Positions 1 through 64,000 of a stretch of DNA of 64,000 nt are shown piece by piece. The position numbers were made by a program, and so were the translations under genes. The notes beneath the pieces were generated by a model. The model searched no databases and was not told the DNA's origin. It saw only the letters and a list, made by a program, of their open reading frames with translations. The DNA lies in contig NZ_CP050177.1 of the NCBI RefSeq assembly GCF_011694815.1, positions 5,806,001 to 5,870,000 on the forward strand, written 5' to 3'. Each line of letters starts with the position of its first letter. Within the stretch, counting starts at the first letter, position 1. Origin of the DNA: Streptomyces liangshanensis (GTDB lineage Bacteria > Actinomycetota > Actinomycetes > Streptomycetales > Streptomycetaceae).

Positions 1-1
1 G

Positions 2-469
2 CCCGGGGGGCTGGTCGTCGAGGTCACGGACGGCACGGCCGAGACGAACAAGGCCTTCCGGGAGAACTTCTACTACGACCTGGCGAAGAACGGTCCGATC
101 AGGATGGCGTTCAACCTCGCCGAGGACCTCAGGAGCGTCGGCGGTACGGCGGTCTCGGTCACCCCGGGCTTCCTGCGCTCGGAGCAGATGCTCGACCACT
201 TCGGCGTACGGGAGGAGAACTGGCGCGACGCGGTGGGGACGGACCCGGTCTTCGCGATCTCCGAGTCACCCGCCTTCGTCGGGCGCGCGGTCGCGGCACT
301 GGCCTCCGACCCCGACCGGCACCGGTGGACCGGCCGGTCGCTGTCCAGCTTCTCGCTGGCCCAGGAGTACGGGTTCACCGACGCGGACGGCAGCACGCCG
401 AACGCCTGGGGGTACATCACGGACGTCGTGAACGGCGGCAAGGACGTCCCGGCGGCCGACTACCGCTGA
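2..469 (+). CDS. SDR family oxidoreductase, C-terminal part (5' end outside window)
   Basis: The reading frame is open from base 2, so the gene starts before the window; about 155 residues are visible. An YYDLAKNGP-like stretch followed by a helix running into VTPGFLRSEQM is typical of the second half of the NAD(P)-dependent short-chain dehydrogenase/reductase fold, after the catalytic Tyr-x-x-x-Lys. The tail (GRSLSSFSLAQEYGFTD and beyond) resembles SDRs annotated as dehydrogenase/reductase SDR family member 1. The substrate cannot be inferred. It converges on the WYL regulator, with a short repeat array between the two stops. Confidence 0.75.
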   Translation, partial: PGGLVVEVTDGTAETNKAFRENFYYDLAKNGPIRMAFNLAEDLRSVGGTAVSVTPGFLRSEQMLDHFGVREENWRDAVGTDPVFAISESPAFVGRAVAALASDPDRHRWTGRSLSSFSLAQEYGFTDADGSTPNAWGYITDVVNGGKDVPAADYR

Positions 470-473
470 GGGG

Positions 474-545
474 GCCGGATCAGGCTGGCCGGCCCGGATC
501 AGGCTGAGCGGGCCGGATCAGGGCTGAGCGGCCCGGATCAGGCCG
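474..545. repeat. Short tandem repeat, four copies of a 19-20 base unit
   Basis: The core CGGATCAGG occurs at 476, 495, 514 and 534, each in a context like GGCCGGATCAGGCTGAGC. The array fills the space between two convergent genes. It has no coding potential and looks like a small VNTR formed by slippage. It does not form a strong hairpin. Confidence 0.75.
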
Positions 546-548
546 CCC

Positions 549-1514
549 TCACGCGTACAGCGCCCGGACCCGCTCCGCCGACTCGGCGAGGCGGGTCCGC
601 AGCGTGAGCGGGCGCAGCACCTCCACCTCGGCGCCCAGCCCCAGCAGTTGGGTGTACGCCACGTCCTCAGACTCCACGGGCAGCGTGAGCGTCACCCGGC
701 CCCGCTCGTCCGGGGCGGGCGCCGCGTCGAGCGCCTCGTGCGCCGAGGCGCGGTCCACGACGTGCGGCAGGGCGCGCACGCCGGCCGGGGAGAGCCGGAT
801 CCCGATCTCCGTACGGAGCAGGGAGCGCGCGAACTGCGCCGCGCGCTCCTCCCAGAAGCCCGGCAGGTCGAAGGACTCGTCCCGTACGAAACGTTCCGCC
901 AGCGGCTCCACGGCCGTGAAGCGGTCGAGCCGGTACACCCGGAAACCGCCCCCGGCGCACGCGCACAGGTACCAGACGCCCGCCTTCAGCACGAGCCCGT
1001 ACGGCGCCAGCTCCCGCGCCACCTCGCCGTCCGCGCGCCGGTACCGGACCGCGAGCAGCCGGTCGCCCCACACGGCCTCCGCGACCGCGGGCAGCAGTTC
1101 CGGGGTCCGCGGCTCCTGGTACCAGCCCGGGGCGTCCAGGTGGAAGCGCCGCGCCGCCGACTCCGGGGCGTCCCGCAGGGACGGCATCAGCGCCGCCGAC
1201 ACCTTGAGCCGCGCGGCCGACGAGACGTCGCCGAGGCCCATCTCGCGCAGCGCGCCCGGCACCCCGGACAGGAACAGCGCCTCCGCCTCGCCCCGCGCCA
1301 GCCCCGTCAGCCGGGTGCGGTAGCCGCCCACCAGCCGGTAGCCCCCGGTCCTGCCCCGGTCCGCGTACACCGGCACCCCGGCCTCGGACAGCGCCTGGGC
1401 GTCCCGGGTGACGGTGCGCTCGGAGACCTCCAGCTCCCCGGCCAGCTCGGCGGCCGTCATGGACGGCCGGGACTGGAGCAGGAGCACCATCTTGATCAGC
1501 CTGGCAGCGCGCAT
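549..1514 (-). CDS. YafY/PafC-type HTH and WYL-domain transcriptional regulator
   Basis: 321 residues. Residues 1-60 form an HTH_11 winged helix (AAELAGELEVSERTVTRDAQAL). The middle holds a WYL domain (YRRADGEVARELAPYGLVLKAGVWYL, roughly 140-210). The C-terminal part matches the WCX extension. Such proteins are cytoplasmic regulators whose WYL domain binds nucleic acid or small ligands; the target here is unknown. The ATG at 1514 begins MRAARLIKMV, the usual family start; longer in-frame starts lie inside aceE and are unlikely. The gene follows aceE on the same strand beyond a hairpin, so read-through from aceE is possible. Confidence 0.85.
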   Translation of the reverse strand: MRAARLIKMVLLLQSRPSMTAAELAGELEVSERTVTRDAQALSEAGVPVYADRGRTGGYRLVGGYRTRLTGLARGEAEALFLSGVPGALREMGLGDVSSAARLKVSAALMPSLRDAPESAARRFHLDAPGWYQEPRTPELLPAVAEAVWGDRLLAVRYRRADGEVARELAPYGLVLKAGVWYLCACAGGGFRVYRLDRFTAVEPLAERFVRDESFDLPGFWEERAAQFARSLLRTEIGIRLSPAGVRALPHVVDRASAHEALDAAPAPDERGRVTLTLPVESEDVAYTQLLGLGAEVEVLRPLTLRTRLAESAERVRALYA

Positions 1515-1530
1515 CGCCCCATGATGCCGC

Positions 1531-1561
1531 GAAACCCCTGCCGCGCGGCGGCAGGGGTTTC
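1531..1561 (-). terminator. Hairpin after aceE
   Basis: Perfect 14-bp inverted repeat GAAACCCCTGCCGC / GCGGCAGGGGTTTC with a 3-base loop, between the aceE stop and the WYL start. No clear U-run follows, so termination may be partial. Confidence 0.6.
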
Positions 1562-1606
1562 GTGGCGGAATCCGTGCGGGGAGGCAGGATCCGGGTACGG
1601 GACGGG

Positions 1607-4291
1607 TCAGAGGCCGTAGCGCTCGCGGGCCTCCAGCACCTTCTCCGGCTTGACCTCGCCGCGCCGCGCGAGCTGCGCGAGCGCCGCGACGACGATCGAC
1701 CTGGCGTCCACGCCGAAGTGCCTGCGGGCCGCCTCGCGGGTGTCGGAGAGGCCGAAGCCGTCCGTCCCCAGCGAGGTGTAGTCCTGCTCGACCCACTGGC
1801 TGATCTGGTCGGGGACCTGGCGCATCCAGTCGCTGACCGCCAGCACCGGCCCCGGCGCGCCGGCCAGGGCGCGGGTCACGTACGGCACCCGCTCCTCGCC
1901 GCGCAGCAGCGCCTCGTCGGCCGCCAGGCCGTCGCGGCGCAGCTCGCCCCAGGAGGTGGCGGACCACACGTCGGCGGTGACGCCCCAGTCGGCGGCCAGC
2001 AGGTCCTGGGCCTCCAGGATCCAGTGGATCGCCGTGCCCGACGCGAGCAGCTGCACGCGGGGCGCGTCGGACGTGGCGGGCACGCCCTCCTTGAAGCGGT
2101 ACAGGCCCTTGAGGATGCCCTCCTCGACGCCCTCGGGCATCGCGGGCTGCGGCATCGGCTCGTTGTAGACCGTGAGGTAGTAGAAGACGTCCTCGCCCGA
2201 GGGGGCGTCGGGGGTGGGCGTGTACATCCGCCGCAGGCCGTCCTTGACGATCACGGCGATCTCGTACGCGAACGCCGGGTCGTAGTTCAGCGCGGCCGGG
2301 TTCGTGGACGCGATGAGGTGGGAGTGGCCGTCGGCGTGCTGGAGGCCCTCGCCCGTCAGGGTCGTCCGGCCGGCGGTGGCGCCGACGATGAAGCCCTTGC
2401 CGAGCTGGTCGGCGAGCTGCCACATCTGGTCGCCCGTGCGCTGCCAGCCGAACATCGAGTAGAAGATGTAGAACGGGATCATCGTCTCGCCGTGCGTCGC
2501 GTACGACGTGGCGGCGGCGATGAAGTCGGCCATCGAACCGGCCTCGGTGATCCCCTCGTTGAGGATCTGCCCGTCCTTGGCCTCCTTGTAGTACAGCAAC
2601 TGGTCACGGTCGACCGGGTCGTACGTCTGGCCGAGCGGCGAGTAGATGCCGTACGCGGGGAACAGCGCCTCCATGCCGAAGGTGCGCGCCTCGTCGGGGA
2701 CGATGGGGACCCAGCGCTTGCCGGTCTCCTTGTCCCGCATGAGGTCCTTCATCAGCCGGACGAACGCCATGGTCGTGGCGACCGGCTGGGAGCCCGAGCC
2801 CTTGTAGACCGTCTGGAACGGCTTCTCGGCGGGCGCGGGCAGCGCCACCGCGTGCGTCCGGCGGGCCGGGGCGGGACCGCCCAGCTCCGCGCGCCGCTCC
2901 TGGAGGTAGCGGACCTCGGGGGAGTCGGCGCCGGGGTGGCCGTACGGGACCAGGCCGTCGTCCAGCTTCGAGTCCGGGATCGGCAGGTCGAGCAGGTCGC
3001 GCATGGTGCGGAACTGGTCGCCCGAGAGCTTCTTCATCTGGTGGTTGGCGTTGCGCGACTCGAAGCCGGCGCCGAGCGTGTAGCCCTTCACCGTCTGGGC
3101 GAGGATCACGGTCGGCGCGCCCTTGTGGGCGAGGGCGGCGCGGTAGGCCGCGTACACCTTGCGGGCCTCGTGGCCGCCGCGCGAGGTGAAGAAGCACTCG
3201 GCGATCTTCGCGTCCGTCAGCAGCTTCGCCAGCTCCACGAGGGCCGGCTCGGCGCCGAAGAAGTGCTCGCGGATGTAGGCGACGTCACGGGTCGCGTACG
3301 TCTGGAACTGCGCGTCGGGCACCTCGCGCAGGCGCCGTACGAGCGCGCCCGTGGTGTCCAGGGCGAACAGCTCGTCCCAGGCGGAGCCCCACAGCGACTT
3401 GATGACGTTCCAGCCGGCGCCGCGGAACTGCGCCTCCAGCTCCTGCACGATCTTGAAGTTCGCGCGGACCGGGCCGTCGAGGCGCTGGAGGTTGCAGTTG
3501 ATGACGAAGGTCAGGTTGTCGAGCTTCTCGCGGGAGGCGAGGGCGAGGGACGCCGTCGACTCGGGCTCGTCCATCTCGCCGTCACCGAGGAACGCCCACA
3601 CGTGCGAGGCGGAGGTGTCCTTGATGCCGCGGTTGGCCAGGTAGCGGTTGAAGCGTGCCTGGTAGATCGCGGAGAGCGGGCCGAGGCCCATGGAGACGGT
3701 GGGGAACTCCCACAGCCAGGGCAATCGGCGCGGGTGCGGGTACGAGGGGAGGCCCTGGCCGCCCGCCTCCTGGCGGAAGTGGTCCAGGTCCTGCTCGCTC
3801 AGGCGTCCGTCGAGGAACGCGCGGGCGTAGATGCCGGGGGAGGCGTGGCCCTGGATGTAGAGCTGGTCGCCGCTGCCGTCCCCCTCCTTGCCCTGGAAGA
3901 AGTGGTTGAAGCCCGTCTCGTAGAGCCAGGCGGCCGAGGCGAAGGTGGCGATGTGGCCGCCGACGCCGTAGCGGGCTCCGCGGGTGACCATCGCGGCCGC
4001 GTTCCAGCGGTTCCAGGCGGTGATCCGGGACTCCATCGCCTCGTCGCCGTCGAAGGCGGGCTCGGCGGCGGTGGGGATGGTGTTGACGTAGTCGGACTCC
4101 AGCAGCGCCGGCACCGGGACCCCGGCGGTCCCGGCGTGCTGGAGGGTGCGGCGCAGCAGGTACGCGGCGCGGTGGGGGCCGGCATGCTCGGTGACGGCGT
4201 CCAGGGAGGCCGCCCATTCGGCGGTCTCCTCGGTGTCACGGTCCGGGAGCTGGTCGAGCTCGCTCGGGAACTTGCCTACGGGGTCGGTCAT
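1607..4291 (-). CDS. aceE: Pyruvate dehydrogenase E1 component, homodimeric type
   Basis: 894 residues, the usual length of the single-chain E1. It decarboxylates pyruvate with thiamine diphosphate and passes the acetyl group to lipoyl-E2, feeding acetyl-CoA into the TCA cycle. The ThDP/Mg motif [10 protein letters not shown] is at 236-245, ending in [11 protein letters not shown] at 265-275. ATG 4291 ([14 protein letters not shown]) is chosen because GGAAGG lies about 9 bases upstream; an in-frame start at 4450 would add non-conserved sequence. A GntR regulator lies just upstream on the same strand, and a 17-base palindrome sits in the promoter region. E2 and E3 genes follow within 5 kb, so the complex components are clustered but not in one simple operon. 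Confidence 0.97.
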
Positions 4292-4390
4292 GGTCGCCGC
4301 CTTCCGGACAGGAGGGGGGTGGAGAAAGGCCTTGTCTGGCAGGACAGGGCGAAGGACTGGGTGCAGTCCATGCGTTCGACTGTAATTCGC

Positions 4391-4407
4391 TGATCGATGA
4401 TCGATCA
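4391..4407. promoter_or_regulatory. Candidate operator upstream of aceE
   Basis: TGATCGATGATCGATCA is a perfect inverted repeat of TGATCGAT around one central base, 100 bases upstream of the aceE start, in an unusually A+T-rich patch. On the minus strand its edge supplies TTGATC, a possible -35 element. The adjacent GntR/FCD protein is the obvious candidate ligand. Binding is inferred. Confidence 0.55.
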
Positions 4408-4510
4408 AAGGGGTACGGGGTAAAACTTCACGTTCTGAAGAAAGTGGCATCCCGTGCCGTACGCAAGGGCACCCAGTGACGCTCGGTAAGTCATGCCAAA
4501 GAGGGGCGAA

Positions 4511-5134
4511 TCAGGCGCGGGGCGCGCATCCGAGCACATGCACCTTCACCAGAGCGCCGATGGTCGGATCCCGCCGCCGGAACGCCTCGACCAGATCCTG
4601 GTGCTCCTCCGCGTACGACTTCTGTACGGTGCCGAGCCAGCGGATCGACAGCGCGGTGAACACCTCGATCCCCAGCCCCTCCCAGGTGTGCAGCAGGACC
4701 GCGTTCCCGGCGGCCCGCACCAGCTCCCGGTGGAACGCCACGGTGTGCCGCACCTGCGCCGTCCCGTCGGCCGTGCGGTCCGCGTCGTAGAGCGCCGTCA
4801 CGTGCGGCTCCAGCGCCGAGCAGTCCCGCGCCAGCCGCTCGGCCGCCAGCTCCGCCGCGATCTGCTCCAGGCCGGCCCGGACGGGGTAGCTCTCCTCCAG
4901 GTCGGCCGCGGTCAGGTTCCGTACCCGCACGCCCTTGTTCGGCGCCGACTCGATCAGCCGCAGGCTCTCCAGCTCCCGCAGCGCCTCCCGCACCGGCGTC
5001 TGGCTCACCTGGAGCTCGGTGGCGATCCGCCGCTCGACGATGCGCTCGCCCGGCTTCCAGCGGCCGCTGACGATCCCCTCCACGATGTGCTCGCGGATCT
5101 GCTCGCGCAGCGAGTGGACGACGGGCGGAATCAT
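4511..5134 (-). CDS. GntR family (FadR/FCD subfamily) transcriptional regulator
   Basis: 207 residues. The N-terminal winged HTH, about residues 8-70, contains the GntR signature (PGERIVERRIATELQVSQTPVREALREL). The C-terminal helical FCD ligand domain, about 80-200, contains the FHRELVRAAGN helix. FCD regulators commonly sense carboxylates such as pyruvate, lactate or citrate. GAGGAG precedes ATG 5134. Its position between sucB and aceE, both on the same strand, suggests a PdhR-like role, which is inferred from context only. Confidence 0.9.
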   Translation of the reverse strand: MIPPVVHSLREQIREHIVEGIVSGRWKPGERIVERRIATELQVSQTPVREALRELESLRLIESAPNKGVRVRNLTAADLEESYPVRAGLEQIAAELAAERLARDCSALEPHVTALYDADRTADGTAQVRHTVAFHRELVRAAGNAVLLHTWEGLGIEVFTALSIRWLGTVQKSYAEEHQDLVEAFRRRDPTIGALVKVHVLGCAPRA

Positions 5135-5172
5135 CAGGGCGCTCCTCGGGGCGGGGCCGATGGGTAGACGAT

Positions 5173-5221
5173 ACGGCGACGCCCCCGCCCGGAGTGATCC
5201 GGACAGGGGCGCCGTCGCCGT
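5173..5221 (-). terminator. Terminator after sucB
   Basis: ACGGCGA (5173-5179) pairs with TCGCCGT (5215-5221), and nested CGCCCC/GGGGCG and CCGG pairs extend the stem inside. It lies 22 bases past the sucB stop. Confidence 0.6.
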
Positions 5222-5242
5222 ACGGGGGTGTCACCTACAGCC

Positions 5243-7138
5243 TCACAGGCCGAGTTCGACCTCGAACTCACCGGCTTCGAGGATCGCCTTGACCGCCGTC
5301 AGGTAACGGGCCGCGTCGGCGCCGTCCACCAGGCGGTGGTCGTAGGAGAGCGCGACGTACGTCATGTCGCGCACCGCGATGGTCTCGCCGAGGTCCGGGT
5401 GGTCGATGACCACCGGACGACGGACGGTGGCACCGATGCCGAGGATCGCGGCCTGGTTCGGGGGCACGATGATCGTGTCGAACAGCGCGCCGCGCGAACC
5501 GGTGTTGCTGATGGTGAAGGTGCCGCTGGCCAGGTCGTCCGGCGTGATCTTGCTGGCGCGGACCGCCGCCGCAAGCTCCGCGGTCTTCTTGGAGATGCCG
5601 GCGATGTTCAGGTCGCCCGCGCCCTTGATGACCGGGGTCATCAGACCGCGCTCGGAGTCCACCGCGATACCGATGTTCTCGGTGTCGAAGTAGGTGATCG
5701 TGCCTTCGCCCTCGTTGATCCGGGCGTTGATGACCGGGTGGGCCTTCAGCGCCTGGGCCGCGGCCTTGACGAAGAACGGCATCGGCGAGAGCTTGACGCC
5801 CTCACGGGCCGCGAACGACTCCTTCGCCTGGTTGCGCAGACGCATCAGCTTGGTGATGTCCACCTCGACCACGGAGGTCAGCTGCGCCTGCTCGTGCAGG
5901 GCCTTCATCATGTTGTCGCCGATGACCTTGCGCATCCGGGTCATCTTGACGGTCTGGCCGCGCAGCGGCGACGCCTCCAGCTTCGGCGCCTTCGACGCGG
6001 CGGCCGGGGCCTTCGCGGCGGGGGCGGCGGCCGCGGCCTTCGCGGCGGCCTTGGCGGCCTCCGCGGCGGCGAGGACGTCCTGCTTGCGGATGCGGCCGCC
6101 GACGCCGGTGCCCTTGACCGAGCCCAGCTCGACACCGTTCTCGGTGGCGAGCTTGCGGACCAGCGGGGTCACGTACGCGCCGTCGTCACCGGCGGTCGCG
6201 GCGGGAGCCGGGGCCGGGGTGGCGGGCTTGGCCGGCGCGGGGGCCGGGGTTGCCTGCTGCGGGGCGGGCGCCGGGGCGGCCGGTGCCTGGGCCGCCGGGG
6301 CGGGGGCGGCCGGTGCCTGCGGAGCCGGGGCCGGGGCGGGAGCCGCCGGAGCCGGAGCCTGGGCGGCCGGCGCGGGGGCCGGAGCCGGAGCCGCGGCGGG
6401 CGCGGGAGCCGGTGCCGCCGCCGGGGCGGGAGCGGCCGGAGCGGCGGCCGGGGCCGGGGCGGCACCCGGGGCGCCGATCACGGCGAGACGGCTGCCGACC
6501 TCGGCGGTCTCGTCCTCGGCGACCACGATCTCCAGCAGGACGCCGGCGACGGGCGCCGGGATCTCGGTGTCGACCTTGTCGGTGGAGACCTCCAGCAGGG
6601 GCTCGTCGGCCTCGACCGACTCACCGACCTCCTTGAGCCAGCGGGTGACGGTGCCCTCGGTGACGCTCTCGCCGAGCGCGGGGAGGACGACGTCGGTGCC
6701 CTCGGCGCCGCCGCCGCCCGCCGCCGCCTGCGCGGTGGGGGCGGGAGCCGGGGCCTCGGTCTCGGTCGACGGGACCGCCTCGGCGGCCGGGGCGGGCTGC
6801 TGCGGCGCGGCCTGGGCCGGGGCCTCCTGGGCGGGGGCCGGGGCGGCGGGGGCCGGTGCGGCCTCGGCGGCCGGGGCCGCGTCGGCGGCGGGCGCGCCGG
6901 AACCGTCGTCGATGACGGCCAGTTCGGCGCCGACCTCGACGGTCTCGTCCTCGGCGACCTTGATCGACGCGAGCACACCGGCGACGGGCGCCGGGATCTC
7001 GGTGTCGACCTTGTCGGTGGAGACCTCGAGCAGGGGCTCGTCGGCCTCGACGCGCTCGCCCTCGGCCTTCAGCCAGCGGGTGACAGTGCCCTCGGTGACG
7101 CTCTCGCCGAGCGCCGGCAGGGTTACGGAAACCGCCAT
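5243..7138 (-). CDS. sucB: Dihydrolipoamide acyltransferase (E2) with two lipoyl domains
   Basis: 631 residues. Two nearly identical lipoyl domains occur at about 1-76 and 148-222, each with the lipoylated Lys in STDKVDTE (K43, K188). A very long Ala/Pro linker covers about 223-318. The peripheral subunit-binding domain ([14 protein letters not shown]...GRIRKQDVL) is at about 322-358. The CoA acyltransferase domain runs to the end, with the catalytic [16 protein letters not shown] motif. It transfers acyl groups from E1 to CoA. Streptomyces orthologues are usually annotated as succinyltransferase (sucB); with aceE close by it may serve pyruvate dehydrogenase instead or as well. AGGAG lies upstream of ATG 7138. 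The gene is downstream of lpd in an operon. Confidence 0.92.
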
Positions 7139-7191
7139 GGTTTCAGTTGCTCCTAACGAATGTGCGGTAGGTGGTCGTCGCCCGGACTGAG

Positions 7192-8580
7192 TCAGTCGTG
7201 GGAGTGGAGGGGCTTGCCCGCGAGCGCCAGGTGGGCCTCGCCGAGCGCCTCGTTCTGCGTCGGGTGCGCGTGGATGAGCTGCGCGACCTCGGCCGGCAGA
7301 GCCTCCCAGTTGTAGATCAGCTGAGCCTCGCCGACCTGCTCGCCCATACGGTCACCGACCATGTGGACGCCGACGACGGCGCCGTCCTTGACCTGGACGA
7401 GCTTGATCTCGCCCGCGGTCTTCAGGATCTTGCTCTTGCCGTTGCCCGCGAGGTTGTACTTGAGGGCGACGACCTTGTCCGCGCCGTAGATCTCCTTGGC
7501 CTTGGCCTCGGTGATGCCCACGGAGGCGACCTCGGGGTGGCAGTACGTCACCCGGGGCACGCCGTCGTAGTCGATCGGGACGGTCTTGAGGCCGGCCAGC
7601 CGCTCCGCCACGAGGATGCCCTCGGCGAAGCCGACGTGGGCGAGCTGGAGGGTCGGGACGAGGTCGCCGACCGCGGAGATCGTCTCCACGTTCGTGCGCA
7701 TGTACTCGTCGACGACGACGTAACCGCGGTCGATCGCGACGCCCTGCTCCTCGTACCCGAGGCCCTGCGAGACCGGACCGCGGCCGATCGCGACGAGCAG
7801 CACCTCTGCCTCGAAGGTCTTGCCGTCGGCCAGCGTCACGCGGACGCCGTCCTGCGTGTACTCGGCCTTGTCGAAGAACGTGCCGAGGTTGAACTTGATG
7901 CCGCGCTTGCGGAAGGCCCGCTCCAGCAGCTTGGAGCTGTTCTCGTCCTCGACCGGGACGAGGTGCTTGAGGCCCTCGATGACGGTGACGTCGGTGCCGA
8001 AGGACTTCCACGCCGAGGCGAACTCGACGCCGATGACGCCGCCGCCCAGGATGATCGCGGACTCCGGGACGCGGTTCAGCGTCAGCGCGTGGTCCGAGGA
8101 GATGACCCGCTCGCCGTCGATGACCAGGCCCGGCAGCGACTTCGGTACGGAACCGGTCGCGAGCAGGACGTGACGGCCCTCGACCCGCTGGCCGTTCACG
8201 TCGACGGAGGTGGGGGAGGACAGCCGGCCCTCACCCTCGATGTACGTCACCTTGCGCGAGGCGACCAGGCCCTGGAGCCCCTTGTACAGGCCGGCGATCA
8301 CGTCGTCCTTGTACTTGTGGACGCCCGCGATGTCGATGCCCTCGAAGGTGGCCTTGACGCCGAACTGCTCGCTCTCGCGCGCCTGGTCGGCGATCTCGCC
8401 CGCGTGCAGCAGGGCCTTCGTGGGAATGCAGCCGTTGTGCAGGCAGGTGCCGCCCAGCTTGTTCTTCTCGATCAGTGCGACGTCCAGGCCCAGCTGCGCT
8501 CCGCGCAGCGCCGCGGCGTAACCGCCGCTACCGCCGCCGAGGATCACTAGGTCGAAAACGGTGCTGGCGTCGTTCGCCAC
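7192..8580 (-). CDS. lpd: Dihydrolipoyl dehydrogenase (E3)
   Basis: 462 residues. A FAD-binding [12 protein letters not shown] motif lies near the N terminus, followed by the redox-active disulfide [14 protein letters not shown] central NAD-binding [11 protein letters not shown] and the C-terminal [11 protein letters not shown]is/Glu pair complete the family. It reoxidises dihydrolipoamide on E2. GTG 8580 ([12 protein letters not shown]) is preferred over the in-frame ATG at 8598 because GGAGG lies 6 bases before it. It is transcribed ahead of sucB with a 53-base gap. A 16-base palindrome lies about 30 bases upstream. Confidence 0.96.
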
Positions 8581-8610
8581 GTCACGTCCTCCATGCATGT
8601 GCGCCGGGCG

Positions 8611-8626
8611 CGGTCATCGATGACCG
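8611..8626. promoter_or_regulatory. Perfect palindrome upstream of lpd
   Basis: CGGTCATCGATGACCG is a perfect 16-base palindrome, 31 bases upstream of the lpd start, in the expected promoter or 5' UTR region. It is a candidate repressor site; the regulator is unknown. Confidence 0.5.
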
Positions 8627-8828
8627 TCGCGGCGGCTGGTCTTCGGCCGCTTGCTTCTTCGGCCCTGTGGTGGGGGCCCTGTCCTGCCGAGGACCCATCT
8701 TCGCACTTGTTCAGGGCCCGCGGGACGCGGGGCCGGGGTCCGGGACGTGTGATGGAGCACCCCTGGCGACTTAACGCCCGCACGAACGTGCGTATTTCTT
8801 GGACCCGCCCCGGGCATCCCGGCGCCCG

Positions 8829-8862
8829 CCGCTTCCGGCCGGGGCGCCCCGGCCGGAAGCGG
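8829..8862 (-). terminator. Terminator after pepA
   Basis: CCGCTTCCGGCCGGGG / CCCCGGCCGGAAGCGG is a perfect 16-bp stem with a 2-base loop, 5 bases past the pepA stop. Confidence 0.8.
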
Positions 8863-8867
8863 AACGC

Positions 8868-10409
8868 TCAGCCCAGGTCGCCGGCGGCGGTGCGCTCGGC
8901 GAGCCGGACCAGGGTGCGGATCGCGGAGCCCGTACCGCCCTTGGGGGTGTAGCCGAACGGCGCCCCCTCGTGGAAGGCGGGACCCGCGATGTCGAGGTGC
9001 GCCCAAGTGATGCCCTCGCCGACGAACTCCTTCAGGAAGAGCCCGGCGACCAGGCCGCCGCCCATCCGCTCACCCATGTTGGCGATGTCGGCGGTGGGGG
9101 AGTCCATGCCCTTGCGCAGGTCGGCGGGGAGCGGCATCGGCCACGAGGCCTCGCCGACCTCCTCGGCGATCTCGTGGAGCGAGGTACGGAACGCGTCGTC
9201 GTTCGACATGATCCCGAAGGTGCGGTTGCCCAGCGCCAGGATCATGGCGCCGGTGAGCGTCGCCACGTCGACGATCGCGTCGGGGTTCTCCTCCGAGGCG
9301 CGGGTCAGCGCGTCCGCGAGGACCAGCCGCCCCTCGGCGTCGGTGTTGAGGACCTCGACGGTCTTGCCGCTGTACATGCGCAGGACGTCACCCGGGCGGG
9401 TGGCGGAGCCCGACGGCATGTTCTCGGCCAGGGCGAGCCAGCCGGTGACGTTGACGCGCAGGCCGAGCCGGGCGGCCGTGATGACGGCGGCGAACACGGC
9501 GGCGGCGCCGCTCATGTCGCACTTCATCGTCTCGTTGTGCCCCGGGGGCTTGAGGGAGATGCCGCCCGAGTCGTACGTGATGCCCTTGCCGACCAGGGCG
9601 AGTGTCTTCTCCGCCTCGGGGTGCGTGTACGCGAGCTTCACCAGGCGCGGGGGGTTCACCGAGCCCTGGCCCACGCCGAGGATGCCGCCGAAGCCGCCCT
9701 TGGCGAGCGCCTTCTCGTCGAGCACCTGCACCTTGACGCCGTGCTCCTTGCCCGCGGCGGCCGCCACGGCGGCGAACGCCTCGGGGGTGAGGTCGTTCGG
9801 CGGGGTGTTGATCAGGTCGCGGGCGCGGTTGACCTCGTCGGTCAGCGCGATGGCGCGGTCGGCCGCGGCCTTGTGGGCCTTGTCGCGGGGCTTGGCGCCG
9901 AGCAGGGCGACCTCGCCGAGCGGTAGCTTCGGGCCGTTGCCGTTGCCGCCGTTCTTCTTCGCCGACTTCTCGCCGCCCAGGTAGACGGTGAAGGCGTACG
10001 CGCCCAGGAGAGCGCCCTCGGCGACGGCCTCGACGTCCTCGGCGTCCTCGACGGGCAGCGCGAACACGGCCTTCTTCGTGCCCGACAGGGCGCGGGAGGC
10101 GGAGCCGGCGGCGCGGCGCAGCGCCTCGGAGGCGTACGCCTCCTCCTTGCCCGGCGCGGGGCCCAGGCCGACCGCGAGGACGACCGGCGCCTTCAGGCCG
10201 GACGGGGCGGGGAGCTTGGTCACCTCGCCCTCGGCGCCCGACGCGCCCAGGGTCTCCAGGACGGCGGCGAGCTTGCCGTCGAACGCCTGGTCCACGGCTT
10301 CGGCGCCGGGCGCGACAACCGGCCCCCCGGCGCCCTTCGCGACGCCGACGACGATCACGTCGGCGCGGAGCGTCGCCGCCCCGGCTGTGCTGAGAGTGAG
10401 AGCAGTCAC
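8868..10409 (-). CDS. pepA: Leucyl aminopeptidase (M17 family)
   Basis: 513 residues. The M17 metallopeptidase core is intact: GKGITYDSGG at 274-283, the catalytic Lys region SLKPPG (K287), D298, and the signature NTDAEGRLVLADAL at 355-368. It removes N-terminal residues, preferentially Leu, using two metal ions in the cytosol and usually as a hexamer. The first 150 residues form the less conserved N-terminal macro-like domain. The gene is monocistronic-looking: its own terminator follows, and 279 bases separate it from cobS upstream. Confidence 0.95.
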   Translation of the reverse strand: MTALTLSTAGAATLRADVIVVGVAKGAGGPVVAPGAEAVDQAFDGKLAAVLETLGASGAEGEVTKLPAPSGLKAPVVLAVGLGPAPGKEEAYASEALRRAAGSASRALSGTKKAVFALPVEDAEDVEAVAEGALLGAYAFTVYLGGEKSAKKNGGNGNGPKLPLGEVALLGAKPRDKAHKAAADRAIALTDEVNRARDLINTPPNDLTPEAFAAVAAAAGKEHGVKVQVLDEKALAKGGFGGILGVGQGSVNPPRLVKLAYTHPEAEKTLALVGKGITYDSGGISLKPPGHNETMKCDMSGAAAVFAAVITAARLGLRVNVTGWLALAENMPSGSATRPGDVLRMYSGKTVEVLNTDAEGRLVLADALTRASEENPDAIVDVATLTGAMILALGNRTFGIMSNDDAFRTSLHEIAEEVGEASWPMPLPADLRKGMDSPTADIANMGERMGGGLVAGLFLKEFVGEGITWAHLDIAGPAFHEGAPFGYTPKGGTGSAIRTLVRLAERTAAGDLG

Positions 10410-10688
10410 GGTGGTGAAATCTCGCTTCCGTTGAGTTCTTGAGCGGTCGAGGGATGGGCCGACCGTGCCCGCCGCATCGTAGGACCGATCCGGCCAGGTC
10501 GTCTCTCCCGGGATGTCGGCGAGGCAGGATCCGGAAGAGGCGGCCTGATGCCCGCCGGGAAGGAGCCTACGCTCGGTGATGTCCGGCGTTCACGGGGGCT
10601 TTGGGTGAGGGGACCGGCCCGGACACTCCCGGTCCCCGCCGGTGTCGCCCGGGGTCCGGTACGGGGTCGGCCCGGCGCCCGGCACGGG

Positions 10689-11513
10689 TCAGCCCAGGGT
10701 CAGCGCCACGAGCGCGGCGGTCGCGGCCGTCTCCGCCAGGGCGCCGAGGACGTCCCCCGTCACCCCGCCGAAGCGCCGGACGCAGTGCCGGAGCAGCAGG
10801 TGCGCGGCGCCGAGCGCGGCCAGGAGCGCCAGCACGTGGTGCACGGCCCCGGTGACCCCGAAGGCCCCGCCCCCCGCCGCGCAGACCGCGCCCGCCGCCA
10901 GCGCCGTGAGCAGGGCCGCACGCGGGGGTACGGCGCCGGCGACGGCCGCGCCCAGGCCGTCGGGCCGGGCCGGGGGCACGCCCGTACGGCAGGCGAGGGT
11001 GAGCGCGAGCCGGGCGGCCACGCCGGACACGGCCAGGGCCACCGCGCCGTGCGCCCAGCCCGCCCCGTACAGCTCGGACACCGCCGCGACCTGCGCGAGC
11101 AGGACGAGCAGCAGCGTGACCACGCCGAACGGGCCGATGTCGGAGCGCTTCATGATCCGCAGGGCGTCCTCGGCCGGCTTCCCGCTGCCCAGCCCGTCCG
11201 CGGTGTCCGCGAGGCCGTCCAGGTGCAGCCCCCGGGTCAGCGCGGCGGTCACGGCGACCGAGGCGACGGCGGCGAGCGGCGGCCCGGCGCCCGCCGCCAG
11301 CAGGAGCGCGCCGAGCGCCGCCGCGGCCAGCCCCACGACCAGGCCGGCGAGCGGCGCGGCCCGCATCCCGGCGCGGGCGGCCGGCCGGTCCCAGCGAGTC
11401 ACCCGGACCGGCAGCACGGTGAGGGTGCCGAAGGCGAAACGCACGCCGTCGGCGGCCGAGGCGCGGGTGCCGTTCGCCGGTATGCCGTCCGGGGAACCGT
11501 CCGTGGAAGTCAT
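10689..11513 (-). CDS. cobS: Adenosylcobinamide-GDP ribazoletransferase
   Basis: 274 residues, strongly hydrophobic with several membrane segments. The family signature LTRGLHLDGLADTADGLG lies near residue 95, followed by MKRSDIGPFGV. It joins alpha-ribazole (from CobT) to adenosylcobinamide-GDP (from CobU) at the membrane, the last assembly step of adenosylcobalamin. ATG 11513 begins MTSTDGSPDG; an upstream in-frame ATG at 11645 lies inside the neighbouring divergent gene. It is separated from cobT by one opposite-strand gene. Confidence 0.93.
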   Translation of the reverse strand: MTSTDGSPDGIPANGTRASAADGVRFAFGTLTVLPVRVTRWDRPAARAGMRAAPLAGLVVGLAAAALGALLLAAGAGPPLAAVASVAVTAALTRGLHLDGLADTADGLGSGKPAEDALRIMKRSDIGPFGVVTLLLVLLAQVAAVSELYGAGWAHGAVALAVSGVAARLALTLACRTGVPPARPDGLGAAVAGAVPPRAALLTALAAGAVCAAGGGAFGVTGAVHHVLALLAALGAAHLLLRHCVRRFGGVTGDVLGALAETAATAALVALTLG

Positions 11514-11643
11514 CGCGCGAAAGGGTAGCCGGGGGACGCCGGGGGACGCGTCGACCGACGGCCGGTCAAAAGGCGCCCAATGCCGCAGACTTCCCATACC
11601 GTCACGTCGTACCGTCCCGTCCGGCACTCCGGAGGCAGGTGGC

Positions 11644-12402
11644 ATGGGTCACTGGTTTCACCAGAACATCGTCGAGCCGGGCAAGCTGCCCGCCCTGCTC
11701 GCGCTCGCGTCGTTCGTGCTGACCTTCGCCGTGACCCGTACGGTGACCCGGCTCATCCGGGCGGGGAAGGGCCCGTTCCGGAACATCTCACCGGGCGGGA
11801 TGCACATCCACCATGTGGTCCCCGGCGTGATCCTGACGGTCGTCGGCGGGTTCGGCGCGGTCGGCAGCGGGACGCAGGGCGTCACGGCCTGCGTCTGCGC
11901 GGTGATCTTCGGCCTCGGCGCGGGGCTCGTGCTCGACGAGTTCGCGCTGATCCTCCACCTCCAGGACGTCTACTGGTCCGAGCAGGGCCGCCAGAGCGTG
12001 GAGGTCGTGGTGACGGCGGCGGCGCTGGCGCTGCTCGTGCTCAGCGGCTTCTCGCCGGTGGAGGTGAACTCCCTGACGACCCAGCAGCAGGAGAACCGGA
12101 CGTCGGTGATCGCGACGCTCGTCGTCAACTTCGGCTTCGTCCTCGTCGCGGCGTTCAAGGGCAAGCTGCGCATGGCGCTGATCGGCACGCTGGTGCCGTT
12201 CGTGGCGCTGACGGGCGCGATCCGGCTGGCGAGGCCGGGCTCCTGGTGGGCCAGGCGCTTCTACCGCTCGCGCCACAAGAAGCGGGCGCGGAGCACGCTG
12301 CGCGCGTACCACCACGACAAGCGCTGGGTGGGGCCGAGGCGCCGCTTCCAGGACCTGATCGGCGGCGCCCCGACCCCGGACGCGGCACGGATCCCGCACT
12401 GA
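11644..12402 (+). CDS. Conserved membrane protein, function unknown
   Basis: 252 residues with about five hydrophobic helices: 16-36, 57-75, 82-105, 120-137 and 150-200 in two segments. A basic C-terminal tail (RRFYRSRHKKRARS) is probably cytoplasmic. A histidine cluster MHIHHVVPG follows the first loop and could bind metal. GGAGG lies upstream of ATG 11644. The protein is not assigned to a functional family. It lies opposite in strand between cobS and cobT, so it is probably not part of the cobalamin transcription unit. Confidence 0.8.
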   Translation: MGHWFHQNIVEPGKLPALLALASFVLTFAVTRTVTRLIRAGKGPFRNISPGGMHIHHVVPGVILTVVGGFGAVGSGTQGVTACVCAVIFGLGAGLVLDEFALILHLQDVYWSEQGRQSVEVVVTAAALALLVLSGFSPVEVNSLTTQQQENRTSVIATLVVNFGFVLVAAFKGKLRMALIGTLVPFVALTGAIRLARPGSWWARRFYRSRHKKRARSTLRAYHHDKRWVGPRRRFQDLIGGAPTPDAARIPH

Positions 12403-12430
12403 GAGGGGTCCGCGCGGCGTGCGGGATCCG
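12388..12430. terminator. Bidirectional terminator hairpin
   Basis: CGGATCCCGCAC (12388-12399) pairs perfectly with GTGCGGGATCCG (12419-12430). It lies between the convergent membrane-protein gene and cobT. Confidence 0.65.
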
Positions 12431-12453
12431 GGTACGGCGCCGGGGCCGCGACG

Positions 12454-13566
12454 TCAGTCCGAGGCCGGGTCCGCGTCCGCCGCCGCCCCGTCGTCCGCGT
12501 CCTTCTCCGGGGCGGGCGCGAGGGGCGCCTCCGGCAGTTCCGCCGCCAGGGCGGCCGCCGCCTGGACCAGGGGCAGCGCCAGCAGCGCCCCCGTCCCCTC
12601 GCCCAGCGTGACGCCCTGGTCGAGCAGCGGCACCAGCGCCATCCTGTCCAGCGCCTTCGCCTGCGCGGGCTCGCCGCTCATGTGACCCGCGATCCACCAG
12701 TCGGGCGCGCGGAACGCCGCCCGCTGGCCGACCAGCGCGCACGCCGCCGACACCACGCCGTCCAGGATCACCGGCACCCGCCGCACCGCGCTCTGGAGCA
12801 GGAAGCCCGTCGCCGCCGCCAGGTCCGCGCCGCCCACCGTCGCCAGCAGCTCCAGCTGGTCGCCGAGGACCGGCCGCGCCCGGCGCAGCGCGTCCCTGAC
12901 GGCCGCGCACTTGCGCATCCACGCCAGGTCGTCGATCCCCGCGCCGCCGCGCCCGGTGACCACCGAGGCGTCCGTACCGCACAGGGCGGCGATCAGCGTC
13001 GAGGCCGGAGTGGTGCCGCCGACGCTCAGGTCGCCCAGGACGACCAGGTCCGTGCCGGAGTCGGCCTCCTCGTCGGCGATCCGCATGCCGAGGCGTACGG
13101 CCTGCTCGGCCTCCTCGATCGTCAGCGCGTTCTCGACGTCAATGCGCCCGCTGCCGCGCCGCACCCGGTGCCGTACGACCTCGTCGGGCAGCAGCTCCGG
13201 GTCGCAGTCCAGCCCGGCGTCGATGATCCGCACCGGCACACCCGCCCGGCGGGCCAGCACGGCGGCGGGGCTGGCGCCCTCCAGGAAGGCCCGCACCAGC
13301 TCGTGCGCGCTGCCCGCGGGACGCCCCGAGACGTCCAGCGAGGCCACCCCGTGGTCACCGGCGAACACCACCGCGCGCGGCTGCCCGACGGCCCTGACCG
13401 GGACGGACCCCTGCGCGGCGGAGAGCCACTCGCCCAGCTCGTCGAGGCGCCCGAGGGCCCCGGGCGGCACGGCCAGCCGCTCCCGGCGTTCCTCGGCGTC
13501 ACGCCGCGTACCGCCGTCGGGGCGCTCGATCAGATCGGAGAAGTCGTCGAGATTCAGCGTGGTCAT
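12454..13566 (-). CDS. cobT: Nicotinate-nucleotide--dimethylbenzimidazole phosphoribosyltransferase
   Basis: 370 residues. AVVFAGDHGVA (65-75), GDLSVGGTTPAS (178-189) and the catalytic Glu in LGEGTGALL (E323) identify CobT. It makes alpha-ribazole phosphate, the lower ligand of cobalamin. The acidic Ala/Asp-rich tail after about 345 is non-conserved. It is 96 bases downstream of the MBL-CobU fusion gene on the same strand, consistent with a cobU-cobT unit. Confidence 0.93.
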   Translation of the reverse strand: MTTLNLDDFSDLIERPDGGTRRDAEERRERLAVPPGALGRLDELGEWLSAAQGSVPVRAVGQPRAVVFAGDHGVASLDVSGRPAGSAHELVRAFLEGASPAAVLARRAGVPVRIIDAGLDCDPELLPDEVVRHRVRRGSGRIDVENALTIEEAEQAVRLGMRIADEEADSGTDLVVLGDLSVGGTTPASTLIAALCGTDASVVTGRGGAGIDDLAWMRKCAAVRDALRRARPVLGDQLELLATVGGADLAAATGFLLQSAVRRVPVILDGVVSAACALVGQRAAFRAPDWWIAGHMSGEPAQAKALDRMALVPLLDQGVTLGEGTGALLALPLVQAAAALAAELPEAPLAPAPEKDADDGAAADADPASD

Positions 13567-13662
13567 TCGCGAAACCCTACCGGGACGCGGGACGCCGCCC
13601 AGGACCGGACATCCCCGTCGGACGGACGGCAGTTCGGGCCGGGCCGGGACCGTCCCGTACGG

Positions 13663-14877
13663 TCACCCCCGCAACGGCAGCGGCTGGCCCGCCACCACCA
13701 GGAGGACGTGTTCGCACTCCTCGGCGACCGCCGCGTTCAGCCGGCCCAGCTCGTCGCGGAACAGGCGCCCCGAGACGTGCGCCGGGACGATCCCCGAGCC
13801 GACCTCGTTCGTCACCAGGACCACCGTGCGCGGGGTCGCGCGGACGGCCGCGACCAGCTCCGCGACCCGTTCCCGCAGCGCCCCCCGGCCCCCGGCCTCC
13901 CACGCCTCCTCGTTCCACGCGTCGACCCGGTCCATCGCGTCCGTCAGCCACAGCGACAGGCAGTCGATCAGCAGCGGCGCCCCCTCCCGCGCCAGCAGCG
14001 GGACCAGGTCGCGGGTCTCGACCGTCCGCCAGGTGGCCGGCCTGCGCTCCCGGTGCGTCCGCACCCGGGCGTCCCACTCCGCGTCCCCGTCCCGGCCGCC
14101 GCCCGTCGCCACGTACACGACCCCGGGGAACGTGGCGAGCCGCCGCTCCGCCTCCCAGGACTTGCCCGACCGCGCCCCGCCCGTCACCAGCGTCCGGCGC
14201 GGCACCTGTGGCACCGCCCGGTACGCGCCGACCGACACCGTCGTCCCGTCGGGCACCGCCCGCGCGCCCGCCGCCGCGAGCCGCCGGTCCAGCTCCGCGC
14301 CGGGCGGTACGTCATGGTCGAGATGGACGGCGACGATGTCGGTGGCCGCCCCCACCGCCCCGCTCGCCCGCAGCCGCGCCACCGCGTCCGGCCGGCCGGT
14401 GACGTCGGCCGCCACCAGGTCGTACGGGGCCGTCGTGCCCCGGCCGGGACCGTCGGGGAGCCCGGCGGGCGCGCCGCCGGGCGGCAGGTAGAGCAGGCGC
14501 TCGCCGCCGGGCGCCGTCACCTCGTACCCGGTGCCCGGCGCGTCCATCGCCAGCGCCCTGACCCGGTGGCCGCTGAGGAGCGTCAGCACCCGCCCGTCCG
14601 CGACCCGTCCCGCGGTCGGCAGGCCCACCGGCAGCTCCACAGCGGGCCCGTCGTGCGGATGGGTGAGCAGGACCTGCCGTACCCCCGCCAGGGAGTGCCC
14701 CGCGCGGGCGGCGGCCAGCGCGGCCCCGGGGGTGAGGTCGAGCAGCAGCACCCCGTCCACCAGCAGCGCGGTCGCGGCGCGGGCCAGCGTGCCGCGGGCG
14801 GTGGCGCAGGCGGCGCAGGGGCAGTCGGGGCGGGGGAGCCCGGAGGGGGCTCCCGTGCCGAGCAGAGTCAGTTCCAC
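13663..14877 (-). CDS. cobU: Fusion of an MBL-fold domain with adenosylcobinamide kinase/guanylyltransferase
   Basis: 404 residues. The C-terminal half (about 226-404) is CobU: P-loop GGARSGKS (233-240), the HRERRP motif with the probable GMP-accepting His275, LLIDCLSLWLTD, and NEVGSGIVP (357-365). It phosphorylates and guanylylates adenosylcobinamide. The N-terminal half (1-220) resembles PhnP-like metallo-beta-lactamase folds: LTLLGTG at the start, a CPCAAC cysteine cluster near 19-24, and THPHDGP at 72-78. The canonical HxHxDH is reduced to HPHDGP, so hydrolase activity may be lost. CobT lies downstream. A divergent small gene starts 93 bases away. Confidence 0.9.
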   Translation of the reverse strand: MELTLLGTGAPSGLPRPDCPCAACATARGTLARAATALLVDGVLLLDLTPGAALAAARAGHSLAGVRQVLLTHPHDGPAVELPVGLPTAGRVADGRVLTLLSGHRVRALAMDAPGTGYEVTAPGGERLLYLPPGGAPAGLPDGPGRGTTAPYDLVAADVTGRPDAVARLRASGAVGAATDIVAVHLDHDVPPGAELDRRLAAAGARAVPDGTTVSVGAYRAVPQVPRRTLVTGGARSGKSWEAERRLATFPGVVYVATGGGRDGDAEWDARVRTHRERRPATWRTVETRDLVPLLAREGAPLLIDCLSLWLTDAMDRVDAWNEEAWEAGGRGALRERVAELVAAVRATPRTVVLVTNEVGSGIVPAHVSGRLFRDELGRLNAAVAEECEHVLLVVAGQPLPLRG

Positions 14878-14970
14878 GGAGTAGATCCTCCCGCTTCGCC
14901 TCGTACGGTGCGCGCCCGGCTACGCTGCGGGCAGGAAGCTGATCAGTCGGGCAGGATCCGGGAGGCGCAC

Positions 14971-15282
14971 ATGGCGTGGACGTGGCGGTTCGAGAAGTCC
15001 GACGGGACAGAGGTCCCGCCGGCGGTGGAGCCGGAGGAGTTCACCACGCAGGGGGACGCCGAGTCCTGGATCGGGGAGGCGTGGAAGGAGCTCCTGGCAG
15101 GGGGCGCCGACCAGGTGCACCTCTTCGAGGACAGCACCAAGATCTACGGTCCGATGAGCCTGCACGCGGACGAGGCGGACCCGGCGGACCCGGCCGACGG
15201 GACGGAGCCCGGGGCGGACGCGAAGACCGAGGCGGCGGACGCCGGCGCGGGCTCTGCCGAAGAGGCCGCCGACCAGGCCTGA
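14971..15282 (+). CDS. Small conserved acidic protein, function unknown
   Basis: 103 residues. A conserved-looking core of about 68 residues (MAWTWRFEKSDG through STKIYGPMSL) precedes a low-complexity Asp/Ala/Glu tail. GGGAGG lies 6 bases before ATG 14971, and a strong terminator follows, so this is a real monocistronic gene. There is no signal peptide or membrane segment. I recall similar short proteins in other actinobacteria but no function. Confidence 0.75.
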   Translation: MAWTWRFEKSDGTEVPPAVEPEEFTTQGDAESWIGEAWKELLAGGADQVHLFEDSTKIYGPMSLHADEADPADPADGTEPGADAKTEAADAGAGSAEEAADQA

Positions 15283-15309
15283 CCGGGGCCGTACCGGCCG
15301 GGAGCGCGG

Positions 15310-15345
15310 GGCGCCCGGGGACCACGAGGTCCGCGGGCGCCTTTT
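15310..15345 (+). terminator. Rho-independent terminator
   Basis: GGCGCCCGGGGACC (15310-15323) pairs with GGTCCGCGGGCGCC (15328-15341) with one mismatch, followed by TTTT. It lies between two convergent genes. Confidence 0.8.
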
Positions 15346-15388
15346 CCCTTGCTCCTGATGCACCTGCCGCCCCTGCCGCCGCGCGGGG

Positions 15389-16477
15389 CTACATCTCGCC
15401 GAGGGTGACGTCCGCCGTGTGCGTCGCGCCCTGGCGGATGTACGTCACCTGGACCTTCTCGCCGGGGGAGTCGGACGCCAGCGACTCGGACAGCGACTGG
15501 ATCGTGGTGACCGGGTCGGAGCCCACCTTGGTGATGATGTCCCCCGCCTTGATCCCGGCGCCGGCCGCGGGGCCGCCCTTGGTGGTCGAGACGACGGCCA
15601 CCCCGGCGGGCTGGAAGTCGGTGCCGAGGAACGTACGGCCGGTGATCCCGAGGGCCGCGCGGCCCGAGTTGGTGACGCGCCCGCTCTTGATGATCTGGCC
15701 GGCCACGTTCTGCACCGTCGAGGCGGGGATCGCGAACCCGATGCCCGGCGCGGCGCTGTTGCCCTCCTGGGGGTCGGTCGCGGCCAGCGTCGGGATGCCG
15801 ACGATCTGGCTGTCCAGGTTCACCAGCGCCCCGCCGGAGTTGCCCGGGTTGATCGCCGCCGACGTCTGCACCAGGTTGGCGATGGTCGCGCCGGTCCCGC
15901 CGCCCGAGTCGCTCTCGGTCACGGTCCTGCCGACCGCCGAGACGATGCCCTGGGTGACACTGCTCGACAGGCCCAGGGGCGAGCCCATGGCCAGCACGAT
16001 CTGACCGACCGCCACCTGCGAGGAGTCGCCGAACTTCGCGGCCTTGAGCCCGGAGGGGACGTTCGTCAACTTGATGACGGCGAGGTCACCCTGCGGGAAG
16101 CTGGCCACGAGGCGGGCCTCCAGCGGCTGTTCGCGGGTGGCGACGGTGACCGCGAACGTCTTCTGCGAGCCCACGACGTGGGCGTTGGTGACGATGTGGC
16201 CCTGGGTGTCGAAGATGACGCCGGACCCGAGCGCGTTCCCCGCGTCGATCTCGACGACCGACGGCAGCACGTTCTTGATGACGTTCTCGTAGGCGCTCTG
16301 GAGGTCGTTCTGGGCGCGCTCCACGGGCCCGGCCCGGACCCCCGTGTCGGCCTTGGCCGCGGCCGCGGACCCCGCGTCGGTGTCCGAGCAGCCGGCGGCG
16401 AGGGCGACCGCGCAGACGCCGGCGGTCAGGGGCAGCAGCAGCCGGCGGGCACGGCCGCGGCGAAGGGAAGCATTCAT
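15389..16477 (-). CDS. HtrA/DegP-like trypsin-type serine protease lipoprotein with PDZ domain
   Basis: 362 residues. A basic start and hydrophobic stretch end in a lipobox (LAAGC, Cys30), so the protein is probably a lipoprotein outside the membrane. The catalytic triad is visible: His100 (TNAHVV), Asp131 (QGDLAVIKL) and Ser214 (NPGNSGGAL). A single PDZ domain follows at about 265-355 with RAALGITG and AGAGIKAGDIITKVG. It probably degrades or processes misfolded extracytoplasmic proteins. It is convergent with the small acidic protein gene. Confidence 0.93.
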   Translation of the reverse strand: MNASLRRGRARRLLLPLTAGVCAVALAAGCSDTDAGSAAAAKADTGVRAGPVERAQNDLQSAYENVIKNVLPSVVEIDAGNALGSGVIFDTQGHIVTNAHVVGSQKTFAVTVATREQPLEARLVASFPQGDLAVIKLTNVPSGLKAAKFGDSSQVAVGQIVLAMGSPLGLSSSVTQGIVSAVGRTVTESDSGGGTGATIANLVQTSAAINPGNSGGALVNLDSQIVGIPTLAATDPQEGNSAAPGIGFAIPASTVQNVAGQIIKSGRVTNSGRAALGITGRTFLGTDFQPAGVAVVSTTKGGPAAGAGIKAGDIITKVGSDPVTTIQSLSESLASDSPGEKVQVTYIRQGATHTADVTLGEM

Positions 16478-16580
16478 GCCCGGAGTATCCCTTTTGTCCG
16501 CAGGGTGGCGCCTGCGGTACGCGGCCGATCAGGGGGTACGCGCCCACGCGGCCGCCCGCCCCGCCGACCCGCCCCCCGCC

Positions 16581-18369
16581 CTACCGCGCCGACGCCAGGA
16601 ACTGGGTGGCCGCCAGCTCCCCGTACAGCGGATCCTCCGCCACCAGTTGGTCGTGCGTGCCCACCGCCCGCACCTTCCCCGCGTCCATCACCACGATCCG
16701 GTCGGCGAGCGTCACCGTGGACAGCCGGTGCGCCACCACCAGGACCGTCACCTCCCGCGCCGCCTCCGCCACGACGTCCCGCAGCGCCATCTCGTTGACC
16801 GCGTCCAGCTGCGAGGTCGCCTCGTCCAGGAGCAGCAGCCGCGGCCCCCGCAGCAGCGCCCGCGCGATCGCCACCCGCTGGCGCTCACCGCCCGACAGCT
16901 TCGACCCCCGGTGGCCGACCAGCGTCTCCAGACCCTGCGGCAGCCGCTCCACCAGCCCGTCCAGCCGCGACCGCCGGAGCACGTCCCGTATCGCCTCCTC
17001 CGAGGCGTCGGGCGCCGCGAAGACCAGATTCTCCCGGAGCGTCCCGGCCAGCACGGGCGCGTCCTGCTCGACATAGCCGATCGTGGCGCGCAGGGCGGCG
17101 AGCGGCCAGTCCCGTACGTCCGTCCCGTCGACCAGCACCCGCCCCCCGGTGGCCTCGTAGAACCGCTCGATCAGCCCGAACACCGTCGTCTTGCCCGCGC
17201 CCGAGGGACCGACGAAGGCCGTCATGCCGGGGCCCGGCACCTCGAACGAGACCCCGTGATGGACGTACGGCAGGTCCGCGCGGTACCGGAAGGTGACGTC
17301 CTCGAAGGTGACGGCGGCGGCGCCCCCGGCCCCCGCCGCCACGGGCACGGTCCCGGCGCGGTCGGCCAGTGCCTCGTCCTCGGTCTCCAGCCGCTCCGCC
17401 TGCGTGATCCGGGCGACGGCGGCCGAGCCGACCTGGTACTGCGTCACGGCGTTCACCAGGTTCGACACCGGGTCGATCAGGTAGAAGAGGAACAGCAGGA
17501 ACGCGATGAGCGTCGAGACGGAGATCGCCCCCGACGCCACCCGCGCCCCGCCGATGCCGAGCACCGCCAGGAACGACACCTGCACGGCCAGCCCGACCGA
17601 CGTGGACGCCACGGACTGCCACTTCGCGGACCGCACGCCGTGCCGCCACGCCTCCTGCGCCGCCGCCTCCACCACGGCGCTCTCCCGCTCCTCCGCGCCG
17701 GACGCCTTGACCGTACGGAACGCGCCGAACGCCCGCTCCAGCACGGTCGATATCAGCCCGACCGCCTCCTGGGAACGCCGGGTCGCCTCCGCGATCCTCG
17801 GCATCACCAGCGCGACGGCCCCGCCGATCAGCACGATCACGCCGAGCGTCACCCCGAGCAGCACCAGGTCCATCACGCCCATCAGGACGATCGTCGCCAC
17901 GAACGCCAGCCCGCCGGTGGCGGCCGACACGATCGACTGCGTGGTCACCGCCCGCAGCAGGGTGGTGTCCGACGTGACGCGCGACATCAGGTCACCGGGC
18001 TGGGTGCGCTCCACCTCGGGCAGCCGCAGCCGCAGCAGCCGCCCGATCAGGCTCCGGCGCGCGGCGAGGACGACGGACTCGGCGGTCCGCTCCAGCAGGT
18101 ACGAGGCCACGGACTGGATCAGCGAGCCGAGCAGCCAGCCCGGTGAGCAGCAGCAGGATCCCGGTGACCGACCCGTCGTCGCCGAGCCGGTCGACCAGCG
18201 CCTTCGCCGCGAGCGGCTGGGCCAGCCCGGTGCCGGCGCCGAGGAGGGACAGGAACCCGCCCAGCGCCACGACACGGCGGTGCGGGCGGAAGTGCCGGTA
18301 GAGGGCGCGCCAGGTCTCGCGGCCGGACAGGTCGGGCGGGGTGTCCACGCCGCTCTCGATTCCACTCAC
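16581..18369 (-). pseudogene. ABC transporter (fused permease-ATPase) interrupted by a frameshift
   Basis: A type I half-exporter of about 595 residues if restored. The N-terminal 75 residues ([20 protein letters not shown] onward, possible GTG 18369 or 18348) are in one frame, and everything from [19 protein letters not shown] to the stop is in another. Continuity is lost at about 18138, where one extra C on the minus strand (GGGCTGGCTG) breaks the second membrane helix. The rest is intact: membrane domain, Walker [10 protein letters not shown], signature [16 protein letters not shown], Walker [13 protein letters not shown] and H-loop [10 protein letters not shown]. This is either a recent inactivation or a sequencing error in a G/C run. 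Substrate unknown. Confidence 0.8.
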
Positions 18370-18465
18370 ACCGGTGAGGACGCGGCCCGGGGGGTCCGTA
18401 CCTGAGCCGGTACGGGTGCCGCGCCGACCACCCGTACCCAAACGGCCCGCCCCCGGAGACCCGCC

Positions 18466-19263
18466 TCAGCCGCGCACGCCACACAGATGGAGCAACGCGG
18501 CGACCCTGCGGTACGGCTCCGTCCGCCCCGCGCGGTCCTCCGCGGCCAACAGCCGCTCCAGGTCACCGTCGCCCGGCGGCGGGGTGCCGTCCGGCGCGAG
18601 GTCGGTGAAGACCCGCACCCCGTACCAGGCGTGCAGCGGCGCGGCGATCCCCGCGAGCGTCGCCGTCAGGGCGTCGAGCCGGTCCGCGCGGACCTGGAGC
18701 CCCAGCCTGTTGGTGTACGTGTCCGCCTCGAAGGCGTCCAGCGCCCCCGCCCAGTCCCCGGCGAGGCCGGGGCGCAGCGCGAGCGCGTCCGCGTTCCTCA
18801 CCAGTAACGACAGCAGCCCGCCGGACGCCAGCATCCTGGCCAGCCCCGCGAGCATCGCGTCGGGCTCCTGGACGTACATCAGCACGCCGTGGCAGAGCAC
18901 CACGTCGAAGCTGCCGGGCAGGAAGTGCACCCCGGTCTCCAGGCCGTCGCCCTCGATCAGCGTGACGCGCTCACGTATCCCCGCGGGCTCGTCCGCGAGC
19001 GCCGCGCGGGACGTCGCCAGCATGTCCGCGTCGGACTCCAGGCCGGTCACCGTGTGCCCGGCGCGGGCCAGCCGCAGCGCCTGCGTCCCCTGCCCCATGC
19101 CGACGTCGAGGATCCTCAGCCGCTGCCCCACGGGGTAGCGGGCCGCGATCTGTTCGTCCAGCTGTCGCGCCACCAGCTCCTGGCGGACGACGTTGCGTAC
19201 CCCTCCGAGTCCGGCGAGCCAGCCCTGCGAGGCTCCCGCGAAACCGGAGACTCCGCTGCTCAG
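18466..19263 (-). CDS. SAM-dependent class I methyltransferase, probable CTG start
   Basis: About 265 residues. The SAM-binding motif LRILDVGMGQGTQALRLARAGHTVTGLESD is followed by FDVVLCHGVLMYV, as in Methyltransf_11/25 proteins resembling CmoA or UbiE. The substrate is unknown. Conserved-looking sequence (SSGVSGFAGASQGW) extends back to a CTG at 19263 overlapping the stop of the upstream DUF3043 gene as CTGA. No ATG, GTG or TTG lies close by; the next GTG (19173) would remove about 30 residues. I infer translational coupling from CTG, with moderate confidence in the start and high confidence in the fold. Confidence 0.85.
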   Translation of the reverse strand: MSSGVSGFAGASQGWLAGLGGVRNVVRQELVARQLDEQIAARYPVGQRLRILDVGMGQGTQALRLARAGHTVTGLESDADMLATSRAALADEPAGIRERVTLIEGDGLETGVHFLPGSFDVVLCHGVLMYVQEPDAMLAGLARMLASGGLLSLLVRNADALALRPGLAGDWAGALDAFEADTYTNRLGLQVRADRLDALTATLAGIAAPLHAWYGVRVFTDLAPDGTPPPGDGDLERLLAAEDRAGRTEPYRRVAALLHLCGVRG

Positions 19264-19850
19264 GGCCGTTGTCCGCGCTTGACCTGCGGCTTCGGCAGAC
19301 GCAGGCGGCGCATCTGGAGCGTGCGCATCAGCCCGTACGCCACCGCGCCCCGCTTGGGGGTGTCGGGGAAGCGCTCCGCGAGCTGCTTCTTCAGCCGCAG
19401 CCACAGGCCGATCGAGTCGACGACGATCAGCACGATCACGCCGAGCCACAGCAGCAGCGCGATGTTCTGGAGGGAGCCGACCCGGACCATGCTCAGGACC
19501 AGGATCACCACGGCCAGCGGGAGGAAGAACTCCGCCATGCAGAACCGCGAGTCCACGTAGTCGCGGACGAAGCGGCGCACCGGGCCCTTGTCACGGGCCG
19601 GCAGGAACCGCTCGTCACCGCTGGCCAGCGCGGCGCGCTGGCGGGCCATGTCGGAGCGGCGCGCCTCGCGCTGCTGCTTCATGGCCGACTTGCGGTCGGT
19701 CGGCGTGGCGGCACGCCGCCGCTGCGACTGTGCCTCACTGCGCTTCGGGGTCGGGCGGCCCTTCGGGGCCTGCGGGTCGCGGGTCTGTGTGGAGAGGTCC
19801 GACGTCACCTGAGTGGCGGCCTTCTCTGTATTGGCGCGGCTACGGAACAC
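19260..19850 (-). CDS. DUF3043 family membrane protein
   Basis: 196 residues. The N-terminal half is basic and Gln/Arg-rich (SEAQSQRRRAATPTDRKSAMKQQREARRSD) and should be cytoplasmic. Two membrane helices (about 105-125 and 130-150) follow a DYVDSRFCMAEFFLP motif that is characteristic of this actinobacterial family. GTG 19850 (VFRSRANTEK) is preferred; a TTG at 19859 is possible. The gene overlaps the methyltransferase start by 4 bases, so the two are probably co-translated. It is divergent from pspA across a 292-base promoter region. Confidence 0.85.
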   Translation of the reverse strand: MFRSRANTEKAATQVTSDLSTQTRDPQAPKGRPTPKRSEAQSQRRRAATPTDRKSAMKQQREARRSDMARQRAALASGDERFLPARDKGPVRRFVRDYVDSRFCMAEFFLPLAVVILVLSMVRVGSLQNIALLLWLGVIVLIVVDSIGLWLRLKKQLAERFPDTPKRGAVAYGLMRTLQMRRLRLPKPQVKRGQRP

Positions 19851-19859
19851 AAAGCCCAA

Positions 19860-20142
19860 GGGTACGGGGTGTCGCGGTTGGACCCCACCCCCGCGGGGAA
19901 CGATCCCGCAACAGCGGACGTCTCTACCGGTACGGACGCGGACTTTGTCCGTTCCGATCCTGTTGTACCTGGATTTCCCTCAGGGTCACCTACTCCTTGC
20001 GCCTGACCGGATCGGGGAGCAGTCGTCCTTGGGGAGGAGCGCATTCGCCTCCGAACAGTGCGGTAATAGAGACAGGGCCCGTACTGTGGGTTCTGTTGAA
20101 GTGCTGGATCTCACGTCCGTCAGAAGGGGGCGCGCGAAGCCC
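19860..20142. promoter_or_regulatory. Divergent promoter region of the DUF3043 gene and pspA
   Basis: No convincing gene is present. A small inverted repeat CGGAC-TTT-GTCCG lies near 19948. An A+T-richer patch GGTAATAGAGACAG near 20062 and GTTGAAGTGCTGG near 20095 may hold pspA promoter elements. No consensus sigma site can be assigned with confidence. Confidence 0.35.
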
Positions 20143-20928
20143 ATGAGCGGTGTCATGAAGCGTATGGGGATGATCTTCCGCGCGAAGGCAAACAAGGCCC
20201 TTGACCGGGCCGAGGATCCGCGCGAGACCCTCGATTACTCGTACCAGAAGCAGCTCGAACTGCTCCAGAAGGTGCGCCGCGGTGTGGCCGACGTGGCCAC
20301 CTCGCGCAAGCGCCTGGAGCTTCAGCTGAACCAGTTGCAGGGGCAGTCGACCAAGCTGGAGGACCAGGGCCGCAAGGCGCTGGCGCTCGGCCGCGAGGAC
20401 CTGGCGCGTGAGGCGCTGTCCCGCCGCGCCGCGCTCCAGCAGCAGGTCACCGACCTGGAGACGCAGCACACCACGCTCCAGGGCGAGGAGGAGAAGCTCA
20501 CGCTCGCCGCGCAGCGCCTCCAGACCAAGGTCGACGCCTTCCGTACGAAGAAGGAGACGATCAAGGCCACGTACACGGCCGCGCAGGCGCAGACCCGGAT
20601 CGGGGAGGCCTTCTCGGGCATCTCCGAGGAGATGGGCGACGTCGGCATGGCGATCCAGCGGGCCGAGGACAAGACGGCCCAGCTCCAGGCCAGGGCGGGC
20701 GCGATCGACGAGCTGCTCGCGTCGGGCGCGCTGGAGGACCAGTCGGGCGTGGCGCGGGACGACATCGCGGCCGAGCTGGACCGGATCTCCGGCGGTACGG
20801 ACGTGGAGCTGGAGCTCCAGCGCATGAAGGCGGAGCTGGCCGGAGGGTCGCCGCAGCAGGCGATCGAGGGCGGCAAGGGCGAGCAGCAGGACGCCCCCCG
20901 GAACACGGACAAGTTCAACAAACAGTAG
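20143..20928 (+). CDS. pspA: PspA/IM30 family envelope stress protein
   Basis: 261 residues. The opening KRMGMIFRAKANKALDRAEDPRETLDYSYQKQLELLQKVR is the PspA signature. It is followed by long coiled coil (about 30-220) rich in Gln, Glu and Arg. PspA binds inner-membrane lipids and stabilises the membrane under stress. ATG 20143 begins MSGVMKRMG; a start at 20155 (MKRMG) is also possible. The Q-rich C-terminal tail is variable. pspAA follows after 9 bases, so the two form an operon. Confidence 0.93.
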   Translation: MSGVMKRMGMIFRAKANKALDRAEDPRETLDYSYQKQLELLQKVRRGVADVATSRKRLELQLNQLQGQSTKLEDQGRKALALGREDLAREALSRRAALQQQVTDLETQHTTLQGEEEKLTLAAQRLQTKVDAFRTKKETIKATYTAAQAQTRIGEAFSGISEEMGDVGMAIQRAEDKTAQLQARAGAIDELLASGALEDQSGVARDDIAAELDRISGGTDVELELQRMKAELAGGSPQQAIEGGKGEQQDAPRNTDKFNKQ

Positions 20929-20937
20929 GGGCTCGTC

Positions 20938-21219
20938 ATGATCGTACGGATCATGGGGGAGGGCCAGGTGCGGTTGGCGGACAGCCACCTGGCCGAACTG
21001 AACAGGCTCGACGACGAACTGCTGGCCGAGGTCAGGGGCGGCGACGAGGACGGCTTCCGCCGTACCTTCCACGCCCTCCTGGACAAGGTCCGCGAGCTGG
21101 GCGAGGCCCTGCCGGACGACGCCCTGGAGCCGTCGGGGCTGATCCTGCCGGCGCCGGGCGCCACACTCGACGAGGTCCGCGCCCTCCTGGACGACGACGG
21201 CCTGATCCCGTCGGTGTAG
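20938..21219 (+). CDS. pspAA: PspA-associated protein PspAA
   Basis: 93 residues. The opening MIVRIMGEGQVRLADSHLAELNRLDDEL and the end with LPAPGATLDEVRALLDDDGLIP are typical of PspAA, a small soluble protein found next to actinobacterial pspA. It is thought to act with PspA in envelope stress; the mechanism is not known. It lies 9 bases after pspA and is followed by a strong terminator. Confidence 0.9.
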   Translation: MIVRIMGEGQVRLADSHLAELNRLDDELLAEVRGGDEDGFRRTFHALLDKVRELGEALPDDALEPSGLILPAPGATLDEVRALLDDDGLIPSV

Positions 21220-21264
21220 GGGCCGGGCGACCAGCTCGCGACCTCCACAGCACTTCAACAACAG

Positions 21265-21292
21265 GTGCCCCACGCCCTGAGGCGTGGGGCAC
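21265..21292 (+). terminator. Terminator of the pspA-pspAA operon
   Basis: GTGCCCCACGCC / GGCGTGGGGCAC is a perfect 12-bp stem with a CTGA loop, followed by ACTGCTTT. Confidence 0.8.
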
Positions 21293-21345
21293 ACTGCTTT
21301 GCCGCGCCGCCTCCGGCGCCTTCCGTACCCCGTACGGTGGCCGGT

Positions 21346-22668
21346 GTGACGACGACCCCCCTCGGTACCGCGTTCACGCGCTCCCGGTCCTGGGCCCGCG
21401 CGCACCCCCTCGCGCCCGACGTCCTCCTCGCCGGCGCCGTCCTCGTCGCCATGCTGGTGGGTTCGTTCGCCGACCCGAGCACCGGCCACAACACCCCCAC
21501 CTTCGGCACCCGCAGCCCCACCGTCCCCAGCGTCCTCCTCATGGTCCTCGGCGCGGCCCTCATCGTGATGCGCCGCCGCCGGCCCCGGCCCGTCCTGCTG
21601 GGCACCTGCGCGGTCACCGCCCTGGAACTGATCACCGGCGACCCGCCGGCCCCCGTCGTGCTCAGCGCCGTCATCGCGCTCTACACCGTCGCCGCGCACA
21701 CCGACCGCCCCACCACCTGGCGCGTGGGCCTCGCCACCATGACCGTCCTCACCGCCGCCGCCATGTGCTTCAGCTCCGGGCCCTGGTACGGGCAGGCGAA
21801 CCTCGCGATCTTCGCCTGGAGCGGGATGGCGTCCGCGGCCGGCGACGCCGTACGCAGCCGCCGCGCCTTCATCGACGCGATACGCGAGCGCGCCGAACGG
21901 GCCGAACGCACCCGCGAGGAGGAGGCCCGCCGCCGGGTCGCCGAGGAGCGCCTGCGCATCGCCCGCGACCTGCACGACGTCGTCGCGCACCACATCGCCC
22001 TCGTCAACGTGCAGGCGGGCGTGGCCGCCCACGTCATGGACAAGCGCCCCGACCAGGCCAAGGAAGCCCTCGCCCACGTACGGGAGGCCAGCCGTTCCGC
22101 GCTCAACGAACTACGCGCCACCGTGGGGCTGCTGCGCCAGTCCGGCGACCCGGAGGCCCCCACCGAACCGGCCCCCGGGCTCGCGCACGTCGACGGACTC
22201 CTGGAGACCTTCCGCAACGCCGGCCTGCCCGTCACCTTCGTGGCCGGCGAGGGCGTCCCGCGCCTGCCCGCCGCCGTCGACCTCGCCGCGTACCGGATCA
22301 TCCAGGAGGCCCTGACCAACACGCGCAAGCACGCGGGCCCCGGCGCCCGCGCCGAGGTGAGCGTCGTCAAGGTCGGCCCGACCGTCGAGGTCACCGTCCT
22401 CGACAACGGCGAGGGCACCGGCGAACCGGCCGACGGCGGCGGCCACGGCCTCCTCGGCATGCGGGAGCGGGTCACCGCGCTCGGCGGCAGCCTCACGGCG
22501 GGACCCCGCTACGGGGGCGGCTTCCGCACGCAGGCCATACTCCCCGTGAAGGGCCACGTCCCGGCGGCCACCACCACGCCGCCCGCGCGGAACCCTGCCG
22601 CACGGACCACAGACCCAGCACAGACAGCACAGACAGCACAGACCGCGCCCACCGGGGAGACCGCATGA
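21346..22668 (+). CDS. Two-component sensor histidine kinase, NarL/DesK class (HisKA_3)
   Basis: 440 residues. About four hydrophobic segments lie between 25 and 165, with little extracellular sequence. A short coiled coil (AFIDAIRERAERAERTREEEARRRVAEE) leads to the H-box ARDLHDVVAHH with phospho-acceptor His210. The ATPase domain has the N-box QEALTNTRKHAG and a G-box GGGHGLLGMRERV. The last 30 residues are low complexity with three AQT repeats. GTG 21346 is the likeliest start; GTG 21337 is possible. The stop overlaps the response-regulator ATG (ATGA). The stimulus is unknown; an RND pump follows the pair. Confidence 0.92.
   Translation: MTTTPLGTAFTRSRSWARAHPLAPDVLLAGAVLVAMLVGSFADPSTGHNTPTFGTRSPTVPSVLLMVLGAALIVMRRRRPRPVLLGTCAVTALELITGDPPAPVVLSAVIALYTVAAHTDRPTTWRVGLATMTVLTAAAMCFSSGPWYGQANLAIFAWSGMASAAGDAVRSRRAFIDAIRERAERAERTREEEARRRVAEERLRIARDLHDVVAHHIALVNVQAGVAAHVMDKRPDQAKEALAHVREASRSALNELRATVGLLRQSGDPEAPTEPAPGLAHVDGLLETFRNAGLPVTFVAGEGVPRLPAAVDLAAYRIIQEALTNTRKHAGPGARAEVSVVKVGPTVEVTVLDNGEGTGEPADGGGHGLLGMRERVTALGGSLTAGPRYGGGFRTQAILPVKGHVPAATTTPPARNPAARTTDPAQTAQTAQTAPTGETA
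22616..22642 (+). repeat. Three perfect copies of a 9-base repeat inside the kinase tail
   Basis: CAGCACAGA occurs at 22616, 22625 and 22634. It encodes the repeated AQT in the disordered C-terminal end. The unit is a multiple of three, so expansion would keep the frame. Confidence 0.85.
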
Positions 22669-23351
22669 CCATCAGGGTGCTGCTCGCCGACGACCAGACA
22701 CTGCTGCGCAGCGCCTTCCGCGTCCTGGTCGACTCCGAACCGGACATGGAGGTCGTCGGCGAGGCCGCAGACGGCGCCGAGGCCGTCGCCCTCGCGCGCG
22801 AACTGCGCGCCGACGTCGTCCTGATGGACATCCGCATGCCCGGTACGGACGGCCTCGCCGCCACCCGCATGATCAGCGCCGACCCCGAACTCGCCGGGGT
22901 GCACGTGGTGATGCTCACGACGTTCGAGGTCGACGAGTACGTGGTCCAGTCGCTGCGCGCCGGCGCCTCCGGCTTCCTCGGCAAGGGCGCGGAGCCCGAC
23001 GAGCTGCTCAACGCGATCCGCATCGCCGCCGCCGGCGAGGCGCTGCTCTCGCCCCTCGCGACCAAGGGCCTGATCGCCACCTTCCTCGCCCAGGGCGGCA
23101 GTTCGGTCGACGACCGGGACGCGGCGGCCTACTCCGAGCGCCTCGGCGCGCTCACCGTGCGCGAGCGCGAGGTCCTGGTCCTCGTCGCGGGCGGCCACTC
23201 CAACGACGAGATCGCCGAGCGCCTCGCGGTGAGCCCGCTGACCGTCAAGACCCATGTGAACCGCGCGATGGCGAAGCTCGGCGCCCGCGACCGCGCCCAA
23301 TTGGTGGTAATCGCGTACGAATCGGGCCTGGTACGTCCACGGGTGGAGTGA
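22665..23351 (+). CDS. NarL/FixJ-type response regulator
   Basis: 228 residues. The receiver domain has the acidic pair D9/D10, phospho-acceptor D55 (VVLMDIRMPG), T85/T86 and K107. The LuxR-type HTH at the C terminus (LTVREREVLVLVAGGHSNDEIAERLAVSPLTVKTHVNRAMAKL, about 155-205) is intact. The ATG overlaps the kinase stop, so the two are translationally coupled. It probably regulates the downstream RND gene 217 bases away, by context only. Confidence 0.94.
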   Translation: MTIRVLLADDQTLLRSAFRVLVDSEPDMEVVGEAADGAEAVALARELRADVVLMDIRMPGTDGLAATRMISADPELAGVHVVMLTTFEVDEYVVQSLRAGASGFLGKGAEPDELLNAIRIAAAGEALLSPLATKGLIATFLAQGGSSVDDRDAAAYSERLGALTVREREVLVLVAGGHSNDEIAERLAVSPLTVKTHVNRAMAKLGARDRAQLVVIAYESGLVRPRVE

Positions 23352-23568
23352 CGTCCGGCCGCCGCGTACTCCAGACGCGGTATGCGGCGCGTAAGGAAAT
23401 GGACCTACGGCCTACGCGTCGGCCCCGGCGATGGCAGATCGTAGAGGAGGACGATCGGCGCCGTGCCCGCACGGTGTGTCCGTCCCCGCAGACCTCCCCG
23501 CCCGGGCCCGGCGCCCACCCTCGGGCCCCGCGCCCACCTTGCCGTGCACACCACAGAAGAGAGACCCC

Positions 23569-26500
23569 ATGTCCTGGCTGTCCAGATTCAGCCTCGCGCA
23601 ACGGGCCCTGATAGGGCTGATGTCGATCATCGCGATCGTCTTCGGCGCGATCGCGATCCCTCAGCTCAAGCAGCAGCTTCTGCCGTCCATCGAACTGCCG
23701 ATCGTCTCCGTGCTCGCCCCCTACCAGGGCGCCTCCCCCGACGTGGTGGAGAAGCAGGTCGTCGAGCCGCTGGAGAACTCCCTCAAGGCCGTCGACGGCA
23801 TCAGCGGTGTCACCTCCACGGCCAGTGAGGGCAACGCCGTCGTCATGGCGAGCTTCGACTTCGGCAGCGAGAACACCAAGCAGCTCGTCGCCGACGTCCA
23901 GCAGGCCGTGAACCGGGCCCGCAGTCAACTGCCCGACACCGTCGACCCCCAGGTCGTGGCCGGCTCGACGGACGACATCCCGACCGTCGTCCTCGCCGTC
24001 ACCTCCGACAAGGACCAGCAGGCGCTGGCCGACCAGCTCGACCGCTCGGTCGTCCCCGTCCTGGAGGACATCGACGGCGTCGGCCAGGTCACCGTCGACG
24101 GCGTGCGGGACCTCCAGGTCTCCGTCACCCCCGACCCCAAGAAGCTCGCCGCGGCCGGCCTGAGCGACCAGGCGCTCGCCGACGCCCTCAGGACCGGGGG
24201 CGCGACCGTCCCCGCCGGTTCCTTCGAGGAGGGCGGCAAGAGCCGCACCGTGCAGGTCGGCGGCGGCTACTCCTCGCTGAAGCAGATCGAGGACCTGCGG
24301 ATCGCCCCCCAGCCCGCCCCCGGCGGCGCCGGCGCGGGCAAGCCCGCCAAGCCCGTACGCCTCGGTGACCTCGCCACCGTCGCGCAGAAGCCGTCCACCG
24401 CGGTCTCCCTGGCGCGTACCAACGGCAAGCCCAGCCTCGCGATCGCGATCACCATGGACAAGGACGGCAGCGCCGTCGCCATCTCCGACGCCGTCAAGGA
24501 CAAGCTGCCGGACCTGCGCGCGGACCTCGGCTCGGGCGCCCAGCTCACCGTCGCCAGCGACCAGGGCCCCGCCGTCTCCAAGTCGATCTCCGGACTGACC
24601 ACGGAAGGCGCGCTCGGCCTGCTCTTCGCGGTCATCGTGATCCTGGTCTTCCTGGGCTCGCTGCGCTCCACCCTGGTCACCGCGATCTCCATCCCGCTCT
24701 CCGTCGTCCTGGCGCTGATCGTCCTGTGGACGCGCGACCTCTCGCTCAACGTCCTCACCCTCGGCGCCCTGACCATCGCGATCGGCCGCGTCGTCGACGA
24801 CTCGATCGTGGTGCTGGAGAACATCAAGCGGCACCTGGGCTACGGCGAGGAGCGCTACAGCGCCATCACCGTCGCGGTCAAGGAGGTCGCGGGCGCGGTC
24901 ACCTCGTCCACCCTCACCACCGTCGCCGTGTTCCTGCCGATCGGCCTGGTCGGCGGCATCGTCGGCGAGCTGTTCGGCTCGTTCTCGCTCACCGTGACCG
25001 CGGCCCTGCTGGCCTCGCTGCTCGTCTCGCTGACCGTCGTACCGGTCTTCTCCTACTGGTTCCTGCGCCCGCCGAAGGAGTCCGTCGGCGTCGAACCCGC
25101 CGAGGCGCGCCGCCTGGCGGAGGAGAAGGAGAACAAGAGCCGGCTCCAGCGCTTCTACGTGCCGGTGCTGCGCTTCGCCACCCGCAAGCGCCTCACCAGC
25201 GTGGGCATCGCGGCCGTGGTGCTCCTCGCCACGTTCGGCATGGCGCCGCTGCTCAAGACCAACTTCTTCGACCAGGGCGACCAGGAAGTCATCTCCCTCA
25301 AGCAGGAGCTGCCGGCCGGCACCGGCCTCACCGCGGCCGACGCCGCGGCGAAGAAGGTCGAGAAGGTCCTCGCGGGCATCGACACGATCAAGGACTACCA
25401 GGTCACGGTCGGCTCGTCCGGCTTCCTGGCGGCCTTCGGCGGCGGTACGGGCGCCAACCAGGCCTCGTACAACATCACGCTCAAGGACGCCTCGACGTAC
25501 GAGAAGACCACGGACCGGATCGAGAAGGACCTCGCCGGGGTCTCCGGCATCGGCGACACCACGGTCTCCGCGGGCGGCGGCTTCGGCAGCCAGGACCTGA
25601 GCGTCGTGGTGAAGGCCTCCGACGCGGACGTCCTCGACAAGGCCGCGGCGCAGGTACGGGACGCCGTCGCGAAGCTCGACGACGTCACCGACGTCCAGAG
25701 CGACCTGGCGCAGAGCGTGCCGCGCATCTCGGTCAAGGCGACGCCCAAGGCGGCGGACGCGGGTTACAACGACGCGACCCTCGGCGCGGCGGTCGGCCAG
25801 GCCGTGCGCGGCACCCAGGCCGGCACGGCGATCCTGGACGACACCGAACGCGACATCGTCGTCACCCCGGCCTCCCCGGCCGTGACGATCGCGCAGCTCA
25901 AGAACCTCCAGCTGAACGGGGTCAAGCTCGGCCAGATCGCCGACGTGGCGCTCGTGCCGGGCCCGGTCTCGATGACCCGGATCGACGGCGCCCGCGCCGC
26001 GACGATCACGGCCAGGCCGACCGGCGACAACACCGGCGCGGTCAGCGCCTCGCTCCAGACGAAGATCAACGAGCTGGACCTGCCGGCCGGGGCGACCGCC
26101 TCCATCGGCGGGGTCTCCGAGGACCAGGACGACGCGTTCGTCAACCTGGGGCTCGCCATGCTGGCGGCCGTCGCGATCGTCTTCATGCTGCTGGTCGGCA
26201 CCTTCCGGTCGCTGATCCAGCCGCTGATCCTGCTGGTCTCCATCCCGTTCGCGGCGACCGGCGCGCTCGGCCTGCTGATCGTGACGGGGACCCCGCTGGG
26301 GGTCCCGGCGATGATCGGGATGCTGATGCTGATCGGCATCGTGGTGACCAACGCGATCGTGCTGATCGACCTGATCAACCAGTACCGCAAGCAGGGGCTC
26401 GGCGTGGTCGAGGCCGTGGTCGAGGGCGGCCGTCACCGGCTCCGCCCGATCCTGATGACCGCCCTGGCGACGATCTTCGCCCTGCTGCCGATGGCCCTCG

Positions 26501-26721
26501 GGGTCACCGGCGAGGGCGGCTTCATCGCCCAGCCGCTGGCGGTCGTGGTGATCGGCGGCCTGATCTCGTCGACGGTCCTGACCCTGCTGCTCGTACCGAC
26601 GCTGTACGCGATGGTCGAGCTGCGCAAGGAGCGGCGCGCGGCCAAGAAGGCGGCGAAGCGGGACGCGAAGGCGGGACCCGCCCCGTCGGAGCCCTCGGCC
26701 CAGGAGCCCGCGAAGGTCTGA
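23569..26721 (+). CDS. RND superfamily efflux transporter, HAE-1/SwrC-like
   Basis: 1050 residues, the length of AcrB. One helix at the N terminus (ALIGLMSIIAIVFGAIAIP) is followed by a large extracytoplasmic domain and helices 2-6. Proton-relay acidic residues are present in helix 4 (AIGRVVDDSIVVLENIKRH). A second periplasm-type domain and the final helix bundle follow (GMLMLIGIVVTNAIVLIDLINQYRKQG). AGAAGAGAG precedes ATG 23569. No adaptor or outer-membrane partner gene is nearby, as expected in a Gram-positive; SwrC in Bacillus is the nearest functional parallel. The substrate is unknown. It sits downstream of the two-component system. Confidence 0.93.
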   Translation: MSWLSRFSLAQRALIGLMSIIAIVFGAIAIPQLKQQLLPSIELPIVSVLAPYQGASPDVVEKQVVEPLENSLKAVDGISGVTSTASEGNAVVMASFDFGSENTKQLVADVQQAVNRARSQLPDTVDPQVVAGSTDDIPTVVLAVTSDKDQQALADQLDRSVVPVLEDIDGVGQVTVDGVRDLQVSVTPDPKKLAAAGLSDQALADALRTGGATVPAGSFEEGGKSRTVQVGGGYSSLKQIEDLRIAPQPAPGGAGAGKPAKPVRLGDLATVAQKPSTAVSLARTNGKPSLAIAITMDKDGSAVAISDAVKDKLPDLRADLGSGAQLTVASDQGPAVSKSISGLTTEGALGLLFAVIVILVFLGSLRSTLVTAISIPLSVVLALIVLWTRDLSLNVLTLGALTIAIGRVVDDSIVVLENIKRHLGYGEERYSAITVAVKEVAGAVTSSTLTTVAVFLPIGLVGGIVGELFGSFSLTVTAALLASLLVSLTVVPVFSYWFLRPPKESVGVEPAEARRLAEEKENKSRLQRFYVPVLRFATRKRLTSVGIAAVVLLATFGMAPLLKTNFFDQGDQEVISLKQELPAGTGLTAADAAAKKVEKVLAGIDTIKDYQVTVGSSGFLAAFGGGTGANQASYNITLKDASTYEKTTDRIEKDLAGVSGIGDTTVSAGGGFGSQDLSVVVKASDADVLDKAAAQVRDAVAKLDDVTDVQSDLAQSVPRISVKATPKAADAGYNDATLGAAVGQAVRGTQAGTAILDDTERDIVVTPASPAVTIAQLKNLQLNGVKLGQIADVALVPGPVSMTRIDGARAATITARPTGDNTGAVSASLQTKINELDLPAGATASIGGVSEDQDDAFVNLGLAMLAAVAIVFMLLVGTFRSLIQPLILLVSIPFAATGALGLLIVTGTPLGVPAMIGMLMLIGIVVTNAIVLIDLINQYRKQGLGVVEAVVEGGRHRLRPILMTALATIFALLPMALGVTGEGGFIAQPLAVVVIGGLISSTVLTLLLVPTLYAMVELRKERRAAKKAAKRDAKAGPAPSEPSAQEPAKV

Positions 26722-26741
26722 CGGGCACCACAGCAGCACAC

Positions 26742-26776
26742 CACCGCCCCCGGAGCAGGACGCTCCGGGGGCGGTG
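26742..26776. terminator. Bidirectional terminator
   Basis: CACCGCCCCCGGAGC / GCTCCGGGGGCGGTG is a perfect 15-bp stem with a 5-base loop, between the RND gene and convergent nadA. Confidence 0.85.
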
Positions 26777-26802
26777 TCATGCGTACGAGGGACCCGCGGC
26801 CC

Positions 26803-27990
26803 CTACGGCAGCGACAGCATCCGCTCCAGCGCCAGCCGGGAGAAGTCCGCCGTCTCCTTGTCGACCTGGATCCGGTTGACCTCGTTGCCCTCCGCCAGCG
26901 ACTCCAGGGTCCACACCAGGTGCGGCAGGTCGATGCGGTTCATGGTGGAGCAGAAGCAGACCGTGCGGTCGAGGAAGACGATCTCCTTGTCCTCCGCGGC
27001 GAAACGGTTCGCCAGCCGCTGGACCAGGTTCAGCTCCGTACCGATCGCCCATTTCGAGCCGGCCGGGGCCTCCTCCAGCGCCTTGATGATGTACTCGGTC
27101 GACCCCACCTGGTCGGCGGCGGAGACGACCTCGTGCTTGCACTCCGGGTGCACCAGGACGTTCACCCCGGGGATCCGCTCCCGTACGTCCCGCACGGACT
27201 CGACCGAGAACCGCCCGTGCACCGAGCAGTGGCCGCGCCACAGGATCATCTTCGCGTCCCGCAGCTCCTGGGTGGTCAGGCCGCCGTTCGGCTTGTGCGG
27301 GTTGTAGAGGACGCAGTCCTCCAGGGACAGCCCCAGGTCCCGGACGGCGGTGTTGCGCCCCAGGTGCTGGTCCGGCAGGAAGAGGACCTTCTCCCCCTGC
27401 TCGAAGGCCCAGTTCAGCGCGCGCTCGGCGTTCGAGGACGTGCAGATCGTGCCGCCGTGCCTGCCGGTGAAGGCCTTGATGTCGGCCGACGAGTTCATGT
27501 ACGAGACGGGCACCACCTGCTCGGCGATCCCGGCCTCGGTCAGGACGTCCCAGCACTCCGCGACCTGTTCGGCCGTCGCCATGTCGGCCATGGAGCAGCC
27601 CGCGGCCAGGTCGGGCAGCACGACCTTCTGGCCCGGGCCGGTGAGGATGTCCGCCGACTCGGCCATGAAGTGCACACCGCAGAAGACGATGTACTCCGCC
27701 TCGGGGCGCGCGGCGGCGTCCCTGGCGAGTTTGAAGGAGTCCCCGGTGACGTCGGCGAACTGGATGACCTCGTCGCGCTGGTAGTGGTGGCCGAGGACGA
27801 ACACCTTGTCCCCGAGCTTCTCCTTCGCCGCGCGGGCGCGCTCCACCAGGTCCGGGTCGGACGGGGAGGGCAGGTCGCCGGGACACTCCACACCCCGCTC
27901 GCTGCGCGGGTCGGCCTGGCGGCCGAGCAGCAGCAGGGCGAGGGGACTCGGCTGGACGGCGAGGTCCTGCTGGGGTTGGGCGGTGGTCAC
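26803..27990 (-). CDS. nadA: Quinolinate synthase A
   Basis: 395 residues. NadA condenses iminoaspartate with dihydroxyacetone phosphate to quinolinate using a [4Fe-4S] cluster. Typical motifs are VFVLGHHYQRDEVIQFADVTGDS, the Cys in FCGVHFMAESADIL, PDLAAGCSMADM, LVHPECKHEV and the C-terminal CFCSTMNR region. GTG 27990 is preferred because an AAAGG-like Shine-Dalgarno sits about 9 bases upstream; GTG 27999 is the alternative. No nadB or nadC lies adjacent. The divergent neighbour is the Fe-S insertion protein ErpA. The promoter region contains a near-consensus -10 and an inverted repeat. Confidence 0.96.
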   Translation of the reverse strand: MTTAQPQQDLAVQPSPLALLLLGRQADPRSERGVECPGDLPSPSDPDLVERARAAKEKLGDKVFVLGHHYQRDEVIQFADVTGDSFKLARDAAARPEAEYIVFCGVHFMAESADILTGPGQKVVLPDLAAGCSMADMATAEQVAECWDVLTEAGIAEQVVPVSYMNSSADIKAFTGRHGGTICTSSNAERALNWAFEQGEKVLFLPDQHLGRNTAVRDLGLSLEDCVLYNPHKPNGGLTTQELRDAKMILWRGHCSVHGRFSVESVRDVRERIPGVNVLVHPECKHEVVSAADQVGSTEYIIKALEEAPAGSKWAIGTELNLVQRLANRFAAEDKEIVFLDRTVCFCSTMNRIDLPHLVWTLESLAEGNEVNRIQVDKETADFSRLALERMLSLP

Positions 27991-28045
27991 GTCACGCACC
28001 CTTTCTTCTCTTCGAACACGCCTTTTCGTCTATTTGACGTTATCT

Positions 28046-28095
28046 ATCATAACCGGTTCATGTCACTTTGACGATGGCGATAGCGTCGATGTGAC
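28046..28095 (-). promoter_or_regulatory. nadA promoter with overlapping inverted repeat
   Basis: On the minus strand TATGAT (28051-28046) matches the -10 consensus at 5 of 6 positions, with a weak -35 TCGTCA 17 bases away. GTCACTTTGACG (28062-28073) and CGTCGATGTGAC (28084-28095) form a 12-base inverted repeat, 10 of 12 matched, over and behind the -35. It could be an operator for an NAD-responsive repressor. Confidence 0.45.
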
Positions 28096-28258
28096 GCATT
28101 CCCGTTCGGGAATCCCGCGAAGGCTCCCGCTCCCGTTCGGCGGGCCCGTGTGCGAGCATGAAGAAGGGAAATGACACACGCCAGGGTCCGGAATGAATCC
28201 GAGGCCGCGCCGGTTGCAGTGTCGGCAAGCAGTCCGTACCAACCCGGGAGAGAAGCAG

Positions 28259-28615
28259 ATGTCCGTATCGGACGACACCAAAACCGTGAGCGACGGCATC
28301 CTCCTGTCCGAGGCCGCCGCGGGCAAGGTCAAGGCCCTGCTGGACCAGGAAGGCCGGGACGACCTCGCGCTGCGCGTGGCTGTCCAGCCCGGTGGCTGCT
28401 CGGGCCTCCGCTACCAGCTCTTCTTCGACGAGCGCTCGCTCGACGGGGACGTCGTCAAGGACTTCGGCGGCGTCAAGGTCGTCACGGACCGGATGAGCGC
28501 CCCGTACCTGGGCGGCGCCTCCATCGACTTCGTGGACACCATCGAGAAGCAGGGCTTCACGATCGACAACCCGAACGCGTCGGGCTCCTGCGCCTGCGGC
28601 GACTCCTTCAGCTAG
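28259..28615 (+). CDS. erpA: Iron-sulfur cluster insertion protein (HesB/IscA family)
   Basis: 118 residues. An A-type carrier with all three cluster cysteines: Cys47 in QPGGCSGLRY, and Cys111 and Cys113 in GSCACGDSF. It delivers Fe-S clusters to apo-enzymes. Candidates nearby are NadA and the Rieske protein. GGGAGAG lies before ATG 28259. It is divergent from nadA and followed by a terminator, so it is probably a single-gene unit. Confidence 0.94.
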   Translation: MSVSDDTKTVSDGILLSEAAAGKVKALLDQEGRDDLALRVAVQPGGCSGLRYQLFFDERSLDGDVVKDFGGVKVVTDRMSAPYLGGASIDFVDTIEKQGFTIDNPNASGSCACGDSFS

Positions 28616-28647
28616 TACGGCCGGTCCGGCCCACCGGACCAGCACGG

Positions 28648-28680
28648 AAAGGCGGCGGCCCCCACGGGACCGCCGCCTTT
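28648..28680. terminator. Terminator after erpA
   Basis: AAAGGCGGCGG (28648-28658) pairs with CCGCCGCCTTT (28670-28680). It can serve both convergent genes. Confidence 0.75.
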
Positions 28681-28713
28681 CGCGTGCTCGGGATCGCCCG
28701 GCCCGTACGAGCC

Positions 28714-30216
28714 TCAGCCGCGTGGCACCGACGCCCCGGTGGTCGCGTTGACCACGCCCCGCTCCCGGAGCGGCGCCTTGAGCGTCACCGACGCCGTCTG
28801 CTCCTTCGCCATCGAGACGCACACCCGGTCCGGGTCGGGATCCGCCTGGTACACGGTCACCTTCACGTCCCGGCCCCCCTCCTCGGCACGGGCCGCGTAC
28901 GAGCCGCACACACCGGCCCAGAAGCGCATGGTCAGCGTCGTTCCGTCGGAGGTGTACGAGATCACCGGCCGGATCGTGCCGCCACCCCCGTCGCCTTCCA
29001 CCGCACCGGGCCCCACCGCGCCGGTCCCGCCGCCACCGGGCGCCTCCCTGTGCGGCGGCAGGGAAGGCGCGGGCGGGGCCTCGACGAACTTCGGCGCCAC
29101 CGCCGTACGCGTCACCGTGTACGGCTCCGCGCCGCCGCCCGGCGCCACCCGGAACAGCCAGGCGGGCACCAGCGCCGGCTTGCCGCCCTCGGCCTCCAGG
29201 GCGAGCCCGAAGACCGCCCGGTCGACCACCAGCGGCTCCGGGGCGGTCGGAGCCGTACCCGGCTCGCACGGAGCGGCCGGCTTCGCCTCGCCCCCGCCCT
29301 TCAGCGGCTCCGCCGTCGCGCAGCCGCCGATCCCGGACGACGGCGTGCCGGCCGCCGCGCGGTTCAGCTCCGCCAGCGCCTCGTCCGCGCCGACCACCGG
29401 ATAGTCCCGCGCCCGCTCCGGGGCCTTGAGCTGCCCGCTGCCGCCCGTCACCGTGCCGTCCGCGCCGACCTGGATCCCGGTCGACCAGCCGTACGTGGGC
29501 AGCCCGCCGACCACCGGATCCGCGTTCACCACCCGGACCGCGCCCATGACCTGCCGCGCGTCCAGCTTCGCGTCGTCCTGGCCCAGCGCCTCGATCACCG
29601 GCGCGGCCGCCTTCCTCGCCGCGGCCTCGCTCACCGCGGGGCCCTCGCCGGAGGCGATGTCCCCGCTCGGGCAGCTCTTGCCCTTCAGGCAGTTGTCGCC
29701 GCCCGGCGACGGGCCGAAGCGCGCGAACGTCCACGTCCCCGGCGCCTGCTTCTCCACCCGCAGCAGCGGCCCGGAACCGTCCTGGTCCGTGCCCACCTCC
29801 CAGGCCGTCCCGTCCGCGCGCGGGGCGCCCGGCACCCCGAGGGCCGCCGCCAGCCGCGCGACCTCGGCCGCCGAGACCGTGCCGGACGTCCGGTAGACGG
29901 GCGCCGAGTCCGGTCCCTCGGGCAGCTCACCCCCAGCGCGGTACGTCACCCCGTTCGGGTCCGGCTCGCCCGGCGCGATGCCGGGGGGCGGCGCGGACGG
30001 GTCCGCGGCCCGGGCCGCGCTGTCCAGCACCAGGGGCGGGGGATCACCCACCGTGCGCGCGCCGTCCCCGCCACCGCTCCCCGGGGTGGCGCCGGCGAGG
30101 TACAGGCCGCCGCCCCCGGCGATCAGTACCGCCACCACCGTCGCGAGGGCCAGCGGGGAACGCCGCCGGCGCGGGCTGTCGGGATCGGTGCTCCGACCGG
30201 GCTCCGTACTCGTCAC
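28714..30216 (-). CDS. Large membrane-anchored extracytoplasmic protein, function unknown
   Basis: 500 residues. A basic N terminus (RRRRS) and one helix at about 21-42 (LALATVVAVLIAGGGGLYLAG) anchor the rest outside. The exported part is rich in Gly, Pro and Ala, with two cysteine pairs (NCLKGKSC, CATAEP...PCEPG) that could form disulfides. Segments such as YGWSTGIQVGADGTVTGGSGQL suggest beta repeats. I recognise no catalytic motif. It lies between erpA and adoK, the position of a conserved membrane-protein gene in mycobacteria (from memory). Confidence 0.8.
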   Translation of the reverse strand: MTSTEPGRSTDPDSPRRRRSPLALATVVAVLIAGGGGLYLAGATPGSGGGDGARTVGDPPPLVLDSAARAADPSAPPPGIAPGEPDPNGVTYRAGGELPEGPDSAPVYRTSGTVSAAEVARLAAALGVPGAPRADGTAWEVGTDQDGSGPLLRVEKQAPGTWTFARFGPSPGGDNCLKGKSCPSGDIASGEGPAVSEAAARKAAAPVIEALGQDDAKLDARQVMGAVRVVNADPVVGGLPTYGWSTGIQVGADGTVTGGSGQLKAPERARDYPVVGADEALAELNRAAAGTPSSGIGGCATAEPLKGGGEAKPAAPCEPGTAPTAPEPLVVDRAVFGLALEAEGGKPALVPAWLFRVAPGGGAEPYTVTRTAVAPKFVEAPPAPSLPPHREAPGGGGTGAVGPGAVEGDGGGGTIRPVISYTSDGTTLTMRFWAGVCGSYAARAEEGGRDVKVTVYQADPDPDRVCVSMAKEQTASVTLKAPLRERGVVNATTGASVPRG

Positions 30217-30315
30217 CGCTTCGCTCCTTCGACCGCGTCCTGTCCCCCGGACGGGGACACCGGTGGGACGGAGCGGAGCGCCGGGCGGTTCCCCCCGGCG
30301 GGGGAGCGGGCCGCG

Positions 30316-30549
30316 TCAGCAGTCCCCGTACTCGGACATCCCGTCGAGCAGGCGGGCCGACCCTGGTGGCACGGTCACCCCGCGGATCAGCGACGGCGGC
30401 ACCGGCGCGCGCGTCCCGGCGGACCCCGCCGTCCAGTGCGACGCCATCCGCGCGCAGTCCTCGCGGAGCCCGGCCAGGGTCCCGTCGTCCTCGCTCCCGG
30501 CCGGAACGGTACTCAAGGGGTTCTCGAAGGGCACGCTGTCCTTGGCCAT
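30316..30549 (-). CDS. Small hypothetical protein
   Basis: 77 residues from ATG 30549, mostly hydrophilic (MAKDSVPFENPLSTVPAG to LLDGMSEYGDC), with no signal or membrane segment. Third-position G+C bias fits a coding frame. It lies 99 bases upstream of the large anchored-protein gene on the same strand, and an A+T-richer patch with CTAC-TATCGG-GTAG (30588-30601) lies just upstream as a likely promoter. Function unknown. Confidence 0.55.
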   Translation of the reverse strand: MAKDSVPFENPLSTVPAGSEDDGTLAGLREDCARMASHWTAGSAGTRAPVPPSLIRGVTVPPGSARLLDGMSEYGDC

Positions 30550-30689
30550 GGTCGAAGCGTGGCACGGTCCGGCTCGCGAAGAAAGTTCTACTATCGGGTA
30601 GTTTTCCGGGTTGGGGAGTCTTAGGAAGGCGGCCCGCCAACCGGTAGCGTGAACTGTCAACCGTTCTCCGCCCCAGGAGCGTTCACGCC

Positions 30690-31664
30690 GTGCGAATCGC
30701 AGTCTCCGGCTCCATCGCCACCGACCACCTGATGACCTTCTCCGGACGCTTCTCCGACCTGCTGGTCGCCGAGCAGCTCCACACGGTCTCCCTCTCCTTC
30801 CTGGTCGACAACCTCGACGTGCGCAGGGGCGGTGTCGGCGCGAACATCTGCTTCGGCATGGGCCAGCTCGGCACCGCGCCCATCCTGGTCGGCGCGGCCG
30901 GCGCGGACTTCGACGAATACCGCGCCTGGCTCGACCGGCACGGGGTCGACACCGCCTCGGTCCGGATCTCCGAGGTCCTCCACACGGCCCGGTTCGTCTG
31001 CACCACGGACGCCGACCACAACCAGATCGGCTCCTTCTACACGGGCGCGATGAGCGAGGCCCGCCAGATCGAGCTCAAGAACGTCGCCGACCGCGTGGGC
31101 GGCCTCGACCTCGTACTGATCGGCGCCGACGACCCCGAGGCGATGCTCCGCCACACCGAGGAGTGCCGCAGCCGCGGGATCCCGTTCGCCGCGGACTTCT
31201 CGCAGCAGATCGCCCGCATGTCCGGCGACGACATCCGCACCCTGCTCGACGGCGCCACGTACCTCTTCTCCAACGAGTACGAGAAGGGCCTCATCGAGTC
31301 CAAGACCGGCTGGACCGACGAGGAGATCCTCGGCAGGGTCGGCCACCGCGTCACCACCCTCGGCAAGCAGGGCGTGCGCATCGAGGCCGTCGGCGCGGAC
31401 CCGATCGAGGTCGGCTGCCCCGAGGAGGACACCAAGGCCGACCCCACCGGAGTCGGCGACGCCTTCCGCGCGGGCTTCCTCTCGGGCCTCTCCTGGGGCG
31501 TCGGCCTGGAGCGCGCGGCCCAGGTGGGCTGCATGCTGGCGACGCTCGTCATCGAGACGGTCGGCACCCAGGAGTACACGCTCGCCCGTACGCACTTCAT
31601 GGAGCGCTTCACCAAGGCGTACGGCCACGACGCCGCCACCGAGGTCAGGGCCCACCTGGTCTGA
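30690..31664 (+). CDS. adoK: PfkB-family kinase, probable adenosine kinase
   Basis: 324 residues. The opening VSGSIATDHLMTFSGRFSDLL, the segment LSFLVDNLDVRRGGVGANICFG and the C-terminal signature DPTGVGDAFRAGF (catalytic Asp) closely match, from memory, the adenosine kinase of M. tuberculosis. It would phosphorylate adenosine to AMP in purine salvage; other PfkB substrates cannot be excluded. AGGAG precedes GTG 30690. It is convergent with the desulfurase-TusA gene and directly upstream of the cta genes. Confidence 0.88.
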   Translation: MRIAVSGSIATDHLMTFSGRFSDLLVAEQLHTVSLSFLVDNLDVRRGGVGANICFGMGQLGTAPILVGAAGADFDEYRAWLDRHGVDTASVRISEVLHTARFVCTTDADHNQIGSFYTGAMSEARQIELKNVADRVGGLDLVLIGADDPEAMLRHTEECRSRGIPFAADFSQQIARMSGDDIRTLLDGATYLFSNEYEKGLIESKTGWTDEEILGRVGHRVTTLGKQGVRIEAVGADPIEVGCPEEDTKADPTGVGDAFRAGFLSGLSWGVGLERAAQVGCMLATLVIETVGTQEYTLARTHFMERFTKAYGHDAATEVRAHLV

Positions 31665-31734
31665 GTCCGCGCCGGGCCCCCCGGCCGGCCGCCCGCTCAC
31701 GACACCGGGCACACGGCACCGGGCACAACCGGGC

Positions 31735-33123
31735 TCACGACACCCGGCGGACCACAAACGCGGCACCGTGGTCCGCCGGCCGCTCGCCCACGTACTCCTG
31801 GCCCCGCATCGCGCACCACGCCGGGATGTCCAGCCGCGCCGCCTCGTCGTCCGCGAGGACCGTCACCGTCCCGCCGACCGGCACGTCACCGATCACCTTC
31901 GCCAGCTCGATCACCGGGATCGGGCACCGCCGCCCGATCGCGTCCACCACCAGCGTCCCCACGGCGGCCGGGGACGCCGCGGGTGTCCCGGCCGCCGGCG
32001 GGGCCGCCGGCGCGCCCAGCCGGTCCCGTACCCCCGCCACCGCCCCCGGCAGCACCTCCAGGTACCGCTCCACCTCCGCCGCCGTGGTGCCGGACGGCAG
32101 CGAGACCCGCACGTTCCCCTCCGACAGCACGCCCATCGCCCGCAGCACATGGCTCGGGGTCAGCGTGCCGCTCGTGCACGACGAACCGGAGTTGACCGAG
32201 AAGTCCGCCAGGTCCAGCGCGTGCAGCAGCGCCTCCCCGTCGACGTACAGGCACGAGAAGGTCACCAGGTGGGGGAGCCGGCGCAGCGGATCGCCCACCA
32301 CCTCGACGTCGGGGACCAGCTCCGGCACCCGGGCCCGGATCACGTCCACCAGCTCCCGCAGCCGCCGGCCCTCCGCCGCGGCCTCCGCCCGTACCGCGCG
32401 CAGCGACGCGGCCGCCGCCACGACCGCCGGAATGTTCTGGAAGCCCGGGGCGCGCCCCGACTCCCGCTCGTCGGCGGGGCCTTGAGGGGCGAACCGCACC
32501 CCCTTGCGGACGGCCAGCAGCCCCACCCCCGCCGGCCCGCCCCACTTGTGCGCGCTGGCCGTGAGCACCGACCAGCCGCCCTCCACCGGACCCCACCCCA
32601 GCGACTGCGCCGCGTCCACCAGCAGCGGCACGCCCCGGCTCCGGCACACCTCCGCGACCGCGGCCACCGGCTGCTCGGTCCCCACCTCGTGGTTGGCGGA
32701 CTGGAGGCACGCCAGCGCCGTGTCCGTACGCAGGACTTCACCGTACGAGTCGGGCGAAACCGCCCCGAACCGGTCCACCGGCACCTCGGTCACGTCACCC
32801 CCCGCCGCGACCGCGTGCAGCACCGACGAGTGCTCCACCGCCGACACGGCCGCGTGCCGCCCGACACGCCGACGGCCGGAAAGGACTCCGGTCACCCCCG
32901 CGTGCACCGCGTGCGTCCCCGAAGGAGTGAACACGAGCTCGTCGGGACGGCAGCCGACCGCCTCCGCGGCGGCCTCCCGCGCCGCGTCCAGCAGCAGCGC
33001 GGCGCGCCGCCCCTCCCGGTACAGCCGGGCGGGGTCGGCCCAGCCCTCGTCCAGCGAGGCCCGCAGCGCCTGGCGCGCGACGGGGTGGAGCGGGGCGGAC
33101 GAGGCGGCGTCGAAGTAGGGCAC
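31735..33123 (-). CDS. Cysteine desulfurase fused to a TusA-type sulfur carrier domain
   Basis: 462 residues. Residues 1-365 form a NifS-type PLP enzyme: PLP Lys193 in SAHKWGGP, an upstream His in SANHEVGTEQP, and persulfide Cys316 in NSGSSCTSG. A short Ala/Pro linker (370-388) leads to a complete TusA/SirA domain (about 389-462) with acceptor Cys400 in RRCPIPVIELAK. The fusion would let persulfide pass within one chain from the desulfurase to the carrier, for tRNA thiolation, cofactor or Fe-S sulfur. It is divergent from ctaC. Confidence 0.93.
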   Translation of the reverse strand: MPYFDAASSAPLHPVARQALRASLDEGWADPARLYREGRRAALLLDAAREAAAEAVGCRPDELVFTPSGTHAVHAGVTGVLSGRRRVGRHAAVSAVEHSSVLHAVAAGGDVTEVPVDRFGAVSPDSYGEVLRTDTALACLQSANHEVGTEQPVAAVAEVCRSRGVPLLVDAAQSLGWGPVEGGWSVLTASAHKWGGPAGVGLLAVRKGVRFAPQGPADERESGRAPGFQNIPAVVAAAASLRAVRAEAAAEGRRLRELVDVIRARVPELVPDVEVVGDPLRRLPHLVTFSCLYVDGEALLHALDLADFSVNSGSSCTSGTLTPSHVLRAMGVLSEGNVRVSLPSGTTAAEVERYLEVLPGAVAGVRDRLGAPAAPPAAGTPAASPAAVGTLVVDAIGRRCPIPVIELAKVIGDVPVGGTVTVLADDEAARLDIPAWCAMRGQEYVGERPADHGAAFVVRRVS

Positions 33124-33274
33124 GCCGCCACGCTAACCCCGGCGCCCGGCGGGTGAGTCGGCGCCGCCGCCCGGAGGGGGCGTCAGAAGCGTCCCGGAGC
33201 GGGGTATTCCACCCCTTCGAGGTGCCCGGCGGCGCGTTGGGCACCCTCGCTGCGAGGCCCCGAATTGCGTCCAG

Positions 33275-33305
33275 TAGGGTTTGGTCCGCATAAACATCCA
33301 AACCC
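33275..33305 (+). promoter_or_regulatory. ctaC promoter -10 and leader inverted repeat
   Basis: TAGGGT at 33275-33280 fits the Streptomyces -10 consensus. It is overlapped by GGGTTTGG (33277-33284), which pairs perfectly with CCAAACCC (33298-33305). This may be an operator or a 5' leader hairpin of the ctaCDF transcript. Confidence 0.45.
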
Positions 33306-33382
33306 CTGCCCGCGTCAGGGCCGGCGACCGACCGACACGGCCGCAGCCGGCCGTGCGGGCGAGACTCTCGGGAAGGCGCTAC

Positions 33383-34345
33383 GTGAGTCCCAACGGCTCC
33401 GACCGCTCGTCGCGGCGCCCGATGCGGCGGACGCTGCCGCAGGTGCTGACTGCGGGCCTGATCCTTGCGACCGCCACCGGTTGCACGTACAAGGACTTCC
33501 CCCGCCTGGGTATGCCCACCCCGGTGACGGAAGAGGCCCCTCGGATCCTCTCCCTCTGGCAGGGCTCGTGGGCGGCAGCGCTCGTCACGGGTGTCCTGGT
33601 GTGGGGTCTGATCCTGTGGAGCGTCATCTTCCACCGGCGCAGCCGCACCAAGGTGGAGGTACCCCCACAGACCCGGTACAACATGCCCATCGAGGCGCTG
33701 TACACCGTGGTCCCCCTCATCATCGTCTCGGTGCTCTTCTACTTCACCGCGCGTGACGAGACGAAGATCCTCAGCCTCTCCGACAAGCCGGCCCACACCG
33801 TGAACGTGGTCGGCTACCAGTGGAGCTGGGGCTTCAACTACATCGAGAACGTGGACGGGAACCCGAACACCGGGACGAAGATCCCCAGCGAGATCAGCTC
33901 CATCCCGAACCGGTACCTCAAGGACTTCCCCAAGGGCGCCGAAGGCGTCTACGACGCCGGCGTCCCGGGCGAGCGGAATCCGCAGACCGGCAACCCCGGC
34001 CCGACCCTCTGGCTCCCCAAGGGCGAGAAGGTCAGGTTCGTCCTCACCTCCCGTGACGTCATCCACGACTTCTGGGTGGTGCCCTTCCTGATGAAGATGG
34101 ACGTCGTCCCCGGGCACACCAACGCCTTCGAGGTGACCCCCAATCAGGAGGGCACCTTCAAGGGCAAGTGCGCCGAACTCTGCGGCGTCGACCACTCCCG
34201 GATGCTCTTCAACGTCAAGGTGGTCTCTCCGGAGCGTTACCAGCAGCACCTGAAAGACCTGGCGAAGGAAGGCCAGAACGGCTACATCCCGGCGGGCATC
34301 GCCCAGACGGACCCGGCCAGGAACGCGAAGGACAAGAACCTGTGA
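33383..34345 (+). CDS. ctaC: Cytochrome c oxidase subunit II (aa3 type)
   Basis: 320 residues. A lipobox-like signal ends in TATGC (Cys34), and two membrane helices lie at about 66-84 and 104-122. The extracytoplasmic cupredoxin domain keeps all CuA ligands: His229, Cys263, Glu265, Cys267, His271 and Met274 ([14 protein letters not shown]). It takes electrons from the cytochrome bcc complex. GGAAGG lies 7 bases before GTG 33383. Its stop overlaps the ctaD start as GTGA, giving translational coupling. Confidence 0.96.
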
Positions 34346-36084
34346 GCATCCTCAACGAACCCCAGGGTGCCGCCGCGGCCGAGGACTCGTACCAGAACGA
34401 GATTCCGGTACGGCGCAAGCAGCCCGGTAGCGTCGTCGTGAAGTGGTTGACCACCACCGATCACAAGACGATCGGCACGATGTACCTGATCACGTCGTTC
34501 GCGTTCTTCTGCATCGGCGGGGTGATGGCGCTCTTCATGCGCGCCGAGCTCGCCCGTCCCGGCACGCAGATCATGTCGAACGAGCAGTTCAACCAGGCGT
34601 TCACGATGCACGGCACGATCATGCTGCTGATGTTCGCGACGCCGCTGTTCGCCGGATTCGCGAACTGGATCATGCCGCTCCAGATCGGCGCGCCCGACGT
34701 GGCGTTCCCGCGGCTGAACATGTTCGCCTACTGGCTCTACCTCTTCGGCTCGATCATCGCCGTCAGCGGCTTCATCACCCCCCAGGGTGCCGCCGACTTC
34801 GGATGGTTCGCCTACTCCCCGCTGTCGGACGCGGTCCGCTCGCCGGGTGTCGGCGCCGACCTGTGGATCATGGGCCTGGCCTTCTCCGGCTTCGGCACCA
34901 TCCTCGGTTCGGTCAACTTCATCACCACGATCATCTGCATGCGCGCGCCCGGCATGACGATGTTCCGCATGCCGATCTTCACCTGGAACGTGCTGCTGAC
35001 CGGTGTGCTGGTCCTGCTCGCCTTCCCGGTGCTCGCCGCCGCCCTCTTCGCACTGGAGGCGGACCGCAAGTTCGGAGCACATGTCTTTGATGCCGCCAAC
35101 GGCGGAGCCCTGTTGTGGCAACACCTCTTCTGGTTCTTCGGGCATCCAGAGGTGTACATCATCGCCTTGCCCTTCTTCGGGATCATCTCCGAGATCATTC
35201 CGGTGTTCAGCCGGAAGCCGATGTTCGGTTACATCGGCCTGATCGCGGCGACGATCTCCATCGCCGGCCTGTCCGTGACCGTGTGGGCCCACCACATGTA
35301 CGTCACCGGCGGAGTGCTGCTGCCGTTCTTCTCCTTCATGACGTTCCTCATCGCGGTCCCGACCGGCGTGAAGTTCTTCAACTGGATCGGCACGATGTGG
35401 AAGGGCTCCCTGTCCTTCGAGACACCGATGCTCTGGACGATCGGCTTCCTGATCACCTTCGCCTTCGGTGGTCTGACCGGCGTCATCCTGGCCTCGCCGC
35501 CGCTCGACTTCCACGTCTCCGACTCGTACTTCGTCGTCGCGCACTTCCACTACGTCGTCTTCGGCACCGTGGTGTTCGCGATGTTCGCCGGATTCCACTT
35601 CTGGTGGCCGAAGTTCACCGGCAAGATGCTGGACGAACGGCTCGGCAAGATCACCTTCTGGACGCTGTTCATCGGCTTCCACGGCACGTTCCTGGTGCAG
35701 CACTGGCTGGGCGCGGAAGGCATGCCCCGCCGGTACGCGGACTACCTCGCCGCCGACGGCTTCACCGCGCTGAACACCATCTCCACGATCAGCTCGTTCC
35801 TGCTCGGCCTGTCGATCCTGCCGTTCTTCTACAACGTCTGGAAGACCGCCAAGTACGGCAAGAAGGTCGAGGTGGACGACCCGTGGGGCTACGGCCGTTC
35901 ACTCGAATGGGCGACTTCGTGCCCGCCCCCGCGGCACAACTTCCTCACCCTGCCGCGGATCCGTTCCGAATCCCCGGCGTTCGACCTGCACCACCCCGAG
36001 ATCGCCGCGCTCGAACAGCTGGAGACCGCCGGTCACGGCGCCGGGACCGGCGCCCTCGCCGGTGGCAAGGAGGCCGGGAAGTGA
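34342..36084 (+). CDS. ctaD: Cytochrome c oxidase subunit I
   Basis: 580 residues with about 12 membrane helices. Haem a and haem a3/CuB ligands are visible: [38 protein letters not shown] and [11 protein letters not shown]. The tyrosine cross-linked to CuB lies in HPEVY. It reduces O2 to water and pumps protons. Start GTG 34342 overlaps the ctaC stop, and its stop overlaps ctaF by GTGA. The C-terminal extension after [11 protein letters not shown] is cytoplasmic, as usual in actinobacteria. Confidence 0.97.
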
Positions 36085-36479
36085 AGATCCAAGGCACGCT
36101 CTTCCTCTGGCTGAGCGTCTTCATCCTGGGCATCGCCGTCCTGTACGGCGTGTGGTCCAAGGAGGCCGCCGGCACCACGGCGCTCTTCCTGGCCTTCGGC
36201 CTGACGATCATGATCGGGTTCTACCTGTCCTTCACGGCCCGGCGCGTCGACGCCATGGCCCAGGACAACAAGGACGCCGACGTCGCGGACGAGGCCGGCG
36301 AGGTGGGCTTCTTCTCCCCGCACAGCTGGCAGCCCTTCTCGCTCGCCGTCGGCGGCGCGCTCGGCTTCCTGGGCATCGCGATCGGCTGGTGGCTGCTGTA
36401 CTTCTCGGCGCCGCTGATCCTGGTGGGCCTGTGGGGCTGGGTCTTCGAGTACTACCGCGGCGAGAGCCGCACCCAGTAG
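36081..36479 (+). CDS. ctaF: Cytochrome c oxidase subunit IV (actinobacterial type)
   Basis: 132 residues with four membrane helices and a central hydrophilic loop ([33 protein letters not shown]). This small subunit is specific to actinobacterial aa3 oxidases. GTG 36081 overlaps the ctaD stop. A terminator follows, ending the ctaC-ctaD-ctaF operon. Confidence 0.94.
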
Positions 36480-36497
36480 CACGACCCGAGGCGAAAA

Positions 36498-36531
36498 GAG
36501 GCCGGACACTCCGAGAGGAGTGCCCGGCCTC
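36498..36531 (+). terminator. Terminator of ctaCDF
   Basis: GAGGCCGGACACTCC / GGAGTGCCCGGCCTC, 15 bp with one mismatch and a GAGA loop. Confidence 0.75.
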
Positions 36532-36589
36532 CCCTCGTTCGGCCTACTCCGTCGCGCTGCCGGCGGCGAAGCTTCATAGCGTGAGGGGC

Positions 36590-37846
36590 ATGAACCACAC
36601 GCCACGCTTCCGCACCGTTCTCAGCTGCACCCTGCTGGTCGTGTCCTTCGGGGCGGGCGCGACCGCGTGCGGCGACAGCGGTGACAACCCCCTCTCCGCC
36701 GAGCCCTACGACGCCGCGGGACAGATCGCGTTCAGCGCCCCCTCCGGCAGCAAGAAGGCGAACCCCGACAAGCCCCTGGAGGTCACCTCCAAGGGCGGCG
36801 GCGGCCGCATCACGGACGTCACGGCCACCGACACCTCCGGCCGCTACCTCGCCGGCGAACTCACCGCCGACGGCTCACGCTGGCGCTCCACGGCCCCCCT
36901 CGCCGCGGGCACCCGCTACACCGTCCACGTCGCCACCGAGGACGACGACGGCGCGCCCGGCTCCCGCACCCTCTCGTTCGACACCCAGGCCCCCAAGGGC
37001 AAGAAGCTCCTCACCGTCGAGTTCGGCCCCGAGGCGGGCAAGTACGGCGTCGGGCAGCCCGTCACGGCGAAGCTCAGCGCCCCGGTCAAGGCCAAGGCGG
37101 ACCGCGCCGCCGTCGAACGCTCCCTCAAGGTCCGCTCCAGCCCCGCCGCCCAGGGCGCCTGGCACTGGGTGGACAGCAAGACCCTGCACTTCAGGCCGAA
37201 GGAGTTCTGGCCCGCCAACGGCACCGTCACCGCGACGAGTACGCTCCAAGGAGTGAAGGTCGGAGCGTTGTACGGCGGCCCCGTGAAGCCCCTGAAGCTC
37301 TCGACCGGCGACCGCGTCGAGGCCGTGGCCGACGCCGGGTCGCACTACATGACGGTCTACCGCAACGGCGAGGAGATAAAAAGCATCCCGGTGACCACCG
37401 GGAAGCCGGGCTTCTCCACGCGTAACGGGATCAAGGTGATCCTGGGCAAGGAGCAGTTCGTCCGGATGCGCGGGACGAGCGTCGGCATCGCGGCCGGCAG
37501 CAGCGAGTCGTACGACCTGCCCGTTTACTGGGCGACCCGGGTCACCTGGAGCGGTGAGTACGTGCACGCCGCGCCCTGGTCCGTCGGCTCGCAGGGCTCC
37601 GCCAACGTCAGCCACGGCTGCGTCGGGATGTCCACCGAGAACGCCAAGTGGTTCTTCGGGGCCGTCCGCCAGGGCGACATCGTGCGGGTCGTCAACAGCG
37701 AGGGTCACACGATGGAGAACTTCGGCAACGGGTTCGGCGACTGGAACCTGAGCTGGGACAAGTGGCGCGGCGGCAGCGTCCTGACCGCCGGCGTCAAGGA
37801 GGGCAGCGGCCCCGTGGGCGCGGCGCGGCTGCGTCCCGAGGTCTGA
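36590..37846 (+). CDS. L,D-transpeptidase lipoprotein with Ig-like domains
   Basis: 418 residues. A signal ends in the lipobox GATAC (Cys27). Two Big_5/Ig-like domains (about 40-135 and 138-225) precede a YkuD catalytic domain (about 245-385) with His326 and SHGCVGMS, nucleophile Cys344. The architecture matches mycobacterial LdtMt2. It should form 3-3 crosslinks in peptidoglycan outside the membrane. ATG 36590 has GAGGGG just upstream. It is flanked by terminators and inserted between the two cytochrome operons, so it is probably expressed independently. Confidence 0.93.
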   Translation: MNHTPRFRTVLSCTLLVVSFGAGATACGDSGDNPLSAEPYDAAGQIAFSAPSGSKKANPDKPLEVTSKGGGGRITDVTATDTSGRYLAGELTADGSRWRSTAPLAAGTRYTVHVATEDDDGAPGSRTLSFDTQAPKGKKLLTVEFGPEAGKYGVGQPVTAKLSAPVKAKADRAAVERSLKVRSSPAAQGAWHWVDSKTLHFRPKEFWPANGTVTATSTLQGVKVGALYGGPVKPLKLSTGDRVEAVADAGSHYMTVYRNGEEIKSIPVTTGKPGFSTRNGIKVILGKEQFVRMRGTSVGIAAGSSESYDLPVYWATRVTWSGEYVHAAPWSVGSQGSANVSHGCVGMSTENAKWFFGAVRQGDIVRVVNSEGHTMENFGNGFGDWNLSWDKWRGGSVLTAGVKEGSGPVGAARLRPEV

Positions 37847-37853
37847 CACGCGG

Positions 37854-37897
37854 CGGGCGGGCGCCGTACGGGACCACTCCCGTACGGCGCCCGCCCG
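37854..37897. terminator. Strong hairpin terminator
   Basis: CGGGCGGGCGCCGTACGGGA pairs perfectly over 20 bases with its complement at 37878-37897 (loop CCAC), followed by TTCTTCC. Confidence 0.85.
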
Positions 37898-37951
37898 TTC
37901 TTCCGTTCGTTCGTCCCTTCGCCCGGGGGTCCCGGGATCCCCGGGCCGGGA

Positions 37952-38353
37952 CTACGCCCCCACGGCCTGCCTCGTACGCAGCAGGGCGGCCAGGGTGTCC
38001 GCGAAGCCGACCGGTTCGACCGGAAGGGTCACCGCGGCGTCCGCGCGGCTCCAGGTGGCCAGCCAGGCGTCCTGCGGGCGCCCGATGAGCAGCAGCACGG
38101 GTGGGCAGTTGAAGATCTCGTCCTTGATCTGCCGGCAGACGCCCATGCCGCCCGAGGGCGCGGCCTCGCCGTCCAGGACGCAGACGTCGATGCCGCCCTT
38201 GTCCAGGGCGGCGATGACGGCGGGCAGGGTGGCGCACTCCAGGAACCGGATCGGCGGCACGTCGGCCGCCGGCCTGCGTCCCGCCGCCAGCCGTACCTGC
38301 TCGCGGGTGTTCGCGTCGTCGCTGTAGACCAGCACCGTGGCGGTCGGCTGCAT
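37952..38353 (-). CDS. Stand-alone receiver-like protein with degenerate active site
   Basis: 133 residues, a single response-regulator receiver fold with no output domain. The acidic pair D12/D13 (VYSDDANTR) and the probable phospho-site D61 (VCVLDGEAAPSGGMGV) are kept. The conserved Thr/Ser of strand 4 is Ile90 (VLLLIGRPQD), and the Lys of the K-P motif is replaced (VTLPVEP, L110-P111). Phosphorylation switching is therefore doubtful; it may act as a protein-interaction module. It is divergent from ctaE across a region with two palindromes, so it may regulate or be co-regulated with the respiratory operon. Confidence 0.8.
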   Translation of the reverse strand: MQPTATVLVYSDDANTREQVRLAAGRRPAADVPPIRFLECATLPAVIAALDKGGIDVCVLDGEAAPSGGMGVCRQIKDEIFNCPPVLLLIGRPQDAWLATWSRADAAVTLPVEPVGFADTLAALLRTRQAVGA

Positions 38354-38385
38354 TGTTCCTCCGTGACATCCGTGTCTGCGAGGGC

Positions 38386-38405
38386 TTCAGGGCACGTGCC
38401 CTGAA
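38386..38405. promoter_or_regulatory. Perfect 20-base palindrome upstream of ctaE-qcrCAB
   Basis: TTCAGGGCACGTGCCCTGAA is a perfect palindrome in the 194-base space between the receiver-like gene and ctaE. It is a strong operator candidate for a dimeric regulator. It could also be a transcript hairpin. Confidence 0.55.
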
Positions 38406-38436
38406 CCGATGCGCGGATGCTACTCCGTCGGACAGC

Positions 38437-38458
38437 CTGTCAGCACGGGTAATGACAG
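38437..38458. promoter_or_regulatory. Second inverted repeat upstream of ctaE
   Basis: CTGTCA (38437-38442) and TGACAG (38453-38458) are perfect half-sites 10 bases apart, one helical turn plus, about 90 bases before the ctaE start. Confidence 0.4.
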
Positions 38459-38547
38459 CTCTTCGATGGGCCGTTCGGGCTGGACAGGACGCATGGACAC
38501 ACCGAACTGCACCCCCCGGAGTGAGGGCGGGATAAGGGACCGACATA

Positions 38548-39168
38548 ATGTCGGTCGTGGCGACAGCAACGACAGTAGAAACCGGGCACGCGCACCCGTC
38601 GGTCAATCGGCCGAACCTCACCAGCGTCGGAACGATCATTTGGCTGAGTTCCGAGCTGATGTTCTTCGCGGCCCTCTTCGCGATGTACTTCACCCTGCGA
38701 TCCGTGACGGGGGAGGAGCACTGGAAGGAAGTGGCGTCGTCCCTGAACGTTCCGTTCTCGGCGACGAACACCACGATCCTGGTGCTCTCCTCGCTCACCT
38801 GCCAGCTCGGCGTCTTCGCCGCGGAGCGCGGTGACGTGAAGAAGCTCCGCACCTGGTTCGTGATCACGTTCGTGATGGGTGCGATCTTCATCGGCGGTCA
38901 GATCTTCGAGTACACGGAACTGGTCAGGAACGACGGCCTCTCGCTGTCCTCCGACCCGTACGGCTCGGTGTTCTACCTGACCACCGGCTTCCACGGTCTG
39001 CACGTGACAGGTGGTCTGATCGCCTTCCTGTTCGTCCTCGGCAGGACGTACGCGGCCAAGAGGTTCACCCACGAACAAGCAACCGCCGCCATCGTTGTGT
39101 CCTATTACTGGCACTTCGTCGATGTCGTCTGGATCGGCCTCTTCGCCACGATCTACTTGATCAAGTAA
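38548..39168 (+). CDS. ctaE: Cytochrome c oxidase subunit III
   Basis: 206 residues with five membrane helices ([52 protein letters not shown], and [22 protein letters not shown] at the end). It stabilises subunit I. AAGGGA lies 8 bases before ATG 38548; a GTG at 38557 is an alternative. It heads the ctaE-qcrC-qcrA-qcrB operon, the usual actinobacterial arrangement that separates it from ctaCDF. Confidence 0.95.
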
Positions 39169-39244
39169 CGGACCGCGCCCCTGAGCGCGTCCGCACACTG
39201 TCCAGCAAGCACCGACGCAGAAGATCCTGACACCGGGGTAATCC

Positions 39245-40054
39245 GTGAAAAAGCTCTCCGCACGACGACGCCATCCGCTGGCGGCGGTCGTCGTCCTACT
39301 CCTCGCGCTGGCGGCCACCGGGGGGCTGTACGCGGCGTTCGCGCCCGCGGACAAGGCGCAGGCCGACACCACCTCCCAGTCACTCGCCATCGAGGAGGGC
39401 AAGAAGATCTACTCCGTGGGCTGCGCGAGCTGCCACGGGGTCGGCGGCCAGGGCAGCAGCGACGGTCCCTCCCTGGTGGGCGTCGGCGCGGCCGCCGTGG
39501 ACTTCCAGGTCGGCACCGGCCGCATGCCGGCCCAGCAGCCCGGCGCGCAGGTGCCGAAGAAGAAGGTCATCTACTCGCAGAAGGAGATCGACCAGCTCGC
39601 CGCGTACGTCGCGTCCCTCGGCGCCGGACCCGCCCAGCCGACCTCGGAGCAGTACAGCCCCGACGGCGCGGACATCGCCCGGGGCGGCGACCTGTTCCGT
39701 ACCAACTGCACGCAGTGCCACAACTTCACGGGTGAGGGCGGCGCGCTGACACACGGCAAGTCCGCACCGAACCTGGACGGCGTCGACCCGAAGCACATCT
39801 ACGAGGCCATGCAGACAGGCCCGCAGAACATGCCGTCCTTCCCGGACACGACGATGCCGGAACAGCAGAAGAAGGACCTCATCGCGTACATCCAGGCGGT
39901 GAACGGCGCCGACTCGCCGAGCCCCGGCGGCCTCAACCTGGGCGGCCTCGGCCCCGTCAGTGAGGGCCTGTTCGGCTGGATCTTCGGGCTCGGCGCATGT
40001 ATCGCAGTCGCCATCTGGGTCGCGGCCCACACCGCTAAGGCCAAGAAGTCATGA
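39245..40054 (+). CDS. qcrC: Menaquinol:cytochrome c reductase dihaem cytochrome c subunit
   Basis: 269 residues. An N-terminal signal-anchor (about 11-32) is followed by two class I cytochrome c domains with haem motifs CASCH (60-64) and CTQCH (155-159), and a C-terminal membrane helix (about 243-262). Its two haems replace soluble cytochrome c, passing electrons directly to CtaC in the bcc-aa3 supercomplex. Start GTG 39245. The stop overlaps qcrA (ATGA). Confidence 0.96.
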   Translation: MKKLSARRRHPLAAVVVLLLALAATGGLYAAFAPADKAQADTTSQSLAIEEGKKIYSVGCASCHGVGGQGSSDGPSLVGVGAAAVDFQVGTGRMPAQQPGAQVPKKKVIYSQKEIDQLAAYVASLGAGPAQPTSEQYSPDGADIARGGDLFRTNCTQCHNFTGEGGALTHGKSAPNLDGVDPKHIYEAMQTGPQNMPSFPDTTMPEQQKKDLIAYIQAVNGADSPSPGGLNLGGLGPVSEGLFGWIFGLGACIAVAIWVAAHTAKAKKS

Positions 40055-41109
40055 GTAGCCAAGAGATTCCAGAAGAAGAGAACCTGCCGAGCGCGCAGGA
40101 GCCAGGGCACGGCGGCGCGGTCGAGCGGGCGGACGATCCGTTCGCCGACCCGGGACTGCCGGCGCATCAGCCGCGGATCCAGGACATCGACGAGCGCGCC
40201 GCCAAGCGGTCCGAGCGCGTGGTCGCCTTCCTGTTCCTGCTCTCGATGCTGGCGACGGTCGCGTTCATCGCGTCGTTCGTCGCGTTCCCCGTGGACAAGA
40301 TCGTCTACATCTGGCCGCTCGGGCACATCAGCATCCTGAACTTCTCGCTCGGAGTGACGCTCGGCGTCGCCCTGTTCTGCATCGGCGCCGGCGCCGTCCA
40401 CTGGGCGCGCACGCTGATGTCGGACGTGGAGATGACCGACGAGCGCCACCCCATCGCGGCGACCCCCGAGGTCAAGGCGAAGGTGCTGGCGGACTTCGCG
40501 GCCGGCGCGTCGGAGTCCGGCTTCGGCCGCCGCAAGCTGATCCGCAACACGATGTTCGGGGCGCTGGCGTTCGTACCGCTCTCCGGTGTGGTGCTGCTGC
40601 GCGACCTCGGCCCGCTGCCGGAGAAGAAGCTCCGCAGCACCCTGTGGGCCAAGGGCAAGCAGCTCATCAACATGAACACGCTGGAGCCGCTGCGTCCCGA
40701 GGACGTCGTCGTGGGCTCGCTGACCTTCGCCATGCCCGAGGGGCTGGAGGAGGACAGCGAGGAGTTCCAGGTGGAGATCGCCAAGGCGGCCCTGATGATC
40801 GTCCGTATCCAGCCGGACGACATCAAGGACAAGCGCGAGCTCGACTGGTCCCACCAGGGGATCGTGGCCTTCTCGAAGATCTGCACCCACGTCGGCTGCC
40901 CGATCAGCCTGTACGAGCAGCAGACGCACCACGTTCTCTGCCCGTGCCACCAGTCCACCTTCGACCTCTCCGACGGCGCCCGCGTCCTCTTCGGCCCGGC
41001 CGGTCACGCTCTTCCGCAGCTGCGGATCGGAGTGAACGGTGAGGGCAATCTCGAGGCGCTCGGCGACTTCGAAGAGCCCGTCGGCCCTGCCTTCTGGGAG
41101 CGCGGATGA
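40051..41109 (+). CDS. qcrA: Menaquinol:cytochrome c reductase Rieske iron-sulfur subunit
   Basis: 352 residues. Unlike proteobacterial Rieske proteins it has three membrane helices (about 56-78, 93-118 and 166-184) after an acidic N-terminal stretch. The [2Fe-2S] ligands are Cys278/His280 (CTHVGC) and Cys297/His300 (CPCHQSTF), with disulfide Cys283/Cys299. It overlaps qcrC and qcrB by 4 bases each. ErpA-type carriers would supply the cluster. Confidence 0.96.
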   Translation: MSSQEIPEEENLPSAQEPGHGGAVERADDPFADPGLPAHQPRIQDIDERAAKRSERVVAFLFLLSMLATVAFIASFVAFPVDKIVYIWPLGHISILNFSLGVTLGVALFCIGAGAVHWARTLMSDVEMTDERHPIAATPEVKAKVLADFAAGASESGFGRRKLIRNTMFGALAFVPLSGVVLLRDLGPLPEKKLRSTLWAKGKQLINMNTLEPLRPEDVVVGSLTFAMPEGLEEDSEEFQVEIAKAALMIVRIQPDDIKDKRELDWSHQGIVAFSKICTHVGCPISLYEQQTHHVLCPCHQSTFDLSDGARVLFGPAGHALPQLRIGVNGEGNLEALGDFEEPVGPAFWERG

Positions 41110-42737
41110 GTACCACGACGGACGAGACGACCACCCGCAAGGCGCCCGCCGGAGAACGGGTCGCCGACTGGGCCGACGGCCGGCTGGGCATCTACGGCCT
41201 GGCCAAGGCCAACATGCGGAAGATCTTCCCGGACCACTGGTCCTTCATGCTGGGAGAGGTCAGCCTCTACAGCTTCATCATCATCATCCTCACGGGTGTC
41301 TACCTGACGCTGTTCTTCCACCCGTCGATGAACGAGGTCGTCTACCACGGCAGTTACGTCCCCCTCCAGGGCGTACGGATGTCGGAGGCGTTTTCCTCGA
41401 CGCTGGACATCAGCTTCGACGTCCGCGGTGGTCTGCTGATCCGCCAGATCCACCACTGGGCCGCGCTGATCTTCCTCGCGGCGATGCTCGTGCACATGAT
41501 GCGCGTGTTCTTCACGGGTGCGTTCCGCAAGCCCCGTGAGGTCAACTGGCTGTTCGGCTTCCTGCTGTTCGTCCTAGGCATGTTCACCGGGTTCACCGGT
41601 TACTCCCTGCCCGACGACCTGCTGTCCGGCACCGGTGTCCGCTTCGTGCAGGGCGCGATCCTGTCCGTGCCGATCGTCGGTACGTACATCTCGATGTTCC
41701 TGTTCGGCGGGGAGTTCCCCGGCGGCGACTTCGTGGCCCGCTTCTACTCGGTCCACATCCTGCTGCTGCCCGGGCTGATGCTGGGCCTGGTGGCCGGCCA
41801 CCTGATCCTGGTGTTCGTGCACAAGCACACCCAGTTCGCGGGTCCGGGCCGTACGGAGAAGAACGTCGTCGGCATGCCGCTGCTGCCGATCTACATGGCG
41901 AAGGCCGGCGGTTTCTTCTTCCTGGTCTTCGGTGTGATCTCGGTTGTCGCGGCGATCGCCACGATCAACCCGATCTGGGCCATCGGCCCCTACCGGCCCG
42001 ACCAGGTCTCCACCGGCGCGCAGCCCGACTGGTACATGGGCTTCTCCGAGGGGCTCATCCGGTTCATGCCCGGCTGGGAGATCAACTTCTGGGGCCACAC
42101 CCTGGTCCTGGGTGTGTTCATCCCGCTGATCATCTTCCCGCTGGTGCTCGTCGCGATCGCGGTCTACCCGTTCATCGAGGCCTGGGTCACCAACGACGAC
42201 CGCGAGCACCACATCGCGGACCGGCCGCGCAACGCGCCGACCCGCACGGCCTTCGGTGTCGCCTGGCTGTCGTGGTACTTCGTCCTGCTCGTCGGCGGTG
42301 GCAACGACATCTGGGCCACGCACTTCCACCTGTCGATCAACACGATCACCTGGTTCGTCCGGGTCGGGTTCTTCGTCGTCCCGGTGGTCACCTTCGTCGT
42401 CACCAAGCGGTTCTGCCTCGGCCTCCAGCGCCGGGACGCCGAGAAGGTGCTGCACGGACGCGAGTCCGGGCTCATCAAGCGGCTGCCGCACGGTGAGTTC
42501 GTCGAGGTCCACACGCCGCTGGAGCAGGGCGACCTGTACAAGCTCACCGCGCACGAGCAGCCGAAGCCGGCCGAGCTCGGCCCGACGGTCGACGAGAACG
42601 GTGTCGAGCGGAAGGTCTCGCCGGTCGAGAAGGCACGGGTGAAGCTCAGCAAGAGCTTCTACGGGGAGAACACGCAGATCCCCAAGCCCACCGCCGAGGA
42701 GTACAAGGAGATCACGAGCGGCCACGGCCACCACTGA
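41106..42737 (+). CDS. qcrB: Menaquinol:cytochrome c reductase cytochrome b subunit
   Basis: 543 residues. The eight-helix cytochrome b core carries haem b ligands in IRQIHHWAALIF and YSVHILLLPGLML, and the PEWY-loop equivalent is QPDWYMGF, with Asp in place of Glu as in actinobacteria. About 120 hydrophilic C-terminal residues after the last helix (FCLGLQRRDAEKVLHG onward) form the actinobacterial extension. It oxidises menaquinol. It is the last gene of the operon, followed by a terminator. Confidence 0.97.
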   Translation: MSTTTDETTTRKAPAGERVADWADGRLGIYGLAKANMRKIFPDHWSFMLGEVSLYSFIIIILTGVYLTLFFHPSMNEVVYHGSYVPLQGVRMSEAFSSTLDISFDVRGGLLIRQIHHWAALIFLAAMLVHMMRVFFTGAFRKPREVNWLFGFLLFVLGMFTGFTGYSLPDDLLSGTGVRFVQGAILSVPIVGTYISMFLFGGEFPGGDFVARFYSVHILLLPGLMLGLVAGHLILVFVHKHTQFAGPGRTEKNVVGMPLLPIYMAKAGGFFFLVFGVISVVAAIATINPIWAIGPYRPDQVSTGAQPDWYMGFSEGLIRFMPGWEINFWGHTLVLGVFIPLIIFPLVLVAIAVYPFIEAWVTNDDREHHIADRPRNAPTRTAFGVAWLSWYFVLLVGGGNDIWATHFHLSINTITWFVRVGFFVVPVVTFVVTKRFCLGLQRRDAEKVLHGRESGLIKRLPHGEFVEVHTPLEQGDLYKLTAHEQPKPAELGPTVDENGVERKVSPVEKARVKLSKSFYGENTQIPKPTAEEYKEITSGHGHH

Positions 42738-42763
42738 TCCCACCGGCCCCAGGGTCGTCACCA

Positions 42764-42814
42764 CCGAGGGCCCCGGCCCGGTCTCCTTCCCCGGAGACCG
42801 GCCGGGGCCCTCGG
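42764..42814 (+). terminator. Terminator of ctaE-qcrCAB
   Basis: A 22-bp stem (CCGAGGGCCCCGGCC region with GGCCGGGGCCCTCGG) with one bulged C and a six-base loop, 27 bases past the qcrB stop. Confidence 0.85.
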
Positions 42815-42940
42815 CGTCGCCCCGACACCGGCCGGTCCGCAGTCCGGTCACGCGGCCCGCCGGGACCGGGTCCGCCGATAGGCTTGGTGGCGGGCCTGGC
42901 GGCAGGCCGGGACCGTTGACTGACACCCCCAGGAGCGAGC

Positions 42941-44005
42941 ATGAGCGCTGTTACCCCCGTCGGAGGCGACACCGTGGCGGCCCGTACCTGGCCGGGCGTC
43001 CTCAACCCCCTGCTGCGCGGCGAGGACCTGAGCACCGACGACACCGCCTGGGCGATGGACCGGATCATGGAGGGCGAGGCCACCGACGCGCAGATCGCCG
43101 GGTTCGCCGTGGCCCTGCGGGCGAAGGGCGAGACCGTCGAGGAGGTCTCCGGGCTGGTCCGCGCGATGTACGCCCACGCCAACACCATCGAGGTGCCCGG
43201 CCGTACGGTCGACATCGTGGGGACCGGCGGCGACCTCGCCAAGACGGTCAACATCTCCACGATGGCGGCGATCGTCGTCGCGGGCACCGGCGCCAAGGTC
43301 GTCAAGCACGGCAACCGCGCCGCGTCGTCCGCGAGCGGCTCCTCCGACGTCCTGGAGAAGCTCGGCGTCAACCTGGAGCTGACCCCGCGGCGGGTCGTCG
43401 AGGTGGCGGAGGAGGCGGGGATCACCTTCTGCTTCGCGGTGAAGTTCCACCCCGCGCTGCGGTACGCGGCCAAGGCGCGCCGGGAGTTGGGCGCGCAGAC
43501 CACGTTCAACATCCTCGGGCCGCTGACCAACCCGGCCCGGGTACGGTCCCAGGCCGTCGGCGTGGCCGACGCGCGGATGGCGCCCATCGTGGCGGGGGTG
43601 CTGGCCGAGCGCGGCAGTTCGGCGCTGGTCTTCCGGGGCGACGACGGGCTCGACGAGCTGACCACGACCGCGACGTCGCGGGTGTGGGTCGTGCGCGACG
43701 GGAAGGTCGGCGAGGTGCCCTTCGACCCGCGTGACCTGGGCCTGGCGCTGGTGCCGGTGGAGGCGCTGCGGGGCGCGGACGCGTCGTACAACGCGGACGT
43801 GGCGCGCCGGCTGCTGGCCGGCGAGACCGGTCCGGTACGGGACGCGGTGCTCCTGAACGCGGCGGCGGCGCTGGTCGCGCTGGACCCGACGGATGACACG
43901 CTGGAGCTCCAGTTGGCGGCCGGCATGGCGCGCGCGGCCGAGTCGGTGGACTCGGGCGCGGCGGGCCGGGCCCTCGCCCGGTGGGTCGAGGCGTCGCACC
44001 GGTAG
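42941..44005 (+). CDS. trpD: Anthranilate phosphoribosyltransferase
   Basis: 354 residues. The PRPP-binding motif [17 protein letters not shown] (about 90-106), the [17 protein letters not shown] loop and [11 protein letters not shown] are all present. It transfers phosphoribose to anthranilate in tryptophan synthesis. It is isolated from other trp genes but directly follows the qcr operon, an order also remembered for mycobacteria. A G+C-rich hairpin (about 44017-44049) follows the stop. Confidence 0.95.
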
Positions 44006-44123
44006 CGGTGCGCGGCGGCGGGGCGTGGCCACGGGCCGCGCCCCGCCGTTCCCGTTCCCACCTCCGTTCCACATCCCGGACGCGGACTTGAGGCGTCTGC
44101 CCGTCTGTGTCAAGCTCGTCGAC

Positions 44124-44245
44124 AAGGTCATGAGTGACAGCGATTTAGGCCCCGGCTCGCTGTCCGGCAACCCTCCGTCCGTGGCGGGGTGCCCCGGGTG
44201 AAGACCAGGCCGTAGGCAGCGAGGTCTACGGCAAGCGCGGACCCC
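44124..44245 (+). ncRNA. SAM-IV riboswitch
   Basis: The conserved core of the actinobacterial SAM-IV aptamer is recognisable: GGTCATGAGTGACAGC at 44126, CCGGCAACCCTCC at 44164 and GCGGGGTGCCCCGGGTGA at 44184. The closing stem is GGTC/GACC (44126-44129 with 44203-44206). A hairpin CCGTAG/CTACGG (44210-44231) and the pseudoknot strand GCAAGCGCGG follow. It should turn down the downstream aminotransferase when S-adenosylmethionine is abundant. The 5' and 3' limits are approximate. Confidence 0.9.
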
Positions 44246-44433
44246 TGGCTTTCTTGGGGTCCAGGTCCTCGAGGGAGCAGTCTCGTGAGCAAGCGAATGC
44301 GATAGGGCGTACGCCCTTCTTCAACACGCCTCCGTACGGATCCCCGTGCGTGGAGGCATCCCCACGTCCGCCGCGGCGCCCGCCGCCTCCGTGGGTCCTT
44401 GAAGCCGTTCCGTCCTGCCGGGGAGATCTCGTC
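44239..44433 (+). promoter_or_regulatory. Riboswitch expression platform / long leader
   Basis: A hairpin GGACCCC (44239-44245) with GGGGTCC (44256-44262) overlaps the end of the aptamer. A second G+C-rich fold near 44365-44396 uses CCCACG and CGTGGG. The leader then runs to the RBS GGGGAG before ATG 44434. Whether control acts on transcription or translation is not decided by the sequence. Confidence 0.45.
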
Positions 44434-45852
44434 ATGTCCGCATACCCGAACGCCGCCGCCACGCCGTCGTCCGCCACCAGCACCACCACCGCCACCACCG
44501 AGGACCCCGCCTGTGCGGCGCCGCTGCCCGTGCTCGGGCGCGACGTGACCGTCCCGCTCGTCACCGGCGGCGAGGTCACCTACGCCGCCCTCGACTACGC
44601 GGCCAGCGCCCCCGCGCTCCAGCGGGTCTGGGACGACGTCGCCGCCTACGCCCCGTACTACGGCAGCGTGCACCGCGGCGCCGGCTACCTCTCCCAGCTG
44701 TCCACGGACCTGTTCGAGAACAGCCGCGCCACCGTCGCGGAGTTCCTCGGCTGCCGCCCCGGCGACCAGGTCGTCTTCACCCGCTCGACCACCGACTCGC
44801 TCAACCTGCTGGCCGCCGTGGTCCCCGCCGACTGCCAGGTCTTCGTCTTCGAGACCGAGCACCACGCCTCGCTGCTGCCCTGGCGCGACGCCCGGGTGAC
44901 GTACCTGAACGCGCCCCGCACCCCCGGCGAGGCCGTCGCCACGCTCGACCGGGCCCTCGCCGGCCGGGAGCCGGGCCCCGCCCTGGTCTGCGTCACCGGC
45001 GCGTCCAACGTCACCGGCGAGATCTGGCCCGTACGGGAGCTGGCCGCCGCCGCCCACCGGCACGGCGCCCGGATCGTCCTCGACGCGGCGCAGCTCGCCC
45101 CGCACCACCCCGTCGACATCGCGGAACTGGACGTCGACTGGGTCGCCTTCTCCGGGCACAAGCTCTACGCGCCGTTCGGCTCCGGCGTCCTCGCGGGCCG
45201 GGCCGACTGGCTGCGGGAGGCGGAGCCGTACCTCGCGGGCGGCGGCGCCAGCCGCAAGGTCGCCCGGCGGACGGACGGCGGGGTGGACGTCGAGTGGCAC
45301 ACCACGGCCGCCCGGCACGAGGCCGGCTCGCCCAACGTCATCGGCGTGTACGCGATCGCCTCGGCGTGCAAGGCGCTCCAGGAGGCCGGGTTCGACACGC
45401 TCGTCGCCCGGGAGCAGCGGCTCGTCGCCCGGGTGCGGGCGGGACTCGCCGACGTGCCCGAGGTGCGCGTGCTGTCCCTGTTCGGGGACGACGCCCCGCG
45501 GGTCGGCGTGCTCTCGTTCGTGGTGGAGGGCTGGAACAGCTCGCACTTCGCCGCGGCGCTCTCCGCGGAGTACGGCATCGGGGTGAGGGACGGCCTGTTC
45601 TGCGCCCACCCGCTGGTCCGCACGCTGCTCGGCAGCGACCCGCAGGACCCGGGGGAGTGCGGCGCCCCGGAGGCGGAGCCGGGCGAGCGCTCGCTCAACG
45701 CCATCCGGGTGAGCTTCGGCGCGGGAACGCCGGACGAGCACGTGGACCGGTTCGTCGGCGCGGTGCGGGAGCTGGTGCGCGAGGGCGCCCGGTGGAGCTA
45801 CCGCACCGAGGAGGGCCGCTGCGTCCCGGACCGGGACGGCGAGACGGTCTGA
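44434..45852 (+). CDS. Class V aminotransferase (cysteine desulfurase/selenocysteine lyase-like)
   Basis: 472 residues. A Thr/Ala-rich N-terminal stretch (about 30 residues) precedes a PLP fold-type I domain: TRSTTDSLNLL, ETEHHASLLPW, LDAAQLAPHHPVD and PLP Lys243 in SGHKLYAPFGSG. A Cys at 390 (RDGLFCAHPLV) occupies the region of the desulfurase catalytic cysteine. GGGGAG precedes ATG 44434. Control by a SAM-IV riboswitch places it in methionine/cysteine metabolism, probably sulfur release or recycling. The exact substrate is unknown. Confidence 0.88.
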   Translation: MSAYPNAAATPSSATSTTTATTEDPACAAPLPVLGRDVTVPLVTGGEVTYAALDYAASAPALQRVWDDVAAYAPYYGSVHRGAGYLSQLSTDLFENSRATVAEFLGCRPGDQVVFTRSTTDSLNLLAAVVPADCQVFVFETEHHASLLPWRDARVTYLNAPRTPGEAVATLDRALAGREPGPALVCVTGASNVTGEIWPVRELAAAAHRHGARIVLDAAQLAPHHPVDIAELDVDWVAFSGHKLYAPFGSGVLAGRADWLREAEPYLAGGGASRKVARRTDGGVDVEWHTTAARHEAGSPNVIGVYAIASACKALQEAGFDTLVAREQRLVARVRAGLADVPEVRVLSLFGDDAPRVGVLSFVVEGWNSSHFAAALSAEYGIGVRDGLFCAHPLVRTLLGSDPQDPGECGAPEAEPGERSLNAIRVSFGAGTPDEHVDRFVGAVRELVREGARWSYRTEEGRCVPDRDGETV

Positions 45853-45958
45853 CCCCCGCGGGCGGGGACCGGGCGTCCGTACCGACAGGCCCGGCGCCCC
45901 GGCCCCCGTACCGGCGGGCCTCGCAGACCCCGCAGACCCCGCACCCCAGGAGGCGGCC

Positions 45959-46240
45959 CTACGCGTCGAGCCCGATCGCGAAGGCCGCCTCCAGGTCGTG
46001 CTGGGAGTACGTACGGAACGCGACGTGCGTGTCCGTCGCCTCGACGCCCTCGATCTTGCTGATCGAGCCGGGGATGACGTCCGCCAGGTCGTCGTGCCTG
46101 GCGACCCGCACCATGGCGATCAGGTCGTAGGTGCCGGTGACCGAGAAGACCTCGCTGACGCTGTCCAGCGCGGCGATCGACTCGGCGATCTCGGGGATCC
46201 GGTCGACGCTGGTCTTGATGAGCACGATCGCGGTGATCAC
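45959..46240 (-). CDS. Lrp/AsnC-type RAM domain protein without HTH
   Basis: 93 residues, a complete ligand-binding RAM domain (AIVLIKTSVDRIPEIAESIAALDSVSEVFSVTGTYDLIAMV) with no DNA-binding part. Such stand-alone domains may sense amino acids or modulate full-length Lrp proteins. GTG 46240 overlaps the rhomboid stop (GTGA), so translation is coupled to it. Confidence 0.88.
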   Translation of the reverse strand: MITAIVLIKTSVDRIPEIAESIAALDSVSEVFSVTGTYDLIAMVRVARHDDLADVIPGSISKIEGVEATDTHVAFRTYSQHDLEAAFAIGLDA

Positions 46241-46950
46241 GGTTGACGCTCTCCCTCGGTGGCCACGGCTTTGACCTCCACCCTATCGCTCCGCCGGTAA
46301 CGGCCCCAGGCGTAGCAGAAGCCCACCGCGAAGCCCACCAGGTGGGCGAGATACGCCACCCCGGGCCCAGATCCGGCGTGCCGCGCGGCCACCCACTGGA
46401 GGACGAACCAGAAGACCAGCACGATCCAGGCGGGGAAGCGCAGCGGCAGGAAGAGGAGGAACGGGAAGAGGCTGGTGACCCGGGCCCGGGGGAACAGCCG
46501 GAGGAACGCGCCGAGCACCGCCGAGATCGCGCCCGACGCCCCCACCAGGGTCTGCTCCGAGCCCGCGTTGGCGATCGCGTACCCGAACAGCGCGACGTAC
46601 CCGGCGGCGAGGTAGAACAGCGCGAAGTGCACTCGCCCCATCCGCTCCTCCGTCATCGCCCCGAAGACGTAGAGGAAGAGCATGTTCCCCAGCAGGTGCA
46701 GCCAGCTGCCGTGGACGAAGAGCGCGGTCAGCGGGGTCAGCAGGGACCAGAGGGTCGGGTGGTGCGTCAGCTGGGCGGGGATGACACCCCAGCGTTCGAA
46801 GTACGCGCTCTGCGCCCCGAGGAGCGCCTCGCCCCGGCCGTACGCCATGGTGAAGCCCGACAGGGGGCTCACCAGGAACGTCAGCACGCAGAGCGCGATC
46901 AGTCCGTACGTCACCACGGGGCCGTCGTTCGCCGTACGCCGATTGATCAC
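46237..46950 (-). CDS. Rhomboid family intramembrane serine protease
   Basis: 237 residues with about six membrane helices. The catalytic dyad is Ser139 in LVGASGAISAVLGAF and His203 in AYLAHLVGFAVGF. The oxyanion-stabilising region HGSWLHLLGNMLFLYVFG (His80, Asn89) is intact. It should cleave membrane-anchored substrates within the lipid bilayer; none is known here. The start is GTG 46950. It is upstream of, and overlaps, the RAM-domain gene. Confidence 0.93.
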   Translation of the reverse strand: MINRRTANDGPVVTYGLIALCVLTFLVSPLSGFTMAYGRGEALLGAQSAYFERWGVIPAQLTHHPTLWSLLTPLTALFVHGSWLHLLGNMLFLYVFGAMTEERMGRVHFALFYLAAGYVALFGYAIANAGSEQTLVGASGAISAVLGAFLRLFPRARVTSLFPFLLFLPLRFPAWIVLVFWFVLQWVAARHAGSGPGVAYLAHLVGFAVGFCYAWGRYRRSDRVEVKAVATEGERQP

Positions 46951-47094
46951 GGACAGAGCATGGCGTACCGGGAGTCATCGGGCGGGAATGCCTCGCCGGA
47001 CCATGGGGTACCCGGGAGGCCGTAGGGTTACGGGCGGACATCCACGGTTCGACGGCGCACCGACTGCCCCACCCCGACATACAAGGACGGCACG

Positions 47095-47337
47095 ATGACG
47101 ACGGTTCCCCGGCCGACGGCCGCCACCCGGTGGCGCTGCACGCTGTGCGGCAATCTCACGCGTTTCGACGTGACCCGGTCGTCGAGGGTCGTGGAGTACG
47201 TCCATCTGGACCTGGCGGGCGAGCCGACGGTGGAGGAGCGTGAGGTGGTCAGTGAGACCATCGAGTCCGTGCGCTGCCGTTGGTGCAACGCGGTGGACCA
47301 GATCGAACTGGTCGACAGGCCGGGCGCCGGTTCCTGA
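47095..47337 (+). CDS. Small zinc-ribbon-like protein
   Basis: 80 residues. Two Cys pairs, CTLCGN near 15-18 and CRWCN near 61-64, are spaced like a four-Cys zinc site around a beta-rich middle (VVEYVHLDLAGEPTVEE). AAGGACGG precedes ATG 47095, and TAGGGT at 47023 may be the -10. It is followed after 33 bases by the NYN-domain gene in the same direction, suggesting an operon and an RNA- or protein-related role. Function unknown. Confidence 0.8.
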   Translation: MTTVPRPTAATRWRCTLCGNLTRFDVTRSSRVVEYVHLDLAGEPTVEEREVVSETIESVRCRWCNAVDQIELVDRPGAGS

Positions 47338-47370
47338 GGGAACCGCCCGAGGGTAGTGGGGTGACGGATC

Positions 47371-48723
47371 GTGGAGCAGCCGGACAGCGGTGCCGCGGCC
47401 GGCGGTGACGCCGCCGAGGCGCTCGACCGTCCGCTCCCTGACGGGGTGAGACGCCGTGTCGTCGCGCTGGTCTCGGACGCCTTCGGCGGGCTGACCGTCA
47501 CCGAACTCCCGCCGCAGCTGCGCCAGTACGCCCGCTTCACCCCGAACAGGCGTGCCAAGTTCGCGGGCAACGCGATGGCAGCGGCGCTGGAGAGCGACCC
47601 CCTCTTCCGGCAGCGGATCGGGGAGCGGATCACCCAGTCGCAGCCCGAGCTGTCCTCCGCGCTGGAGTCCGGCTCGCCCCCCGCCGCCGCCGATCCCGTC
47701 GACGTGGCCGCCGCCGCGTACGTGCTGCGGCCCCCCGGATGGGTGAAGTTGGTGGCGGCCGCCGGCGAGGAGGCCCAGCGGGCCGACGCCGAGCGCGCGG
47801 GCGAGGAGGCCAGGCGCGAGCTGGAGCGGCTGCGCGAGGAGCTGGCCGTCGCCAGGGCGCTGACGAAGAGCGAGAACGAACGGCTGCGTACGGAGCTGGA
47901 GGCGGCCCGCAAGGAGACCGAGTCCCTCCACCGCAAGCTGCGCAGCGCCCAGAGCGACGTCAAGCGGGGCGAGGCCGCCCTGCGCCGTACGACCGCCGAG
48001 TCCGAGGCGCTCAAGGCGGAGGCCGCCGCGCAGGTGTCGGCCGCCGAGAGCGAGACCCGGCGGATCAGGGCGCGGCTGGCCGAGGCCGAGTCCACGGTCG
48101 AGTCGAGCCGCAGGGCCGCGCGCGAGGGCCGGTCGATAGAGGACATGCGGCTGCGGCTGCTGCTGGACACGGTCCTGGAGTCGGCGCAGGGGCTGCGCCG
48201 CGAGCTGGCGCTGCCGCCCGCCACCACCCGGCCGGCGGACTCGGTCGACGCCGTGGAGCCGGGCCGGATGTCCCCCAAGGACGTGGCGGCGCGGGCGTTG
48301 TCCGACATGGACCCGGCGCTGCTCGACCAGTTGCTGGCGCTGCCGCAGGCGCACCTGATCGTGGACGGGTACAACGTCACGAAGACCGGCTATCCGACGA
48401 TGCCGCTGGAGAAGCAGCGGCTGCGGCTGCTGGGCGGGCTCGCCATGCTGGCGGCGCAGTCGGGCGCCGAGATGACGTGTGTCTTCGACGGGGCGGAGCT
48501 GGCGGCGCCGGTGCTGCTCGCGCCGCCGCGCGGGGTACGGGTGCTGTTCTCCAAGCCCGGGATCACGGCGGACGAGCTGATCCGCCAGCTCGTGCGCGCG
48601 GAGCCGCCGGGGCGGCCCGTCGTGGTGGTCTCCACCGACCGTGAGGTCGCGGACGGGGTGGCGAAGGCGGGAGCCCGGCCGGTCGCGTCCGCCTTGTTGC
48701 TGAAGCGGCTTTCGCGCAGCTAG
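47371..48723 (+). CDS. NYN (YacP-like) RNase domain protein with coiled coil
   Basis: 450 residues. The N-terminal 120 residues are helical. A long coiled coil spans about 130-255 (ELERLREELAVARALTKSENERLRTELEAARKETES). The C-terminal 160 residues are a PIN-like NYN domain with acidic residues in LIVDGYNVTKTG, CVFDGAELA, ITADELIRQLV and VVVSTDREVADGV. YacP proteins are ribosome-associated or mRNA-processing endonucleases. GTG 47371 is the start, following the zinc-ribbon gene. Confidence 0.88.
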   Translation: MEQPDSGAAAGGDAAEALDRPLPDGVRRRVVALVSDAFGGLTVTELPPQLRQYARFTPNRRAKFAGNAMAAALESDPLFRQRIGERITQSQPELSSALESGSPPAAADPVDVAAAAYVLRPPGWVKLVAAAGEEAQRADAERAGEEARRELERLREELAVARALTKSENERLRTELEAARKETESLHRKLRSAQSDVKRGEAALRRTTAESEALKAEAAAQVSAAESETRRIRARLAEAESTVESSRRAAREGRSIEDMRLRLLLDTVLESAQGLRRELALPPATTRPADSVDAVEPGRMSPKDVAARALSDMDPALLDQLLALPQAHLIVDGYNVTKTGYPTMPLEKQRLRLLGGLAMLAAQSGAEMTCVFDGAELAAPVLLAPPRGVRVLFSKPGITADELIRQLVRAEPPGRPVVVVSTDREVADGVAKAGARPVASALLLKRLSRS

Positions 48724-48882
48724 TCAACTCGTGCGACCAATGACCGAATTGGCATCTCTTGTGGCCACCGCAGCGTCAAATGTCCATTACTGCCTGTGTG
48801 GTGTCGGTAAATTATGCCCCTCGTGGCCGAGATTTTTCCCGTGAGGATTTGAACTGATCACGGGAAGGTCACTAGGGTCAGG

Positions 48883-49021
48883 CCTCGAACCTTCGCGCGG
48901 TCGATCACCCATTCGGGGTGGCAGCGAAGGAACCGCCGAGTCCACGCCGTTCAGCCAGGTTCCGGGGGAGCTGAACGCGCGGAGCCGGGACATCCGTCCC
49001 CTTCCCGGTAGGCGGCTGAGG
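48883..49021 (+). ncRNA. c-di-AMP riboswitch (ydaO-yuaA class)
   Basis: The 316-base gap before the first NlpC/P60 gene ends in CCCGGTAGGCGGCTGAGG (49004-49021), the characteristic 3' segment of actinobacterial ydaO aptamers. It contains matching inner blocks GAAGGAACCGCCGAGTCC near 48926 and GGACATCCGTCCC near 48988. CCTC at 48883 can close the outer stem with GAGG at 49018. The RBS GAAGGAG follows directly. c-di-AMP would repress the cell-wall hydrolase. Limits are approximate. Confidence 0.75.
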
Positions 49022-49039
49022 AAGAAGGAGCTCGCCTTC

Positions 49040-50068
49040 GTGGCGTCCCACCGTCGTCCCAAGCAGCCCAACCGCGCCCGGGTGACCGTTCTCACCGTGA
49101 CCGCCGCAGCCGCTGTCGCACTGACCTCCCAGGCCGCCAACGCGGCCCCCAAGCCGTCCAAGGCCGAGGTCAAGGAGCAGGTCGACAAGCTCTACCACGA
49201 GGCGGAGGTGGCGAACGAGAAGCTGCACGCCGCCGAGGACGCGCAGGACAACCTGGAGAAGCAGGTCAGCGCCCTCCAGGACAAGGTCGCCGACGGGCAG
49301 GACGACCTGAACGAGCTCCGGGACGAACTCGGTTCGATCGCCAGCGCCCAGTACCGCACCGGCGGCATCGACCCCTCCATCCAGCTCTTCCTCTCCTCGG
49401 ACCCCGACACCTACCTGGAGAAGGCCTCCACGCTGGACCAGGTGAGCGCCAAGCAGGCCGAGATGCTCCAGCAGATCCAGGCGAAGCAGCGGTCCCTCGC
49501 CCAGCAGCGCACCGAGGCGCAGGACAAGGTCAAGGACCTGTCCGACGCCCGCAAGCAGCTCGCGGACAACAAGAAGCAGGTCCAGAGCAAGCTCGCGGCC
49601 GCACAGCAGAAGCTCAACACCCTGACCGCGAAGGAGCGCGCCGACCTCGCGGCCGCCGACGCGGAGCGCGCCAGCCGCGGCAACGACCGCGTGGAGCTCG
49701 GCGACACCCCGCCGCCCGCCTCGGGCCGCGCCTCCGCCGCCCTGGCCGCCGCCAAGACCCAGCTCGGCAAGCCCTACATATCCGGCGCCGAGGGCCCCAA
49801 CGCCTACGACTGCTCGGGACTCGTCCAGTGGTCGTACGCCCAGGCCGGCGTCCAGCTCACCCGTACCACCTACACCCAGGCCAACGAGGGAACGCGCATC
49901 GCGCGCAGCGAACTGCGCCCCGGCGACCTGGTGTTCTTCAGCAACCTGAGCCACGTGGCCCTGTACGTCGGCAACGGCCAGGTCATCCACGCCCCCAAGC
50001 CCGGTGCCGTGGTGCGGTACGAGGCCATGGAGTGGGCCGGCAGCTACATGTTCGGCGTCCGTATCTGA
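49040..50068 (+). CDS. NlpC/P60 peptidoglycan hydrolase (RipA-like), paralogue 1
   Basis: 342 residues. A signal peptide ends near NAAPK (cleavage about 36). A long coiled coil covers about 40-210 (KEQVDKLYHEAEVANEKLHAAEDAQDNLEKQVSALQ). A C-terminal NlpC/P60 domain (about 228-342) has Cys258 (NAYDCSGLVQW), His305 (LSHVALYV) and His317 (VIHAPK). It should cleave D-Glu-mDAP/LL-DAP stem peptides during growth or division. The start is GTG 49040 behind GAAGGAG. The leader contains a c-di-AMP riboswitch. Confidence 0.94.
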   Translation: MASHRRPKQPNRARVTVLTVTAAAAVALTSQAANAAPKPSKAEVKEQVDKLYHEAEVANEKLHAAEDAQDNLEKQVSALQDKVADGQDDLNELRDELGSIASAQYRTGGIDPSIQLFLSSDPDTYLEKASTLDQVSAKQAEMLQQIQAKQRSLAQQRTEAQDKVKDLSDARKQLADNKKQVQSKLAAAQQKLNTLTAKERADLAAADAERASRGNDRVELGDTPPPASGRASAALAAAKTQLGKPYISGAEGPNAYDCSGLVQWSYAQAGVQLTRTTYTQANEGTRIARSELRPGDLVFFSNLSHVALYVGNGQVIHAPKPGAVVRYEAMEWAGSYMFGVRI

Positions 50069-50332
50069 GACACCGTCCGCGAGAGAACCCTTCTCGACAC
50101 GCGCGCGGCGGACACCGCCCATTCGGGCGAATTCCCCGCCGCCGTGTCGGCACCACGCCCCGCCGGTGACCTGTGGTCCACGGTGGGGCGTCACTGTGTG
50201 TGCGCGAGCCGGTCGTTGGTCGCTCCGTGTCCGCACGGCTACTGTCTGCTCCGCGCAACCCCGGCCATCGGTCCGCCCGTCGGGCGGCAGGGGGTGCGCT
50301 GTGCGTACAGCGGAAGGGAGCGCGGCTCTGTG
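50069..50332 (+). promoter_or_regulatory. Intergenic region between the NlpC/P60 paralogues
   Basis: 264 bases. It holds a CCCATTCGGGCG-like element near 50118 but none of the ydaO core blocks seen before paralogue 1. No hairpin with a U-run follows paralogue 1. GGAAGGGAG at about 50311-50319 is the RBS of paralogue 2. Confidence 0.35.
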
Positions 50333-51370
50333 GTGTCCCATCGTCGCCCCTCACAGCCCGGTCAGGGATTCGGTGTCCGCGGGGGCGCCGTCACGGCCGT
50401 GTCCGTCGCGGCCGCCACCGCCGCGGCCGCCCTCGGCGCCGCCCCGGCGAGCGCCGACCCCCACCTGACACCGGACGCGACCCGGGCCCGGGTCGACCGG
50501 CTGTTCGAGCAGGCCGAGAAGGCCACCGAGCTGTACAACAAGGCCGACGAGCGCGCCGACGCACTGCGCGCCCTGGTGGACCAGGCGCAGGACCGGGCCG
50601 CGCGCGGCCAGGAACGCATCAACCACATGCGCGGCGCGCTCGGTTCGCTCGCCGGCGCCCAGTACCGCGCGGGCGGCATCGACCCCGGGCTCGCGCTGCT
50701 TCTCTCCTCGCACCCGGACGACTACCTGGAGAAGGCGTCCGTCCTGGACCGGGTCGCCGAGCACCAGTCCGGCACCCTGACGGAACTCCGCCAGGCCCAG
50801 CGGGCGCTGGCCCAGGAACGCCTGGAGTCCACCCGCGACCTGGCCGAGCTGGAACGCAGCCGGGCGGCCGTCGCCCGCCACAAGCGGACCGTCGAGCGCA
50901 AACTCGCCGAGGCGCGGCGGCTGGTGAACGCCCTCCCGGACGCCGACCGTGTGTCGTTCGACCGCGCGTCGCGCTCCTCCGACCGCGACGGGCTGTTCGG
51001 CCCCTCCGGCGCCGTACCCGCCTCGGGCCGCGCGGCGGCGGCGGTGCAGGCCGCGGAGGGCGCGGTGGGCCGCCCGTACGTGTGGGGCGCCAACGGCCCC
51101 ACCGGCTTCGACTGTTCGGGCCTCACCCAGTGGTCGTACGCCCAGGCCGGGGTGGGCCTGCCCCGCACCTCGCAGGCCCAGCGGTACGCCGGCCGCCAGG
51201 TCTCGCTGAGCGAGGCGCGCCCCGGCGACCTGGTCGCGTACCGCGACGACGCGAGCCACATCGGCATGTACGTCGGCAACGGCCAGGTGATCCACGCCCC
51301 GTACCCGGGCGCGGCGGTGAGGTACGACCCGGTGGGGATGATGCCGGTCTCCTCGGTGACCCGCGTCTGA
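50333..51370 (+). CDS. NlpC/P60 peptidoglycan hydrolase, paralogue 2
   Basis: 345 residues with the same plan as its upstream neighbour: signal peptide (ASADP cleavage), coiled coil, and NlpC/P60 with GFDCSGLTQW, ASHIGMYVGNG and VIHAPYPG. Shared stretches such as AQYRAGGIDP and PDDYLEKASVLD show tandem duplication. The start VSHRRPSQ corresponds to ASHRRPKQ in paralogue 1; GTG 50330 is adjacent and also possible. Confidence 0.92.
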   Translation: MSHRRPSQPGQGFGVRGGAVTAVSVAAATAAAALGAAPASADPHLTPDATRARVDRLFEQAEKATELYNKADERADALRALVDQAQDRAARGQERINHMRGALGSLAGAQYRAGGIDPGLALLLSSHPDDYLEKASVLDRVAEHQSGTLTELRQAQRALAQERLESTRDLAELERSRAAVARHKRTVERKLAEARRLVNALPDADRVSFDRASRSSDRDGLFGPSGAVPASGRAAAAVQAAEGAVGRPYVWGANGPTGFDCSGLTQWSYAQAGVGLPRTSQAQRYAGRQVSLSEARPGDLVAYRDDASHIGMYVGNGQVIHAPYPGAAVRYDPVGMMPVSSVTRV

Positions 51371-51425
51371 AGCGGTACGCGGGCGTGGCACACCCGTGCC
51401 GCGGGCGCACCCGTACGATCGTGAC

Positions 51426-52685
51426 GTGGCAGGTCAGCGGCGTATCGCCGGGGAACGGCAGAGCGGGCACCCGACCCGGCGGGGTGTCCTCGGGACGGTC
51501 CTCGGGATCTCCGGGGTGCTGCTCGTGCCCGGGTGCTCGGGGGCGCCGCCCGCGCCCGACGCCGCCACCCCCGCGATCCAGCGCGCGCTGGACGGCCGGG
51601 CCGCCGGGATCCTCGGCCGGGACGAGGACGCCTACCTCGCCGCACTCGACCCCGCCGCGACACGTCTGCGCGCCGACGCCCGCGCGGAGTTCGCCCACCT
51701 CGCCGGCGTACCGCTCAGCTCCTGGGCGTACCGGGTCACCGGCGTGGAACGCTCCGGCGCCCGCGCCACCGCCCAGGTAGAACTGCGCTACCGCCTCGCC
51801 GGGTACGACGACGCGCCCGTGTCGACCCCCCGGGAGGTGAGCCTCACCGAGCACACCGGCCGCTGGTACGTGACCGGCGACCGGCCCGCCCCGGACGGCG
51901 GCGCCCAGCAGCTCTGGCAGCAGGGGCCGGTACGGGTGGTACGCGGCGCGCACTGCCTCGTCCTCGGGGTCGGGCAGACCACCACCCGGCTGCGCGCGAT
52001 CGCGGCCACCGCCGACCTCGCCGTGCCCGCCGTGGACGACGCCTGGACGGGCGCCTGGGCCCACCGCGTCGTCCTGCTGGTCCCGCGCTCCCTCACCGCC
52101 ATGGCGGCCCTCCTGGGGGCACCGGAGGACGGTTACCGGGGCATCGCGGCCGTCACCACGGGGGAGACCGGCGCCTCCGGCGCCTCGCCCGCCGACCGGG
52201 TCACCGTCAACCCCGCCGCGTACGGCGCCCTCGGCGACTTCGGACAGCGTGTCGTCCTCACCCACGAGACCACCCACGTCGCCACCCGCACGGCCACCTC
52301 CTCCGCCACCCCCACCTGGCTCTCCGAGGGCTTCGCCGACTGGGTCGCGTACCGCGCCACCGGCCGTACCGCCGCCGAGATCGCCCCCGAACTCCAGCGG
52401 GCCGTCCGGCGGGGCGACCTGCCCGCCGCGCTCCCCGGCAACGACGCCTTCTCTTTCAGCGGCGACGCCGACACCCTCGCCCGGGCGTACGAGAGCGGCT
52501 GGCTCGCCTGCGAACTGATCGCCCACCACTGGGGCGAGAAGCGGCTGACCGCCTTCTACCGCGCCGTCGGCGCCGGCCGGCAGCCCGACGGGGCCGTCGA
52601 GAAGGCCATGAACGACGTCCTGTCGACCACCCCGGACGACTTCACCGCACGGTGGCGCGCGTACGTACGGGAACGCCTGGGCTGA
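51426..52685 (+). CDS. Lipoprotein with zinc-metalloprotease-like HExxH motif
   Basis: 419 residues. An N-terminal TRRGVLGTVLGISGVLLVPGC combines a twin-Arg pair and a lipobox, suggesting Tat or Sec lipoprotein export. A middle domain (about 45-165) looks like an NTF2-type fold. The C-terminal part has VLTHETTHVATRT (HETTH, an HExxH zinc site) followed by WLSEGFADWVAYRA, the Glu-containing gluzincin helix. It is probably a surface peptidase of unknown substrate. GTG 51426 lies close to a possible promoter and may be leaderless. Its 3' end overlaps the convergent GT87 gene by 44 bases. Confidence 0.82.
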   Translation: MAGQRRIAGERQSGHPTRRGVLGTVLGISGVLLVPGCSGAPPAPDAATPAIQRALDGRAAGILGRDEDAYLAALDPAATRLRADARAEFAHLAGVPLSSWAYRVTGVERSGARATAQVELRYRLAGYDDAPVSTPREVSLTEHTGRWYVTGDRPAPDGGAQQLWQQGPVRVVRGAHCLVLGVGQTTTRLRAIAATADLAVPAVDDAWTGAWAHRVVLLVPRSLTAMAALLGAPEDGYRGIAAVTTGETGASGASPADRVTVNPAAYGALGDFGQRVVLTHETTHVATRTATSSATPTWLSEGFADWVAYRATGRTAAEIAPELQRAVRRGDLPAALPGNDAFSFSGDADTLARAYESGWLACELIAHHWGEKRLTAFYRAVGAGRQPDGAVEKAMNDVLSTTPDDFTARWRAYVRERLG

Positions 52686-53916
52686 CCTCCCGCGCCCGCG
52701 CCGCCCGCCGCCGCGGCGCCGCCACCGTCCGTACCCACAGCCGCCGGCAGGCGATCAGGGCCGCCGCGACGAGCAGACCGTTCCGTACGGCCAGCAGCAG
52801 CACCCCCAGCGGGTCGCTCGCGACGACGTGCGAGAACAGCAGCGGGAATTCGAGCAGCGTCACCCCCGTGGCCACCAGCACCAGGCGCGCCGGCAGCACC
52901 ATCCCGCTCGTCCGCACCACCAGGCACGCGGCGGCCAGGCCCACCAGCCACAGCAGGTACTGCGGGCTGATCACCCGGCTCGTCGTGGTGAACAGCAGCA
53001 CCGCCACGAAAGCCGCGTCGCCCGGCGTGCTCGCGGGGAACTCCCGCGCCCGCAGCCGCCACACCACCAGCCACCCCAGCGCCACCCCGCTCAGCGCCAG
53101 CGCGGCCGCGCTCACCAGCCTCACGTACGGGCCGAGGAACTCCACCGAGCCGTAGTTCAGCAGCACCTCCCCCTCCCAGCCGACGTGCCGCGCCCCGTGG
53201 AACACGAGCGCCCCCAGCGACTCGACCTCCGTCCCCCGGTCCCGCTGGAACGTCAGGAACGCCAGCGCACCCGGCATCGCCGCGACACACCCCGCCGTCA
53301 CCACCAGCGCCGTCCCGCCCGCCACCGCCCACGCCCGGCGCGTCGGCATCCCGCGCGGCGTGCCCACCAGCAGCAGCGCCGGCCACACCTTCAGCAGCGC
53401 GCCGAACCCGGCGAGCGCCCCCTTCACGGCCGGCCGGCGCGCCCCGGCCACCAGCGCCGCCACCGCGACGGCCGTCACCATCACGTCGTACCGCGCGTAC
53501 GCCGTCGGCCCCAGCAGCGGCACCCCCGCCACCCACACCCACACCCCGCGCGCCGACCCGCCCGGGCGCCGGCCCGCCCGAACCAGCAGGCCGAGGACCA
53601 CCGCGTCGCACGCGCACGCCAGGACGAAGAACGCGGCGGCGTAGCCCAGGAACGGCAGCGCCGCCGGCGAGAGGATCGCGAGCGCGGCGGCGGGCGGGTA
53701 CTGCCACGTCACGTCGTCCAGCGGGTACGTGCCGGTCCTGAGCACCTCGGACCAGCCCTGGTAGATGACCGTGACGTCGCCGGTGACGTCGGGGCCGGGC
53801 AGGGTGACGACCTTGAACACGCAGAGCAGCAGCGCCGCCCTGGTGACGGCCCACACCGCGACGGCCGCCCGTCCTCCGGATCCCGCCCGGCCCACCCACC
53901 TGGTCATGGTTGTCAT
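52642..53916 (-). CDS. GT87-family polytopic mannosyl/glycosyltransferase
   Basis: 424 residues with about 9-10 membrane helices. The first loop has a conserved acidic region (GPDVTGDVTVIYQGW) and TWQYPPAAALAI, as in polyprenyl-phosphate-mannose-dependent GT-C enzymes of the DUF2029/GT87 family. It should add mannose or arabinose outside the membrane to lipid or glycan acceptors. ATG 53916 (MTTMTRW) is the likely start. It is divergent from the PimB-like gene by 75 bases, supporting a joint role in mannolipid synthesis. Confidence 0.87.
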   Translation of the reverse strand: MTTMTRWVGRAGSGGRAAVAVWAVTRAALLLCVFKVVTLPGPDVTGDVTVIYQGWSEVLRTGTYPLDDVTWQYPPAAALAILSPAALPFLGYAAAFFVLACACDAVVLGLLVRAGRRPGGSARGVWVWVAGVPLLGPTAYARYDVMVTAVAVAALVAGARRPAVKGALAGFGALLKVWPALLLVGTPRGMPTRRAWAVAGGTALVVTAGCVAAMPGALAFLTFQRDRGTEVESLGALVFHGARHVGWEGEVLLNYGSVEFLGPYVRLVSAAALALSGVALGWLVVWRLRAREFPASTPGDAAFVAVLLFTTTSRVISPQYLLWLVGLAAACLVVRTSGMVLPARLVLVATGVTLLEFPLLFSHVVASDPLGVLLLAVRNGLLVAAALIACRRLWVRTVAAPRRRAARAREVSPGVPVRTRATVR

Positions 53917-53991
53917 GATGCCGGGCAGGTGAGGGTGCGGGCGGGGAGGCAGGGCCGTCGGGCACCGACCGCGGCGATACTGTTCGGGGCG

Positions 53992-55146
53992 ATGGACAAG
54001 ACCCTGATCGTGACCAATGACTTCCCGCCCAGGCCCGGCGGGATCCAGGCGTTCCTGCACAACATCGCGCTGCGGCTGGACCCCGAGAAGGTCGTCGTCT
54101 ACGCCTCCTCGTGGAAGCGCGGCCGTGAGGGCGCGGAGGCGACCGCCGCGTTCGACGCGGAACAGCCCTTCACCGTCGTACGCGACCCCACGACGATGCT
54201 GCTGCCGACGCCCCGCGTCACCCGGCGGGCGGCGGAACTGCTGCGCGCGCACGGCTGCGCGTCCGTGTGGTTCGGCGCGGCGGCGCCGCTCGGGCTGATG
54301 GGGCCCGCGCTGCGCCGGGCGGGCGCGCGGCGCCTGGTCGCGACGACCCACGGGCACGAGGCGGGCTGGGCCCAGTTGCCGGCGTCGCGGCAGCTGCTGC
54401 GGCGGATCGGGGAGGGTACGGACACGATCACGTACCTGGGCGACTACACGCGCTCGCGGATCGCCCCCGCGCTGTCGCCCGCGGCGGCCGCGCGGATGGT
54501 GCAACTGCCGCCGGGGGTCGACGAGAAGACGTTCCACCCCGGCTCGGGGGGCGCGGAGGTCCGCGCCCGGCTGGGCCTGACGGACCGGCCGGTCGTGGTC
54601 TGCGTCTCGCGCCTGGTGCCGCGCAAGGGGCAGGACACGCTGATCCGGGCGATGCCCGAGATCCTCTCGGCGGTGCCGGACGCGGTGCTGCTGATCGTCG
54701 GGGGCGGCCCCTACGAGACCGCGCTGCGGCGGCTGGCGCAGGCGGCGGGGGTGGCGGAGTCCGTGCGCTTCACCGGCGCGGTGCCGTGGGCGGAGCTGCC
54801 GGCCCACTTCGGCGCGGGCGACGTCTTCGCGATGCCGTGCCGCACGCGGCGGGGCGGGCTGGACGTGGAGGGCCTGGGCATCGTCTACCTGGAGGCGTCG
54901 GCGACGGGGTTGCCGGTGATCGCCGGGGATTCGGGCGGGGCGCCGGACGCGGTGGTGGAGGGCGAGACGGGGTGGGTGGTGCCGGGGGCCCCGGCACCCC
55001 TGGCCGCCTCGGCGACGGCGGACCGCGTGGTGACGCTGCTCCTGGACCCGGAGCTGCGTCGCGCTCTGGGGGAGCGGGGGAGGGCGTGGGTGGAGGAGCG
55101 CTGGCGCTGGGACACCTTGGCGACCCGCCTGGAATCCCTGCTGTAG
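53992..55146 (+). CDS. GT4-family glycosyltransferase, PimB-like
   Basis: 384 residues. The GT-B fold begins LIVTNDFPPRPGGIQAFLHNIALRL, the typical acceptor-side motif of phosphatidylinositol mannosyltransferase PimB'. CVSRLVPRKGQD and the EGLGIVYLEASATGLPVIAGDSGGAPD block (EX7E) bind GDP-mannose. It would add the second mannose to phosphatidylinositol monomannoside on the cytoplasmic face. ATG 53992 is clear. Confidence 0.9.
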   Translation: MDKTLIVTNDFPPRPGGIQAFLHNIALRLDPEKVVVYASSWKRGREGAEATAAFDAEQPFTVVRDPTTMLLPTPRVTRRAAELLRAHGCASVWFGAAAPLGLMGPALRRAGARRLVATTHGHEAGWAQLPASRQLLRRIGEGTDTITYLGDYTRSRIAPALSPAAAARMVQLPPGVDEKTFHPGSGGAEVRARLGLTDRPVVVCVSRLVPRKGQDTLIRAMPEILSAVPDAVLLIVGGGPYETALRRLAQAAGVAESVRFTGAVPWAELPAHFGAGDVFAMPCRTRRGGLDVEGLGIVYLEASATGLPVIAGDSGGAPDAVVEGETGWVVPGAPAPLAASATADRVVTLLLDPELRRALGERGRAWVEERWRWDTLATRLESLL

Positions 55147-55160
55147 CCACCGCTGCGACT

Positions 55161-55250
55161 CACCGATCGTCCTCAATCGCCGGACGGGCTTGATTTTGCC
55201 CGCTGCGGGCACCGATCTTGAGCCCGTCCGGCGATTGAGGACAATCGGTG
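55161..55250. repeat. Dispersed Streptomyces-type palindromic repeat acting as terminator
   Basis: A 30-base arm starting CACCGATCGTCCTCAATCGC pairs with 55221-55250 with a single mismatch. A nested TGCCCGC/GCGGGCA hairpin lies in the loop. The segment with AGCCCGTCCGGCGATTGAGG is, from memory, found many times in Streptomyces chromosomes between convergent genes, as here (PimB-like and acyl-CoA ligase). Confidence 0.75.
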
Positions 55251-55255
55251 CAGGG

Positions 55256-57052
55256 CTACGCGGAGTAGATCGCTTCGATCTCGGAGGCGAACTCCGCCAC
55301 CACCACGTTCCGCTTCAGCTTCATCGACGGCGTCACATGCCCCCCGGCCTCCGTGAACTGCGAAGCCAGAATCCGGAACTTCCGCACCGACTCCGCCTTC
55401 GACACCGCCGCGTTCCCCTCGTCCACCGCCCGCTGGATCTCCGCCAGCAGGTCCGCGTCGAGGCGCAGCGTCGCCGCCGTGGACCCCGCGGGCTTGCCGT
55501 GGTCCGCCGCCCAGCGCGTCAGGAACTCCTCGTCCAGCGTGATCAGCGCCCCCACGAAGGGCCGCCCGTCGCCCACGACCATGCACTCCGCGACCAGCGC
55601 GTGCGCGCGGATGCGGTCCTCGATGACCGCGGGGGCGACGTTCTTGCCGCCCGCCGTCACCAGGATCTCCTTCTTGCGGCCGGTGATCGCGAGATACCCG
55701 TCCTCGTCCAGCGTGCCGATGTCACCCGTGTGGAACCACCCGTCGGCCAGCGCCTCCGCCGTCGCGGCCTTGTTGTTCCAGTACTCCGTGAACAGGTGCT
55801 CGCCGTGCAGCAGCACCTCCCCGTCGTCCGCGATCCGTACGACCGACCCCGGCAGCGGCTGCCCGACCGTGCCGATCTTCTGCCGGTCCCACGGGTTGAA
55901 CGACGTCGCCGCGCAGGACTCCGTCAGGCCGTACCCCTCCAGGACGGTGAACCCGACCCCCCGGAAGAAGTGCCCGAGCCGCTCGCCCAGCGGCGCGCCG
56001 CCGGAGATCGCGTACTCCCCGGCCCCGCCCAGCACCGCGCGGAGCTTGCGGTAGACGAGCCTGTCGAAGATCGTGTGCTTGATCCGCAGGCCCAGCGAGG
56101 GACCCCGGGGTGTGGACAGCGCGCGGCTGTACGCGATCGCCGTCCCCGCGGCCCGGTCGAAGATCTTGCCCTTGCCGTCGGCCCGGGCCTTCGCCCGCGC
56201 CCCGTTGTAGACCTTCTCGAACACGCGCGGCACCCCGAGGATCAGCGTCGGCCGGAACGCCGCCAGCTCCTCGGTGAGGTTCTTGATGTCGGGGACGCAG
56301 CCCAGCTTGATCGGCGCCATCACGGCCGCCACCTCGACCAGCCGCCCGAAGACGTGCGCGGCGGGCAGGAAGAGCAGGATCGAGCATTCACCCGTACGGA
56401 ACAGCGGCTTGAGCCGCTCCACCGCGTTCCCGCACTCGGCGAAGAACGCGCGGTGGGTGAGGACACAGCCCTTGGGGCGGCCGGTGGTGCCCGAGGTGTA
56501 GACGATCGTCGCCGGGTCGTCGGCCTTCGCGGACGACGCGCGCGCGTCGACGGTCGCGTCGTCGATCCCCGCCCCGCTCGCGACCAGCGCCTCCACGCCG
56601 CCCTTGTCGATCTGCCACACGTCCCGCAGCTCCGGCAGCGCGTCCCGGACCGAGGCCACCGTCTCCGCGTGCCCGTCGCTCTCCAGGATCACCGCGACCG
56701 ACCCGGAGTCGCCGAGGACCCACCGCACCTGCTCGGCCGAGCTGGTCTCGTACACCGGGACGGTCACCGCGCCGGCGGTCCAGATCGCGAAGTCCAGCAG
56801 CACCCACTCGTAGCGCGTACGGGACATCAGCGCGACCCGGTCGCCCGGCCGCACGCCGGCCGCGATCAGGCCCTTCGCCGTGGCTCTGATCTCGGCCAGG
56901 AACTGGACCGCGGTCACGTCCGTCCAGACGCCGTCCACCTTGCGGCCGAGGACGGCCACGTCGGGATGCTGGACGGCGTTGCGGCGGACGAGGTCCGTCA
57001 GATTGCCGTCCGCGGGGACCTCGTACAGGGCCGGAAGGCTGAACTCGCGCAA
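55256..57052 (-). CDS. Long-chain acyl-CoA synthetase (FadD15-like)
   Basis: 598 residues. Motifs of the ANL superfamily are present: P-loop IVYTSGTTGRPKGCVLTH, VFEKVYNGARAKA, GYGLTESCA and the hinge GYLAITGRKKEILVTAGGKNVAP. It activates long-chain fatty acids with ATP and CoA in the cytosol or at the membrane. The start is TTG 57052, supported by GAGGAG 11 bases upstream. Its place next to a PimB-like gene matches fadD15 in mycobacteria (recalled). Confidence 0.93.
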   Translation of the reverse strand: MREFSLPALYEVPADGNLTDLVRRNAVQHPDVAVLGRKVDGVWTDVTAVQFLAEIRATAKGLIAAGVRPGDRVALMSRTRYEWVLLDFAIWTAGAVTVPVYETSSAEQVRWVLGDSGSVAVILESDGHAETVASVRDALPELRDVWQIDKGGVEALVASGAGIDDATVDARASSAKADDPATIVYTSGTTGRPKGCVLTHRAFFAECGNAVERLKPLFRTGECSILLFLPAAHVFGRLVEVAAVMAPIKLGCVPDIKNLTEELAAFRPTLILGVPRVFEKVYNGARAKARADGKGKIFDRAAGTAIAYSRALSTPRGPSLGLRIKHTIFDRLVYRKLRAVLGGAGEYAISGGAPLGERLGHFFRGVGFTVLEGYGLTESCAATSFNPWDRQKIGTVGQPLPGSVVRIADDGEVLLHGEHLFTEYWNNKAATAEALADGWFHTGDIGTLDEDGYLAITGRKKEILVTAGGKNVAPAVIEDRIRAHALVAECMVVGDGRPFVGALITLDEEFLTRWAADHGKPAGSTAATLRLDADLLAEIQRAVDEGNAAVSKAESVRKFRILASQFTEAGGHVTPSMKLKRNVVVAEFASEIEAIYSA

Positions 57053-57320
57053 GACTGCTGCTCCTCATCGGGCGCCGGCGCCACGTCGGTGTGGTGCGCC
57101 GGCCGCGGTCCAAGATCGGGCAGGTGCTCGGTGGCTGCGAGCACGACCGGACTGCCCGGACGTTACCCACCGGTACGGACATCCGGATAGGGGGCCCCGG
57201 CGAGATGTTCCTCGCGTCACACGTTTTTGACGGTACCTCGCGCACAGTAGTCCACGCCTCCGACACCATGGAGGTAACCGCAGGTCCGGCCCCCTCTGCC
57301 GGGTGGGACGCCGCAGCCCC

Positions 57321-57326
57321 TAGGGT
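57321..57326 (+). promoter_or_regulatory. Probable -10 element, leaderless metallophosphoesterase mRNA
   Basis: TAGGGT ends 7 bases before ATG 57334 and no Shine-Dalgarno is present, so transcription probably starts at or next to the ATG. Confidence 0.5.
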
Positions 57327-57333
57327 GATCGTC

Positions 57334-58122
57334 ATGCGAGGTGCGCGAATGGGTACACGAGTCCACGTGGTCAGCGACGTGCACGGGAACACCCGGGCCC
57401 TCGCCACCGCCGGCGAGGGCGCCGACGCCCTGGTCTGTCTCGGTGACCTCGTGCTCTTCCTCGACTACGCCGACCACTCGCGCGGGATCTTCCCCGACCT
57501 GTTCGGCGTCGGGAACGCCGACCGGATCGTCGAACTGCGCACCGCCCGCCGCTTCGACGAGGCCAGGGACTTCGGCCGGGAGCTGTGGGCGACGCTGGAC
57601 GTCGAACCCTCCGCCGCCATCGAGGGGGCCGTACGCCGCCAGTACGCGGAGATGTTCGCGGTCCTCCCCACTCCTACGTACGCCACCTACGGCAACGTCG
57701 ACATCCCCACGCTCTGGCCCGAGTACGCCGGACCGGGCACGACCGTCCTCGACGGCGAGCGCGCCGAGATCGGCGGCCGCGTCTTCGGCTTCGTCGGCGG
57801 CGGCCTCCGGACCCCCATGCGCACCCCGTACGAGATCTCCGACGAGGAGTACGCCGCCAAGGTCGAGGCCCTCGGCGACGTCGACGTCCTGTGCTCCCAC
57901 ATCCCGCCGGACGTGCCCGAGTTGACGTACGACACCGTCGCCCGCCGCTTCGAACGCGGCAGCCGGGCACTCCTGGCCGCCATCCACCGTACGAAGCCCC
58001 GCTACGCCCTGTTCGGCCACGTGCACCAGCCTCTGGCACACCGGATGCGGGTCGGTGCCACGGAGTGCGTGAACGTCGGCCACTTCGCCGCCACCGGGCG
58101 CCCGTGGGCACTGGAATGGTGA
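57334..58122 (+). CDS. Metallophosphoesterase family protein
   Basis: 262 residues. Calcineurin-like metal-binding motifs are present: VVSDVHGN (D-x-H), LGDLVLFLDYAD, YGNVD in place of GNHD, CSHIPPDVPEL and FGHVHQPL. It hydrolyses a phosphoester of unknown identity. The ATG at 57334 is adopted; 57349 (MGTRVHVVSDVHGN) is possible. The upstream -10-like TAGGGT suggests a leaderless transcript. SRPBCC and ArsA-like genes follow closely. Confidence 0.88.
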   Translation: MRGARMGTRVHVVSDVHGNTRALATAGEGADALVCLGDLVLFLDYADHSRGIFPDLFGVGNADRIVELRTARRFDEARDFGRELWATLDVEPSAAIEGAVRRQYAEMFAVLPTPTYATYGNVDIPTLWPEYAGPGTTVLDGERAEIGGRVFGFVGGGLRTPMRTPYEISDEEYAAKVEALGDVDVLCSHIPPDVPELTYDTVARRFERGSRALLAAIHRTKPRYALFGHVHQPLAHRMRVGATECVNVGHFAATGRPWALEW

Positions 58123-58177
58123 CCGGCGCGGTCGCGATAGCCTGCACACCGCGTACCCAGCACTGAGGAGCACGGCG

Positions 58178-58627
58178 ATGGCGGAACACACCAGTTCGAG
58201 CATCACGATCGAGGCGGCACCGGCCGACGTCATGGGCGTGATCGCCGACTTCGCCCGCTATCCCGAGTGGACCGGCGAGGTGAAGGAGGCCGAGGTGCTC
58301 CAGCGCGACGCCCAGGGCCGCGCCGAGCAGGTCAGACTCGTCCTGGACGCCGGCGCGATCAAGGACGACCACACCCTCGCGTACACCTGGACGGGCGACG
58401 ACGAGGTCAGCTGGACGCTCGTGAAGTCCCAGATGCTGCGCTCGCTCGACGGCTCGTACCTCCTCGCGCCCGTCGGCGCCGGCGACCGCACGGAGGTCAC
58501 CTACCGGCTGACCGTCGACGTCAAGATCCCGATGCTCGGCATGATCAAGCGCAAGGCCGAGAAGGTCATCATCGACCGCGCGCTCGCCGGGCTGAAGAAG
58601 CGCGTCGAGTCCGTCCCCGGAGCCTGA
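58178..58627 (+). CDS. SRPBCC (polyketide cyclase/START-like) protein
   Basis: 149 residues, a single helix-grip fold: ITIEAAPADVMGVIADFARYPEWTGEVKEAEVL at the start and a long C-terminal helix (KRKAEKVIIDRALAGLKKRVES). These proteins bind hydrophobic ligands or lipids in a cavity. The gene ends 5 bases before the ArsA-like gene, so they are co-transcribed; the same pairing is recalled for Rv2185c-Rv2184c. Confidence 0.88.
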   Translation: MAEHTSSSITIEAAPADVMGVIADFARYPEWTGEVKEAEVLQRDAQGRAEQVRLVLDAGAIKDDHTLAYTWTGDDEVSWTLVKSQMLRSLDGSYLLAPVGAGDRTEVTYRLTVDVKIPMLGMIKRKAEKVIIDRALAGLKKRVESVPGA

Positions 58628-58632
58628 CCCGT

Positions 58633-59844
58633 ATGCGTACGGTCCTCGTCACCGGTCCCGGCGGTGCGGGCCGTACGACGGTCGCCGCGGCCACCGCCCT
58701 CGCCACCGCCCGGAGCGGCGGCCGCACGCTGCTGCTGTCCGCCGACCCCCTCGACACCCTCCTCGGCACGCCCCCGGGCCCCGGTCCCGCCGACCCCGCG
58801 TGGATCAGGGACGGCCTGTGGGCCGCGCGCGTCGACTCCGGTGACCACTTCCGTACGGAACTGCTCGCCCTCCAGGAACGGGTCACCCCCGCCCTCGACC
58901 TGCTCGGCGCCCGCCCGCTGCGCGAGGAGGAGCTCACCGAACTCCCCGGCAGCGGCCAGTTCGCCCTGCTGCACGCCCTGCGCCGGGCCGCGGAAGGCGA
59001 CTGGGACGTCCTCGTCGTCGACCTGCCCCCGCCGCGCGAGGCCCTCGCCACCCTCGCCCTGCCCGAACAGCTGCGCCGCTACCTGCGCCGGCTGCTGCCC
59101 CGGGAACGGCAGGCCGCGCGCGCCCTGCGCCCGATGATGGCCCAGCTGGCCGGCGTCCCCATGCCCGCCCAGTGGCTGTACGACATGGCCGCCCACCGGG
59201 ACGCCGAGCTGGCCGCCGTCCAGTCGGTGATCGAGGACCGCGGGACCACCCTGCGCCTGGTCGCCGAACCAGGACCCGCCGGGGAGGAGGCCCTGCGCCT
59301 CGCCCGCGCCGGGGCCGCCCTGTACGGCCTGGCCGTCGACCCGCTCGTACCGAACCGGCTGCTGCCGCAGGACTCCGCCGACCCCTGGCTGGCGACCCTG
59401 GCCGCCCAGCAGCGCAAGAGCCTGGACGCGTGGCGCGGCACCGGAACACACCCGGCCGATGCCCTGCGCCCCGTGACCCACCTGGGCCGCGACCCGCACG
59501 GACCCGACGACCTGGCCCTGCTGGACACGGCCGCCGGCGGACTCGCCGTGGACCCGGACGGACCGGCCGGGACGGGCCCCCGCGAGGAACCCGGGCGGGT
59601 CGAGGACCGCCTCGCCGAGGACGGCCTGCTGGTCTGGTGCCTCCCGCTGCCCGGCGTCGCCAAGAGCGAACTCACCCTCGTGCGCCGGGACGACGAACTC
59701 GTCCTCACCGTCGGCCCGTTCCGCCGGATCGTGCCGCTGCCCTCCGTGCTGCGCCGCTGCACGGTCGCCGGGGCGGCCCTCACGGACGGCCTGCTGCGCG
59801 TCAGGTTCACCCCCGACCCCGCCCTGTGGCCGCGTTCGAACTGA
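58633..59844 (+). CDS. ArsA-like ATPase with altered Walker A motif
   Basis: 403 residues. The N-terminal region matches ArsA/Get3 P-loop proteins, but the motif reads GPGGAGRTT (8-16): the Lys of GKGGVGKTT is Pro9 and the catalytic Lys is Arg14. LLLSADPLDTLLG and VVDLPPPREAL stand for switch regions. The C-terminal ~80 residues (LVWCLPLPGVAKSELTLVRRDDELVLTVGPFRR) form an ArsA_HSP20-like beta domain. ATP hydrolysis is doubtful; a scaffold or sensor role is possible. Confidence 0.85.
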   Translation: MRTVLVTGPGGAGRTTVAAATALATARSGGRTLLLSADPLDTLLGTPPGPGPADPAWIRDGLWAARVDSGDHFRTELLALQERVTPALDLLGARPLREEELTELPGSGQFALLHALRRAAEGDWDVLVVDLPPPREALATLALPEQLRRYLRRLLPRERQAARALRPMMAQLAGVPMPAQWLYDMAAHRDAELAAVQSVIEDRGTTLRLVAEPGPAGEEALRLARAGAALYGLAVDPLVPNRLLPQDSADPWLATLAAQQRKSLDAWRGTGTHPADALRPVTHLGRDPHGPDDLALLDTAAGGLAVDPDGPAGTGPREEPGRVEDRLAEDGLLVWCLPLPGVAKSELTLVRRDDELVLTVGPFRRIVPLPSVLRRCTVAGAALTDGLLRVRFTPDPALWPRSN

Positions 59845-59912
59845 ACGACGTACCGCCGTTCGGGTACCGTCGGAGGTACACCCTTCCGCCGTCCCTGACG
59901 CAGGAGAACCCC

Positions 59913-60458
59913 ATGAGCGAATCCACCGAGCGCCCCGCCGCCGACTCGGACGCCTGGGCCACGGCGTGCGCCGAGGACCTGGAGGCGGAGAAGGCCCGCC
60001 GCCGGGCCGTCCACGGCCGCCCGCCCGCCTCCGCCTCCGAGGAACTGCGCAAGCTGGTCGACGCCGTCACCGACAAGGTCACCTCGCTCCAGAACCCGCT
60101 GTTCGGCATGGCCGCCCAGGGCGCCGTCCAGCAGTTCATCAACCAGGCCAGGGCCGCCGTCGAACCGGTCATCGAGCGCAACCCCGGCGTCTTCGACCAC
60201 CTCGCCGCCGCGGGCAACGAGCTGCTCGCCGCCTACCGCGACGCGGTCGAGGGCCAGGAGAGCCGCTGGACCAAGGGACCGTCCGACGGACGGGACGTAC
60301 CGCCCGCGGAGCGTACGGACGGCGTGAAGGGGTACGGAAACGACGAGCAGGCCTTTCCTGGCGCCCCGGGTGTCACGGACGACACGAAAAGCTCCGACGA
60401 CCCCACGGACCCCAGGGACGAAGGACCAGGTCCGGGCGGCCGCATCGACCTGGACTGA
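59913..60458 (+). CDS. DUF5304 protein, SCO2127-like
   Basis: 181 residues: an acidic N terminus, a helical middle (SEELRKLVDAVTDKVTSLQNPLFGMAAQG...FINQARAAVEPVIE) and a disordered Asp/Gly-rich tail. AGGAG lies before ATG 59913. In S. coelicolor the corresponding gene SCO2127 lies directly upstream of glkA and has been reported to stimulate glucose kinase expression and catabolite repression; the mechanism is unclear. The same arrangement here supports that assignment. Confidence 0.82.
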   Translation: MSESTERPAADSDAWATACAEDLEAEKARRRAVHGRPPASASEELRKLVDAVTDKVTSLQNPLFGMAAQGAVQQFINQARAAVEPVIERNPGVFDHLAAAGNELLAAYRDAVEGQESRWTKGPSDGRDVPPAERTDGVKGYGNDEQAFPGAPGVTDDTKSSDDPTDPRDEGPGPGGRIDLD

Positions 60459-60550
60459 ACAGCCGGTCCGAAGCACCGGACCGACCGGGCGGGCGCCCGC
60501 CCTCGGGTACGGTTGGCCTTAGCGGGGCACGACCGAAAACTGAGGGACTC

Positions 60551-61492
60551 ATGGGACTCACCATCGGCGTCGACATCGGCGGCACCAAGATCGCGGCGGG
60601 CGTGGTCGACGAAGAGGGCACCATCAGGGGAATGCACAAGGTGCCCACCCCGCAGACGGCCGAAGGCATCGTCGACGCGATCTGCGCCGCCGTCTCCGGT
60701 GCGGGCGAGGGACACCAGATCGAGGCGGTCGGCATCGGCGCCGCCGGCTACGTGGACGACAAGCGCGCCACCGTCCTGTTCGCGCCGAACATCAACTGGC
60801 GGCACGAACCGCTCAAGGACAAGGTCGAACAGCGCGTCGGGCTGCCGGTCGTCGTCGAGAACGACGCGAACGCCGCCGCCTGGGGCGAGTACAGGTTCGG
60901 GGCCGGGCAGGGCCACGACGACGTCATCTGCATCACCCTCGGCACCGGACTCGGCGGGGGCATCATCATCGGCAACAAGCTGCGCCGCGGACGCTTCGGC
61001 GTGGCGGCGGAGTTCGGCCACATCCGGGTCGTCCCCGACGGGCTGCTGTGCGGGTGCGGCAGCCAGGGCTGCTGGGAGCAGTACGCGTCCGGCCGCGCCC
61101 TGGTCCGGTACGCGCGCCAGCGCGCCAACGCCACGCCGGAGAACGCCGCGACGCTGCTCGGTCTCGGCGACGGCACCCCCGAGGGCATCGAGGGCAGGCA
61201 CATCAGCGCCGCCGCCCGCGCCGGTGACCCGGTGGCCGTCGACTCCTTCCGGGAGCTGGCCCGTTGGGCGGGCGCGGGCCTGGCCGACCTGGCCTCGCTC
61301 TTCGACCCGTCCGCGTTCATCGTCGGCGGAGGCGTGTCGGACGAGGGCGAGTTGGTCCTCGACCCGATCCGCAAGTCCTTCCGCCGCTGGCTGATCGGCG
61401 GCGAGTGGCGGCCGCACGCCCAGGTGCTCGCGGCCCAACTGGGCGGCGAGGCCGGGCTGGTGGGCGCCGCGGACCTGGCCAGACAGGGCTGA
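60551..61492 (+). CDS. glkA: ROK-family glucokinase
   Basis: 313 residues. The ATP-binding DIGGTKIAAGVVD (8-20), glucose-binding ENDANAAAWGE, EFGHIRVVPDG and the zinc-binding CGCGSQGCWEQYASG motifs are all present. It phosphorylates glucose and mediates glucose repression in Streptomyces. TTGGCCTTAGC upstream of the start may contain promoter elements. The neighbour upstream is the SCO2127-like gene. Confidence 0.95.
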   Translation: MGLTIGVDIGGTKIAAGVVDEEGTIRGMHKVPTPQTAEGIVDAICAAVSGAGEGHQIEAVGIGAAGYVDDKRATVLFAPNINWRHEPLKDKVEQRVGLPVVVENDANAAAWGEYRFGAGQGHDDVICITLGTGLGGGIIIGNKLRRGRFGVAAEFGHIRVVPDGLLCGCGSQGCWEQYASGRALVRYARQRANATPENAATLLGLGDGTPEGIEGRHISAAARAGDPVAVDSFRELARWAGAGLADLASLFDPSAFIVGGGVSDEGELVLDPIRKSFRRWLIGGEWRPHAQVLAAQLGGEAGLVGAADLARQG

Positions 61493-61502
61493 GCCGTACG
61501 AC

Positions 61503-61553
61503 TGTGCCCGTCGCACCCGCCGGACAGACCCTGGCGGGGGTGCGGCGGGCACA
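61503..61553 (+). terminator. Terminator after glkA
   Basis: TGTGCCCGTCGCACCC pairs with GGGTGCGGCGGGCACA (one G-T pair), extended by GCC/GGC, about 10 bases past the stop. Confidence 0.75.
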
Positions 61554-61644
61554 GCCATGTCCGGGGAGGCGCGGGGCGGGTGCCCGGCGGCCGGACGGCG
61601 TGGTGGCGGCCGGTGTCGGCGCGGAACCTCGTGTGCCCCTCACG

Positions 61645-61650
61645 TAATCT
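61645..61650 (+). promoter_or_regulatory. Probable -10 element, leaderless EEP-domain mRNA
   Basis: TAATCT ends 7 bases before ATG 61658, with no ribosome binding site between. Confidence 0.5.
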
Positions 61651-61657
61651 GGTGACC

Positions 61658-62413
61658 ATGGAAATGCCGCCACCGCTGCCCGACTCCCGTACCGAGCCGG
61701 ACGGTTCGGCCGTGATCCGGGTCCTCAGCTACAACATCCGCTCGATGCGGGACGACCGTGAGGCACTCGTCCGGGTGATCAAGGCCTGCGCGCCCGACCT
61801 GGTGCTGATCCAGGAGGCCCCGCTGTTCTTCCGCTGGCGCAAGCGCGCCGCTTGGCTCGCCTCCCGCACCGACCTCGTGGTGCTGAGCGGCGGGGGCACC
61901 GCGGCCGGCCCGCTGCTGCTCTGCTCGCTGCGCGCGACCGTGGAGCGGACCGAGGACGTCCTGCTGCCCCGTACCCCCGGTCTGCACCGGCGCGGGTTCG
62001 CGACGGCGGTCGTCCGGTTCGGGCGGGCCAGGCTCGGGGTGCTCAGCTGCCACCTGAGCCTGGACGCCACCGAACGCGAGGCGCAGGCGGGGATGCTGCT
62101 CGACCGCCTCGACGGGCTGGACGTCCCCCACGCGGTCGCGGGCGGCGACCTCAACGAGCCGCCGGACCGGGGCGCCTTCCGGCGGCTGGCGGCCAAGCTC
62201 CAGGACTGCTGGTCGGCCGCGCCGTGGGGCGGGGAGCACACCTGGGTACGGAGCGGGCCGCCCCGGCGCATCGACGCGCTCTTCGCCACGGAGGGCGTGG
62301 AGGTGCTCGGCTGCGGCGTGCCGCGCGGCCTGCCCGGCCTCACCGACCATGACCTGAGGACGGCCACGGACCACCTGCCGGTCCTGGCCGCGGTACGCGT
62401 CCCCGCGTCCTGA
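61658..62413 (+). CDS. Endonuclease/exonuclease/phosphatase (EEP) family hydrolase
   Basis: 251 residues. The fold motifs are LSYNIRSMRDD, LVLIQEAP (Glu), CHLSLDATERE, VAGGDLNEPPD (catalytic Asp/Asn) and the C-terminal TDHLPVLAAV (His). The substrate may be a phospholipid, a nucleic acid or an inositol phosphate. ATG 61658 sits 7 bases after a TAATCT -10 match, so the mRNA is probably leaderless. Confidence 0.88.
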   Translation: MEMPPPLPDSRTEPDGSAVIRVLSYNIRSMRDDREALVRVIKACAPDLVLIQEAPLFFRWRKRAAWLASRTDLVVLSGGGTAAGPLLLCSLRATVERTEDVLLPRTPGLHRRGFATAVVRFGRARLGVLSCHLSLDATEREAQAGMLLDRLDGLDVPHAVAGGDLNEPPDRGAFRRLAAKLQDCWSAAPWGGEHTWVRSGPPRRIDALFATEGVEVLGCGVPRGLPGLTDHDLRTATDHLPVLAAVRVPAS

Positions 62414-62421
62414 ACGCGGGC

Positions 62422-62452
62422 CGGCCCGGGCGCACCGACACCGCCCGGGCCG
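62422..62452. terminator. Bidirectional terminator
   Basis: CGGCCCGGGCG / CGCCCGGGCCG, a perfect 11-bp stem with a 9-base loop, between convergent genes. Confidence 0.65.
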
Positions 62453-62495
62453 CGAGCCCTGTGCTTCAAGCCCTGTGCTTCCTGCCGCGTGAGCG

Positions 62496-63134
62496 CTACA
62501 CCACCGCGCCGCGGCCCGGGTCGTCGTCCTCCTCGTCGCCGTGGCTCATCCGCGCCACCAGCGTGGCGAACCCGCCCAGGAAGCCGCCCACGCAGATCGT
62601 GGTCAGCCACCACGTCATGTCCCACTGGAGCAGCACGGCGACCAGCATCAGCACGGGACCGCCCACCACCCCCAGCCAGGCGAACTTCGACGTGACGTCG
62701 GCCTCCGGCAGCGGCGGCGGCTCCGGCGGGACGAAGTGCCCCTCGTCGTCCGACTCCTCCGCCGGCGCGTAGTCACGCGGGCCCGCCACCGGGGAACCCA
62801 CCCCGGGGGCGAAGATCACCGAACCCCCCAGCGGGGGCCTCACCTCGTCCGTACCGCCGTCCGCCCCGCCGTCGCGGGGCTGGTCCGCGGTCTTTTCCGC
62901 GCCGTTCTCAGGATGCTTCTCGGAACCCTTGTCCGGGGACGAGCCGTCCGGCTCCTGGCCGCCCCCGGTGCTGTTCGTCCCGCCCTCCAGCAGGGCCAGG
63001 CCGTCCACCGACTTGAACGGCTTGGCGCCCGGGGGGTCCGCGGGCTCGTCGCCGTACCCGGCCACGATCGCCGCCCAGGCGGCGTCCTCGTCGATCGGCT
63101 GCGGCTCGCGGTCCGCGTCATGTTGCTCAGCCAC
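62496..63134 (-). CDS. Acidic membrane protein, function unknown
   Basis: 212 residues. A long acidic, Gly/Pro-rich, probably disordered N-terminal part (about 145 residues) precedes two membrane helices (FAWLGVVGGPVLMLVAVLL and TWWLTTICVGGFLGGFATLVA) and a short acidic tail. AAGGGGAG lies 8 bases before GTG 63134, which overlaps the upstream esterase stop by 8 bases, so the two are coupled. Similar proteins are seen in Streptomyces; role unknown. Confidence 0.8.
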   Translation of the reverse strand: MAEQHDADREPQPIDEDAAWAAIVAGYGDEPADPPGAKPFKSVDGLALLEGGTNSTGGGQEPDGSSPDKGSEKHPENGAEKTADQPRDGGADGGTDEVRPPLGGSVIFAPGVGSPVAGPRDYAPAEESDDEGHFVPPEPPPLPEADVTSKFAWLGVVGGPVLMLVAVLLQWDMTWWLTTICVGGFLGGFATLVARMSHGDEEDDDPGRGAVV

Positions 63135-63906
63135 CGGTGGTGCTCCCCTTCTTCCCGACAGTCGGAGCGAGCCGGCCGATGAACGCGTGACTCTCCTCGA
63201 AGATCCGCTCCGCGTCATGGTCCAACGTCGCGACGTGGTAGCTCTGTTCCAGCAGGACCTCCCGGACATCCGTCGAGGAGACCCGGGACAGCACCCGGGC
63301 GGAGTCGGAGGGGGGCACCACATGGTCCCGAGGACTGCGCAACAGCAGCAGCGGCTGCGTCACCTGGGGCAGCGCCGCGTCCACCAGACGGAACAGCCTC
63401 CCCAGGGAGTAGGCGGCGTGCAGGGGCGTCCGGGTGTAGCCCAGTTCGACCTTCCCGTCCTTGGCGATGTCGTTCGCCAGCCCCCCGACCGAGGGGATCA
63501 CGTGCCGCAGCACCGGCAGCGCGTACGCCGCCGCCCCGTGCATCCGCACCGCCGGGTTGACGACGACGATCCCGCTGATCGCCGCCCCGTGCTTGGCGGC
63601 CAGCCGCAGCGTCAGGGCCCCGCCCATGGAGAGCCCGGCGACGAAGACCTGCGCGCACCGCTCCCGCAGCTCGCGCAGCTCCCGGTCCACCTCCGCGTAC
63701 CAGTCCTGCCACCGGGTGGACTGCATGTCCTGCCAGCGGGTGCCGTGCCCGGGCAGCAGCGGCAGCGACACCGTCAGCCCGCGCTCCGCCAGATACTCGC
63801 CCCAGGGACGCATCGACTGGGGGGAACCGGTGAAGCCGTGACAGAGGAGGACGCCGGCCTCGCCGCCCTCGTGGTGGTACGGCTCGGCTCCAGGAAGGAC
63901 CGGCAC
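63127..63906 (-). CDS. Alpha/beta hydrolase, carboxylesterase / monoacylglycerol lipase type
   Basis: 259 residues. LLCHGFTGSPQSMRPWGEYLAERG is the oxyanion/lid region. The nucleophile elbow is GLSMGG (Ser93 region). The acid is probably in SPRDHVVPPSD and the His in SYHVATLDHD. It resembles the Est30/Est55-like thermostable carboxylesterase family. AGGAG precedes GTG 63906. The natural substrate is unknown, probably short acyl esters or monoglycerides. Confidence 0.9.
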   Translation of the reverse strand: MPVLPGAEPYHHEGGEAGVLLCHGFTGSPQSMRPWGEYLAERGLTVSLPLLPGHGTRWQDMQSTRWQDWYAEVDRELRELRERCAQVFVAGLSMGGALTLRLAAKHGAAISGIVVVNPAVRMHGAAAYALPVLRHVIPSVGGLANDIAKDGKVELGYTRTPLHAAYSLGRLFRLVDAALPQVTQPLLLLRSPRDHVVPPSDSARVLSRVSSTDVREVLLEQSYHVATLDHDAERIFEESHAFIGRLAPTVGKKGSTTGG

Positions 63907-64000
63907 CGGGGTCTCCTGTTCGTGAGGCTCGGAAGATGTACTTCACCGTACGCGACCGGACCGACACCGACCAGGTGCGTTCGGCCCCCAGGAAGGACAG
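63907..64000. other. Window end, unresolved
   Basis: 94 bases upstream of the esterase gene. A plus-strand ATG at 63936 opens a frame that runs off the window, but no clear RBS or recognisable sequence supports it. Confidence 0.3.

Follow-up and report, generated by a model that had tools for sequence, protein, structure and literature searches.

The cluster described here consists of four genes in series, encoding an SRPBCC (START-like) protein, an ArsA/Get3-like protein, a DUF5304 protein and a glucokinase, in a 64,000-nucleotide stretch of DNA from Streptomyces liangshanensis (the window). Taken as a whole, it is probably best explained as a carrier of the Get3d type to which an adaptor docks by its tail, and which has become degenerate in Streptomyces. 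The module would be an old one, centred on a Get3d-type protein in which an ArsA/Get3-fold ATPase carries a C-terminal alpha-crystallin domain (aCD). The last residues (I-x-[ILV]) of a small helical protein encoded by the next gene would form a beta strand in a groove of the aCD, in the way that small heat-shock proteins dock their IXI tails. This tail would tether to the ATPase an adaptor that bears a CPxC site in most Actinomycetota, besides its HLxxAxxxLxAxR helix. In Actinomycetota the gene for the ATPase usually follows directly on that for the SRPBCC lipid-fold protein, and the two proteins probably cooperate. The likely job is the carriage of a hydrophobic client, which may be a membrane-protein segment or a lipid. 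Because the Streptomyces form has lost the P-loop lysines and the Cys motif while the aCD and the tail remain, its complex is probably nucleotide-independent and would persist as a scaffold or holdase.

Features of the cluster and its surroundings (positions are those of the window)
Feature	Position	Strand	Support or remark
GT87-domain protein (context)	52642..53796	-	PF09594 49.3 bits; extent approximate
PimB'-like GT4 glycosyltransferase (context)	53992..55146	+	Pfam PF00534/PF13439; start codon by eye
FadD-type acyl-CoA ligase (context)	55256..57052	-	PF00501 246.9 bits
Calcineurin-like metallophosphoesterase (MPE)	57334..58122	+	PF00149/PF12850; start uncertain
SRPBCC (START-like) protein	58178..58627	+	PF03364 59.8 bits, PF10604 55.6 bits
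ArsA/Get3-like protein, C-terminal alpha-crystallin (HSP20-like) domain, degenerate active site	58633..59844	+	
P-loop of ArsA protein, residues 8-16 GPGGAGRTT	58654..58680	+	
Alpha-crystallin (ArsA_HSP20) domain (aCD), residues 333-392	59629..59808	+	PF17886 68.2 bits
DUF5304 (SCO2127-like), Streptomyces form of CPxC/tail family without Cys motif	59913..60458	+	
C-terminal I-D-L (I-x-L) tail motif, residues 178-180 of RIDLD-COOH	60444..60452	+	
glkA, ROK-family glucokinase	60551..61492	+	TIGR00744

An earlier note on this DNA had placed the SRPBCC, ArsA, DUF5304 and glkA genes in this order, and Pfam and NCBIfam matches at 58178-61492 bear it out. The ArsA gene starts 5 bases past the SRPBCC stop. 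The SRPBCC protein is assigned to its family by profile, with both models over cut-off, and its only match in a sequence search of solved chains is 5z8o (E 1.5e-10). The DUF5304 protein scores 201.3 bits against PF17230 (gathering score 26.8), and glkA scores 435.2 bits against the ROK glucokinase profile (cut-off 260.35). Among the context genes, the PimB-like GT4 protein has C. glutamicum PimB' (3oka, E 9e-107) as its best PDB match, and the NCBIfam matches shown for the acyl-CoA ligase are below their cut-offs. The metallophosphoesterase, missing from the earlier gene list, is found in many related clusters and is absent from some. Scans for sigma-70 promoters and terminators found none, such scans being uninformative in the GC-rich DNA of the window.

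Conservation of this order in distant actinobacteria, also claimed earlier, holds in an Actinomycetes-class sample of 63 distinct ArsA loci, 24 of them from Streptomyces. By a stop-to-stop distance rule, which misses genes present at greater distance, the SRPBCC gene lies upstream in 62 of the 63 and Glk lies downstream in 59, across many families. The exception for SRPBCC (L015) has the gene farther off, as one locus (L045) does for Glk. The SRPBCC-ArsA-small-Glk order is usual in Actinomycetes and the glucokinase link is ancestral there; the idea of glucose control as a Streptomyces addition is contradicted by the class-wide presence of Glk. Both loci sampled from one genus group (f4/g4; L059 and L073) lack Glk, and since it is present in sister genera of the same family, loss is the simpler reading. 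The PimB and FadD genes neighbour the cluster in Actinomycetes and are variable in other classes, and SRPBCC-ArsA-small-Glk is often kept between classes where these envelope genes vary. The material for the gene-order comparison includes 40 loci hand-picked from search hits, and the 'named' set in the upstream/downstream count is without L120, a locus titled Actinobacteria that has ArsA without other cluster genes. An ArsA-Glk link outside Actinomycetota (L145, L146) was dropped, the kinase there lying ~5 kb downstream.

The expected co-occurrence of the SRPBCC and ArsA proteins beyond Streptomyces is seen across the class sample, but the SRPBCC protein also stays without ArsA. Of 52 genomes selected because their ArsA match was weak or absent, 33 have it, and there it often abuts Glk. 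This rules it out as an obligate partner of ArsA, and the SRPBCC protein that persists without ArsA may belong with Glk. One natural SRPBCC-ArsA-aCD fusion is known from a single sequence (P0249).

The ArsA/Get3-like protein matches both PF02374 (ArsA_ATPase, 99.4 bits) and PF17886 over their cut-offs. On reading the sequence, it has no CXXC zinc motif, as expected of Get3d. The P-loop with intradimer lysine, another mark of Get3d, is intact in most other lineages sampled and is lost in the window protein, which has GPGGAGRTT against GKGGVGKTT in most relatives, with Pro and Arg in place of the two lysines. Both lysines are gone in all 24 sampled Streptomyces genomes. The first solved fold matched is that of NosGet3d (8egk, 391 columns), the matching protein being a Nonomuraea relative and not the window protein.

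Sequence comparison places DUF5304 in a wider family of small proteins, mostly bearing CPxC, of which it is the form found in Streptomyces. The Pfam DUF5304 model matches 12 of 18 CPxC-type relatives (E <= 0.01), which rules out a Streptomyces-only family, and hhalign relates the two groups with an E of 1e-13. A search for PDB relatives of the CPxC family gave none that convinced (best E 0.12). The P-loop lysines and CPxC are both lost in two lineages, Streptomyces and f4/g65 (L064, L067, L072), and two lineages that keep the cysteines (L054/L071 and L065) break this correlation; CPxC was matched anywhere in a stop-to-stop ORF in these tallies, which may therefore include a few matches by chance. 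Joint loss was rejected as proof of coupling, being seen in two of three independent tree pairs, which is not significant.

The small protein of the window ends in RIDLD-COOH and thus carries I-x-[IVL] near the chain end. An [ILV]x[ILV] motif lies within 3 residues of the C-terminus in 96 of 131 profile-found small proteins (24 from Streptomyces) and within 12 residues in 117, two scorings whose rules were fixed after the tails had been seen. Outside Streptomyces the counts are 73 and 94 of 107. Control proteins from six neighbouring families have the motif within 3 residues in 40 of 707 cases and within 12 in 188, which makes the wider scoring a lenient one that 27% of controls pass; shuffled tails give 8.7% within 3 residues. 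A test by position only, covering other phyla and early-branching Actinomycetota, found a tailed small ORF (within 3 residues) after 35 of 49 testable aCD-ArsA genes, compared with 13 of 206 other genes. The remaining 14 of the 49, including the only cyanobacterial locus (L156), have no tailed ORF downstream. The aCD was found by Pfam in 45 of 45 rows of alignment A5 (38 among the 51 loci of the position test). Loci titled Chloroflexi, Aminicenantes, Archaeoglobaceae and others also have ArsA beside a tailed small ORF; this sample outside Actinomycetota is not systematic, since it comes from a contig scan limited to the best 80 of 493 relatives.

The tail is also lost with ArsA. In 11 of 11 clusters where ArsA is lost and the CPxC protein is kept, the tail is absent; since the CPxC protein stays in these clusters, it has another role as well. 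Five clusters have a decayed ArsA in which an aCD end survives, and one further cluster has an intact ArsA; in all six the small ORF keeps a tail-like motif close to its end. Next to the decayed ArsA genes, these tail-like proteins were identified from their position and not by profile. A tree of 124 rows shows 9 changes in ArsA presence and, by the 12-residue rule, 19 in tail state. Among 7 independent pairs the tail follows ArsA in 6 (median) and never does the opposite (sign test, median p 0.031, range 0.016-0.125). The association of tail with ArsA gives a Fisher value of 2.6e-9 without correction for kinship. Apart from three added by hand, the tree omits ArsA-bearing rows in which no small protein was detected, as well as ArsA-less clusters without a CPxC protein. 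By the 12-residue rule the tail is absent in 14 of 113 ArsA-bearing rows; in several of these the motif lies farther in, and in three (L028, L065, L188) there is none.

The tail is predicted to form a strand: AlphaFold gives it as a beta strand in each of two read-through chains, in which ArsA and the small protein are joined. In the first, the tail strand (518-520, pLDDT about 70-74) follows linker stretches below 50, and all other strands of at least 3 residues are within ArsA. In the Chloroflexi chain, the strand covers 473-475, with a tail pLDDT of 80 after 44. The small protein of L117 has strands of its own, which could pair with the tail.

These data bear on other ways in which the cluster could have arisen. 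Vertical inheritance might have kept core genes such as PimB, FadD and Glk together, with the small genes unrelated to one another. Several unrelated core genes (NlpC/P60, PimB, FadD, MPE) do lie in the neighbourhood, and the persistence of SRPBCC beside Glk without ArsA fits this reading. However, the pairs of ArsA and tailed ORF in loci titled Chloroflexi, Aminicenantes, Archaeoglobaceae and others have no other cluster genes adjacent, the tail vanishes when ArsA vanishes, and there is one SRPBCC-ArsA fusion, so that shared ancestry as the sole explanation appears unlikely. The earlier proposal of an actinobacterial envelope-lipid system, with glucose control added in Streptomyces, draws on the adjacent PimB'-like GT4, GT87 and FadD genes. 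SRPBCC folds bind lipids. Phospholipid density in AtGet3d (PMC10248533, Discussion) and the place of FadD15 among listed lipid-inclusion proteins (PMC10699116) likewise count in its favour, in the passages concerned. Its standing is nevertheless very low, as Glk accompanies the other genes in most of the Actinomycetes loci examined and the envelope genes are the part that varies between classes.

A narrower alternative accepts the partnership and moves the binding site. The tail could bind ArsA outside the aCD, either as an extra strand on the ATPase core or as a pseudo-substrate in the client groove, and DSSP leaves room for this, since in both chains it gives the tail as a strand with the partner strand not visible. 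Yet aCD-less ArsA paralogues have a tailed neighbour in 0 of 16 testable cases, and clusters whose decayed ArsA retains an aCD end have the tail-like motif. A site outside the aCD is distinctly improbable on these grounds.

The carrier with a tail-docked adaptor may extend well beyond Streptomyces. In its widest form, which we regard as a serious possibility that falls somewhat short of probable, Get3d-type ATPases form an unrecognised carrier in many bacteria and archaea, the IXI-like tail of a small adaptor docks on the aCD in trans, Actinomycetota add the SRPBCC protein, and Streptomyces retains a pseudo-ATPase scaffold. The titles and passages of the literature consulted hold no description of such a system, in keeping with the suggestion that it is undescribed. 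DUF5304 would gain a place in a complex, Get3d-type proteins would be placed in actinobacteria, and the Streptomyces form would be a case of a P-loop ATPase that lost its site and seems to have kept its interaction with a partner.

Several known systems resemble parts of this cluster. The arsenite pump ATPase ArsA, with tandem halves and ~590 aa, was rejected as an identity for the window protein, which has 403 aa and one ATPase domain; no arsB, acr3, arsD or arsR genes were found among the window neighbours scanned. Rv3679-Rv3680, which we take to be the Get3-like pair BagA/BagB, shares the Get3/ArsA fold but belongs to other families, the window ORF scoring 38.8 bits (BagB) and 27.4 bits (BagA) against NCBIfam, far under cut-off. 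The aCD-less ArsA paralogues examined for tails were not identified as Bag proteins. The DUF5304 gene presumably corresponds to SCO2127, a name given in the earlier note; SCO2127 is reportedly known by deletion, according to the title of a 2016 study by Tierrafria. The available passages on SCO2127 describe it as needed for osdR expression, and these passages do not mention an ArsA partnership.

From its size, phylum and gene, the window protein would belong in ArsA 'cluster 10' of Castillo and Saier (2010), described in part as Actinobacteria-only single-domain homologues of 400-436 aa, consistent with orthology, whose gene context gave its authors no functional clue (PMC2963123). The aCD, the tailed neighbour and the decay in Streptomyces are absent from the passages describing that cluster (PMC2963123).

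Among the systems most like this one is Get3d, which the passages available place in plants, cyanobacteria and green bacteria (PMC10248533). Both have an ArsA/Get3 fold with a C-terminal aCD, the window protein likewise without CXXC, and both show active-site decay, as an Arg replaces the Walker lysine in NosGet3d (PMC10248533). The protein described here differs in occurring in non-phototrophs, in the loss of both P-loop lysines in Streptomyces, and in having a tailed small neighbour, plus SRPBCC in Actinomycetota, whereas the Get3d passages name no partner (PMC10248533). Those passages report no oligomerisation by the aCD and no need of it for client binding, which tells against the docking model, and the Discussion calls its role unclear, with partners still to find (PMC10248533). 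A genetically linked small protein that carries the type of motif bound by aCDs, and is without it where the ATPase is lost, is a concrete candidate for such a partner, and the pairing could explain the purpose of this orphan part of the enzyme. The proposed docking resembles that of small heat-shock proteins, where, in the passages available, the C-terminal IXI motif binds the beta4/beta8 groove of aCDs (PMC3638399). The I-x-[ILV] tail is C-terminal here too, with an aCD as its putative receptor, but it would sit on a second, small protein with a different fold and dock in trans.

The gene order read in the earlier note, SRPBCC, ArsA-like, DUF5304 and glkA with PimB, GT87 and FadD neighbours, was confirmed on the window sequence.

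Genes and domains of the cluster and its surroundings
Feature	Coordinates or position	Strand	Length or match
SRPBCC protein	58178-58627; first gene within 58178-61492	plus	149 aa
ArsA/Get3-like protein	58633-59844; starts five bases past SRPBCC gene	plus	403 aa
ArsA_ATPase domain	residues 1-265 of ArsA/Get3-like protein		
HSP20-like domain	residues 333-392 of ArsA/Get3-like protein		
DUF5304	59913-60458; 68 bases past ArsA gene	plus	181 aa
glkA	60551-61492; 92 bases past DUF5304	plus	313 aa
metallophosphoesterase	upstream of cluster		
FadD-type ligase	upstream of cluster	opposite	
PimB'-like GT4	upstream of cluster		PDB 3oka, E 9e-107
GT87	upstream of cluster		

A reading frame at 62496-63323 has no Pfam or NCBIfam match, and its relatives (HYP275) recur downstream of the glucokinase (Glk) at many loci. 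At 39245-42737, ~15 kb upstream of the cluster, Pfam identifies genes of the cytochrome bc1 type, for a cytochrome c, a Rieske protein and a cytochrome b. Such genes lie near this cluster in mycobacteria too.

The window ArsA protein was searched against 246 genomes of the class Actinomycetes and matched in 205, paralogues counted in. The class sample consists of 63 distinct ArsA loci, 24 from the window's genus and the rest hand-picked to cover families; L077, which lacks the C-terminal alpha-crystallin domain (aCD), was excluded beforehand. Under a rule based on stop-to-stop distance, 62/63 of these loci have SRPBCC upstream of ArsA and 59/63 have Glk downstream; by profile, the small-protein family that includes DUF5304 is downstream in 56/63. 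The order is conserved in distant actinobacteria, as the earlier note has it. Named Actinomycetota loci (n = 39, from the best 80 of 493 relatives) carry SRPBCC in 34, with two untestable, the small protein in 30 and Glk in 34. L120, titled Actinobacteria and outside this count, has ArsA alone. For 53 loci sampled from the phylum the corresponding numbers are 29, 39 and 30, with nine untestable for Glk. Glk is common to most class loci and is missing from one genus group (f4/g4; L059 and L073, both loci fetched) but not from its sister genera, so the earlier claim that glucose control was attached in Streptomyces should be reversed. The order SRPBCC-ArsA-small protein-Glk is ancestral and no Streptomyces speciality. 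None of the loci fetched outside Actinomycetota shows a convincing ArsA-Glk pairing. Two loci titled Chloroflexi and Dormibacterota (L145, L146) were rejected as an ArsA-Glk link, with the ROK kinase ~5 kb downstream. Both have ArsA and a small ORF with a C-terminal I-x-[ILV] tail (ends KIPIE and KIPID).

The genes found between ArsA and Glk at the different loci are homologues and form a single BLAST cluster of 64 loci (six duplicates). The Streptomyces form aligns with forms bearing a CPxC motif at an hhalign probability of 98% (E 1e-13), and the Pfam DUF5304 model matches 12/18 CPxC forms at E <= 0.01. Judged from these profiles, DUF5304 belongs to a wider small-protein family. With the window's genus excluded, 82/92 small proteins beside SRPBCC-bearing clusters match CPxC, mostly as CxxCPxC; CPxC-family proteins also have a helix with the pattern HLxxAxxxLxAAxR, and their linker varies. 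For five small proteins from other phyla, hhalign gives a probability of 93% (E 3e-7) against the CPxC form and a lower one, 41% (E 3e-4), against the Streptomyces form. The Pfam accession PF27253, absent from the Pfam set used for the scans, is attached to relatives of the Chloroflexi form. We take Rv2183c to be the mycobacterial member of the family. It is tabulated as a 131-aa 'Trx-like' protein and grouped with Rv2184c (PMC3792642).

Most family members terminate in I-x-[ILV] (VEHIDL, LERIDIA, LTRINID; RIDLD in the window). This tail lies <=3 residues from the end in 96/131 small proteins, against 40/707 control proteins from six neighbouring families (duplicates kept) and 8.7% of shuffles. 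Within <=12 residues the counts are 117/131 versus 188/707. Without the window's genus, the tail is found in 73/107 (<=3 residues) and 94/107 (<=12 residues). Position alone was used to score 51 hand-listed loci that lie outside Actinomycetota or within its early-branching classes. By this rule, an ORF of 45-200 aa whose tail is <=3 residues from the end comes next after 35/49 testable aCD-ArsA genes, compared with 13/206 other genes. Record titles of these loci take in Aminicenantes, Archaeoglobaceae, Thermoplasmatales and Dethiobacter. The aCD was detected by Pfam in 45/45 aligned ArsA rows, 38 of them within the 51 loci, and was judged from profile-match length in the remaining 13. The control consisted of twenty ArsA paralogues matching the ATPase part only, and a tailed neighbour was found in 0/16 testable aCD-less paralogues. 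The sole cyanobacterial aCD-ArsA locus seen (L156) has no tailed ORF directly downstream.

In Nonomuraea (L093) only one stop codon separates ArsA from the small gene, which is in the same frame, and this stop was read as glycine to give a 523-residue chain. The AlphaFold model (mean pLDDT 80.4, 51 rows) predicts tail residues 518-520 as a strand at pLDDT about 70-74, beyond linker stretches <50; every other strand of 3 or more residues falls within ArsA. In a Chloroflexi chain (L117) the pLDDT rises from 44 in the linker to 80 in the tail, with a predicted strand at 473-475, and the small protein there also has strands of its own. Both models are single chains of what is probably a dimer and were read for secondary structure and pLDDT only. 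For the Nonomuraea protein, the first solved fold matched by Foldseek is NosGet3d (391 columns).

The tail was also followed where ArsA is lost or decayed. An ArsA-profile search of 60 genomes, with 52 chosen as weak or negative, showed that aCD-ArsA has been lost in many Actinomycetes. Eleven ArsA-less clusters retain a CPxC protein between SRPBCC and Glk, and the tail is present in 0/11. A PF17886 scan of seven of those eleven genomes gave either no match or low ones only, at 23-25 bits, in ORFs 159-187 aa long. Five clusters (L276-L280) contain a decayed ArsA, shortened or with a ruined P-loop. These genes (270-352 aa; L250, L253, L256, L263 and L264 in the same genomes) in some cases have barely any recognisable ATPase part and keep the alpha-crystallin end, which PF17886 matches at 26-45 bits in four clusters and the ArsA profile alone detects in L277. 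In all five, and in the intact L281, there follows a small ORF, identified by position and not by profile, with a terminal motif (e.g. RWLPIID, MWIQLD, WVRVRR); that of L280 is too deep in the chain for the 12-residue rule. A tree built from SRPBCC plus Glk, with 124 rows, shows nine changes in ArsA presence and 19 in the state of the tail. Of 7 independent pairs, 6 (median) have the tail going the same way as ArsA and 0 the opposite way (sign test, median p 0.031, range 0.016-0.125); the Fisher value of 2.6e-9 is uncorrected for kinship. The 12-residue rule fails in 14/113 ArsA-bearing rows, several of which have the motif deeper in the chain.

SRPBCC precedes ArsA nearly always in Actinomycetes, and a natural SRPBCC-ArsA-aCD (HSP20-like) fusion of 540 aa (P0249) is a single sequence among the 120 matches listed. 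SRPBCC is also kept in 33/52 genomes with weak or no ArsA, five of the 33 with decayed ArsA and a 34th case at 22.8 bits left out. At 15 loci it lies <= ~104 bases from Glk, overlapping it by 4 bases in seven. At L247, L251, L252, L257, L259, L268, L269, L286 and L289-L293, SRPBCC and the ROK glucokinase abut or share 4 bases, and both ArsA and the small gene are gone. This arrangement suggests a link to Glk independent of ArsA. Because SRPBCC persists without ArsA and close to Glk, Glk is its firmest partner; a tie to ArsA is likely, though less close.

The motifs GKGGVGKT, STDxAHS and DCAPTxET are present in most ArsA lineages. Within the window's genus both P-loop lysines are missing in 24/24 genomes sampled, with Arg at the Walker position in 23 and Thr in one. 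Actinomycetota show at least three separate losses of the Walker lysine; L065, with the P-loop GSGGAGTST, was a gap in this count and would make four. Walker lysine loss coincides with loss of the cysteine motif in two lineages, without statistical support. Slow ATP hydrolysis persists in NosGet3d with Arg (PMC10248533), so loss of ATPase activity in the Streptomyces protein is only likely.

The module is best read as a probable Get3d-type carrier, with a tailed adaptor that would dock on the aCD. In small heat-shock proteins, a motif of the I-x-[ILV] type docks in the beta4/beta8 groove of the aCD (PMC3638399). Literature on DUF5304, PF17886, PF17230, PF27253, the locus tags and Get3d, with subscription journals mostly uncovered, yielded no title or abstract on the tail or a partner. 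The Get3d paper calls the role of the aCD unclear, with partners to be found (PMC10248533). Castillo and Saier describe, with no functional clue, an actinobacterial ArsA group, 'cluster 10' (PMC2963123), to which the window protein probably belongs.
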